IMG/VR virus record: IMGVR_UViG_3300042471_000941
Coordinates: 1-37,757 of that record
DNA: 37,757 nt
Source: a virus
Direction: 5' to 3' (one strand)
The translations under genes were made by a program, and so were the position numbers. The notes under the pieces were generated by a model, which had not been told where the DNA came from, searched no databases, and saw only the letters and a list, made by a program, of their open reading frames with translations. Shown in pieces: positions 1-37,757 of the stretch; within the stretch, counting starts at the first letter, position 1; each line of letters begins with the position of its first letter.

Positions 1-27
1 TGTCCTGGCGTCGTGTCCAGGCGGTGG

Positions 28-45
28 GGCCGGTCGTAACCGGCC
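28..45. repeat. Hairpin just past the end of the leftward small-gene cluster
   Basis: A perfect 7-bp inverted repeat (GGCCGGT, 4-nt loop, ACCGGCC) lies just beyond the stop codon of the last leftward gene. No T-run follows it in the leftward direction, so it is not a classical intrinsic terminator. It could still stabilise a 3' end or assist factor-dependent termination. The first 51 bases of the window hold no gene that I can support. Confidence 0.4.
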
Positions 46-51
46 GCGCCG

Positions 52-312
52 TCAAGTCACGCTACGCTTTCCCGTTCCGTCGCACCCGTAACAAGCCCCG
101 CCGCTGCGGTGTAGAAACTGGGTCAACTGTCCCGTGCCACCGCAACGCGTGCAACGTGGGGCCGCGGACCTGGCCGCTCCTGCTGCCACTACAGCCGCCC
201 GCCTGGCGCGCTCCTGCTCGGCCATCTGATCCAGCCCCGCCCGCACATGCGCCATGGTCACGTGCCGGTTGCCAGGAAAAAGAACGTCCATCCAGTCTGG
301 TTCGTCGCCCAT
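52..312 (-). CDS. Small zinc-knuckle protein (DnaJ-type CxxCxGxG pair)
   Basis: The product is 86 aa. Its C-terminal third carries two DnaJ-type zinc-binding motifs, CTRCGGTG and CYGCDGTG, separated by about 14 residues, enough to bind one zinc ion. The N-terminal half is helical and charged. Small proteins of this kind occur in phage and plasmid accessory regions and their roles are mostly unknown. I chose the ATG at 312 because GGGAGG lies about nine bases upstream; an in-frame ATG at 369 has no comparable site. It is the last gene of the leftward cluster. The zinc-site call is firm, but no specific function can be given. Confidence 0.75.
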   Translation of the reverse strand: MGDEPDWMDVLFPGNRHVTMAHVRAGLDQMAEQERARRAAVVAAGAARSAAPRCTRCGGTGQLTQFLHRSGGACYGCDGTGKRSVT

Positions 313-378
313 TGCTACGCCTCCCGCCGTGTCGTGGGGAAGCCAGGGGCGCACCCCTGGAAACCTCAAGGCAAGGCG

Positions 379-573
379 TTACCAGCCGCCTCCTTCGGCG
401 CGATCGGCGCAAGCGTCGCACTGATACCCGCGCTGCTTGTCGGCGGCTGTCAGGCGGTCTGGCTCCTTGCAGGTGGGGCAGGGGAGATTCCGGGGGTTGC
501 GGTGCGAAGCCGCGCGCAAGGCGCTGGTGCTGCTCTTGAACATCCGGGCGGCTGTCGTGTGCGTGGTTTTCAT
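379..573 (-). CDS. Small zinc-ribbon-like protein, function unknown
   Basis: The product is 64 aa. After a basic, Ser/Thr-rich N-terminus it has two CxxC pairs, CPTC near residue 33 and CDAC near residue 52, which form a minimal zinc ribbon. The ATG at 573 follows CAGGAG at good spacing, and the longer in-frame ORF upstream lacks a ribosome-binding site. It lies 66 bp downstream of the next zinc-knuckle-containing cluster member and is co-directional with it. Such proteins may bind nucleic acid or protein partners. I do not recognise a specific family. Confidence 0.65.
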   Translation of the reverse strand: MKTTHTTAARMFKSSTSALRAASHRNPRNLPCPTCKEPDRLTAADKQRGYQCDACADRAEGGGW

Positions 574-596
574 GTCGGTGGCTCCTGTGTGTGAGG

Positions 597-887
597 TCAG
601 GCGTTGCGGGGAATCGGCAGGATCGGGGCGGACCGGCACTGGTGCCACAGGTGGTGACGGTAGTCCTGCCACGGGATCGCGCGCCAATCGCTGATCCCGT
701 CCGCGCGCCTCGGGCGGATGATCTGAGCGGGCGCCAGCGGGCTCGGGTCGGCGTCGGTAATAACGGCCAGGAAGCCGTCACGCTCGGCCGTCGTGGGGTG
801 CGCCACCACGTACAGGCGGCACGGGGTCGCGCGCTGCCTGCGCTCGAGATCGGCGGCTGCTGCGGTGATGATTGCTTCGTAAGACAT
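597..887 (-). CDS. Hypothetical small phage protein
   Basis: The product is 96 aa and starts MSYEAIITAAAADLERRQ. It has a helical N-terminus, a hydrophobic strand (RLYVVAH) and a Trp-rich C-terminal half (DWRAIPWQDYRHHLWHQC). The ATG at 887 is preceded by GAAAGGAA, which supports this start over upstream in-frame ATGs. No catalytic or binding motif stands out. It belongs to the leftward run of small genes and is probably co-transcribed with its neighbours. Function is unknown. Confidence 0.65.
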   Translation of the reverse strand: MSYEAIITAAAADLERRQRATPCRLYVVAHPTTAERDGFLAVITDADPSPLAPAQIIRPRRADGISDWRAIPWQDYRHHLWHQCRSAPILPIPRNA

Positions 888-912
888 GGGGGTTCCTTTC
901 GTTGGCTGGTGG

Positions 913-1167
913 TCAGGCGTCGATCGCTTCGGCGATCTCGTACAGTTCGGCGCGTACCGCCGTGAGGTTGTGCAGGCGGTTCGCGTGCTGGCGTAGCGCC
1001 TCCTGCGTCGCGTCGCGTCCTTGCGGGTAGTAGTCGCGCCCATTGGGGCAAGCGGACTGCAGCGCGTCGATCGCGAGCCGCAACGCTTCGCCTGCGGTGC
1101 AAAGCTGGTCGATCAATTCTTGGCGGCCGGTGCCGTTCATGTGAACGGTGGGGACGGCGAGGGGCAT
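913..1167 (-). CDS. Conserved small phage protein with PNGRDYYPQG motif
   Basis: The product is 84 aa and largely alpha-helical. Its centre reads PNGRDYYPQG and is followed by a second helix ending in ELYEIAEAID. I recall this arrangement (helix, P-N-x-R-D-Y-Y-P-Q-G, helix) from hypothetical proteins of proteobacterial phages and prophages, but no function is known to me. The ATG at 1167 follows CAGGAG at proper spacing. It is spaced 22 bp from the upstream gene, consistent with one leftward transcript. Confidence 0.7.
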   Translation of the reverse strand: MPLAVPTVHMNGTGRQELIDQLCTAGEALRLAIDALQSACPNGRDYYPQGRDATQEALRQHANRLHNLTAVRAELYEIAEAIDA

Positions 1168-1189
1168 AATCGGTCTCCTGTTCTGGCGG

Positions 1190-1465
1190 TCAGGCGGCAA
1201 CGCGGAAGCAGTGGGCCGCATAGGCCGCGTCTTCCCAACTGAACGGCTGCACGCAACGCATCCAGGATCCGCGAGGCGCCGGCATCCAGCGGCCGGCGGT
1301 GTCGGAGTAGTAGGCCGCGCCCTGGTGGTACGTGCCACCCACGCACACCACATTGCGAACGTCGGGCGCGATGTCGAGCAAGGGGGAGGCAAGGCGCACA
1401 AGCTCTTGCGCCTGGAAGCCCCACGCCTGCGCTCCAAGCCATTCCGCGTGCTGCGTCGTGTCCAT
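1190..1465 (-). CDS. Hypothetical small phage protein, aromatic-rich
   Basis: The product is 91 aa and rich in Trp, Tyr and Cys. The middle reads VVCVGGTYHQGAAYYSDTAGRWMPAPRG, which suggests a small beta-rich fold. The ATG at 1465 lies 2 bp beyond the stop of the upstream gene and is preceded by GGAGGGG, so the two are probably translationally coupled. I find no known family. Nothing in it suggests membrane association. Confidence 0.65.
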   Translation of the reverse strand: MDTTQHAEWLGAQAWGFQAQELVRLASPLLDIAPDVRNVVCVGGTYHQGAAYYSDTAGRWMPAPRGSWMRCVQPFSWEDAAYAAHCFRVAA

Positions 1466-1467
1466 AA

Positions 1468-1740
1468 TCAAACCCCTCCAGCGGCGGCGAGCTGGTCCCG
1501 CTTCTGCCGGCCCCTGTCGGTGATGTGGATCAGGTCGCCGCTGCGGGTAATCAGGCCGGCGCTCTGCGTCGCGCTCGTGATCTGGGCGAACTGGGCCAGC
1601 GTACAGCCCTGCGCCATCATTGCGGCGTACATCACGCCAGCGGGCGCGCCCATGGGTCCGCCAGCATGGGCGGCGTCCAACACGCCATGGATAACGGACA
1701 GCATGGCTCGCAGTTCGGTCGGTGTCGGGTTCCGGCTCAT
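1468..1740 (-). CDS. Small winged-helix-like protein
   Basis: The product is 90 aa. The C-terminal half (QITSATQSAGLITRSGDLIHITDRGRQKRD) has the recognition-helix and wing pattern of small winged-helix proteins: a helix, 'GLI.R.GD', a strand and a helix. It may therefore bind DNA or act as a small regulator. The start at 1740 has a strong AAGGAG site. It sits immediately upstream of the 91-aa gene with 2 bp between stop and start. The winged-helix reading comes from the sequence pattern alone and is moderately secure. Confidence 0.65.
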   Translation of the reverse strand: MSRNPTPTELRAMLSVIHGVLDAAHAGGPMGAPAGVMYAAMMAQGCTLAQFAQITSATQSAGLITRSGDLIHITDRGRQKRDQLAAAGGV

Positions 1741-1826
1741 TGGTCAATCTCCTTCTGTGTGTTGCCCCTGTCGTGCCAGGGTGAAGCCGTCGCACACGGC
1801 GGCGGCTCCATCGCGGCAAGGCGGGT

Positions 1827-2231
1827 CTAGTAGATGCCGAAACCGTCGCCGAAGCCGTCACCCTCAAGCCCCGGCACCTTCAGCCAAGCGCACGCCCCGC
1901 GAGGGTCGCCACCGAGTGACAGGCGGGCGGGGGTCTCCATGGGCGCGCATCGCTTGTGCAGCTCTTCCACGGTAGGATGCGCGTGCAGCTTGGCATGGGC
2001 CAGGGTGGCGTTAAGCCGGCCCTCCAGCCTCTCCAGCCGCGCAGTCCCACGCTCGTCCTCTCCCTCCCTCATGGGCACGTTGCACCGCTTCACCTCCCAT
2101 GCCACCGCAGTACGCGCCGCGCCCTGCATCTCACGCACCGCCAGCGCCACGCAATGAATGGACGCCAGCGGGTAATGCCGCGCCAGCAACGCGCCCAACT
2201 CAGCCGCGCGCTTCGGGTCTGATTTGCTCAT
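1827..2231 (-). CDS. Hypothetical protein, helical, with Gly/Asp-rich tail
   Basis: The product is 134 aa. Most of it is amphipathic helix with many Arg, Glu and Ala residues (residues 1 to 95), and the last 25 residues are glycine-rich and end GDGFGDGFGIY. The start at 2231 follows AGGGGGAA. No recognisable domain is present. It lies in the leftward accessory cluster between the winged-helix-like gene and an acidic protein. Function is unknown. Confidence 0.65.
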   Translation of the reverse strand: MSKSDPKRAAELGALLARHYPLASIHCVALAVREMQGAARTAVAWEVKRCNVPMREGEDERGTARLERLEGRLNATLAHAKLHAHPTVEELHKRCAPMETPARLSLGGDPRGACAWLKVPGLEGDGFGDGFGIY

Positions 2232-2247
2232 GATGGTTCCCCCTGTG

Positions 2248-2676
2248 TCAGCGTACGAGGTAGGTCACGCCGTCGAACTCAACCTCGGTGTAGTCCACCT
2301 TCAGGTTGTCGGCCGTCGCATCCCAATCAATCACGATCCAGTCGGGCAAGTCCTTGGGAAGCTCGCCCGTGTCCTCAACCAACTGCTTGGCGTAGGTCGG
2401 CCAATAGCTTTCCCGTACCAGCGTGGCGCCGTGCTGCCAGTCCGGGGCGTAGTCCTCAGCCTCGGACGCAAAGGCGCGGAGGGCGGTCAATTCCTGGCCG
2501 CTGTCACCCGCGCGCCAATCGCTGATCTCGGCCATGATCTCGGCACAGCGCACGCTGTCATCAGCGGCATCGTCGGCCGCGTCCTCCAGGTCCCGTAGCT
2601 CGTCCTCAAGCTCATCAATCCGTGCGATCACGTCGAGGCTGTCGATAACGTCGTCGCTGTTCGTCGGTGCGGGCAT
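2248..2676 (-). CDS. Very acidic phage protein, possible DNA mimic
   Basis: The product is 142 aa. The N-terminal 60 residues are dominated by Asp and Glu (ELEDELRDLEDAADDAADD) and probably form acidic helices. The C-terminal half reads WQHGATLVRESYWPTYAKQL, then WIVIDWDATADNLKVDYTEVEF and FDGVTYLVR. I recall this tail from uncharacterised phage proteins. The strong negative charge and the early accessory location would suit a DNA-mimic anti-restriction protein, but that is inference; it does not look like ArdA. The ATG at 2676 follows GGAG, and an in-frame ATG at 2727 would add 17 residues. Confidence 0.7.
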   Translation of the reverse strand: MPAPTNSDDVIDSLDVIARIDELEDELRDLEDAADDAADDSVRCAEIMAEISDWRAGDSGQELTALRAFASEAEDYAPDWQHGATLVRESYWPTYAKQLVEDTGELPKDLPDWIVIDWDATADNLKVDYTEVEFDGVTYLVR

Positions 2677-2775
2677 GGTAGTAGCTCCATCCTCAATCAA
2701 CGGGGTTCGTGGTCCCGTCCTGGTCATCGGACCTAGGCCACGACGGGAGGCTCGCGCGTCCCGTCCTGGTCAGGG
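2677..2775. repeat. Intergenic 15-bp direct repeat with stem-loop
   Basis: The sequence GTCCCGTCCTGGTCA occurs twice, at 2712-2726 and 2758-2772, a 46-bp period. Between the copies, TCCCGTC at 2713-2719 can pair with a GACGGGA segment near 2741-2747, so the leftward transcript could form a stem-loop just upstream of the acidic-protein gene. It may be a binding site or an RNA element. No T-run follows the hairpin. Confidence 0.4.
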
Positions 2776-3033
2776 TCAGGCAGGGATGCCGTTGTGCCTC
2801 AATAGCCCCATCCATTCGTCATACTGCGACCGCTTCATGGTCGACTGGATCAGCTTGTTGTTCGGCCGGTCCGTCAGCAACGGACTCTCAAGAACCAGCC
2901 ACCAACGCGTACCATACGATGCCTGCACACGCTGCCCGACCTGCGTATCCTCGTAAACCCGATACTGCGCGCCGTTGCCCCGTATGGTCCCACAAGCAAT
3001 AACGCTCGCACGCTCTGTGATTTTGGTCGCCAT
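2776..3033 (-). CDS. Hypothetical small phage protein
   Basis: The product is 85 aa. It contains an apparent beta-rich core (YRVYEDTQVGQRVQASYGTRWWLVLESP) followed by a helical, Trp-containing tail (YDEWMGLLRHNGIPA). The start at 3033 lies 3 bp beyond the stop of the upstream gene. Its Shine-Dalgarno site is weak (GAGGG), so translation is probably coupled. No known motif is present and the function is unknown. Confidence 0.65.
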   Translation of the reverse strand: MATKITERASVIACGTIRGNGAQYRVYEDTQVGQRVQASYGTRWWLVLESPLLTDRPNNKLIQSTMKRSQYDEWMGLLRHNGIPA

Positions 3034-3036
3034 CGC

Positions 3037-3303
3037 TCAAGCCCTCACAACCGTCAGATCACCAATCGCCCGGTCAAACCGCCTACCGCCCCAGTAGAGC
3101 GTTTCAGGGTCGATCAGCCCGTTGCTCGTCGCGGCCTCCCACAAGTCGGATGGGTGGCAGATGCCGCCCATGTCGCCGTTCCAGACAGCCTCGGCCTCGG
3201 CGGTGTCGCGCGCGAGGAAGGCAATCGCCTTCATCACTTCGGGGCTGGTCTCGCGGCTGTCGGCGGTGGCGATGAAGGCATCAGCGGCATTAAGGTCAAA
3301 CAT
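3037..3303 (-). CDS. Hypothetical small phage protein
   Basis: The product is 88 aa and mildly acidic, with helical segments and conserved-looking tryptophans (AVWNGDMGG, SDLWEAA, LYWGGRR). The start at 3303 is preceded by GAGGGG. Its stop lies 3 bp before the next start, and its own start lies 2 bp from the upstream stop, so the run from 3776 to 2776 is a tightly coupled operon. I recognise no family. Confidence 0.65.
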   Translation of the reverse strand: MFDLNAADAFIATADSRETSPEVMKAIAFLARDTAEAEAVWNGDMGGICHPSDLWEAATSNGLIDPETLYWGGRRFDRAIGDLTVVRA

Positions 3304-3305
3304 GG

Positions 3306-3536
3306 TCAGTACCCCTCTGTGTCAGTGAGCCGCACGCAAGCGCGCCAGTCGTCGTTGCGGCTTTCCCGCTTCTCCTGCATCCGTATCATCCGCGCCATCA
3401 CGCTGCGGGACGGGAATTGCTTAAACACCGTGTCCGCGCCGAGGCCATGAAGCGACTTGCGCGCCGTGCGCTCGGGGTGGGACGGCTTGTATTCCAGGCT
3501 CGCCGCAAAGCACATGCGTGTTGTCGGTAGTGCCAT
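3306..3536 (-). CDS. Small basic hypothetical protein
   Basis: The product is 76 aa and strongly basic. It begins MALPTTRMCFAASLEYKPSHPERTARKSLHGLG and has an Arg/Met-rich helix near residues 45 to 65. A positive helix of this kind could contact nucleic acid, but no defined motif supports it. A GGAGG site precedes the ATG at 3536, and the gene is 3 bp from its upstream neighbour. Function is unknown. Confidence 0.6.
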   Translation of the reverse strand: MALPTTRMCFAASLEYKPSHPERTARKSLHGLGADTVFKQFPSRSVMARMIRMQEKRESRNDDWRACVRLTDTEGY

Positions 3537-3539
3537 CGC

Positions 3540-3776
3540 TCAAGCCTCCAGGCGGGAGGTGACACGCGAGGGCGTCCACACACTGCCAGCGGGCACGATG
3601 GAGTACATGGCGCCGGACCGCGAAATGGCGTCGTAGTGGCCGGGGTTCTCCTCGTCCTCCTCCACACAAAGCGCCACGGTGCGGAGGTGCGTCACCGCAT
3701 CGGTGATCCGGTCATAGGAGCCGATGAGGGCGTAGGCGTGCGCGGGGTGCGCAGGCGCGCGGTAAATGCTAAACAT
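3540..3776 (-). CDS. Hypothetical small phage protein
   Basis: The product is 78 aa. The N-terminal part (MFSIYRAPAHPAHAYALIGSYDRITDAVTHLR) suggests a strand-helix unit, and an acidic stretch VEEDEENPGHYDAISR follows. The pattern is that of a small alpha/beta protein. The ATG at 3776 follows TAGGAGA. It is the second gene of the leftward cluster after a 54-aa gene 10 bp upstream. I recognise no family. Confidence 0.65.
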   Translation of the reverse strand: MFSIYRAPAHPAHAYALIGSYDRITDAVTHLRTVALCVEEDEENPGHYDAISRSGAMYSIVPAGSVWTPSRVTSRLEA

Positions 3777-3786
3777 GGTCCGTCTC

Positions 3787-3951
3787 CTACTTGCTGGCGA
3801 AGCCGACGGCGTTGCTCAGGTCCTGGGCCGCGAGGCGCCCCCAATACTCGGCGTGTCCCGTGTCGGGGCTGACCTCTGCCAAGCGGCGCCGGTAGGTCGC
3901 GCTCGCCAGGTAGATGCTGGCAGTGGTCTGAGCGGTCTTCTGATGCGTCAT
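3787..3951 (-). CDS. 54-aa hypothetical protein, first gene of leftward cluster
   Basis: Reading the minus strand from the ATG at 3951 gives 54 residues, beginning MTHQKTAQTTASIYLASATY and ending NAVGFASK before TAG at 3787-3789. An excellent AAGGAGG site lies eight bases upstream, which is the main reason to call it a gene. It is mostly helical and mildly basic. It is the promoter-proximal gene of the thirteen-gene leftward cluster. No family is recognised. Confidence 0.65.
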   Translation of the reverse strand: MTHQKTAQTTASIYLASATYRRRLAEVSPDTGHAEYWGRLAAQDLSNAVGFASK

Positions 3952-4016
3952 AGGTCCATCCTCCTTCTAAGCCGGCCCGGGGGTCGTGTCCCTCGGCCGA
4001 TGGCCAGCGGTTAAAG

Positions 4017-4032
4017 CGTCCGATCCTATACG
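4017..4032 (-). repeat. 16-bp motif, left copy (CGTATAGGATCGGACG on minus strand)
   Basis: The minus strand reads CGTATAGGATCGGACG. A copy with one mismatch (CGTATAGGATTGGACG) lies on the plus strand at 5050-5065. The two copies face outward on either side of the recombinase gene, about 1 kb apart. They could be recombinase binding sites, operators, or a phage promoter element pointing away from the recombinase on both sides. Confidence 0.5.
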
Positions 4033-4126
4033 TCAACAGAAAAATGCACACTGGCGATGCGTTTATTTGCCCAGCATCGGAAGCCAGGCAGTTCTGGACA
4101 GACTAGCCAGAAATCCGGAGCTCCCC

Positions 4127-4159
4127 GCCATGGTAGAAAACACGGTCGCCTTGGTAGAA
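4127..4159 (+). repeat. Pair of 12-bp direct repeats at 21-bp spacing
   Basis: GCCATGGTAGAA at 4127-4138 and GCCTTGGTAGAA at 4148-4159 differ at one base and start 21 bp apart, which is two helical turns. This spacing puts both copies on the same face of the helix and suits a cooperative DNA-binding protein. They lie in non-coding DNA downstream of the recombinase gene. Confidence 0.4.
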
Positions 4160-4324
4160 TAATCCACACGCCAGAATGCCGCTCACGAACGGAAGCGGAC
4201 TGGCCTAGCTAACGGTTGGCTAACCCAGAACATGCAAATGCAATGCATGATTACGAGGCGGCACATCCTAAACGGTGGGGGTCAAACCATTCAAAAGATT
4301 GACAACCGGTCGGCGTCGCGTTCG

Positions 4325-5002
4325 CTAGCGGTTTGATCTGGTGGCGAGGTAGTGGAGTGCCTGCCTTGTCAGCGGTCGGCCTGTGACGGATGTAACGCCT
4401 CGGGCTGCCAGTGCTCGGGCCGCGTCAGCGTATCCACCGGCATCGGCTGGCATGTGACGGCGGACAAGCTCGGCGTGCGTGGCGGATCGGGCCTGTGACC
4501 GCTCCAGGTTCACCGCTCGGGCCGCTGCCAGGTTCGGATTGCCGAGGATCGCGCCGCTGGCCCGCTTGGCTGCAAGGGCGGCTTTGGTCCTGGCGCTGAT
4601 CATGCGCCTCTCTTGCTCTGCCATCGCTGCATAGATGTGCAGTAAAAACGGGTCCGCGCCGGGGATGTCGCAGCACACAAACGGGACCCGATCGGCCATC
4701 AGCCCGGCGATGAAAGCCACATCCCGGCTAAGCCTGTCCAGTTTGGCCACGATGATCGGGGCCCTGACCCGCTTTGCCGCTGCTAGGGCCGCTTTAAGCT
4801 CTGGTCGGCGGTCGAGAGCATCGGCCCCCTTGCCGGTTTCAACCTCCAGGTATTCGCCCTCGATGGTGATGCTGTGTGCCTGACAGTGACGGGTGATCGC
4901 TTCGCGCTGCGCCTCAATGCCGAGGCCCGATCGCCCCTGCCTCTGGGTGCTGACGCGTAGATAGGCGATGGCCCGCTGTTGCGGTGCCTGTGTGTCTGTC
5001 AT
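4325..5002 (-). CDS. Small serine recombinase (resolvase/invertase type)
   Basis: The product is 225 aa. The N-terminal catalytic domain shows AYLRVST at residues 13-19, with Ser18 the likely nucleophile. KLDRLSRD follows at 87-94, and then the long E-helix region AEQERRMISARTKAALAAK (about 128-146). The last 60 residues (YADAARALAARGVTSVTGRPLTRQALHYL) are the helix-turn-helix DNA-binding end. The length fits small resolvases and invertases, not the 450-700-aa large serine integrases. The ATG at 5002 follows GAGGA; an in-frame extension upstream looks untranslated. It is the only recombinase in the window, so it may integrate the phage, resolve dimers or invert a segment. Its control region contains a 16-bp palindrome. 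Confidence 0.9.
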   Translation of the reverse strand: MTDTQAPQQRAIAYLRVSTQRQGRSGLGIEAQREAITRHCQAHSITIEGEYLEVETGKGADALDRRPELKAALAAAKRVRAPIIVAKLDRLSRDVAFIAGLMADRVPFVCCDIPGADPFLLHIYAAMAEQERRMISARTKAALAAKRASGAILGNPNLAAARAVNLERSQARSATHAELVRRHMPADAGGYADAARALAARGVTSVTGRPLTRQALHYLATRSNR

Positions 5003-5040
5003 GGGATTGTTGTCCTCGGGGTAGGTCGTGTGGTCGCACG

Positions 5041-5056
5041 CTATACGAGCGTATAG
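5041..5056. promoter_or_regulatory. 16-bp palindrome upstream of the recombinase gene
   Basis: CTATACG and CGTATAG flank a 2-bp AG spacer, giving near-perfect dyad symmetry 39 bp upstream of the recombinase start. Each arm resembles a -10 box (TATACG on one strand, TATAGC on the other). The arrangement suits an operator overlapping the recombinase promoter, possibly for autoregulation, or a recombinase binding site. The right arm overlaps the 16-bp motif at 5050-5065. Confidence 0.5.
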
Positions 5057-5065
5057 GATTGGACG
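5050..5065 (+). repeat. 16-bp motif, right copy (CGTATAGGATTGGACG)
   Basis: This matches the minus-strand motif at 4017-4032 at 15 of 16 positions and points rightward, away from the recombinase gene. Its first seven bases are also the right arm of the palindrome at 5041-5056, so the two signals probably share a binding protein. Confidence 0.5.
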
Positions 5066-5710
5066 AGGGGAATCGTTCCAACCCGCCTCGATGGTTTGGC
5101 CGCCTGATCCTGCTCGCTGCCCCCGCGCTGTGTGTGTGCGTGGCTGGCGATGGCCGATGCTTTGGGTGCCCCTCTTTAGACCCCCCCCACCCCCCGTGGG
5201 CCAGGTCACCACAATCAACTATAGGGACCCACCCCCCCTGTCACATGCAATTCCGAAAAGTGGTCATGCCGGATTGCCAATGAACGGCTGCGATCGCTGT
5301 CGGGGAATTTGCAGATTTTTCTCCACCTACCAGCGCCATTTCCCAAAATCAGTTGTGCTGGAATGGGAACGGTTATTGATGTTGGCGTGTGGTTCGGGTG
5401 TGCGACTGTTGGTGCGTGGTGCCTGTGCTGTTGATCGGCTTCGGGGTTTGATTGTTGTTCGGTGTCCCCCGGATTTTTTAAGTTCGGGAAGGATTGCGTT
5501 TCGTATCGCGGTGGGGGTGTGGCTGCGGACATGGTGTGTGGTGAGGTCGTGTGGTGCAGCTTTGAATTTCGCAGAATTTTATTTGGCGGAAAATATTGGA
5601 GGTTGGGAGGGAGTCGTGGGTGGGGAGATTGTGGTGGACAGGTGGTGTTTTTGGGGGTAGGGGAGCGGGGGGTTCACGGTATGGAACTATCTTCCTTTAT
5701 GTATCCGCGG

Positions 5711-5750
5711 GCGCGTGCGCATTATGCGCGTGTGCGTGTGTGCGCGTGCG
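5711..5750. other. Alternating purine-pyrimidine tract (Z-DNA-prone)
   Basis: The tract is 40 bases of alternating purine and pyrimidine, mostly GC and GT steps, with one phase break at 5722/5723. Inside it GCGCAT-T-ATGCGC (5717-5729) is a palindrome. Such tracts can flip to left-handed DNA under negative supercoiling. It sits about 35 bp upstream of the extended -10 promoter and could absorb supercoiling there. Confidence 0.5.
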
Positions 5751-5782
5751 GGGGAAGACTTTCGATCCTCATTAGCGTTTTC

Positions 5783-5791
5783 TGATATAAT
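5783..5791 (+). promoter_or_regulatory. Extended -10 promoter (TGATATAAT) of the rightward unit
   Basis: TATAAT at 5786-5791 is a perfect -10 hexamer and is preceded directly by TGA, giving the extended TGn form that needs little or no -35 box. No convincing -35 hexamer is visible. Transcription would start near 5797-5799, only a few bases before the GTG at 5806, so the mRNA would have a very short leader or the start codon is the ATG at 5830. Confidence 0.6.
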
Positions 5792-5805
5792 GAAGGGGGT
5801 GTGAT

Positions 5806-6036
5806 GTGATCGACCGATCGAGCGGCGTGATGCGCGTTGGCGGTGCTGCGGCGGGTGGCCCGGTGGTGATTGAGTCCTGGGGTCATGTGCAGGTGGGCGT
5901 GACGTTCTCGGTTGTGGCGGGGAGCGCGGAGGCGCGGGCTGTCGTGGCGGATGCCGAGCGTCAGGAACGGAAGATGGAGGCGGCTTTGGGTGAGCGGCTG
6001 TTTGATGCCACGTCGGTAGGTGGCGGCATTTGTTGA
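5806..6036 (+). CDS. Orphan rightward small protein, moron candidate
   Basis: The product is 76 aa from the GTG at 5806. GAAGGGGG lies seven bases upstream, but part of it falls in the promoter region. An ATG at 5830 would give 68 aa. The sequence has a short beta-like part (VVIESWGHVQVGVTFSVVAG) followed by a charged helix (EARAVVADAERQERKMEAALGERLF) and ends GGGIC. It resembles no family I know. It is the only rightward gene in the left 14 kb. With its own extended -10 promoter and intrinsic terminator it fits the definition of a moron, a gene often used for exclusion, immunity or counter-defence. The function itself is unknown. Confidence 0.6.
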   Translation: MIDRSSGVMRVGGAAAGGPVVIESWGHVQVGVTFSVVAGSAEARAVVADAERQERKMEAALGERLFDATSVGGGIC

Positions 6037-6098
6037 CCGCCGTCTGAGCGTGTGGGTATGGTGAGGTCCCTTGGTTCGAGGGGCCTTTGCAAGAGGTT

Positions 6099-6134
6099 GG
6101 GGCCGCTGGTGTAGTGCTGGCGGCCCCTTTTCTT
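6099..6134 (+). terminator. Intrinsic terminator of the rightward unit
   Basis: GGGGCCGC at 6099-6106 pairs perfectly with GCGGCCCC at 6120-6127 across a 13-nt loop and is followed by TTTTCTTT. It ends rightward transcription just before the convergent methyltransferase gene. An upstream hairpin (AGGTCCC with GGGGCCT, about 6064-6086) lacks a T-run. Confidence 0.75.
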
Positions 6135-6136
6135 TG

Positions 6137-6925
6137 TCAGGCTTCCGGCTCCGCGAACATATCCCGGATGCGCGCCTCGGCCGGGTCCTCCGCGACGGGC
6201 TGGTCGACGAACAGGTCCGCCTGCTTGTAGGCGGCTTCAATCCTGCGGCAGGCTATGTCGAAGTAGCGCTCTTCTATTTCGATTCCTACGAAGCGCCGGC
6301 CGAGGCGGGCGCACGCAACGCCAGTGGTGCCGCTTCCCATGAAACAATCCAAGGCCAGTCCACCCGGCACTGTAAGGCGTTCGATCTGCCAGATTATCAG
6401 CTGCTCAGGCTTCTGTGTCGGGTGGTCCACTTTGCCGGGTTGGCCGAAGCGATACGAGTCCACATCGAACACGTTCGCGTCATACTGTCCGCCAAGCCAT
6501 GGACGGCCGGGCCGGTAACCGTAAACGCACGTTTCCATGGCGGAGACGAAGCCGGCACCCGGTGCAGCTGGGGGCGGGCATTCCTTCCGCCAGAACATCA
6601 TCTTTGTTGAATAGCCGCGCGCTTCCATGGCTTCATTTAGAAAGCCGATCTGGCGATGGCTGCACCAAGCCATGGCCACCAGCGGACGGAGATCAAGCGC
6701 CTTGCTCCATGCGTCCGCAACGAGGGCATTCATCCCGGCCCAATCACTGTCGCCTGCAAAGAAATCCAAGCGACGGGTCCCGCGCGGCCCGACGTTCTGT
6801 TTACCGGGCTTGGAGATTGCGTATGGAGGGTCCGTCACCACCGCATCCACCGCCCCGATCCCCGGCAGTATCTCGCGGCAATCGCCAAGATAGAGCGTTG
6901 CGGCCCCGATGGTTTCGATCTTCAC
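6137..6925 (-). CDS. Beta-class adenine-specific DNA methyltransferase
   Basis: The product is 262 aa. Motif IV DPPY is at residues 32-35, HPTQKP at 168-173 and the SAM-binding FMGSGTTG at 195-202. The order DPPY then FxGxG is that of beta-class N6-adenine (or N4-cytosine) methyltransferases, the class that includes CcrM. It lacks CcrM's C-terminal extension, and the target site cannot be read from sequence. The GTG start at 6925 follows GAAGGAGAAGG and overlaps the upstream stop as GTGA. It is the last gene of the long leftward operon and no restriction enzyme adjoins it, so it probably protects phage DNA or alters host regulation. Confidence 0.9.
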   Translation of the reverse strand: MKIETIGAATLYLGDCREILPGIGAVDAVVTDPPYAISKPGKQNVGPRGTRRLDFFAGDSDWAGMNALVADAWSKALDLRPLVAMAWCSHRQIGFLNEAMEARGYSTKMMFWRKECPPPAAPGAGFVSAMETCVYGYRPGRPWLGGQYDANVFDVDSYRFGQPGKVDHPTQKPEQLIIWQIERLTVPGGLALDCFMGSGTTGVACARLGRRFVGIEIEERYFDIACRRIEAAYKQADLFVDQPVAEDPAEARIRDMFAEPEA

Positions 6926-7101
6926 GGGTCCTTCTCCTTCGCCATCACTTTGCGCACGTATGCCGCGGCGTCTTTCCAGCCCTTGGCGGTTGCCAGGAGG
7001 GAATGCTTGTTGGGCGGGTCCTGCTCGGCCTGGCGCTCGATGTGTCGTGCGGTGGTGTCCATGGAGGCCTGTATTTCGTGGAGGGTGCGGTAGTCGGTCA
7101 T
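6922..7101 (-). CDS. Small hypothetical protein
   Basis: The product is 59 aa and mainly helical and charged, starting MTDYRTLHEIQASMDTTAR and ending RKVMAKEKDP. The ATG at 7101 follows CAGGAAAA. Its start overlaps the upstream stop by ATGA, and its stop overlaps the methyltransferase GTG start, so it is translationally coupled on both sides. Similar short helical proteins are frequent in phage early operons. No function can be assigned. Confidence 0.65.
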   Translation of the reverse strand: MTDYRTLHEIQASMDTTARHIERQAEQDPPNKHSLLATAKGWKDAAAYVRKVMAKEKDP

Positions 7102-7331
7102 GTCCCATTTTCCTGCGGGATTGGGGGCGACTTCTTCCACGGCCCACCGTCGCCGTTGGCCATGACGCGGTAGAAGATGGAGCCATCGTCCATGAGCACC
7201 TGGGTGATGACGACGCCGGTGGCGAGCGGGGCTGATGTAATCCCGATCGGGCGTGGTTTCCGGGGCCCGGGCATTGACGGGTGCGACCAGCCGCGGCCCC
7301 ATGGAGCTTCAGCGTCAGTGGTCTGGCTCAT
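7098..7331 (-). CDS. Small hypothetical protein
   Basis: The product is 77 aa. A proline-rich N-terminal half is followed by a strand-rich segment (GVVITQVLMDDGSIFYRVMANGDGGPWKK) that looks like a small beta sheet. The ATG at 7331 has AAGGGGG upstream and overlaps its neighbour's stop. I recognise no family. It is part of the uninterrupted series of ATGA overlaps from 8390 to 6925. Confidence 0.65.
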   Translation of the reverse strand: MSQTTDAEAPWGRGWSHPSMPGPRKPRPIGITSAPLATGVVITQVLMDDGSIFYRVMANGDGGPWKKSPPIPQENGT

Positions 7332-7612
7332 GCTTCCCCCTTTCTGTCCTGGTCGATAGCCTCGCGGAGGCTGGTGTTCTGGTCGCCCCATGCGCCCCAC
7401 TGGACGGACCACCCCCAGCGCGTGGGCTGGCCGGGGTATGGCTCGGGATCCGGCAGGTGCTCGGCGTTGCGGGTGATGTGCCGGAAGCGGAGGGCGTCTT
7501 TGGCCAGTTTCAGCAGGTCTTCCGGCGTCGGGGCAAGTTCTAGGCTAGACCATTCTCTTGCTATTGCTGCGCTGCAATCCTGGATCAGCGCCTTGATCTC
7601 GTCGTCCGTCAT
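7328..7612 (-). CDS. Hypothetical phage protein with LKLAKDALRFRHI helix
   Basis: The product is 94 aa. A helical N-terminus leads to LLKLAKDALRFRHITRNAEHLP, a pattern that recurs in small phage early proteins. The C-terminal part is Trp-rich (RWGWSVQWGAWGDQ). Start and stop both overlap neighbours by 4 bp. No catalytic residues are evident and its function is unknown. Confidence 0.65.
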   Translation of the reverse strand: MTDDEIKALIQDCSAAIAREWSSLELAPTPEDLLKLAKDALRFRHITRNAEHLPDPEPYPGQPTRWGWSVQWGAWGDQNTSLREAIDQDRKGEA

Positions 7613-7968
7613 CCCGGCTCCCCCTTCTTGATGACGCGGCAGGTCTCGGGGTTCCAGCGGAACGAGTATTCCAGGGCGGACCCGGGTTCCGTCTGCCCCC
7701 GGACAATCAGGACAACGCCGCCCGGTTTCTTTGCATTGGGATCGACGCGCTCGATGGCCATGGAAAGCGACGTCACCTGGGTCTGGAACAGGTCCTCACT
7801 GTCTTCGCTTGGCGGGTATTGCACCGTGTCGCCCACGGCCACGCCATGTTCCGCGGCGAGCATTTCGCGCAGGCGTCGGGAGACGTCATCCAGAAGGCGG
7901 GAGAGGGAGAGATGGTTGAGCCGCAGGCTGTCGATGGTCACGCACGGGATGGGGGTGTGGTCGGTCAT
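7609..7968 (-). CDS. Hypothetical phage protein
   Basis: The product is 119 aa. An N-terminal helical part (residues 15-45) is followed by a beta-rich half (VGDTVQYPP, QVTSLSMAIERVDP, GGVVLIVRGQ, ALEYSFRWN). It overlaps both neighbours by 4 bp, so it belongs to the same coupled operon. I know no family for it. Confidence 0.65.
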   Translation of the reverse strand: MTDHTPIPCVTIDSLRLNHLSLSRLLDDVSRRLREMLAAEHGVAVGDTVQYPPSEDSEDLFQTQVTSLSMAIERVDPNAKKPGGVVLIVRGQTEPGSALEYSFRWNPETCRVIKKGEPG

Positions 7969-8390
7969 GGGGCGTCCCCGATCAGCGCCATCAGCGCGTC
8001 AATGGTCCGCCGGCAGTAGCAGGCCGGGTCGTACCCACATGATCCTGCGTCCTGACGGCACATATCCGAACTCCCCGTGACGATCGCCGTCACCGCCTCC
8101 CGCGTCACCGGCGGTCGGGGCGCAGGCTCGACAACCGGCATGTAGGGAACCGGCCCGCGCCTGATGCTCTCGACTTCCTCGGGCGTGAGTTGCGACAGGT
8201 CCGGTCCGGTCGCCACTGTCGGCATCATCGCGCGCTCCACCGCGTCCCGCAGGCTGAACACCGCGGCGGCCACGGCCCAGGTCGCGGCGGCTTCGGGACC
8301 ATTTGCATACCGGGCGCGCTCAATCGCCGCGCTTGCCTGCGTCTTCGGGTCCTGCATCTTGTCGGAAAGGCTGCGGTCGTGGGTCATCAC
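7965..8390 (-). CDS. Hypothetical protein with Cys-rich C-terminus
   Basis: The product is 141 aa. The first 60 residues are Ala-rich helices, the middle is proline-rich (GPVPYMPVVEPAPRPPVT), and the end carries four cysteines (MCRQDAGSCGYDPACYC) that could bind a metal. The start is one of two adjacent ATG codons at 8390 and 8387; the first overlaps the upstream stop as ATGA. I cannot name a function. Confidence 0.65.
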   Translation of the reverse strand: MMTHDRSLSDKMQDPKTQASAAIERARYANGPEAAATWAVAAAVFSLRDAVERAMMPTVATGPDLSQLTPEEVESIRRGPVPYMPVVEPAPRPPVTREAVTAIVTGSSDMCRQDAGSCGYDPACYCRRTIDALMALIGDAP

Positions 8391-8608
8391 ACGTTGTCCT
8401 TCCCGACAATCACGGAATCCAGCGCCGCGCTCCAGCCTTCGTGCGGCATGCCGTGGGACCGCAGGGCAGCGTCCATGTCCGGCGTCAGCGGGCGCAAGGC
8501 CTCGATGGCGGCCCGTGCCCGAGCGCGGTGAATGTCGCGGTCGACTTCCGACAGCCGATCCCAGGCGCAGCCGGAGATGGCTTCGGCCACCAGTTCAAGT
8601 TTGGTCAT
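8387..8608 (-). CDS. Small helical hypothetical protein
   Basis: The product is 73 aa, beginning MTKLELVAEAISGCAWDRLSEVD and containing an Arg/Ala-rich central helix (RDIHRARARAAIEAL). The ATG at 8608 has AAGGAG about nine bases upstream, and the end overlaps the next gene by 4 bp. The pattern 'A.AI....W......R...R..A..AI.AL' is common in phage proteins of unknown function. Confidence 0.65.
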   Translation of the reverse strand: MTKLELVAEAISGCAWDRLSEVDRDIHRARARAAIEALRPLTPDMDAALRSHGMPHEGWSAALDSVIVGKDNV

Positions 8609-8624
8609 CGTCTCTCTCCTTTGA

Positions 8625-8906
8625 TCAGTTCGGCCGGCCGGAACCGCCCCGGTCTAGCTGCGCCTCCGCGAGGTCGAGCGCGTGCTTGACGCCTTCCTCG
8701 ATCGCCGCGCGAATCCCCGTCCTCAATTGCGGCGGCGGCTCCATCATCAGGTAGAGGTTGCCGGCCGTGTTCACGATGGCGCCTACAATCACAAGGGCGT
8801 TGCCGCCGTGGCGCGTCACCTCGGCAATCATGGCTTTGGAGATGATTCCCGCCTGCCGGTCGATCTCGGCCGCCTGCTCGTCGGTCAGTTCGTTTTTGTC
8901 GGTCAT
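8625..8906 (-). CDS. Small hypothetical protein with hydrophobic centre
   Basis: The product is 93 aa. An acidic N-terminus (TDKNELTDEQAAEIDRQAG) leads to a hydrophobic stretch ALVIVGAIVNTAGNLYLMM (about residues 37-55), which could be a buried helix or a weak membrane segment. An amphipathic helix follows. AAGGAG precedes the ATG at 8906, and the start overlaps the upstream stop by ATGA. The function is unknown. Confidence 0.65.
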   Translation of the reverse strand: MTDKNELTDEQAAEIDRQAGIISKAMIAEVTRHGGNALVIVGAIVNTAGNLYLMMEPPPQLRTGIRAAIEEGVKHALDLAEAQLDRGGSGRPN

Positions 8907-9412
8907 GTCGTGCTCCTTGGGGTGATAGGCCCAATCATGAACCGGGCCTGTTCAAGCAATTCATTCTCAAACTGGCGGGCAAGCTTCGGATCCGGTTTCG
9001 CCCGCCATTTCAGTTCCCGCTCCGGGGTGTCGGCATCCCATCCGCGCCACCGCACATCACCGACCGCCCGCAACTCGGCCAGTCGCTGTTGCCAGCCGAG
9101 AGGGGCGCCGTAGGGCGCGACCCAGGGGATGCCCCATTTGGCCAAGACTTTTGCGCTCCATTTGCCGTTCCTCATGCGGCAGGACTTGATCTCCTTGATG
9201 GTCGGGATGGAAAACACAGTCCGGCTCTCCAGTGCCCGCTTGGCCTTGATGAGCTTCTTGCTCTTGGGCTGCGGGCTCGCGGCGTCCTTGGCCGCTTGGC
9301 TGATGAAGGCGTCCGCCACGCGTTCAATGCGAGCCTGCGTCCTGGTCGGGAAGGCTGCACCGCTCAACTTCCGAGCGTCCTGCGCACGATCCCAATTCAT
9401 CCGCTTCGTCAC
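8903..9412 (-). CDS. Hypothetical protein following the replication initiator
   Basis: The product is 169 aa and basic in its first 110 residues (KSKKLIKAKRALESR), then Trp-rich (KWGIPWVAPYGAPLGWQQRL, DVRWRGWD). The GTG start at 9412 follows GGAGGG and overlaps the initiator stop as GTGA, so the two proteins are made together. It occupies the position of lambda P, the helicase loader, but no similarity to P or DnaC is visible. A replication role is therefore inference from position only. Confidence 0.65.
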   Translation of the reverse strand: MTKRMNWDRAQDARKLSGAAFPTRTQARIERVADAFISQAAKDAASPQPKSKKLIKAKRALESRTVFSIPTIKEIKSCRMRNGKWSAKVLAKWGIPWVAPYGAPLGWQQRLAELRAVGDVRWRGWDADTPERELKWRAKPDPKLARQFENELLEQARFMIGPITPRSTT

Positions 9413-10203
9413 GACGCTGCCCTCCGTACGCTCAATGCCTGTTCTCGGCTCAGTCCGGCGGCAAGCAGGGTCGGGTCCGCGTTGTCTTCCGGCTGATCGA
9501 GGAACCGGCCGTCGAGCAACCACTTCGCCGGCATAGGGACGAATTGCGGGTCGGCCGAGAACTCGTGTCGCTCAAGCCCGGCCATGATGGCGGCAGGAGA
9601 ATGCTTTTGGGTGACTTCCTCCCACGCTCGCCTTGCGGCCCGCCCTCCCTCCTTCCTTGGGTAGAGGCTCCAGAAGGCGAGAAACATCGCCTCACGCGCG
9701 CGCACGTGGGAGACTTCGTAAGAAGTCTCCTTTGGTTCTTTCTCTTTGGTTCCTCTATTCGGTTTGTCTGTCACCGGTGACAGTGTGGTTTTGTCACCGG
9801 TGACAGTGTGGTGGGTGTCACCCGTGTCAGTGTGGTCTTTCGGCACAGTGTCACCCGTGACACCCTGCTTCTCGGCAATCTTCGCGTCTTCGGCCGCCCG
9901 GACTTCGCTCATAAGCCCGAGATTCAACATACGCCGGCGCGTCTTCACGCCCCTGCGGTGGTGCTGAAACCCATCGGCCTCCAGGTATCCGGCCTTGGTC
10001 AGTTCGACCAGCGCCCGGTACTGAGTTCGGTCCTCAAGGCAGGTGAACTTCATCAGGTTCTCGACGCTGACGTAGATCCCCATGCCGTCATCGTGGGCGT
10101 GGAGGAACAGGGCAATGGCCGTGATCCTGGCGCCCGGCGACAGGTGACGGGGGAGGTTCCAAGCAAACTGCTTGGAGCGGTCGTAGAAGGATGGGTTCGA
10201 CAT
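9409..10203 (-). CDS. Lambda-O-like replication initiator containing the phage origin
   Basis: The product is 264 aa. Residues 15-95 resemble the winged-helix origin-binding domain of phage initiators (NLPRHLSPGARITAIALFLHAHDDG, then YRALVELTKAGYLEAD). Residues 100-165 form a hydrophilic linker. Residues 170-240 form a conserved-looking C-terminal domain (FWSLYPRKEGGRAARRAWEEVTQ, then AKWLLDGRF) often seen in phage replication proteins. The linker is encoded by DNA holding four iterons, an A-rich tract and an inverted repeat, as in lambda O. The ATG at 10203 follows GAGGCG. The protein would bind its own gene and recruit the host helicase, perhaps with the product of the next gene. Confidence 0.8.
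   Translation of the reverse strand: MSNPSFYDRSKQFAWNLPRHLSPGARITAIALFLHAHDDGMGIYVSVENLMKFTCLEDRTQYRALVELTKAGYLEADGFQHHRRGVKTRRRMLNLGLMSEVRAAEDAKIAEKQGVTGDTVPKDHTDTGDTHHTVTGDKTTLSPVTDKPNRGTKEKEPKETSYEVSHVRAREAMFLAFWSLYPRKEGGRAARRAWEEVTQKHSPAAIMAGLERHEFSADPQFVPMPAKWLLDGRFLDQPEDNADPTLLAAGLSREQALSVRRAAS
9709..9869 (-). other. Candidate replication origin: four iterons, A-rich tract, inverted repeat
   Basis: Four 21-bp repeats lie at 9769-9789, 9792-9812, 9816-9836 and 9849-9869. The core of two is the perfect palindrome TGTCACCGGTGACA, and the others differ at one or two positions. In coding direction they are followed by a 38-bp stretch of about 60 percent A+T (9731-9768, A-rich on the coding strand). 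Next comes a perfect 8-bp inverted repeat GGAGACTT/AAGTCTCC with a 6-nt loop (9709-9730). Iterons 1 and 2 are 23 bp apart and so are read in different frames, which shows that selection acts on the DNA and not the peptide. This matches the organisation of the lambda origin. Confidence 0.75.
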
Positions 10204-10360
10204 TCGACGCCTCGCAACACAACAACCTGCGCGACGACGTTGACGGACGGGACGGCAACCCATAGGGTGCGCTCATCCATTGGTGCTCATGTCGCGGCCC
10301 GACTGAACACCGCAGCCTGTCCCTTGGCGGGGATCGGCTGCAACGTCGAGAGACTGAACC

Positions 10361-10392
10361 AAAGGCTCGGACCCGTCAAGGTTCGGGCCTTT
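10361..10392. terminator. Hairpin between the membrane-protein gene and the initiator gene
   Basis: AAAGGCTCGGAC (10361-10372) pairs with GTTCGGGCCTTT (10381-10392) over 12 positions, with two G-U wobbles and an 8-nt loop. The stem ends in A/T on both sides, giving a short U-tract in either direction. It lies about 160 bp before the initiator start in an otherwise compact operon. It could be an attenuator controlling replication gene expression, in the manner of lambda tR1. The short U-run makes termination efficiency uncertain. Confidence 0.5.
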
Positions 10393-10407
10393 GGCGCGTC
10401 TGGGGGG

Positions 10408-10608
10408 CTACTCATCCTCGTCTGGCGCGTCGGGTGCGCACACGATCCAGCCCGCGAATTTTCCGAAAAAAAGTGTCAGAAAAAATGCGTATCCACTGCC
10501 GGTAGCAATGAACCACGCGGCTGGCATCAAAACCAGCACGGCGAGGCCGGCCAGGATGCAGATGCCGGCGAGGTAGTCACGCAGGTAGTCGTCCTGGTGA
10601 GTGGTCAT
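10408..10608 (-). CDS. Small membrane protein with two transmembrane segments
   Basis: The product is 66 aa. Two hydrophobic stretches are visible: LAGICILAGLAVLVLMPAAW (about residues 13-32) and GYAFFLTLFFGKFAGWIVC (about 39-57). The C-terminus is very acidic (APDAPDEDE). It is likely an inner-membrane hairpin. GAAGGA lies upstream of the ATG at 10608. The position in the early operon just before the replication gene hints at an accessory role such as exclusion, but nothing in the sequence proves it. Confidence 0.65.
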   Translation of the reverse strand: MTTHQDDYLRDYLAGICILAGLAVLVLMPAAWFIATGSGYAFFLTLFFGKFAGWIVCAPDAPDEDE

Positions 10609-10638
10609 GTCATGGGTCCTTCGTGCAAAACGGTTGCG

Positions 10639-11061
10639 TCAGCCACGGCTCGCCCCTATGTCACAAGAACCTGGAGCGCGGGTTTCCATCCTTCGCCCTC
10701 GCTCCGCCGGTCGTAGGTCGTGCTTCGCACCGGCACCGACCTTGGGGGTCACCCGAATGGCTGGGGCGCTGTCTCCCCGAGCGTCCCGGCCATTTTTGCC
10801 CCTGGGGTTTCCTCCCTTCCTGACCGGGCCGCGCGCCCAATTCCCGCTGCGGCTCCCGCGTCCCGAGCTCCAGGCCGGCGGCGGGTGCTTCTCGATGGCG
10901 TTGGCGAGGGCTTCCACCCAAGCCAGGATGTCGGGCTGGGGCTGAAACTCCCCGATGCACCAGCCGGCAACAACCCGTTGGCCCGCCCCGATCATGCGAG
11001 CAAAAGCCACCTGCGTGATACCGGTGCGCTGGAGGGCGCTCGCCATCGGCGTCAGTCCCAT
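10639..11061 (-). CDS. Helix-turn-helix DNA-binding protein (Cro-like), with long Arg/Gly-rich tail
   Basis: The product is 140 aa. Residues 6-50 read as a Cro/CI-type helix-turn-helix (TQVAFARMIGAGQRVVAGWCIGEFQPQPDILAWVEALANAIE). The remaining 80 residues are rich in Gly, Arg and Pro and look disordered. Cro proteins are normally 60-80 aa, so the tail is unusual. The start at 11061 follows GGGAGG and overlaps the upstream gene by 10 bp. It probably regulates a phage promoter; the target operator is not known. Confidence 0.7.
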   Translation of the reverse strand: MGLTPMASALQRTGITQVAFARMIGAGQRVVAGWCIGEFQPQPDILAWVEALANAIEKHPPPAWSSGRGSRSGNWARGPVRKGGNPRGKNGRDARGDSAPAIRVTPKVGAGAKHDLRPAERGRRMETRAPGSCDIGASRG

Positions 11062-11393
11062 ATGCTGCCTCCCCCCGTCCGCTCACGCATTGCGGCGTCC
11101 TGGTCGGGCGCCTCGTTCTTGCGATCTCGTGCCGCGCGCAGCCGCTCCGCCGCCTCCGCCCGCTGTTCGTCCGTCAGGGTGCGGGGATCCCGGAAGGGGT
11201 CCGTTCCCATGCGGAAGGGCCAGAGGGGGCAGTGAGCGGACGCGCACAGCAGGACTTCCTGCCGGGCCCCGCACATGCAGGTCTCGACGCAATAGCGCCG
11301 GATGGCGTCCCCGCGGCTGATGCGCTTGAACCCCCGGGCGGCCATGTCCGCCGGCCCCATGTCCCTGGGGTCGATGGGCTTGTCCTCGGTCAT
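11052..11393 (-). CDS. Cys-rich zinc-binding phage protein
   Basis: The product is 113 aa. The core reads AIRRYCVETCMCGARQEVLLC and then CPLWPFRMGTDPFRD. This cysteine arrangement followed by C-P-L-x-P-F/Y-R-x-G is a pattern I recall from conserved hypothetical phage proteins and probably binds zinc. The C-terminal third is a charged helix. The ATG at 11393 follows GGGAGAA and overlaps the upstream stop as ATGA. Its biological role is unknown. Confidence 0.7.
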   Translation of the reverse strand: MTEDKPIDPRDMGPADMAARGFKRISRGDAIRRYCVETCMCGARQEVLLCASAHCPLWPFRMGTDPFRDPRTLTDEQRAEAAERLRAARDRKNEAPDQDAAMRERTGGGSIWD

Positions 11394-12178
11394 GTGATTC
11401 TCCCGAACGTGGTGACTGAGACCCACGGGTTGGCGTCCCATGCGTCGGGGCCGTGGGTGTGGTTCCACAGGTTCCCGAACGCCGATCGTGCCGAACCAAG
11501 GCATTCGTCCGCCGATGTCGTCGCGTCCCACATCCAACCATCGCGTTGGGGATGGTGTTCGTTCGGTGCGGAGCAGCCATCCGGATCACGCGGAGCCCCA
11601 CCTTGGTGAAAGCACTTGCGGCCGTAGTCGGTGAAGAAACAGCCCTCGGCCCGCGCATCCCTCTCGCTGATGTCGTGCAGCCGCTCAACCCGGACAGCCT
11701 CGACCGCCAGCGTGATCCTCGACGCCCAGCGCGGCATGTAGATGGAGGGGCGCCAACGAACGATGGTTTCTGACGGGTAGGGCTTGTCGAAGCCGTGGCG
11801 GGCGCACTCCGCTTCATATCCGCTCGCGCGATAGAGCAGGAAGCCGGGGTCAGTTGTGCCGACAAGCGCAAACCCTTCTCGCACCCACAGTCGATCCCCT
11901 GGGGCGTAGCCAATATGTGCAAACCAGCCCGTGCGGGTGTGCGGTTTCTGCCATTCGAAAGCATCGGGCTCCCAATACCAACAATCGCCATCCGAATTGC
12001 GGAAGCGGTCAGCATTCTGGAGTGCCCGCGCCAAGTCATCGCCTCTCAGCGTGAAAGCCGGACGTTCTGGCGTGGCGAACACACGCGCGCTTGTCAGCGC
12101 CATCCGCGTCATCGTCTTCCGCCCGTCGAGGATCGCGCGGACCATCGGGGCGGAGAACAGGATTGGATGGTCGGTCAT
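11390..12178 (-). CDS. Conserved phage protein, possibly ASCH/PUA-like
   Basis: The product is 262 aa. Landmarks are HPILFSAPMVRAILDGRKTMTR near the start, YAPGDRLWVREGF in the middle, and WRPSIYMPRWASRITLAVEAVRVERLHDISERDARAEG later. It closes with FGNLWNHTHGPDAWDANPWVSVTTF. The same landmarks recur in a widespread family of phage hypothetical proteins whose opening resembles ASCH/PUA-type RNA-binding folds. The link to ASCH is tentative. The ATG at 12178 follows GGAGGGC and overlaps the neighbouring genes by 4 bp. The length is typical for the family, but its function in phage biology is unknown. Confidence 0.75.
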   Translation of the reverse strand: MTDHPILFSAPMVRAILDGRKTMTRMALTSARVFATPERPAFTLRGDDLARALQNADRFRNSDGDCWYWEPDAFEWQKPHTRTGWFAHIGYAPGDRLWVREGFALVGTTDPGFLLYRASGYEAECARHGFDKPYPSETIVRWRPSIYMPRWASRITLAVEAVRVERLHDISERDARAEGCFFTDYGRKCFHQGGAPRDPDGCSAPNEHHPQRDGWMWDATTSADECLGSARSAFGNLWNHTHGPDAWDANPWVSVTTFGRIT

Positions 12179-12375
12179 GACTTGCCCTCCGCAACCGCCT
12201 TGGCCGCATTCGAGATGGCCGCAATTAGGGAAGCGCATTGGTCGATGGACAGCGCAACGCCGCATTCCTCGCCTTTTTCGAGGATGCGAATGTAGACGGT
12301 CCCGCGATCCGTCGTCTCCACGCCGATCGGGTCGCCAAACGCGTCCGTAATGACGACTCGCTCAAAGTCGCTCAT
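12175..12375 (-). CDS. Small hypothetical protein
   Basis: The product is 66 aa. It starts with a beta-rich part (ERVVITDAFGDPIGVETTDRGTVYIRILEKGEECGVALS) and ends in an Ala-rich helix. It looks like a compact beta-alpha protein. Start and stop overlap both neighbours by 4 bp. No known family is recognised. Confidence 0.65.
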   Translation of the reverse strand: MSDFERVVITDAFGDPIGVETTDRGTVYIRILEKGEECGVALSIDQCASLIAAISNAAKAVAEGKS

Positions 12376-12602
12376 CGCCCGTCCCCCTCGTGCGCGGCCT
12401 CAAGCCGGAGCATCCGCGTGAACGCCGCTTCCAGCACCCGGAGCCGGTCGTGGTCCGCCAGTTCCGGCCGGCTGTGCGCGCTGCCGCCCCATACCGCCAG
12501 CAGGTCGCGCAGGGTCCACGCGTCCTGGATGGCCAGGGTGATGTCCGTCGATGATGCGAGGCTTTCGGCGTCGGTTTCCGCCTTCGTCATGGTCGTGCTC
12601 AT
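12372..12602 (-). CDS. Small hypothetical protein
   Basis: The product is 76 aa and helical, with a central WGGSAHSRPELADHDRLRVLEAAF segment. GGAG lies before the ATG at 12602; a second in-frame ATG four codons on (12590) is also possible. It follows the GcrA-like gene by only 3 bp. The function is unknown. Confidence 0.65.
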   Translation of the reverse strand: MSTTMTKAETDAESLASSTDITLAIQDAWTLRDLLAVWGGSAHSRPELADHDRLRVLEAAFTRMLRLEAAHEGDGR

Positions 12603-12605
12603 GGT

Positions 12606-13364
12606 CTACTCCGGTAGGGTGTGAGTGAGGGGGGCGACGTAACCGTCAGACACGCGCCCCCGGCTGGCCGCGCTGCGCTGTTGTTCGTAGGCTGCGATTC
12701 GCGGGTCGGGCATCGCCATCACCGACATGCTGAATGGCTTGCTCGGCTCGGCCGGGTCACGCCGCTGCCGCGGCTTAACGGCAGGCTTGCTTGCCGCCCG
12801 CTCCGTTTCCCGGCGCTCCCGCTCCATCCGCAAAACGTCCAATCGCTGTTGGTCGGCCATGAACAGTTCAGTCAGCCGGTTCCGCTTTTCGGCAATCCTC
12901 CGCTTCTCGGCAGCAACCGCGCCCAAAGACGCCTTCGTTCGTGCCGCTTTTTCTGCGGCACGCTGAGCCTTTTCCGCCGCCTTCTGATTGCTGTTGGCAT
13001 CCTTTTGCTGCCGCCGCAGTTTGGCGCGATGTTCCTTGTGCTGCCGCCGCAAGTCAGCAGCAGTCATGCCCTCGCGGGATGCTGCGATTGCATCTTTGAC
13101 CCTTTTGTTGATTGCGGCCATGCGCGCCGTCGCCTCCTTGCGTTGCGTCTGAATGGCGATGATGTGACGAACCACCTTCAACTGCCTGCCCGCGTAGGCC
13201 GATGCCTGATTGACGTTGATCGGCAGACCGACCATGCCGTTCAATCCAGCTATGATTTGGGTGGTGGCAATGTTTTCGGGCCAGTGGGCCCGGAGGTATT
13301 CCCGGCGCTCGGTCGACCAGCGCCGCTCCGGGTCTGGTGGGATGAACGTGTCAGTGGCTGTCAT
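12606..13364 (-). CDS. GcrA/Myb-like helix-turn-helix protein with long coiled coil
   Basis: The product is 252 aa. Residues 15-65 (WSTERREYLRAHWPENIATTQIIAGLN, then a third helix ending QLKVV) match the pattern of the GcrA N-terminal domain, W-[ST]-x-E-R...L...W....[ST]..QI...L. Residues 75-200 are Lys, Arg, Glu and Ala-rich helix, probably a coiled coil, and the C-terminus is disordered. GcrA is an alphaproteobacterial transcription factor linked to adenine methylation. Related phage proteins with the same HTH exist, so a generic Myb/SANT-like reading is equally possible. The ATG at 13364 has only a weak GGGA site. Confidence 0.7.
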   Translation of the reverse strand: MTATDTFIPPDPERRWSTERREYLRAHWPENIATTQIIAGLNGMVGLPINVNQASAYAGRQLKVVRHIIAIQTQRKEATARMAAINKRVKDAIAASREGMTAADLRRQHKEHRAKLRRQQKDANSNQKAAEKAQRAAEKAARTKASLGAVAAEKRRIAEKRNRLTELFMADQQRLDVLRMERERRETERAASKPAVKPRQRRDPAEPSKPFSMSVMAMPDPRIAAYEQQRSAASRGRVSDGYVAPLTHTLPE

Positions 13365-13395
13365 GGTGTCGTGTCCCGTCGTAGGGAGGGAAAGG

Positions 13396-13719
13396 TCAGA
13401 AGGTCCCGTTGCGCAGCGCCATGCACAGATCAACGCCGAGGGGCGTCAACTGCCAGATCGGCGCAGCCTCGTCGGTGTCGGCGGCAAGCATCACCAGGGA
13501 CGCGTAGGTGTTGGTCGCGATGCGGCGCTTCTTCATGCCCACGAACACGCCCATGTCGGGCCTGCTCAAACACCGAATGTCCATGCCGTCGCTGGGCGTG
13601 TCCATCAGCAGCCGCACCTCGGGGACGCTCAGGCCATGCACCAGAAACTGGAGCACGGCCTGCCGCACCATAGCCTCCAGTTGGGGGCCGGTCAGCGCGC
13701 GCCGGGGGCGGCTGCTCAT
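13396..13719 (-). CDS. Hypothetical phage protein, basic N-terminus
   Basis: The product is 107 aa. It begins MSSRPRRALTGPQLEAMVRQAV, has a helical segment QFLVHGLSVPEVRLLMDTPSDG, and ends with a strand-like APIWQLTPLGVDLCMALRNGTF. The last part looks like a winged-helix C-terminus. The ATG at 13719 follows AAGGGGG and overlaps the upstream stop. It is probably a regulator accessory protein of the first early genes, but that is inference. Confidence 0.6.
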   Translation of the reverse strand: MSSRPRRALTGPQLEAMVRQAVLQFLVHGLSVPEVRLLMDTPSDGMDIRCLSRPDMGVFVGMKKRRIATNTYASLVMLAADTDEAAPIWQLTPLGVDLCMALRNGTF

Positions 13720-14030
13720 GCCCCCTTGCTCCAGTCCCGTTCGATCTTGCGGAGGAAGTTGGATCCGGCAGCGGTGACGGTGACGCTTACTTGGCGCCGG
13801 TCCGTTTTCAGGCGCTCGGCCTTCAAAAACCCGCGCTTGACCATTTTGGCTTGGAACCGGCACATATTCGCGCCGTTCGTCCCGAAGTTGGCAGCGATCA
13901 CGCGCGGGTGGCGCCATTCGGGATTGGCTTTGATCAGAAGCAGCCGGGCTATATCCTCGACTTGCCCGGCCAGCTTCATGCGGGCCAGCCGCAGGATAAC
14001 TTGTTCGATCGTCATGGTGGTGTCAGACAT
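13716..14030 (-). CDS. MarR-like winged-helix regulator, first gene of the leftward early operon
   Basis: The product is 104 aa. Residues 10-95 fit a winged helix of MarR type: helices (QVEDIARLLLI, HPRVIAANFGTNGANMCRFQAKMVKRGFLKAER) followed by a wing (DRRQVSVTVTAAG). The ATG at 14030 has a strong AAAGGAG site. It is divergent from the terminase gene across a 96-bp region holding several inverted repeats, so it probably binds there and controls the early and late transcripts. Its target is not proven. Confidence 0.7.
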   Translation of the reverse strand: MSDTTMTIEQVILRLARMKLAGQVEDIARLLLIKANPEWRHPRVIAANFGTNGANMCRFQAKMVKRGFLKAERLKTDRRQVSVTVTAAGSNFLRKIERDWSKGA

Positions 14031-14126
14031 GCGTTGCTCCTTTGCACCCGTTCATCTTGGAACAACCGATCCAAAAATGAAAGGACAAATTATCGTTCCT
14101 GAAAACATTTTCATGGGGCGTGCGTG
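14031..14126. promoter_or_regulatory. Divergent control region between early and late operons
   Basis: This is the only divergent junction in the window. It holds TTGGA-N8-TCCAA (14057-14074) and TGAAAA-CA-TTTTCA (14100-14113), both dyads suited to operators. ATTATCG on the plus strand reads GATAAT on the minus strand, a candidate leftward -10 box, but no matching -35 box is found. No clear rightward promoter is visible, as for genes that need a phage activator. Confidence 0.55.
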
Positions 14127-14768
14127 ATGGCGGCGACTCCGAAGCGCAAATCGCCCACCCCCGCCTCTGCGGCCGCGCAGGAAAAGGCCCAGGCGCAGGC
14201 CGAAGCCGACGCAATCCTCAACAAGCTGAGCGACAAGGAGCTTCTGTTCGCGCGCATCTTCGTGAGGACCGGGGTGGGGTACCGCGCCTACATGGACGCC
14301 AACCCAGGCGTCACGAAGTCGAGCGCGACGTCGGCGTTCTGGAAGCTCAGGCAGCGCCCGCACATCGCTGCAGCCCTCGCATTTATGCAGAAAAACCCCC
14401 TGATCTCGGGCGTCGATGACGTCCAGATCGCCACGCTCCAGGATCGGCTACAGCGCCGCTCTGAAATTGCGCTGACGACTGATTCCCTTACCGCCCTCGA
14501 ACGGGTCATGGTCGACGGCGTGACCCGCGAAGGCGTCATCAAGGAACTGGCCAAGATCGCCTTTGCCCCCACCAGCGATCAGCACGTCCGGGTGGCGGAC
14601 AAGCGCCAGGCTCTCGGCACGCTGGCCCAGATCATGGGCATGGTGGTGGAGCAGCGGCACGTCCGCGTGGTGAGGTCGGTCGAAGACCTGTCGGAAAACG
14701 AGTTGAAGGCCATCGTGAACGGCGCGCAGCAGAAAACCATCAACGGCAATGCGGTCGACATCAGCTAG
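14127..14768 (+). CDS. terS: Terminase small subunit
   Basis: The product is 213 aa. Residues 38-80 have a helix-turn-helix of the kind found in small terminases (ELLFARIFVRTGVGYRAYMDANPGVTKSSATSAFWKL), preceded by an Ala/Gln-rich N-terminus and followed by helices for oligomerisation. It would recognise the packaging site and load the large subunit. A GTG one codon earlier is possible, but ATG at 14127 is the better codon; the upstream GGGGCG is a weak ribosome-binding site. It stands directly before the large subunit gene, which supports the call. Confidence 0.85.
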   Translation: MAATPKRKSPTPASAAAQEKAQAQAEADAILNKLSDKELLFARIFVRTGVGYRAYMDANPGVTKSSATSAFWKLRQRPHIAAALAFMQKNPLISGVDDVQIATLQDRLQRRSEIALTTDSLTALERVMVDGVTREGVIKELAKIAFAPTSDQHVRVADKRQALGTLAQIMGMVVEQRHVRVVRSVEDLSENELKAIVNGAQQKTINGNAVDIS

Positions 14769-14779
14769 GAGCGGCGTTC

Positions 14780-16513
14780 ATGTCTAAGATCACGGCGGAG
14801 TTGCTCAAGGCGGCACGGGCGGAACTGCGGCGGCGCGAGGAACGGGCCGCGCTGAAGGCTGACTGCGAGAAGGACCTGATGGCTTTCGTCCAGGCATTCT
14901 GGCCCGTCGTCGAGCCCGCCACCCCGCTCATCAAGGGCTGGGTGCTGGAAACTATGTGCGACATTCTGATGGCCGCGGCGGACGGCCACATCCGGCGCCT
15001 ATGCCTGAACGTGCCCCCCGGCTCCATGAAATCGACGCTGCTCAACGTGTTCTTCCCGGCGTGGCTGTGGGGGGCGCAGAACAAGCCGCACCTGCGGTTT
15101 ATCAGCGCGTCCTACTCGACCATGATCCCGGAGCGCGACAACTCCAGGCTGCTCCGCGTGTTGCAGTCCGACACATACCGACAATTCTGGGGCGATCGGG
15201 TCCAGATCGTGCGCGAGGGCGTCGGGCTGATCGAGACTTCCGCCACCGGCTCCAAGCGCGTGGTCAGCACGGACGGAGGCACTACCGGGCACCGGGCGGA
15301 TTTTCTACTCCTGGATGATATCAACAACCCCACAAACGTAGAAAGCGACACTGTGCGGCATGCGACCAATCATTGGTTGCGAGAAGTCATGCCGGACCGC
15401 CTTAACGACTTGAAGCGGTCGGTCATCATCAACATCCAGCAGCGCACTCATGAGCAGGATGCAACCGGGACGCTGCTACAGTTCGGGTATTTGCACGTCG
15501 TTATCCCGCTGGAGTTTGACCCGGCCCGCTTCCAGCATGTGGTCCTGCGGCGGAACAAGAGCGGGGAGGCGACGCAGGTATGGGCCGATCCCCGCGGCCT
15601 GGACAGCAGCGGGAAGGAACTGGCCGGCCTTGTCATGCGGGCGCACGGGGGCCTGGAGGCAAAGCCAGGAAGCCCCATGGCTCAGGCGGAGGGAACGCTG
15701 TGCTGGCCTGAGCGTTATCCCGAAGACGAAATGGAAAAGATGAAGAATATCAAAGGGCCATATGCCTGGGCAGCGCAATACCTTCAACTTCCGACGGTTC
15801 GCGGCGGTGCCATCATCAGGCGGGAGTGGTGGCGCCGGTGGACGCGATCAGTATGGCCGGAATTTGGAACCGTCATTGCCAGCCTGGACACGGCCATCAA
15901 GGAAGGCACCGAAAACGACTTCAATGCGCTCACGATCCTGGGCGCCTTTGCCGATGAAGCCGACCGGGCACCGCAGATCATGCTGGCGGACGCGTGGCGG
16001 GTGCGGACGAACCTCGCGGACCTTGTTCGGATGGTCGCGGAGTCCTGCCGCAAGCACAACGTCGACTACCTGCTGATCGAGGACAAGGCCCGCGGGCATG
16101 ACGTCGCGGCGGAGATCAAGCGCCTCTATGCGAACGCGCCGTGGGACACCTTGCTGCTCCAGATCAAAGGCGGCAGGTACGCGCAGGACAAGGTGACCCG
16201 CGTGCTTGCCGTCACGCCCATGTTTTCGGGGCCGGTCCGCAAGGACACCGAAAGCGGCCTGGACATTTGGGACGGCGGCATGTTCTGGGCCCCGGAAGCC
16301 CCGTGGGCCGAGGAGGTGATTGCGGAGACCACATCGTTCCCCCGCGGAGCGCACGACGATTACGTCGACTGTCTGGCACAGGCTGCTCTCTGGATGCGGC
16401 GCACCGGCCTGGCCATCACACGGGCCGAGTTCCGTGAAACCGAGGACGAAGCGATGCAATACCAGCGCCCGGTCGGGGTGCCGTATGCAATCCACGGGCC
16501 GGCGGACGCTTGA
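14780..16513 (+). CDS. terL: Terminase large subunit (packaging ATPase and nuclease)
   Basis: The product is 577 aa. The ATPase domain has the Walker A variant PPGSMKST at residues 79-86 and Walker B FLLLDD at 175-180. The C-terminal nuclease domain begins around SLDTAIKEGTENDF, whose Asp is the likely first metal ligand, and includes FPRGAHDDYVD near the end. It pumps DNA into the prohead and cuts the concatemer. TAGGAG precedes the ATG, which lies 11 bp after the small subunit stop. The length is typical for the family. Confidence 0.95.
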   Translation: MSKITAELLKAARAELRRREERAALKADCEKDLMAFVQAFWPVVEPATPLIKGWVLETMCDILMAAADGHIRRLCLNVPPGSMKSTLLNVFFPAWLWGAQNKPHLRFISASYSTMIPERDNSRLLRVLQSDTYRQFWGDRVQIVREGVGLIETSATGSKRVVSTDGGTTGHRADFLLLDDINNPTNVESDTVRHATNHWLREVMPDRLNDLKRSVIINIQQRTHEQDATGTLLQFGYLHVVIPLEFDPARFQHVVLRRNKSGEATQVWADPRGLDSSGKELAGLVMRAHGGLEAKPGSPMAQAEGTLCWPERYPEDEMEKMKNIKGPYAWAAQYLQLPTVRGGAIIRREWWRRWTRSVWPEFGTVIASLDTAIKEGTENDFNALTILGAFADEADRAPQIMLADAWRVRTNLADLVRMVAESCRKHNVDYLLIEDKARGHDVAAEIKRLYANAPWDTLLLQIKGGRYAQDKVTRVLAVTPMFSGPVRKDTESGLDIWDGGMFWAPEAPWAEEVIAETTSFPRGAHDDYVDCLAQAALWMRRTGLAITRAEFRETEDEAMQYQRPVGVPYAIHGPADA

Positions 16514-16568
16514 TGGTTTGATGCCTGCCTAATTTTTGGCTACAACACGGGGCGAAGCGGAGAACACC

Positions 16569-18962
16569 ATGAGCGACGTGATCGTTGCCCCTCGCGAGCG
16601 CCCACGCCCATCCATGGCGCAGATCCTCGAAATTCCCGGCCGCGCCCCTATCGGCGCCGGCGGGGTGGAAATCCTCGACGAAGACGAACCGCCCCCGTCC
16701 GTGGTCATCGAGACCGGCGACGTCGCCATCACGGTCAGCCAGGACGACATGATCGGCGGCCTTGGCGCTGGCGCGGAGGAAATCGAGCGCGAGAAGTTCG
16801 ACGAGAACCTGGCCACGAAGATGGACGACGGCGCACTTGCCGTCCTCTCGGAGTTCCTGATCCAGGGTGTCGAGGACGACCTGCGCTCCCGGGCTGATTG
16901 GGAAGACACCGCCAACAAGGTGGCCGACTACCTGGGCGTGAAGATCGAGGAACCCACCACCACCGTCACCGTCGACGGCACCGTCTGCAAGATGGTGGCC
17001 ACCTGCATGCTGGAGGCTGCGGTCAAACTCTGGGGTGTCGCCCGGGCGGAACTGCTCCCTGCCAACGGACCGGTCCGGGTCAAGCGCGATACCGCCGCTG
17101 CCGCCGGCCGCCGGGCCGCGCGCGACATGGCCGTTCCAGGCCTGACGTCCCCGTCCCCCACGCCGGGCGGTTTGGCCACGCTGCTCCCCGAGGCGGAGGA
17201 AGACCTGGATGCGGGGGACGATGCGCTGGCGGACGCGTTGCAGTTGGACCTGAACGCGTTTCTGACCACGACGGACCGGGAGTACTACCCCGATTTCAGC
17301 CGCATGCTGTTCTCGCGCATCCTGATCGGCAATGCGTTCCGCAAGGTCTACCGCTGCCCCATCCGCCGGCGCCCGGCGTCCGTGTGGGTTCGGGCGCAGG
17401 ATCTGATCGTCTCTCCCGACTGCACCCACCTGAGCGGGGCTAGCCGGATCACCGAGCGCATTCGCATGTCGCAGGGCACGATGCGGCGGCTCCAGAAGAC
17501 GGGGCACTATCGGGACATCGACCTGATTCAGCCCCTAGGCGAGCCGACCAACACCGAGCGCGCGATTGCGGACAGCGAGGGCATCGACCCCACCCCCAAG
17601 CAGCCGTGGGACGCGGACCATCAAGTCTACGAGTGCTACGTCGAGATCGACAGCCGTAGCTTCCCCGGCAGCATGGGGGACATGGACGTGCTGGATGAGG
17701 ATGAAGAAGGGCACGTTCCTGGCTACCCGCTGCCCTATCGGGTCTCGATCGACAAGGACAGCCGGCAGGTGCTGGAGGTGCGCCGGAACTGGCGCCGCGG
17801 CGACCGCGATTACCGGCCGCGCCGGCGCTATGTGAAATACGGCTCGATCCCCGGCCTTGGCTTCTACGACTACGGCCTGATCCATCTTGTTGGCAACCCG
17901 ACCCTCTATGCCTCCATGCTCCAGCGCGCGATGACGGACGCGACGCTCTATGCCAACTTCCCGGGCGGCATTTGGCTGCAGAACGGCAACCGCAACCCGC
18001 AGACCGTGATCCGGCCGAACCCTGGCCAGTGGATTGGGGTGAACGGCGGGGGCGCGACCAGGGCGCAGGACATCTTCATGCCGCTGCCGTACCGCGCGCC
18101 GGGGGCGGAGGAAATGGCGCTGCTGACGAAAATGGAAGGGGACGTAAGCCGCATCGCGGGCATCGTGTCCCTGCCGCTTGGGGAGGCTGGCCTGTCCAAC
18201 GTCCCGGTTGGCACCATCATGTCCTACATGGAGCAGGTGACCCAGGTCCCGGGCGCCATCCACAAAGACGACCACATCTCGCAAGCGGACGAGTTCGAGT
18301 TGCTGCGGGAACTGTTTGCGGACGATCCCGAGGCGCTGTGGCGCGGGCGCAAATCGCCGGCCCGGCGTTGGGCGGTGCGGCAGGAAATCGAGGACCGCGA
18401 CCTGATCCCGGCGGCTGATCCCAACGTCCCGTCGCAGCAGCATCGCATCATGCGCACCCAGGCGCTGGTCGCCGCGTCCGGCTCGCCGCAGTTCCAGGGC
18501 ATCGCCAACCAGCGGGGCATCTGGGCGAACGTGCTGAAGGTGCTGGGGATGGAGAACCCGGAAGAACTGACGGTCCCGCCGACGCCGCCCGGCCCGGCCG
18601 CGCCCGATCCCAAGCTGGCGGCAGCGCAGATCAAGGCCCAGACCGAGAAGGACAAGGGCGGGCAACGCATGCAGGCCGAGGAATTGAAGCACCAAGGCGA
18701 CATGAAGGAACTGGAACTCAAGGCCCAAGACAACGCGGCCAACCGGCAGGCGGAACTGACCAAGGTCGCGGCGCAGGCCGGCGTCGAGGAAATGCGGGTG
18801 AACGCCGAGGCCGCGCGCGACGCGGCGAAGCGCATGCACGAGACGGTGAATGCCACGGCAGATCGCTCGGTGGACCAAGCGCAGCACCAGGATCAGATGG
18901 CGGAAGCGCGGGCCGCGCGATTCACGCAGAGTTTTGCGGACACCAGCAAGGATAACGGGTGA
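16569..18962 (+). CDS. Portal protein
   Basis: The product is 797 aa. Residues 60-550 form the wing, stem and clip typical of portals; landmarks are DPREYYPDF-like DREYYPDFSRMLFSRILIGNAF, then GFYDYGLIHLVGNPTLYASMLQRAMTD and GEAGLSNVPVGTIMSYMEQ. The last 180 residues are Ala, Gln and Glu-rich helix, like the C-terminal barrel of P22-type portals. The portal forms the dodecameric DNA channel and docks the terminase. I chose ATG at 16569 with GCGGAGAA upstream over a TTG at 16536. It follows the terminase genes, as expected. The exact family is uncertain. Confidence 0.9.
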   Translation: MSDVIVAPRERPRPSMAQILEIPGRAPIGAGGVEILDEDEPPPSVVIETGDVAITVSQDDMIGGLGAGAEEIEREKFDENLATKMDDGALAVLSEFLIQGVEDDLRSRADWEDTANKVADYLGVKIEEPTTTVTVDGTVCKMVATCMLEAAVKLWGVARAELLPANGPVRVKRDTAAAAGRRAARDMAVPGLTSPSPTPGGLATLLPEAEEDLDAGDDALADALQLDLNAFLTTTDREYYPDFSRMLFSRILIGNAFRKVYRCPIRRRPASVWVRAQDLIVSPDCTHLSGASRITERIRMSQGTMRRLQKTGHYRDIDLIQPLGEPTNTERAIADSEGIDPTPKQPWDADHQVYECYVEIDSRSFPGSMGDMDVLDEDEEGHVPGYPLPYRVSIDKDSRQVLEVRRNWRRGDRDYRPRRRYVKYGSIPGLGFYDYGLIHLVGNPTLYASMLQRAMTDATLYANFPGGIWLQNGNRNPQTVIRPNPGQWIGVNGGGATRAQDIFMPLPYRAPGAEEMALLTKMEGDVSRIAGIVSLPLGEAGLSNVPVGTIMSYMEQVTQVPGAIHKDDHISQADEFELLRELFADDPEALWRGRKSPARRWAVRQEIEDRDLIPAADPNVPSQQHRIMRTQALVAASGSPQFQGIANQRGIWANVLKVLGMENPEELTVPPTPPGPAAPDPKLAAAQIKAQTEKDKGGQRMQAEELKHQGDMKELELKAQDNAANRQAELTKVAAQAGVEEMRVNAEAARDAAKRMHETVNATADRSVDQAQHQDQMAEARAARFTQSFADTSKDNG

Positions 18963-19819
18963 TGGTCGCCTACACGCCAAACAAGGGCTACTCCCTCCCG
19001 ACCGTGGCCGGTGATTTGAACCAGTGGGGTGTCTTCCTAAACCAGGGGACGTCCATCCTGGACAACAACATGGGCGGCCAGGCGGTGGTCAACGTCGCGG
19101 GGTCTTCGGACGTGACCGCTACGACCGCGCAAGCGCAGAACCTCGTGCAGTCCCTGACCGGCGTTCTGACGGGCAACATCTCCTACCTTCTGCCCAACGT
19201 CGGGTCCTTCTACATCATCAACAACGCCACGACGGGCGCTTTCACTGTGACCGTCAAGACGACGGGAGGTGGCTCTGTAGGTCCCATCGTGCCGCAGAAC
19301 ACGCAGCTTGCCGTTTACTCGCGTGGCGGCAACGTGTGGATCATGGACGGCGGGAACACCGGCGGCACGATCAACAACCGGACCTTCCGAGGCGCGGTCA
19401 CCATCGAGTCTGGCGGTCTTACGATCAGCGCGGGTGGTGCCGCCATTGTCGGCAACAGCGCCATCGCGGGCGCCCTGACGGTTTCGACGGCCGGCGCGTC
19501 CGGCAATCAGGTGGTCAACTATTCGCAGTTCGCTCCAACCTTCGGCTCCCGCACTCTCACGATGTTGCTACCGGGCAGCGTGCGTCGGCAAAGCGGATCG
19601 ACGTTGGTGAACACGGATGGTTCCGGGAATGCGACCATCAACTTCCCCACCGTGTTCGGCGCCGTTGACCCAACGGTTGTCGTGCAGAACGGGGACGCGA
19701 CCCTGACGCAAACGCCGGTCTACCTCATTGGCCAGAACGCAGCGCAGTTTCAAGTCGTGTGTCCTGGGCGCATCAGTTCGACCTACCGCGTGAACTGGAC
19801 GGCCGAGGGGGCTGCGTGA
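18962..19819 (+). CDS. Fibre-like structural protein
   Basis: The product is 285 aa. It starts MVAYTPNKGYSLPTVAGDLNQWG and has repeated Gly, Thr and Ser-rich beta segments of fibre type. It ends SSTYRVNWTAEGAA, an ending I recall from phage fibre C-terminal domains. It overlaps the portal stop as TGATG, so the two are coupled. A fibre-like protein between portal and scaffold is an unusual position; it may be a head fibre or a tail fibre. No chaperone domain or receptor-binding module can be identified by eye. Confidence 0.7.
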   Translation: MVAYTPNKGYSLPTVAGDLNQWGVFLNQGTSILDNNMGGQAVVNVAGSSDVTATTAQAQNLVQSLTGVLTGNISYLLPNVGSFYIINNATTGAFTVTVKTTGGGSVGPIVPQNTQLAVYSRGGNVWIMDGGNTGGTINNRTFRGAVTIESGGLTISAGGAAIVGNSAIAGALTVSTAGASGNQVVNYSQFAPTFGSRTLTMLLPGSVRRQSGSTLVNTDGSGNATINFPTVFGAVDPTVVVQNGDATLTQTPVYLIGQNAAQFQVVCPGRISSTYRVNWTAEGAA

Positions 19820-19861
19820 TGATCCAGTCCAGGCTTCCCCGGTGGCCCAATCGCGACTTTG

Positions 19862-19889
19862 TTGCAAGCAAGCCGTATTTGCGTATCTT
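19862..19889 (+). promoter_or_regulatory. Weak internal promoter candidate
   Basis: TTGCAA (19862-19867) and TATCTT (19884-19889) are separated by 16 bp in the 129-bp gap before the next gene. Both hexamers match the sigma-70 consensus only partly, so this is a tentative call. Confidence 0.25.
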
Positions 19890-19948
19890 GACCCCAGCGG
19901 AGACCGGCGGCGCCGGCTTCAAGATCGTTCTCATGGAAGGAACGGAAC

Positions 19949-20749
19949 ATGACAAAATGCCAAACCCCGGCCGAACGCGCGCACTCGATGTTGAGGGCGA
20001 GCGGCTATGCGACAGGTGGCGACGTCAAGCAGGACAAGCAGATGATTCGGTCTGCCGTCCGCCAGCATGAGTCGGCGCAGCACGGCGGGAAGCACTCGCC
20101 GCTGAAGCTGGCCCGCGGCGGCTCGGTCAAGAAGCCGTCAACCACCGTGAACGTGATCGTGGCATCGGGCGGCGCGTCGAACGATGCACAGTCCTTGCGC
20201 GGGTCAATGCAGCGCGGCATGCACGCTCCCCCGATGGGAGCCGGCGCATCCCCGATGACACCGCCCATGGCCCCGCCCCCGGCCGCGCCGCCCCCGATGA
20301 ACCTGGGTGGGCCGCCGCTCGGCATGCAGCCCAAGCCCCTCGGCATGGGCGCCCCCGGTGGCCCGCAGTTCAAGCGTGGCGGCAAGATTCCGATGAAGCC
20401 CATGGCCAAGGGTGCCGGACGCAGGGCGGGTGGGGGTGGGATTGGTCCCGATTTGTCCAAGGTGACAAACGAACCCGTTGGCGGGAACGTGAAGCGGTGG
20501 TGGCGCGGCGAAGGTCCGGCGCCAAGCGCAACGGCACCCAAGGCGCGGAAGTCTGCGGCGGCATCGGACAGATATACGGTCGTAGATGAGGGTGGGATCA
20601 GCAAGTCTCGCGGCCCGTTGGGCGGCTATCGCGGCGCCAAGTATGACGCGATGGAAGAAGGTGCGGCGCCAATCACAGGAGCGCGTCGTGCATCCCCCGG
20701 CGAGGGCGCGTTGACAGGTGGCGGTCGTGTGAAAAAGGGCGCCAAATGA
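19949..20749 (+). CDS. Gly/Pro/Met-rich structural protein, function unknown
   Basis: The product is 266 aa. It opens MTKCQTPAERAHSMLRASGYATGGDVKQDKQMIRSAVRQHE, a segment I recall from proteins in phage head gene clusters. The middle (residues 85-135) is low complexity, dominated by Pro, Met and Gly, and the rest is basic and Gly-rich with KRGGK and RGG-like patches. It is probably a disordered virion or assembly protein. AAGGAACGG precedes the ATG. Its function cannot be named. Confidence 0.65.
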   Translation: MTKCQTPAERAHSMLRASGYATGGDVKQDKQMIRSAVRQHESAQHGGKHSPLKLARGGSVKKPSTTVNVIVASGGASNDAQSLRGSMQRGMHAPPMGAGASPMTPPMAPPPAAPPPMNLGGPPLGMQPKPLGMGAPGGPQFKRGGKIPMKPMAKGAGRRAGGGGIGPDLSKVTNEPVGGNVKRWWRGEGPAPSATAPKARKSAAASDRYTVVDEGGISKSRGPLGGYRGAKYDAMEEGAAPITGARRASPGEGALTGGGRVKKGAK

Positions 20750-20994
20750 TCGTCGTCGTGTCCGAGCCCATCATCCGCGACTTGATGGTGGCCATTGCTT
20801 CCAGCCTGCACACGGTATCGAGCGTGGACGGGCGCAAGCAGGCCCCCAAGACCGTCACCGAGACGGCGCTGCGGTCGGCCGCCATGATGAGCCTGTCCAT
20901 CGCCTACGGGGAGACCGTGGTGTCGAACAACGAACGGCTGGTGATGCCGGACGAACCCGAACTGCACGGGATCCTGGTGCGGGCGCGTCGCTGA
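20746..20994 (+). CDS. Small hypothetical protein
   Basis: The product is 82 aa with a helical, Ala and Ser-rich centre (DLMVAIASSLHTVSSVDGRK, then ETALRSAAMMSLSIAYGETV). It overlaps the upstream stop by ATGA and the downstream start by TGATG, so translation is coupled on both sides. It might be a small virion or assembly factor. I recognise no family. Confidence 0.6.
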   Translation: MIVVVSEPIIRDLMVAIASSLHTVSSVDGRKQAPKTVTETALRSAAMMSLSIAYGETVVSNNERLVMPDEPELHGILVRARR

Positions 20995-21179
20995 TGTCGA
21001 TGGACAGCCTGCGGAACCAAGTGCGGCACGCGCTCAAGGAGCGTGAGGACGGCTTGGTTGAGAACCTGACGACTCGGCAAAACGAACCGGCATCCGTGAT
21101 GCACACGGTAATTGGGGAAATCGCCGGGGTCCGTTGGGCGCTGAAGGTGCTCGACGAAATTTACCGAGAACTCAACTGA
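20994..21179 (+). CDS. Small helical hypothetical protein
   Basis: The product is 61 aa and nearly all helix, with alternating charged residues (LRNQVRHALKEREDGLVENLTTRQ, then VRWALKVLDEIYREL). It begins at the ATG that overlaps the previous stop as TGATG; a second ATG two codons on is also possible. It may form a coiled coil or associate with a neighbouring head protein. Function is unknown. Confidence 0.6.
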   Translation: MSMDSLRNQVRHALKEREDGLVENLTTRQNEPASVMHTVIGEIAGVRWALKVLDEIYRELN

Positions 21180-21190
21180 AAAGGTGATTG

Positions 21191-21694
21191 ATGGGAGACC
21201 AAAGTTTCCTCCTGAACTGGCACCACGACGACTACGAACTGGCCAAGCAGCACATCCTGGAGCAGCTTGGAAACTACCACGAGGAACTGGAACTGTGGGG
21301 CCGATCGGTCCTGATCGCGGTCTACATCCGCCCGCTGGTGAAGCCGGGCACCACGATCCAGTTCACCGACACGCAGCAGAAAGAAGACCAGTTTCAGGGC
21401 AAGGTCGGCATGATCCTCGCCATGGGACCCGATGCGTTCAAGGGCGATGCCTCCTGGATCCAGGCGCAGTTCGGTGGCCCGGGCGGCATCCCCAAGGTGG
21501 GAGACTGGTTGTTCTCGTCCGCCAATGACGGAATCACCCTGCAAATTGCCGGCTCGGGCGGCATTCGCGTCATGGGCACACTGCCCCACCGGCGCGCGGA
21601 GGAACCCCTCTACTTCTTCGACGGCTGGTGCTGCCGCATCATCCGCGATGACCTGTTCATCGGCCGGGTGAAGAACCCGCACATGGTCGTCTGA
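21191..21694 (+). CDS. GroES-like phage co-chaperonin candidate
   Basis: The product is 167 aa. The stretch LIAVYIRPLVKPGTTIQFTDTQQKEDQFQGKVGMILAMGPDAF has the pattern of GroES-type proteins. In those, an 'RP..K...GI.L.D....ED..QGKVG.VL..GP.AF' region spans the mobile loop and the beta-barrel. GroES is about 97 aa, so this protein has an added N-terminal helix and a C-terminal extension. T4 gp31 is the known phage example, helping fold the capsid protein. Position between portal and capsid genes agrees. The ATG at 21191 follows AAGGTGA. The fold call is moderate. Confidence 0.55.
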   Translation: MGDQSFLLNWHHDDYELAKQHILEQLGNYHEELELWGRSVLIAVYIRPLVKPGTTIQFTDTQQKEDQFQGKVGMILAMGPDAFKGDASWIQAQFGGPGGIPKVGDWLFSSANDGITLQIAGSGGIRVMGTLPHRRAEEPLYFFDGWCCRIIRDDLFIGRVKNPHMVV

Positions 21695-21957
21695 TGACCG
21701 ACGAAGCGCCCCCGGTCCTGGCCGACTACATCGCGGCCCAATACCGGGCGCGTGTCGGGCGCAAGCCCAATCCAGCCCACCTCGGGTATCTGGCGGCCTT
21801 CGCGGCACGGCCCGATTTGTTGGCCGAGGCGCGAGCGGAAATGGCGGTCCTGGCGCCAACCAATGACCCGCGAGACCCGAGCCAGCGCGACGCCGAACGC
21901 CGCGCCCGGTACGAGACCCTGAAGGGGATGATCGAGACACATGAAGGACAGGTGTGA
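21694..21957 (+). CDS. Small hypothetical head-cluster protein
   Basis: The product is 87 aa and mostly helical, rich in Ala and Arg (ADYIAAQYRARVGRKPNPAHLGYLAAF, then RRARYETLKGMIETHEGQV). Start and stop both overlap neighbouring genes as TGATG, so it is coupled with the GroES-like and scaffold genes. No known motif is present. Confidence 0.6.
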   Translation: MTDEAPPVLADYIAAQYRARVGRKPNPAHLGYLAAFAARPDLLAEARAEMAVLAPTNDPRDPSQRDAERRARYETLKGMIETHEGQV

Positions 21958-22976
21958 TGCCCAGCGATACCATTGAGATCGAGGACGTCAACGCGCCGGG
22001 AGAAATCCTGACGGGCGGAGGCGAGAATACCGGCGCACGGCGGACGCAGCGGACGGATCCCGCCGCCATCGTGGACGGCGATGGCGACCTGAACGGCGAC
22101 GATGACGCCGCGGGCGCGCTGGCGCAAAGCCAGAGGGCACTCAAGGACCACGAAGCCACGGCCAGGCGAGAGCGGGCCGAGCGCGTTGCCGCCCAGCGCC
22201 GGGCGGAGGATGCGGAGCGACGGCTTCAGGAATCACAGGCCGGTCGTGTCGAGGATCGGGCCGCGGCACTCCGGGCGGAACTGGATGCGGCCAAGACCGC
22301 GCGCGATGCGGCGTCGGCTGCCTACCGGGCCGCGCGAGAGACTGGTGACCTGGATGGTGAGCAGGCGGCGATCGAGCTTTTGACCGCGGCGAACGTCAAC
22401 ATCCGTGCCGGTGAAGCCGATCTGGCCCGGCATGGCGTTGCCCCGCGGGCCGATGGTGGCGCGTCGCCTCCGCTGGCGGCACAACCGTCTGCCCAGAAGT
22501 TCACCCCGGCGACACAGGCCTGGATCGACGATCACCCGCAGTTCCTGACCGATCCGGCCTATCGCGCGGCCTGCGCCGGCGCTGATCAACTTGCCCGCGC
22601 CCGGGGCTTGCAGGTCGATACCCCGGAGTATTTTCGCTACGTGGAGCGCACCATCGCCCGGGAACTGAACGGCGAGCGTGAGGCACAGGAGAACCGCATG
22701 GACCGTGGAAACTCGGGGGCTCCCCCGTCGCGGGGAAGCAGCAACGGCGCCGGCTCCCGTATCGTGCAGACCGACATTGGCCAGATGCGCGTGACCAGCG
22801 GGGCGAACGGCAAGCTGTCCATCGCCTTCCCGAACGCCCATGAGCGCAGTGATTTCGAGGAAGCGGCCCGCATCTGCAACATGCGACTCGCGGACTACTG
22901 CCACGAACAGGTCAAGATCGACGACGATCGACGCCAGGGCCGAGCCACCGGCTTGGTGACGGCCGGCCGGCGATAA
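21957..22976 (+). CDS. Probable capsid scaffolding protein
   Basis: The product is 339 aa. The N-terminal 50 residues are acidic and Gly-rich, and residues 55-130 are a long Ala, Arg and Glu-rich coiled coil. A region WIDDHPQFLTDPAYRAACAGADQLARARGLQVDTPEYFRYVE follows near residues 185-230, then a low-complexity linker and a C-terminal domain. Coiled-coil rich proteins just before the capsid gene are normally scaffolds that guide prohead assembly and then leave. The ATG at 21957 overlaps the upstream stop as TGATG. No protease domain is seen. Confidence 0.7.
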   Translation: MPSDTIEIEDVNAPGEILTGGGENTGARRTQRTDPAAIVDGDGDLNGDDDAAGALAQSQRALKDHEATARRERAERVAAQRRAEDAERRLQESQAGRVEDRAAALRAELDAAKTARDAASAAYRAARETGDLDGEQAAIELLTAANVNIRAGEADLARHGVAPRADGGASPPLAAQPSAQKFTPATQAWIDDHPQFLTDPAYRAACAGADQLARARGLQVDTPEYFRYVERTIARELNGEREAQENRMDRGNSGAPPSRGSSNGAGSRIVQTDIGQMRVTSGANGKLSIAFPNAHERSDFEEAARICNMRLADYCHEQVKIDDDRRQGRATGLVTAGRR

Positions 22977-22991
22977 GAGGAAGGCAAGATC

Positions 22992-23825
22992 ATGTCTGGT
23001 ACCAATCAAGACGACGACGACAACGACCAGGGGCCCGAAATCACCTTCGCGGACCTGGAGACGGAAGAAGGCGAGGCGCAGCCGCAGGCCTTCACTGAAG
23101 CCCGCGACAACGATGCCGATGATGGCGGTGCACGCAAACCCGTCGAGATTTTTACCCGCACCGCGCGCGGCCTGCCCCCCGGCCTTTTGGCCTATCAGCA
23201 GCAGCAGCGGAACCTGCGCGAGCAGCGGGCGCGGGAGGAGCGTGAGGCTCAGGAGCGCACCGCCGCCGACGTCCGCCGGGTAACTCGCTCGGCCGCCAGT
23301 GACCCGAATGGCCGCGCTGCCCCGCCCCGCGAGCAGTATGCCTATGATGCCGGCGAGGACCCGCGCGAAGGCACCCGCGAGCAGACGCGCGTTCGTCGCT
23401 ATCGGGGGGACGATCAGATCGGCCTCGGCCACCTGCCGCGCCACCGGCTGAAGCCCGGATGGTCGTACGAGTTCAAGGCGGTCCGCGTGCTCAATGAGCC
23501 GGTTGATCCCTCTGTCATCGCTCGCGTTCACCAGCAGGGATGGCAGCGCGAGAAGGCCCGCGACTGGCCCGAACTGGTGCCTCCCGAGTGGGACCGCGAC
23601 TATGTGGAGATGGACGGCCAGATCCTCTACAGCCGGCCCATGCACCTGACGCAGGAGGCGGCGCAGGAGGACCATGACCGCGCTGTCCAGCAGCGTTCCG
23701 CCTACACGCAGGGCGCCGCCAGCGGTCGCAACCTCCGCAACGGCGCCGGCATCCCGAACCAGAAGGGCGTCGAAGTCGTCCACCTCGGCCTCGACATTCA
23801 GGAGGAAGTGGGCTCCGCTCGGTAG
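22992..23825 (+). CDS. Acidic/charged structural or assembly protein, unknown
   Basis: The product is 277 aa. The N-terminus is extremely acidic (NQDDDDNDQGPEITFADLETEEGEAQPQ), the middle is Arg and Glu-rich helix, and the C-terminal half contains YVEMDGQILYSRPMHLTQEAAQEDHDRA. It lies between the probable scaffold and the decoration and capsid genes. That setting suggests an assembly or virion role, but I recognise no family. GAGGAAGG precedes the ATG. The stop is followed by a nested stem-loop. Confidence 0.65.
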   Translation: MSGTNQDDDDNDQGPEITFADLETEEGEAQPQAFTEARDNDADDGGARKPVEIFTRTARGLPPGLLAYQQQQRNLREQRAREEREAQERTAADVRRVTRSAASDPNGRAAPPREQYAYDAGEDPREGTREQTRVRRYRGDDQIGLGHLPRHRLKPGWSYEFKAVRVLNEPVDPSVIARVHQQGWQREKARDWPELVPPEWDRDYVEMDGQILYSRPMHLTQEAAQEDHDRAVQQRSAYTQGAASGRNLRNGAGIPNQKGVEVVHLGLDIQEEVGSAR

Positions 23826-23835
23826 CCGTTTCGTG

Positions 23836-23879
23836 CAACGGGATTGAACCGCACAAAAAAAGTGCGTAAGGTCCCGTTG
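23836..23879 (+). repeat. Nested stem-loop between assembly gene and decoration gene
   Basis: CAACGGGA (23836-23843) pairs with TCCCGTTG (23872-23879), and inside it CGCAC (23850-23854) pairs with GTGCG (23862-23866) around seven A residues. No T-run follows, so it is not a simple terminator. TTGAAC followed 17 bp later by TAAGGT could be a weak promoter in the same place. The structure may affect mRNA stability or set expression of the downstream capsid genes. Confidence 0.5.
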
Positions 23880-23970
23880 CCCACGGCCATTCTGGCGTGT
23901 GCTTTCTCAATCAAGCGCGCGCCCCGGAGATTCGCTCGGGCTGGCGGCTTCTCGTGAAAGCCACCAGACA

Positions 23971-24573
23971 ATGCCAGCAAACGTCTTGGCGCCCCGTGGT
24001 CTTCAGTACTCCCGCAACAACTTCGCGGCAGCGCCGAACTACCAGGGCAACTTCTACAACATCAAGGCCGCCTACGGTTCCTCGATCGCCATCGGCGACG
24101 TAGTGAAGACCGGCACCGGCGGCGATCTCGGCTACGTGGTCATCGCCGCCCCATCCGACACCAGCATCCTCGGCGTGTTCGGCGGTGTCCTGCCGTTCTA
24201 CAACCCCACCATCCAGCAGACCTTCCACGGCATCAACGGCTCCTGGCCGGCGTCGACCGCCGCCAATGGACCCGTTCCCGCCCTCGTGGTTTCCGATCCC
24301 GGCGCCGAGTTCATCGCGCAGGTGAACGGTGGGGTGTACGACCCGTCCTGGCGCGGCAAGAACATCAGCTTTGCGTCCAACGGCGCCCCGAACTTCGCCG
24401 GCCAGTCCACCCTGGTTCTCGACTACGCCACGCTGGACACGACCAACACCCTGCCCTTCCGCATCCTCGGCGTCGCCGGGCTGCCAGGTGGTTCGCAGGA
24501 CCCGGCGAACACCTATCCGTGGATCATCGTGAAGATGAACACCGCGGAAGTTCTGAACCCCACCGGCATCTGA
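23971..24573 (+). CDS. Probable head decoration/stabilisation protein
   Basis: The product is 200 aa and beta-rich, with many Asn, Thr and Gly residues (MPANVLAPRGLQYSRNNFAAAPNYQGNFYNIKAAYG). It directly precedes the major capsid gene, the usual position of decoration proteins. Its Ser/Thr/Asn-rich pattern would suit a capsid-surface beta sandwich. The ATG at 23971 has only a weak GAAAG site. The decoration role is inferred from position and composition. Confidence 0.6.
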   Translation: MPANVLAPRGLQYSRNNFAAAPNYQGNFYNIKAAYGSSIAIGDVVKTGTGGDLGYVVIAAPSDTSILGVFGGVLPFYNPTIQQTFHGINGSWPASTAANGPVPALVVSDPGAEFIAQVNGGVYDPSWRGKNISFASNGAPNFAGQSTLVLDYATLDTTNTLPFRILGVAGLPGGSQDPANTYPWIIVKMNTAEVLNPTGI

Positions 24574-24588
24574 TCGGAGACCCTAGAG

Positions 24589-25497
24589 ATGGCCATTACA
24601 TCCTCTCAGATCCCCGGCGCGTTGCTGCCGGGTGCCCGCAAGATCGCTGGCATGTACAACGACATCCCAACGCAGTGGTCGCTGATCTACGCCACCGGCA
24701 CGTCGCACATGGAGGCGGAACGCACCATCCACATGCGCTACCTGCCCCTGCCCGAACTCAAGCAGCAGGGCACGCCGACCACCTTCGACAACGGCGCGGG
24801 ACAGCGGTTCACCTACAACCACATCCACGTCGCGTTCGGCCTGGGCTACTCGTTCACCCGCGAGGCCATGGACGACAACCTCTACAAGTCGGCCTTCAAC
24901 CCCGCGAACCTGGGCCTCGTGTCCTCCTTCAAGCAGATGGAGGAAATCCAGGGCGCCGCGACGCTGAACACCGGCAACGTCCTGAACCCGCAGATCGGCG
25001 GCGACAACCAGCCCCTGTTCTCCACCAGCCATCCCATCGACGGCGGCGTGGTCGCGAACACCCCGCAGGTGCAGGTGGGCCTGAACGAAGCCTCGCTGAC
25101 CATGGCCAACAACATGGCCCGCCGGTTCCGCGACAACGCCGGCCTGCTCAAGCCCGCCCAGGCCCGCAAGCTGGTGGTCCCGGTTGAACTGCGCCACGTC
25201 GCCAAGCGCCTCATGGAAACCGAACTCCGCCCCGGCACCACGAACAACGATACGTGGTCCGTGAAGGAGAACAACGACCTGTCCAACGGCTACGTGGTCC
25301 TGGACTTCCTCACGTCGCCCTACGCGTGGTTCGTCCTGACCGACGTTGGCGGGCTGATCCATCTGTCTCGCGTGCCGTTCGAGACGTCCATGCAGACGGA
25401 CTTCACCACCGACAATCTGATGGTGAAGGCGTATCAAAGGTTCTACTGCGGTTACGACGATTTTCGTCTCGGTATTGGAGTATATCCGACCAACTGA
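24589..25497 (+). CDS. Major capsid protein
   Basis: The product is 302 aa. It starts MAITSSQIPGALLPGARKIAGMYNDIP. The segment NQPLFSTSHPIDGG is of the type found in Mu gpT-like and related head proteins. The regions YNHIHVAFGLGYSFTREAMDDNLY and WFVLTDVGGLIHLSRVPFETSMQTDF look like the E-loop-proximal and A-domain parts of an HK97 fold. A GGAG site lies about nine bases before the ATG. Position after the probable scaffold and decoration genes supports the call. Length fits small capsid proteins. Confidence 0.9.
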   Translation: MAITSSQIPGALLPGARKIAGMYNDIPTQWSLIYATGTSHMEAERTIHMRYLPLPELKQQGTPTTFDNGAGQRFTYNHIHVAFGLGYSFTREAMDDNLYKSAFNPANLGLVSSFKQMEEIQGAATLNTGNVLNPQIGGDNQPLFSTSHPIDGGVVANTPQVQVGLNEASLTMANNMARRFRDNAGLLKPAQARKLVVPVELRHVAKRLMETELRPGTTNNDTWSVKENNDLSNGYVVLDFLTSPYAWFVLTDVGGLIHLSRVPFETSMQTDFTTDNLMVKAYQRFYCGYDDFRLGIGVYPTN

Positions 25498-25515
25498 GCC
25501 GATTTTCGGTTTTCT

Positions 25516-25554
25516 TCCTGGCTCATGCTGGATATGAATTCAGCGTGGCCAGGA
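25516..25554 (+). promoter_or_regulatory. Hairpin occluding the ribosome-binding site of the HNH gene
   Basis: TCCTGGC (25516-25522) pairs with GCCAGGA (25548-25554), and inside it ATGCTGGAT (25525-25533) pairs with ATTCAGCGT (25538-25546) with two wobble pairs around a 4-nt loop. The Shine-Dalgarno AGGAGG (25551-25556) is partly buried in the outer stem, with the start codon at 25562. Long transcripts from the late promoter would hide this site. Confidence 0.55.
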
Positions 25555-25561
25555 GGTAAGG

Positions 25562-26437
25562 ATGAACGTAGTGGAACGGCTGGAAGCCAACTCGATCTGG
25601 GAGCCTAATACCGGGTGCTTGCTTTGGCAGAGCACCCTGGTTCGCGAGCATGGCGTGATGAAGGTTCACGGCAAGATCGAGCAGGCGCATCGGGTCGCAT
25701 GGGAAGTGGAGCGCGGGCGCATTCCCGAAGGGTTGTGGGTTCTGCATTCGTGCGGGGTTTCGTGTTGCATCAATGTCCAGCACTTGCGGCTGGGTCATCG
25801 TCGCGAGAATGCCCAGGACCGTCACCTGCACGGTGGATATCAGGGACGTCCTGGTGGTGGGGTTTTGGGGACGCCGAGGATTGTCTCCGCCCCGATGCCT
25901 AAGTCGGCAAAGCGGAAACGAACGCCAATGACGCACGATGAAGTGCGGACCGCGTTGGACTACGACCCCGACACCGGCGTGTTCCGCTGGCGGATGAGGG
26001 CTGACCGAGATTGTTCTTGGAACCTGCGTTTTTCTGGTGAAGTCGCCGGCAACACGATGACCCATGGCTACCGGTGCATGAACATTATGGGAAAGCTCCA
26101 TCTAGCGCACCGGCTCGCGTGGCTTTGGATGACGGGCGAGATGCCAAATGGACAGATCGACCACATCAACGGCGACCGAGCCGATAATCGCTGGCGTAAT
26201 CTTCGACTGGCGACGGCTTCTCAGAACGCCATGAACAAAAGGGTTTTGGATTCCAGCCGGTCCGGCGTCACGGGGGTGTCTTGGCACACCAGGAAACAGC
26301 GGTGGATTGCTACCATCAGGACTCAAGGGAAGACGCTATACCTGGGGTCTTCCACGACTATCGAGGGTGCCAAACGTCTCCGAGAGGCGGCCGAGGCAGA
26401 ACATTTCGGTGAGTTCGCTCACAAGGGAGTTGCGTAG
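25562..26437 (+). CDS. Tandem HNH homing endonuclease (HNH-HNH-AP2)
   Basis: The product is 291 aa. Residues 61-77 read LHSCGVSCCINVQHLRL, an HNH unit with His62, Asn71 and His74. A second unit spans residues 180-227 (LHLAHRLAWLWMTGEMPNGQIDHINGDRADNRWRNLRL) with Asp200-His201 and Asn209. An AP2-type DNA-binding domain follows at 231-284 (SGVTGVSWHTRKQRWIATIRTQGKTLYLG). The region 110-125 (MPKSAKRKRTPMTHDEV) looks like the start of the second unit. Free-standing HNH endonucleases are common parasites of phage structural operons, and this one sits between the capsid gene and the next structural gene. The RBS is AGGAGG. Confidence 0.9.
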   Translation: MNVVERLEANSIWEPNTGCLLWQSTLVREHGVMKVHGKIEQAHRVAWEVERGRIPEGLWVLHSCGVSCCINVQHLRLGHRRENAQDRHLHGGYQGRPGGGVLGTPRIVSAPMPKSAKRKRTPMTHDEVRTALDYDPDTGVFRWRMRADRDCSWNLRFSGEVAGNTMTHGYRCMNIMGKLHLAHRLAWLWMTGEMPNGQIDHINGDRADNRWRNLRLATASQNAMNKRVLDSSRSGVTGVSWHTRKQRWIATIRTQGKTLYLGSSTTIEGAKRLREAAEAEHFGEFAHKGVA

Positions 26438-27703
26438 ATGAGCACCACAAACCTTTCCGGCCCGCAGATGGTCTATGGCGCGACCGGCTCCTTGCCGAAC
26501 GCGACCTATGGCGGCGGCGGCTCTCCTGATCCCAACCCTGACGCGGGGCCGAGCGGTGTCTTCCAGGGTCTGGCGTGGCTGGATCCCCGCATTTTCTTCA
26601 ACAAGGACGGGACCACCGGCGCAACCGGCGTGGTGCAGGCGCATCTGCCGGCGCCCTACATGAAGTCGATCAGCCAGATCCCGGCGGCGCTCGGAACCAG
26701 CAAGATCGCGGCGGCGCAGGCGGTGGTCAGCGGCACGGCCATGACCCTGGCGGCGGCGTCGGTGGGCATCGAGCGCAACATCCCGGTCGTCCCCTTCTCG
26801 GCGCAGTTGAACGGCTCCGCTCCCGTCACCGCGGCGATCGCCCTCGACTTCGGGTTCGCCTTCGGCAACGTGACGTCAGGCGACACCTCGGTCACCGTCT
26901 CGTCCTCGTCGCTGTTCTGGGTGGGCATGCCGATCGTGATTGCCCGCGTGGGCAACTCCGGGGGCACCGTTCCCCTGCTCACGATGGTCACGGCAATCGA
27001 AGACGCGACCACCATCACGATCATGAACGCCCCGCTGGCATCCAGCGCGACGGCGGCGATCGGCACTGGCAATCTGTGGGGGCCGAGCACCATCGGGTAT
27101 CCTACCCCGACTGCGGCCTACCCATTTCTGGCGCAGGGGCCGGCCATGGTCCTTGATCCTCGGCAGGCCATCAGCCGCGGGATCAGCATCACGGGCGCGG
27201 GTGGCTCGACGGGCGGCGGCTTCCTGGTGTCGGGCTACGATATCTACGGGCAGCCCATGTCCGAACTGGTGTCCCCGGCGGCGGCGGCAACCGCCTACAG
27301 CTTCAAGACCTTCAAGTACATCACCTCGGTGGTGCCGCAGTTCACCGACGCCGCGAACTACAATGTGGGGACCACGGATTACTTCGGGTTCGGCTACCGG
27401 TCGACCATCTGGGAATACACCGACGTCTACTGGAACGGCGCGCGCCAGACGAGTGCGACCGGGTGGGTGGCGGCTGACACCACCTCGCCGGCGACGACCA
27501 CGACCAACGACGTGCGCGGGGCCATTCAGACCGGCGCTTCCGGGCCGGGGTCGGGGATTGGCGCGAACGCCTCGAACGGCACCATTTCGAGCCTCGCCAT
27601 GAGCGGCCGGCGCCTGGAAATGGGGATCACGCTGCGGCCGGTCGACGTCTTGCAGGGCTTGCCGACCAATGCCGTGTCGCTGTTTGGCGTGACCCAGGCC
27701 TGA
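26438..27703 (+). CDS. Virion structural protein, beta-rich
   Basis: The product is 421 aa and almost entirely Ala, Gly, Ser and Thr-rich beta segments, with a low Lys content. The start (MSTTNLSGPQMVYGATGSLPNATYGGGGSPDPNP) is disordered. It begins right after the HNH stop codon, with AAGGGAG upstream, so it was probably once adjacent to the capsid gene. It may be a head fibre, decoration or capsid-associated protein. I find no family motif. Confidence 0.7.
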   Translation: MSTTNLSGPQMVYGATGSLPNATYGGGGSPDPNPDAGPSGVFQGLAWLDPRIFFNKDGTTGATGVVQAHLPAPYMKSISQIPAALGTSKIAAAQAVVSGTAMTLAAASVGIERNIPVVPFSAQLNGSAPVTAAIALDFGFAFGNVTSGDTSVTVSSSSLFWVGMPIVIARVGNSGGTVPLLTMVTAIEDATTITIMNAPLASSATAAIGTGNLWGPSTIGYPTPTAAYPFLAQGPAMVLDPRQAISRGISITGAGGSTGGGFLVSGYDIYGQPMSELVSPAAAATAYSFKTFKYITSVVPQFTDAANYNVGTTDYFGFGYRSTIWEYTDVYWNGARQTSATGWVAADTTSPATTTTNDVRGAIQTGASGPGSGIGANASNGTISSLAMSGRRLEMGITLRPVDVLQGLPTNAVSLFGVTQA

Positions 27704-27717
27704 AGGAGAAGACCATC

Positions 27718-30700
27718 ATGAAGAAGTGGCTCTATGCGGTGACGGCGCTGGCGGCGATGAGTGCCCCGGCGTCGGCACAGGTGGTCAGCACCAAGACCGG
27801 TCAGACCTACACGTTCACGAACCAGGACTGTGACCCGAACGGCCGGCGCCTGATCCTGTTCAACAACGACACCGGGGTGGCGGCTTCGCTGCCCCAGGCG
27901 GGCGCGAACGGCCAGTTCATCTCGGGCTGCATCATCAAGGTGCAGAACATCGGGGATGCGAACGTCGTCATCACGCCCACCACCAGCGCGATCAATGAGG
28001 CGACCAGCTTCACCCTGACGCCGGGTGCGTCGAGCTTCATCGTGGCCGACGCCGGCCCCACGACTACGGGCAACTATTGGGCGGCGGTGGGCGGCGTTCC
28101 TCCTGGCTCGGATGGACGCATCGCGCTGTCGACCATGCCGGCCTACTTCACCATGACGGACTTCTCGGCCAGTGCGCGTCCCGCCAAGCGGCGTCCCGCT
28201 CATGTCACGGTGGCAAACGGCTCGGCCTCGGTGCAGATCGAGACCACCTACTCCATCACGGCTTCCCGGCTGGTCTGCTCGAATGGCTCGACCACGGTGA
28301 CCATGACGCCGGGCGTATTCCCGAACAGCGCGAATCAGGCGAATACCAAGCGCATCAAGCTGCCGGGCTGTGGCGCCGCGGGCGCGGACCTTCAGGCGGA
28401 TGTGACGTCCATCACCTCTGAGGGCGCTACCCAGACCATCGTGATCGGCACGGCTGCGTCGACGGACGTGGACGCGGGAGCGCAGGTCGTGATCGGGCCG
28501 CAGGGCCTGTTCCCCCCCACAGCGTCGGCCCCCTCAAGCCAGCGCCGCTTGACCTACAATGTCGCGATCTACGCGCCGGTGACCTTCGCCGCGGGCGGCA
28601 CCACGGTCACGCTGCCCGCCAACACCTTCGCGTCCTACGACTACACTCAGCCGGGTTATGCGGGCGGCTACCTGTCCGACATCGCCATCCCCAACGCCAG
28701 CGGCGCAAACTGCACCGACACACTGGTGACCAAGGTGACGGCGGTGAACGGCACCGGCGCCATCGCCACGGTGACGGACGCGCCGACCTGCGCTCTCACG
28801 GGCGTGTCACGGTGGACGTACTGGGGGCAGTCCATCTTCGGGCCGAACGATGTGGGCTCCGCCATTGAACTGATCGACGGCGCTTCGTCTGGCACGGCCA
28901 ACCTGGTCTCCACCATCTCGGCGGTGATCGACCCGAGCCATGTGACCATGGCGGCCAACAATTCCGGGGCGAAGACGAACAAGAACACGCGCCTGACCTG
29001 GGGCCCCGATGCCACCGCGCCGTGGGTTGCCATGACGGCTGCCGGTCGTGCGGCCGGCTACCAGTATCTCTACATCCCGGTGAACAAGGCCTACTTCCTG
29101 GCCACGGCGACGCTGGCACAAATCACCTCGAATGGCGCCTCTATGATCTGGTGCGGCGAGGGCGATGTTTACCTGCGCACGTCGCTGAACCTTGCCCGGC
29201 CGGTGTCTCGCGGGTGCAATGCCGGTGTGGCGCCGCCCCTTGGCTCATCGACCATCGTGCCAAACCTGCACCTGCGCACGGCCAGCAACAGCGGCACGAC
29301 GCTCAAGATCGCGTTCATTGGCGATAGCCAGATGACCTCGAACTACAACGCGATCGGGCGCATGACGATCCCGCAGTATGTGTGCGATGCCTTCCGCACG
29401 CAGAACCCGGGCAAGACGGTCGTGTGCGACAACTTCGCCGTCGGCGGCCAGATTTGGGGGACGTTTGACCCCACCGGGCCGGACTACGGGAACGGCGTTG
29501 GCGTCCCGCAGGGCAACACCGCGACGCTCCCGGGCTGGTACACCCCCATCACCGACCAGTGGTACACCTTCGTGCAGAATGCGTGCCCGGACGTCGTGGT
29601 CTCCAAACTCGGCTACAACGACGGCTTCAACCTCCTGCTTTCCGCTGTCGAAAACTCGATGAACGTCATGCAGGGATCGGCGTGGCGCACGGCCTGCGGT
29701 AAGAACCCGGACGTGCTCATCGCGACCGAAGGGCCGCCCGGCATGGCGGCGGCTTCCAGCACCCAGAACACACAGCCCCGCGACTATTCGATGGGCTACC
29801 TGCGCTCATGGGCGCTGTCCTGCGAATACCGCTTGGCCAACGGCGGCTGCCCCGGCCTGATCGACATTGGCCGCGCTCGCTCGCTGGCGAACTTGGGCTG
29901 GTCGCAGGACCTGCTGCCCGCCAAGCGCGCTGACTACATCGTGGCTCCTTCGACGGGCAACGATGGCCAGGACATCTCCGATGCCGTCTACACATGGCCG
30001 GTCCCGATCTACGACTATCAGGTCCATATGTCCGGCTTCCGCGTGAACCCTGCGGCGGACGCTGCCGCGTGGTGGGCTTCGGTGCAGTACATCGACTTCG
30101 CTCTCGGCAACGGCGCGTCCGGCACCCCGGAGAACAGCGGCACTCAGACGGGCCTGACGACCCCCTACTCGGGCGGTCATGTTCGCCTGACGCGCGATAG
30201 CGGCACCGGCAACTATGCCGTGCGCGTGCGCACGTTCGACGTGGATACGGCAGCCACGGTTTCGGTCGCCACCACCACGGTGACCTGCGCCGCGGCCTGC
30301 ACGAACATGGGCTTTGACAACGCGACCATTCAAATCCCCGGAGCGGGCGTGGCCGGTGGCGTCTACACGGGCACCATCACGGCCATCAACTCGGCCGGCA
30401 CGTCCATCACCATCACCCCGGCTGTGGATACTGCCCTTGTCAGCGCCGCTGTGACGCTGAAGTTCTACCATGAGCCGGTCCCGACGACGGACACGGGCGT
30501 GCTGGCCACCGGCACTGCGGGCGGCGCCGCCTTTGATTCCTCGCTCTCGTTCAACATCAAGGGCTCGGTGGCCGCGATCTTCGACGAGACCTGCTTCTCT
30601 TGCAGTCCCGTTTGGCAGGGACGCGTCGTGCGCTTTGGTGGCTACTTCCGTCCGACCCTGACTGTGGGCGGCACCTTCAGCCGCTATCGCCTGGGGACAA

Positions 30701-31200
30701 GCGCCAACGCCCTGACGCGCATGGTGGTCGGCTCGCCGGAAGAACCCACCTTCTACCAGGTGTTGGCGTCCGACACTCTGAATTGGGGCTATTCGGAAGA
30801 AGAAGGCGCGTGGGGCGGCGGCGGCTTCAACCACCCTGCCACGCTGGGTGACCAACTGATCATGCCGGCGGTGCTGGGCGCGTTGAACCTGAACGTCACG
30901 GCGGCCCCGGTGTCCTCCGCAGTCAACACGCCTCTGACGGGCTTCAGCTACACGGTGCCCGATCAGCAGTTGTTCACGGCGTTCACTCCGGCCGGCGTGT
31001 TGGCCACGGGCACCGTGACGCTGCCTCGCAACGTGCCGCAGGGCTCGCGGGTGCAGATTATGTCGACGCAAACGATCACGGCTCTGACAATCGCGGCGCC
31101 CGCGGGCTACACCCTGGTGGGCACGGCGGTGACTGCCTTGGCAGGAAACGCGACGGCGGCCTGGGTTCTCGACGGCACCGTCTTCTACCGGGTGCAGTGA
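27718..31200 (+). CDS. 1160-aa SGNH-hydrolase spike-like protein with Sec signal peptide
   Basis: Residues 1-20 form a classical signal peptide: MKKW, hydrophobic YAVTALAAM, and an A-S-A cleavage site at 18-20. Residues 21-520 and 780-1160 are beta-rich spike-like segments. The middle is an SGNH hydrolase: IGDSQM at 534-539 with Ser537, NFAVGG (block II), GYND at 632-635 with Asn634, and VHMSGF at 769-774 with His770. SGNH enzymes deacetylate polysaccharides or esters, and phage spikes use them on capsule or O-antigen. Eighteen cysteines are present, unusual for a cytoplasmic virion protein. AGGAGAAG precedes the ATG. A spike or secreted host-surface modifier are both possible. Confidence 0.85.
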   Translation: MKKWLYAVTALAAMSAPASAQVVSTKTGQTYTFTNQDCDPNGRRLILFNNDTGVAASLPQAGANGQFISGCIIKVQNIGDANVVITPTTSAINEATSFTLTPGASSFIVADAGPTTTGNYWAAVGGVPPGSDGRIALSTMPAYFTMTDFSASARPAKRRPAHVTVANGSASVQIETTYSITASRLVCSNGSTTVTMTPGVFPNSANQANTKRIKLPGCGAAGADLQADVTSITSEGATQTIVIGTAASTDVDAGAQVVIGPQGLFPPTASAPSSQRRLTYNVAIYAPVTFAAGGTTVTLPANTFASYDYTQPGYAGGYLSDIAIPNASGANCTDTLVTKVTAVNGTGAIATVTDAPTCALTGVSRWTYWGQSIFGPNDVGSAIELIDGASSGTANLVSTISAVIDPSHVTMAANNSGAKTNKNTRLTWGPDATAPWVAMTAAGRAAGYQYLYIPVNKAYFLATATLAQITSNGASMIWCGEGDVYLRTSLNLARPVSRGCNAGVAPPLGSSTIVPNLHLRTASNSGTTLKIAFIGDSQMTSNYNAIGRMTIPQYVCDAFRTQNPGKTVVCDNFAVGGQIWGTFDPTGPDYGNGVGVPQGNTATLPGWYTPITDQWYTFVQNACPDVVVSKLGYNDGFNLLLSAVENSMNVMQGSAWRTACGKNPDVLIATEGPPGMAAASSTQNTQPRDYSMGYLRSWALSCEYRLANGGCPGLIDIGRARSLANLGWSQDLLPAKRADYIVAPSTGNDGQDISDAVYTWPVPIYDYQVHMSGFRVNPAADAAAWWASVQYIDFALGNGASGTPENSGTQTGLTTPYSGGHVRLTRDSGTGNYAVRVRTFDVDTAATVSVATTTVTCAAACTNMGFDNATIQIPGAGVAGGVYTGTITAINSAGTSITITPAVDTALVSAAVTLKFYHEPVPTTDTGVLATGTAGGAAFDSSLSFNIKGSVAAIFDETCFSCSPVWQGRVVRFGGYFRPTLTVGGTFSRYRLGTSANALTRMVVGSPEEPTFYQVLASDTLNWGYSEEEGAWGGGGFNHPATLGDQLIMPAVLGALNLNVTAAPVSSAVNTPLTGFSYTVPDQQLFTAFTPAGVLATGTVTLPRNVPQGSRVQIMSTQTITALTIAAPAGYTLVGTAVTALAGNATAAWVLDGTVFYRVQ

Positions 31201-31201
31201 G

Positions 31202-31894
31202 ATGGGGAACCCGTCCTCCATCAGCCTCCAACTGAACGCGGCGGTCGCCAATAGCGTCTGCCTCGCCCAGGCGGTGGGGGCGGCCGGGAACCTGACGATC
31301 AACGGTTCCCTGGCCACCGGCGGCGTGGCCACCTTTGATGCGCCTCGGCGTGTCTTGGTGGCTTCGTCCGGCAACAACGCGGCGGTGGTGTTCACCATCG
31401 TGGGCACCAGTCGGGACGGCATTGTCCAGGCCGAGAACATCACGGGCCTGACGGCAGGGACGGACGCCTACACGGCTCTGGACTATGCCACCGTGTCGAC
31501 CGTCGTTGCCTCGGCCGCGTGCCTTGGGAACATCACCGTGGGCACGAACGGTGTCGGGTCCTCGGCGTGGATCATGGACAACTTCATGGCGGCGTTCTGG
31601 GCGTTGTCCGTGGGTGTCGTAATCGACACCGGCACGGCGACCTACTCGGTCGAGTATACCTACGACGATCCCAACAAGACGGGGGCGTCGCAGGAGGCCG
31701 AACCGCAGCAGTTCTCGTTGCTGCCGACGTCCTATGTGCCCCCCACCGCATGGCCGCACCCGACACTTCGCGGCCTGACGGCGACGTCTGATGGCAACTT
31801 CGCCAATCAGCCCGTGATGGCCCATCGTGTAACCGTGACGGCCGGCACGGGACAGGTTACGATGCAGTCGATGCAAGCCGGCATTATCTCGTAA
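31202..31894 (+). CDS. Virion structural protein, beta-rich
   Basis: The product is 230 aa and Ala, Gly, Thr and Val-rich. It starts MGNPSSISLQLNAAVANSVCLAQ and ends VTVTAGTGQVTMQSMQAG, typical of small beta-sandwich virion or decoration proteins. The start is 1 bp after the spike stop and has no good Shine-Dalgarno site, so translation is probably coupled. I recognise no family. Confidence 0.65.
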   Translation: MGNPSSISLQLNAAVANSVCLAQAVGAAGNLTINGSLATGGVATFDAPRRVLVASSGNNAAVVFTIVGTSRDGIVQAENITGLTAGTDAYTALDYATVSTVVASAACLGNITVGTNGVGSSAWIMDNFMAAFWALSVGVVIDTGTATYSVEYTYDDPNKTGASQEAEPQQFSLLPTSYVPPTAWPHPTLRGLTATSDGNFANQPVMAHRVTVTAGTGQVTMQSMQAGIIS

Positions 31895-31907
31895 GGAGTG
31901 GACCCCG

Positions 31908-32102
31908 ATGAAGAAGATGAAGCAGCCGATGGCCATGAAAGACGCGCCGGGCCTGGCACGTCGCGCGCGCGGTGGCGCGATGACCCCCTCCGCCCCGCTG
32001 TCTGGCGCGGGCAACATGAAGAAGAAGCCCTATGAGGGTGGAACGATGCCGGTGGACAACCACGGAACCGGCAAGGACGTGACGAAGTATCGGAGCCGGT
32101 AA
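31908..32102 (+). CDS. Small basic, Gly/Met/Lys-rich protein
   Basis: The product is 64 aa and strongly basic (MKKMKQPMAMKDAPGLARRARGG, then GNMKKKPYEGGTM). It is probably disordered and may bind DNA or a structural partner. A good AAGGAG lies upstream. Short Lys/Gly-rich proteins occur in phage tail and head clusters, with unknown roles. Confidence 0.6.
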   Translation: MKKMKQPMAMKDAPGLARRARGGAMTPSAPLSGAGNMKKKPYEGGTMPVDNHGTGKDVTKYRSR

Positions 32103-32127
32103 CGGCCCCGCCATGGGGGCGTGAGCA

Positions 32128-32835
32128 ATGACCACTTCCGGCACCTACGCGTTCGAGATGGCGAATGCCCAGCTTCTGTCTGAGGCATTCGACCGCATTC
32201 AGATCAGGGGGCCGGCGCTCACCCGGTCCCATCTGACCAGCGCCCACCAGAGCCTCAACCTGGAGATGAGCCGGTGGGGAAATATGGGAATTTCCCTCTG
32301 GAAGGTCACCAGCGGCACCATCAATCTGGCGGCCGGCACGGCGACCTATGCGCTGCCGCAGCAGGTGGAATTGCTGACCGACCTGACCTACCGGACGGTG
32401 AACGGTTCGTCGGCGCAGGACGACAACGACCGCTACATGCTGCCCCTCACGCGCCAGCAGTATGCGATGATGCCGGCTAAGGGCACGCTGGGGGTCCCGA
32501 CACAATACTGGTTTCAGCGCCTGCCCACGCCGCAGATCACGCTCTACCTCGTGCCGTCCGCCGGCGCCCCTGACTACATCCTGGTCTGGTATGGGTTGCT
32601 GCGGATGGAGGATGCGAGCCCCACAGGCGGGCAGACCCCCGACATTCCCTACCGGGCCTATGACGCCCTGTGCGCCGCCCTGGCGCATCGGCTGGCCATC
32701 AAGTTTTCCGAACCCGGCGTTGTTGCCGCGCGCAAAGCGGATGCGGCCGAGGCTTGGGCCGAGTTCACGGCGAATGACCAGGAGATTGGTAGCGCGCTGG
32801 TTGCCCCGAACGTCGGCATGTACGGGCGTCTCTGA
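32128..32835 (+). CDS. Probable head-tail connector (adaptor) protein
   Basis: The product is 235 aa. It shows a helical N-terminus (FEMANAQLLSEAFDRIQIRGPALTRSHLTSAHQSLNLEMSRW), then a beta part (TINLAAGTATYALPQQVELLTDLTYRTVNG). The C-terminal helix (YRAYDALCAALAHRLAIKFSEPGVVAARKADAAEAWAEF) matches small adaptor proteins of podoviruses, the functional analogues of P22 gp4. It probably sits under the portal. The assignment comes from pattern and position, not from a search. Confidence 0.65.
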   Translation: MTTSGTYAFEMANAQLLSEAFDRIQIRGPALTRSHLTSAHQSLNLEMSRWGNMGISLWKVTSGTINLAAGTATYALPQQVELLTDLTYRTVNGSSAQDDNDRYMLPLTRQQYAMMPAKGTLGVPTQYWFQRLPTPQITLYLVPSAGAPDYILVWYGLLRMEDASPTGGQTPDIPYRAYDALCAALAHRLAIKFSEPGVVAARKADAAEAWAEFTANDQEIGSALVAPNVGMYGRL

Positions 32836-32837
32836 GG

Positions 32838-33536
32838 GTGGCCTACGGAAACCGCATTGGGCGGGCGCGGCTCAATCCTCGGAAGCCGTCTGCCTTCGGC
32901 GTCTGTGACCGTTGCGGCACCTGGTATCTCTTGAACGACCTGGGACGCCAGTTTCAGTGGACCGGCCCGGCTTTGCAGGATCTTGGCATTCTGGTTTGCG
33001 CGCGGTGCAACGACGTCCCTCAAGAGCAATTCCGCACGGTGATCCTGCCGCCCGACCCCGTGCCGCGCATCAATCCCCGGCCGGAGGTCAACACGACACT
33101 GCCTGCGATCGAGGGTGGCAACGTGCCGGTGGCGCCATTTAACCTGGGGTTCTCGGTCTACGTGCTGGGCGCGCCGGCCATTGGGCGCATTCCCTCCACG
33201 AAGTCGGATGCCCTGGCGGCGATAGCGGCGGCGTCCGGTGTGGCCACGCCCGGCACTGAGGTGGATCAGTCCATCACGATCGCAACGGCGCAGGTGTCGC
33301 AACAGGTGATGGCGGCAAATGTGGCGCGATCCTGGGTTGCGCTCTACAACCCGTTCGTGTCCCCGATCGCGATAGCCACGGGCGCTGCGGTGTGGGGAGC
33401 GGATACGAACGTGATGCTGGGCCCGGGACAGGCTATGTTCTGGGCAACGGCGCAGGGTAACGGCACGCCCTGGGCTGGGGTGCTTTCGGCGGTCAGCCTG
33501 GCGGCCGGCACGGTGTTGTGGGCTTGGGAGGCATGA
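32838..33536 (+). CDS. Virion protein with N-terminal zinc ribbon
   Basis: The product is 232 aa. Residues 20-60 contain VCDRCGTWYLLNDLGRQFQW and ILVCARCND, two CxxC pairs that form a zinc ribbon, a module I recall from phage tail and virion proteins. The C-terminal half is beta-rich. The GTG at 32838 is used, 2 bp after the adaptor stop. It lies between two connector-like genes, so it is probably part of the neck or tail. Confidence 0.65.
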   Translation: MAYGNRIGRARLNPRKPSAFGVCDRCGTWYLLNDLGRQFQWTGPALQDLGILVCARCNDVPQEQFRTVILPPDPVPRINPRPEVNTTLPAIEGGNVPVAPFNLGFSVYVLGAPAIGRIPSTKSDALAAIAAASGVATPGTEVDQSITIATAQVSQQVMAANVARSWVALYNPFVSPIAIATGAAVWGADTNVMLGPGQAMFWATAQGNGTPWAGVLSAVSLAAGTVLWAWEA

Positions 33537-33537
33537 T

Positions 33538-34296
33538 GTGGCGGCGCAAACCTGGGACAGTATTCGCGAGGCGGTAATCGTCGCTCTAACGCAAAGTCCA
33601 TCGCCCTACACGGACGTGCCGCCTGATTTCGAGGTTCTGTTCCCCCAAGGCACGAGCTACGCGGAAGGGCGCATCTATCGCGAGATGACGCCGCTGTGTG
33701 CCAGGACGCAGAACAGCAGCCTGTCGACCGTGAGCGGGTCCCGCACCATCGACCTGTCGGCCATGACGCCGTTGCCGGTGCTGGTGCCGGAGGGTGTGGC
33801 GCTGGTGATGCCGGCGGCAACGCTGCCCGCGGCGGGCACACGCTACCAGTATCAACTGACGTCACTGGATTTCATCGACACGGTATGGCCGACCGAAGCA
33901 GCCACGCTTTCCCCTGTGGCAGCCGAGTATCGCGGGCGCTGGTGGGCGATGCAGGATGATGCCACCATCGTCATTTGTCCCACGCCAAACGCCGCTTACC
34001 GGGCGGAAATCACGGGCCTGTTCCAGCCTGAGCCGATCAGCGCGGTGAATCCGACCACCTACCTGTCCACGACCTACCCGGAGTTGTTCGAGAACGCGGT
34101 GATGGTGTTCCTGACGGGATGGTTGGAGCGAAACTACGGGCCGCAGTCGTCGGACCCGCAGCAGGCCCTGTCGCATGAGAGCCAGTATCAGGCGCTCCTG
34201 GCGTCCGCGATTGCGCAGGAGCAGAGGATGCGCGGCCAGGGAACAGGGTGGACTCCGAACTTGCCGACGCCGCTTGCCACGCCGCCGCGCACATGA
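33538..34296 (+). CDS. Probable connector or tail accessory protein
   Basis: The product is 252 aa. Landmarks are PPDFEVLFPQGTSYAEGRIYREM, VSGSRTIDLSAMTPLPVLVPEGV and a helical C-terminus (YPELFENAVMVFLTGWLERNYGPQSSDPQQALSHESQYQALLASAIAQEQRM). The combination of central beta part and C-terminal helix suits connector proteins. It starts at a GTG 1 bp after the previous stop. No confident family name is possible. Confidence 0.65.
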   Translation: MAAQTWDSIREAVIVALTQSPSPYTDVPPDFEVLFPQGTSYAEGRIYREMTPLCARTQNSSLSTVSGSRTIDLSAMTPLPVLVPEGVALVMPAATLPAAGTRYQYQLTSLDFIDTVWPTEAATLSPVAAEYRGRWWAMQDDATIVICPTPNAAYRAEITGLFQPEPISAVNPTTYLSTTYPELFENAVMVFLTGWLERNYGPQSSDPQQALSHESQYQALLASAIAQEQRMRGQGTGWTPNLPTPLATPPRT

Positions 34297-36305
34297 GCCT
34301 GATTCCCTTCTCCCTGGCGCTGAAGCCCGGCGTCTCGACGCAAGCGACCGCGCTCCAGACCGGTGCCGGGGTGAATATGTCGAACCTGATCCGGCACAAG
34401 ATCGGGCAGATCCAGAAGCTCGGCGGCTGTGTGCGGCTGTCCAATTCAGAGTTCATCGGCACGGCCCGGTCGCTACTCCCGTGGGCTGATTTGAGCCAGC
34501 GGCAATACATCGGCATTGGGACGACCGAGTTGTTGGAGGTCTACCAGGACGGGGAGATTTACCCGATCCAGCCGATTGAGGCGACCAGCGACTTGGCGAC
34601 ACCGTTCACGACGGTAGCCGCATCCACGACGGTCACGATCACGGACGGCGTTTTTGCCCCGGCGGTCGGGCAGTGGATCAACATCGCGAACATCACGTAT
34701 GTGGACGGCATCACCCTCCAGGGGCTGTATCAGGTGTCCGCGATTGGCGCGGGCACTTACGAGATTGTGGTGGGAACGCCGGCGATTGCGGGCGTGGTGG
34801 GCGGCGGCGACGTGCTGACGTTCGACACCACGAATCTTTCCAGCGTGGTCGAAATCACCCTGGGGGCGGGCACCTTTGTAGAAGGGCAGGCGCTCATTGT
34901 CGGGGTGCTTACCACGGTGGGTGGCATCGACATCGAGGGCTATTATCCGGTCACGGTGGCGGCCGGGCCGGTCTACACGATCGAGGACGATGAGGTCGCA
35001 TCCAGCACGGCCACCGCGCAGGAAAACGGCGGTGACGTCCGCATTGAATACCTCCTGGTGCTGCCCGCAGGCGACTCCACCACCGGGACCTACGGCACCG
35101 GCTTGTATAGCGCGGGCCCCTACGGCATTGGCACGGCAGGTTCGCCTATCCCTGTGGTCTGGTGGTTGGCGCTGTGGGGCGAGAACCTGATCGCGGCCTA
35201 TGCCCAGGGCACGCTCTACGAATGGACGCCGCCTGTGGCCCTGGGGAACGTGGCCACGCCGGTGGCGGGCGCCCCCTCTGCCATGAACGGTGTGTTCGTC
35301 GCCGCGCCGCAGCAGCAGGCCGTGGCCTGGGGCATCTACTCGGCCACGCTACTTGAGCAAGACGACCTGCTCATTGGCTGGTGTGATGTCGCTGACTTGA
35401 ACGATTGGACGGCGACGGCCATCAATCAGGCTGGGACCTTCCGGCTGTCATCGGGCTCGCGCATCCAGTCCGGCCTGTGGAACGGCTTGTCCGGTTTGAT
35501 CTGGACAGACCTGGATCTGTGGTCGATGACCTATGTGGGCTTCCCGCTGATCTACGGGTTCAACCGCATCGGGGAAAATAGCGGGTTACTCGCCCCGCGG
35601 GCGGTGGGCGTCCTCGGCTCGCTTGTGGCCTGGATGTCGCAAGATGAGTTCTTCATCTACCGCGGCGGTGGGGTGCAGACCCTGCCATGCGACGTGCATG
35701 ACTTCGTGTTCGACAACATCGACAAGAACTACCAGGACGCCGTGTTCTGCGCCGTGAACTCGTCGATGTCAGAGTTTGCGTGGTGGTATCCGACGCAGGG
35801 CAGCGAAGGGGTGTGCAACGCCTATGTGAAATGGAACTCGCTGGAGAACCTGTGGGACGTTGGTTCGGGGTCCCTGTTGCTATCGGCCTGGGCGGATCAG
35901 TCGGTGGTCGGCACGCCGATCGGGGCTGACTACAGCAACCTGATCCAGCAGTTCGAGACTTCGTATGACTTCGACGGCGACCCGCTGGATAGTTGGTTCC
36001 TGACCGGCTTCTTCCAGATGAGCGAAGGCGAGGAATTTGTCACCCTCAAGCGGATTATGCCGGACTTCACGCTGTCAGAGGGCGGGGTGGTGCAAGTCAC
36101 GGTCTACGTCTCGGACATGCTGGTGCCGTCGAGCGCGTATCCCGTCCGCACCTATGGCCCCTACACCGTGACGGCCGAGACGCCCTACTTCATTGTGCGT
36201 GCGCGGGGCCGGGTGATGCAGTTCAAGGTTCAATGCACCACGCTCAACACCTTCTGGCGCTACGGCAAGCCGCTGGCTGAAATCCAAAAGGAGGGCCGGC
36301 GCTGA
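34293..36305 (+). CDS. Large tail/virion structural protein
   Basis: The product is 670 aa. The start reads MSLIPFSLALKPGVSTQATALQ, followed by a conserved-looking region SNLIRHKIGQIQKLGGCVRLS and QYIGIGTTELLEVYQDGEIYPI. The centre repeats beta segments (about 100-300), and a later part reads AWMSQDEFFIYRGGGVQTLPCDVHDFVFDNIDKNYQDAVF. The pattern resembles podovirus tail proteins related to P22 gp10-like stabilisation factors. The ATG at 34293 overlaps the upstream stop as ATGA. It probably completes the portal-proximal tail. Family name uncertain. Confidence 0.7.
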   Translation: MSLIPFSLALKPGVSTQATALQTGAGVNMSNLIRHKIGQIQKLGGCVRLSNSEFIGTARSLLPWADLSQRQYIGIGTTELLEVYQDGEIYPIQPIEATSDLATPFTTVAASTTVTITDGVFAPAVGQWINIANITYVDGITLQGLYQVSAIGAGTYEIVVGTPAIAGVVGGGDVLTFDTTNLSSVVEITLGAGTFVEGQALIVGVLTTVGGIDIEGYYPVTVAAGPVYTIEDDEVASSTATAQENGGDVRIEYLLVLPAGDSTTGTYGTGLYSAGPYGIGTAGSPIPVVWWLALWGENLIAAYAQGTLYEWTPPVALGNVATPVAGAPSAMNGVFVAAPQQQAVAWGIYSATLLEQDDLLIGWCDVADLNDWTATAINQAGTFRLSSGSRIQSGLWNGLSGLIWTDLDLWSMTYVGFPLIYGFNRIGENSGLLAPRAVGVLGSLVAWMSQDEFFIYRGGGVQTLPCDVHDFVFDNIDKNYQDAVFCAVNSSMSEFAWWYPTQGSEGVCNAYVKWNSLENLWDVGSGSLLLSAWADQSVVGTPIGADYSNLIQQFETSYDFDGDPLDSWFLTGFFQMSEGEEFVTLKRIMPDFTLSEGGVVQVTVYVSDMLVPSSAYPVRTYGPYTVTAETPYFIVRARGRVMQFKVQCTTLNTFWRYGKPLAEIQKEGRR

Positions 36306-36964
36306 TGTTTCCGTCCGTGAAGGTCGAAGGCCTGGATCAGACCAACGTCCAGTTGACGAACATCCTGCGCCAGCTTGGGGCCATCTACGACCGCCTGGGT
36401 TCGTCCTACATCTCGACGTCCTCCAACAACGTCTGGACCGGGACCAACACCTTCAAGCCGCCGCCGCTGATCAATGCGGGCGCGACGTCCTCGACCACTT
36501 TCCTGCCCACGGGCGCGCTGTCGAAGCAGAGCTCTGTCGCCGGGATCGGGAACCTGGCGGACCTGACGGACGACACGCTGTTCACCTACACGCTGCCGGC
36601 GTCGTGCTTGGATGCGAACAACCAGGGCGTCGTGATCGAGGCCTTCGGGTCCTTCGCGGCGAACGGTAACGACAAGACGGTCAAGTTGTGGTTCGGGACG
36701 TCGCTGGTGTTCTCGTCGGGCGTGCTGACGAACAACAACGTCGGGTGGAACGCGCGGCTGATGTTGAGCCGGACCGGCGCGTCGGCGCAGATCGGGAGCG
36801 GGTTTGGCATGGCCGGCAGCACGCCGTTCCCGGTGCCTGTGCCGCTGATCGGGACTGAGGTAACGACGGGCGCTATTGTGCTGAAGGTGACGGGCGCGAG
36901 CCCGACGACCGGGGCGGCAAACGATGTGCTCGGGCACGGCATGTCCGTGTTCTCCGTGAACTGA
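36305..36964 (+). CDS. Tail or fibre-like structural protein
   Basis: The product is 219 aa. A short helix (VQLTNILRQLGAIYDRLG) is followed by beta-rich, Thr, Ser and Gly-rich sequence, with a closing segment TTGAIVLKVTGASPTTGAANDVLGHGMSVFSVN. It may be a trimeric tail needle, tail fibre or other distal tail part. It overlaps the upstream stop as TGATG. No motif identifies it further. Confidence 0.6.
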   Translation: MFPSVKVEGLDQTNVQLTNILRQLGAIYDRLGSSYISTSSNNVWTGTNTFKPPPLINAGATSSTTFLPTGALSKQSSVAGIGNLADLTDDTLFTYTLPASCLDANNQGVVIEAFGSFAANGNDKTVKLWFGTSLVFSSGVLTNNNVGWNARLMLSRTGASAQIGSGFGMAGSTPFPVPVPLIGTEVTTGAIVLKVTGASPTTGAANDVLGHGMSVFSVN

Positions 36965-36974
36965 GAGGGTGCCC

Positions 36975-37274
36975 ATGGAAACTGCAAAGATCGTCCCGCT
37001 TTGGGGGCAGGACATTCCGGAAGGCGGAGCCTATCCGTCTGTGGTTGAGGCGTTGGAGGACTGGCTGGCGCGTGCGAGGCGCGGCGAGTTCATGGCCGTG
37101 GCGATGACGGGAGTGCGGCCCAACACGAACATCGCCTATCGGTACGCATCCAATTCGGGATCGCAGGATGTGATGCTCGTCGGAGGCCTTGCTGCGGCAT
37201 CACACGCCATTCTGATGAATAGTTCCGCAAAGGACATGGAGCCGACAGTAGGACCGGAAAATGCCCCTGCGTAA
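36975..37274 (+). CDS. Small hypothetical tail-cluster protein
   Basis: The product is 99 aa. It contains helical ALEDWLARARRGEFMAVAMTGV and later VMLVGGLAAASHAILMNSSA. The ATG at 36975 follows GAGAGGG; a GTG six bases earlier is also open. The end overlaps the next gene by 14 bp. It may be a small tail or assembly protein. No family is recognised. Confidence 0.6.
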   Translation: METAKIVPLWGQDIPEGGAYPSVVEALEDWLARARRGEFMAVAMTGVRPNTNIAYRYASNSGSQDVMLVGGLAAASHAILMNSSAKDMEPTVGPENAPA

Positions 37275-37757
37275 GTCTGCCTCGAAGGAGGCCGTGTCCG
37301 ACAACATCCGTCAGTTGCGGTCCGAGAAGTATGACCCCAAGCAGGCGGTTGCCATTGCACTCGACATTCAGCGGCGCAACCGGCGCGCGCGGGGCGGTGC
37401 CCTGGGGGACACGCATCGTCCTGGCATCGCGGAAGGTTTCCTGGATGGGGACACTGCCGGCCGGGCGGACCGGCTGCGGACCGTGGCCCCCGCGGGCGCC
37501 TATGTGATCCCGGCCGATATCGTTTCGGCGCTCGGGGAAGGAAACAGCGCGGCTGGCGCGCGTGCAATTCAGGACATGATTGCCCGGCGGTCTATGATGC
37601 GGGCGCAGGGCGGTGGGGTGCCAGAGGGTGCGTCCCCGGTGCTGCTGTCCGATGGCGAGTTTGTCGTGAAGCCGGACGAAGTGAGCGGGTTCGGCCGAGG
37701 CGACCACAAGAAGGGGGTTCAATGGTTCGATCGGTGGGTGGTGGATCAGAGGCGAAA
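37261..37757 (+). CDS. Conserved phage protein, truncated at the window edge
   Basis: The frame opens at ATG 37261 and runs 165 codons to the edge without a stop. It begins MPLRKSASKEAVSDNIRQL and continues with KYDPKQAVAIALDIQRRNRRARGG. Later come GRADRLRTV, then AYVIPADIVSALGEGNSAAG and SDGEFVVKPDEVSGFGRGDHKKG. I recall proteins with this series of landmarks from phage structural clusters and annotated as hypothetical. It overlaps the previous gene by 14 bp and so is co-translated. The rest of the gene lies beyond the window. Confidence 0.7.
   Translation, partial: MPLRKSASKEAVSDNIRQLRSEKYDPKQAVAIALDIQRRNRRARGGALGDTHRPGIAEGFLDGDTAGRADRLRTVAPAGAYVIPADIVSALGEGNSAAGARAIQDMIARRSMMRAQGGGVPEGASPVLLSDGEFVVKPDEVSGFGRGDHKKGVQWFDRWVVDQRR

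Follow-up and report, generated by a model that had tools for sequence, protein, structure and literature searches.

Does the replication initiator gene of this uncultured phage also contain the site at which its replication starts? The question arises from a short segment of the window (the whole 37.8-kb stretch of viral DNA analyzed here), where four palindromic boxes, an A-rich tract and a perfect inverted repeat follow one another within the initiator coding sequence, an arrangement that the initial annotation had read as a lambda-type origin. Here, we describe these elements, compare them with known origins and with related viral contigs, and conclude that the segment is very probably (at roughly 0.87) a phage replication origin lying inside the gene of its own initiator and working through the boxes, the tract and helicase recruitment.

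An initiator gene with boxes, a tract and an inverted repeat in its linker

The gene (9409..10203, minus strand) encodes a protein of 264 amino acids, counted from methionine, that was identified by Pfam, PHROGs and a structure model. HTH_36 (1.7e-8) is the only Pfam domain that it matches, while the match to PHROG 270 (replication initiation protein, 3.9e-22) spans residues 11-241 of 265 and so covers most of the protein. Its weaker PHROGs matches are O-like families, and a Pfam scan gave no match to Phage_rep_O (PF04492), the lambda O family. The protein had been called an O-like initiator; by PHROG 270 it is indeed classified as a replication initiator, yet by the Pfam test it falls outside the lambda O Pfam family. 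An AlphaFold model built from six sequences (mean pLDDT 63) predicts a three-part layout, with a winged-helix N-terminal domain and a long helix, a disordered linker (residues 114-164, pLDDT <50), and a helical C-terminal domain that carries the motif F-W-x-x-Y-P-R-K. The linker corresponds to about 9712-9864, the same stretch as the putative origin. A structure search with the N-terminal part of the model brought up MarR-type and DnaD-type winged helices, the best being the DnaD N-terminal domain; no match had E < 0.001, and the winged-helix matches among solved structures were weak.

Along the gene, the boxes at 9849, 9816, 9792 and 9769 come first, about 340-435 nt into the coding region, followed by the A-rich tract (9731-9768) and then the inverted repeat (9709-9730). 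The box farthest from the tract (9849..9862, minus strand) reads TGTCACGGGTGACA on the coding strand, with 1 mismatch, and is inverted relative to the other three as judged by its flanks: together with its flank it scores 89% over 19 nt as an inverted copy versus 76% as a direct copy. The other three also lie on the minus strand. The second (9816..9829) reads TGACACGGGTGACA on the coding strand, with 2 mismatches to the exact core, and the remaining two carry the exact core TGTCACCGGTGACA, one at 9792..9805, read in the frame VTGD, and one at 9769..9782, adjoining the tract and read in the frame SPVT (LSPVT). Four repeats with a shared core had been proposed; four boxes are present, but the exact core occurs in only two of them and the box at 9849 is inverted. 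Counted outward from the tract, the spacings are 23, 24 and 33 bp, in agreement with the 23 bp and the different reading frames noted before for the first two repeats, and the frame of box 1 (9769) differs from that of boxes 2-4. No fifth box with at most 2 mismatches was found anywhere in the window (shuffle mean 0.25).

The tract (9731..9768, minus strand), a candidate unwinding element, is exactly 38 bp long, as previously described, and has 22 A and 1 T on the coding strand. It is the sole 38-mer of the window to reach 22 A or 22 T, and in duplex stability the 60-80 bp segments that start at 9710-9712 are within the least stable 0.03% of the window. Its codons are rare elsewhere in the genome, with AGA at 0.01, GGA at 0.06 and CCA at 0.07 of their synonymous families. 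Beyond it lies the inverted repeat (9709..9730), GGAGACTTC-TTAC-GAAGTCTCC, with a 4-nt loop; it is perfect, as had been stated, but its arms measure 9 bp rather than 8.

This layout closely resembles that of phage lambda. In the lambda model, O dimers on iterons with inverted symmetry open a neighboring 40-bp A+T-rich region (PMC5043065), and other lambdoid phages have the same origin arrangement (PMC7466680). Within gene O of lambda (NC_001416), the annotated iterons span 39034-39118, and behind them come an A-rich tract and an inverted repeat whose arms are GTCAGAG/CTCTGAC. Direct comparison with the annotated ori-lambda bears out the element order and the initiator-linker position that had been claimed: both origins have four two-fold-symmetric iterons, an A-rich tract and an inverted repeat, in the same order and orientation and in a linker midway along the initiator gene; they share their last two box spacings, 24 and 23 bp; and in both the next gene overlaps the initiator stop codon, as P overlaps that of O. 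The anatomy of a lambda-type origin, namely symmetric repeats in the initiator gene, a meltable A+T-rich tract of about 40 bp and an inverted repeat beyond it, is present in full. The two differ in that the box sequences are unrelated (TGTCAC..GTGACA in the window, TCCCTC..GAGGGA in lambda), one window box is inverted by its flanks, the window initiator is not in Pfam Phage_rep_O, and the gene in the position of P has no family match. Because the initiator fails the lambda O Pfam test, our claim is that the segment most likely works like ori-lambda, and not that it descends from it. By their descriptions, two further origins are similar: oriL of SPP1, which has direct repeats and an AT-rich unwinding region inside the gene of its binding protein, gene 38 (PMC6316719), although SPP1 encodes its own loader and helicase, and the lambda-like origin proposed from sequence for Francisella phage KIRK, with repeats in a putative replication gene (PMC7924643).

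Chance tests and close relatives

To assess chance, the protein sequence was kept fixed and its codons were redrawn from the phage's own usage, which this null model assumes, in 20,000 trials. None of the recodings contained at least three boxes, the maximum reached being two, and an earlier recoding of the whole gene agrees for the boxes (0/1000 with three). The 22 A of the tract had P = 5e-5, an A content that is improbable under recoding because the tract codons are rare elsewhere in this genome. For the inverted repeat alone, the probability that the region would contain one of 9 bp was P = 0.019; in the whole-gene test, the longest inverted repeat, of 15, is the pairing of two neighboring boxes and is distinct from this one.

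The only close relatives found are two near-identical viral contigs, L001 and L002, whose initiator is 80% identical. Both keep the four boxes, the A-rich tract and the inverted repeat at the same places; the outcome named beforehand as contrary to an origin, loss of the repeats while the protein linker is conserved, did not occur. Changes in the boxes fall at the center in four cases and at outer positions in two, leaving the half-sites largely intact, and the substitutions relative to L001 include amino-acid changes. In the inverted repeat, the outermost pair is lost and two others are replaced in both arms (C-G by T-A and T-A by C-G), for which a simple count gives a chance of about 0.004 from a single comparison, L001 and L002 being effectively one sequence. 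Among the codons of the inverted repeat, five of ten residues are changed and no third position is. Synonymous change affects 4 of 47 conserved codons in the origin segment versus 35 of 147 elsewhere (Fisher P = 0.02; P = 0.10 for the box part alone). Taken together, several of these tests point to selection on the DNA of the origin segment itself, and the recodings, the half-sites and the compensatory pairs uphold the earlier suggestion of DNA-level conservation.

The same two contigs were returned by a protein scan with the next gene (8903..9412, minus strand; defined by sequence and alignment), which occupies the position of lambda P and begins with a GTG that overlaps the stop codon of the initiator gene (GTGA; in L001, ATGA). 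Its product matches no Pfam family and, at a threshold of 0.01, no PHROG, and its predicted model is uninformative (pLDDT 42). Among the window proteins scanned against Pfam and PHROGs, none could be recognised as a helicase loader, helicase, primase or polymerase. Other genes of the window include a serine recombinase with a resolvase domain (4325-5218, minus; Pfam 7e-25), a weak ArdA-type antirestriction match (2248-2727, minus; Pfam 4e-4, below the curated cut-off) that also matches PHROG 25535, and an open frame of 1160 amino acids (27718-31200, plus) without PHROG match at 0.01 that, by its position, is possibly structural. The window terminase has, among the matches listed, Roseobacter and Paracoccus phages at <30% identity, the best match being an uncultured record at 35%. 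In L001/L002, the large terminase subunit is an open frame of 781 amino acids (9539-11683, minus, in IMGVR_UViG_3300017747_004504) with an in-frame insert of about 138 amino acids after query residue 178 that is absent from the window; it could be an intein, and one Pfam scan detected no intein domain in it.

Proposed origin activity and competing explanations

Box binding, DNA unwinding, recruitment of a helicase and the start of replication at this site are inferred from lambda. On that model, dimers of the initiator most likely contact the palindromic boxes through their winged-helix domain; once assembled on the array, they would bend the DNA and melt the neighboring A-rich tract, and the host helicase would then be recruited either by the C-terminal domain of the initiator or by the product of the translationally coupled next gene. 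The inverted repeat would close the putative origin on its far side.

Another role can be envisaged for the inverted repeat. It may act in RNA, through processing or attenuation, or as a terminator, and so lie outside the origin proper: a perfect stem in a transcribed region would form in RNA too, and its pairing is conserved. We consider this rather unlikely, as no T run follows the stem in the window sequence and ori-lambda has a comparable inverted repeat at the same place; moreover, such a role would touch a single element and leave room for an origin in the remainder of the segment.

That the boxes are autoregulatory operators, through which the initiator or a repressor controls its own operon while replication starts elsewhere, strikes us as improbable. 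Palindromes bound by winged-helix proteins are typical of operators as well, and the N-terminal model does resemble MarR-type and DnaD-type winged helices, with E-values that are not significant. The boxes, however, lie some 340-435 nt inside the coding region, away from the gene start, and the window has no box with at most 2 mismatches anywhere else; operator function also predicts neither an A-rich tract of rare codons nor a covarying inverted repeat. Finally, the view that selection acted on the peptide, favoring a hydrophilic linker of repeated VTGDT units and producing the DNA palindromes as a by-product, is very hard to sustain, for although the linker has this character and some viral matches, such as L033 and the large L042 protein, do contain in-frame peptide repeats, box 1 does not share the reading frame of boxes 2-4, the same peptide recoded yields no more than two boxes in 20,000 trials, the box changes relative to L001 alter amino acids while the half-sites mostly stay, and the inverted repeat keeps its pairing through the replacement of half its residues.

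A recurrent palindrome in phage initiators

Viral contigs were also searched by DNA only for two TGTCACNNGTGACA boxes lying 5-25 bp apart. Such pairs occur in 30 contigs, several of them near duplicates of one another, against a rough chance expectation of 0.004 (assuming 60 billion random bases), and three permuted palindromes used as controls gave 3, 0 and 0 contigs. Paired palindromes in general seem to mark initiator linkers, because two of the three control matches likewise fall in genes resembling initiators. For most of the 30 contigs, the boxes are in the linker of a gene that matches replication-initiation PHROGs, an outcome of this independent search that favors the origin reading. 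The 22 proteins scanned with Pfam include eight with DUF1376, seven with HTH_36 (the window initiator being one of them), two with Phage_rep_org_N and one with Phage_rep_O. A profile comparison found the window initiator similar to a small HTH group, in an alignment that partly reflects the repeated linker itself, and without similarity to the DUF1376 group. The paired boxes of L038, L042/L045 and L048 fall outside any recognised initiator. Those of L042 (3945-3991) and L045 (369-415) belong to the coding sequence of a polyvalent-type protein of very large size, in which a peptide is repeated in frame, and those of L048 (3545-3583) read TGTCACGCGTGACA, with no open frame of at least 60 amino acids found across them.

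Distant relatives of the window initiator in L003, phiPsal1 and L062 have an array at the same place with other sequences, and by the same test no significant palindromic array was detected in the distant family members Galaxy, ArV2, Cd and BhaS171, so that on present evidence the box array is not shown to be universal across the family. Blastn of the region against phages gave no match, a scan of genome contigs yielded one distant locus, and scans with the single proteins of L033 and L024 found no contigs other than these two. Nor did a pattern search find a match in 369 genomes of one class; this carries no weight here, as prophages of this kind may simply be uncommon in the sample. Literature searches with four box variants retrieved one unrelated paper only, and none of the papers searched joins DUF1376 with an origin of replication.

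We tentatively raise the possibility, at somewhat less than even odds, that TGTCACNNGTGACA is an iteron shared by phage initiators with different N-terminal families (HTH_36, DUF1376, Phage_rep_org_N and Phage_rep_O). If so, this would imply either a common mode of recognition across families without detectable sequence similarity, or a shared factor that reads the box; alternatively, the box may have been selected repeatedly as one that suits both DNA symmetry and a coding linker. Its recurrence raises a testable question, namely how unrelated initiators might share a putative binding site, and provides a simple search handle for phage origins. Recoding, rare codons and covariation likewise offer DNA-level tests by which such origins may be spotted in uncultured phages. 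The segment described here would carry the lambda plan, with its origin housed in the gene of the initiator, over to an initiator that Pfam does not place in the lambda O family.
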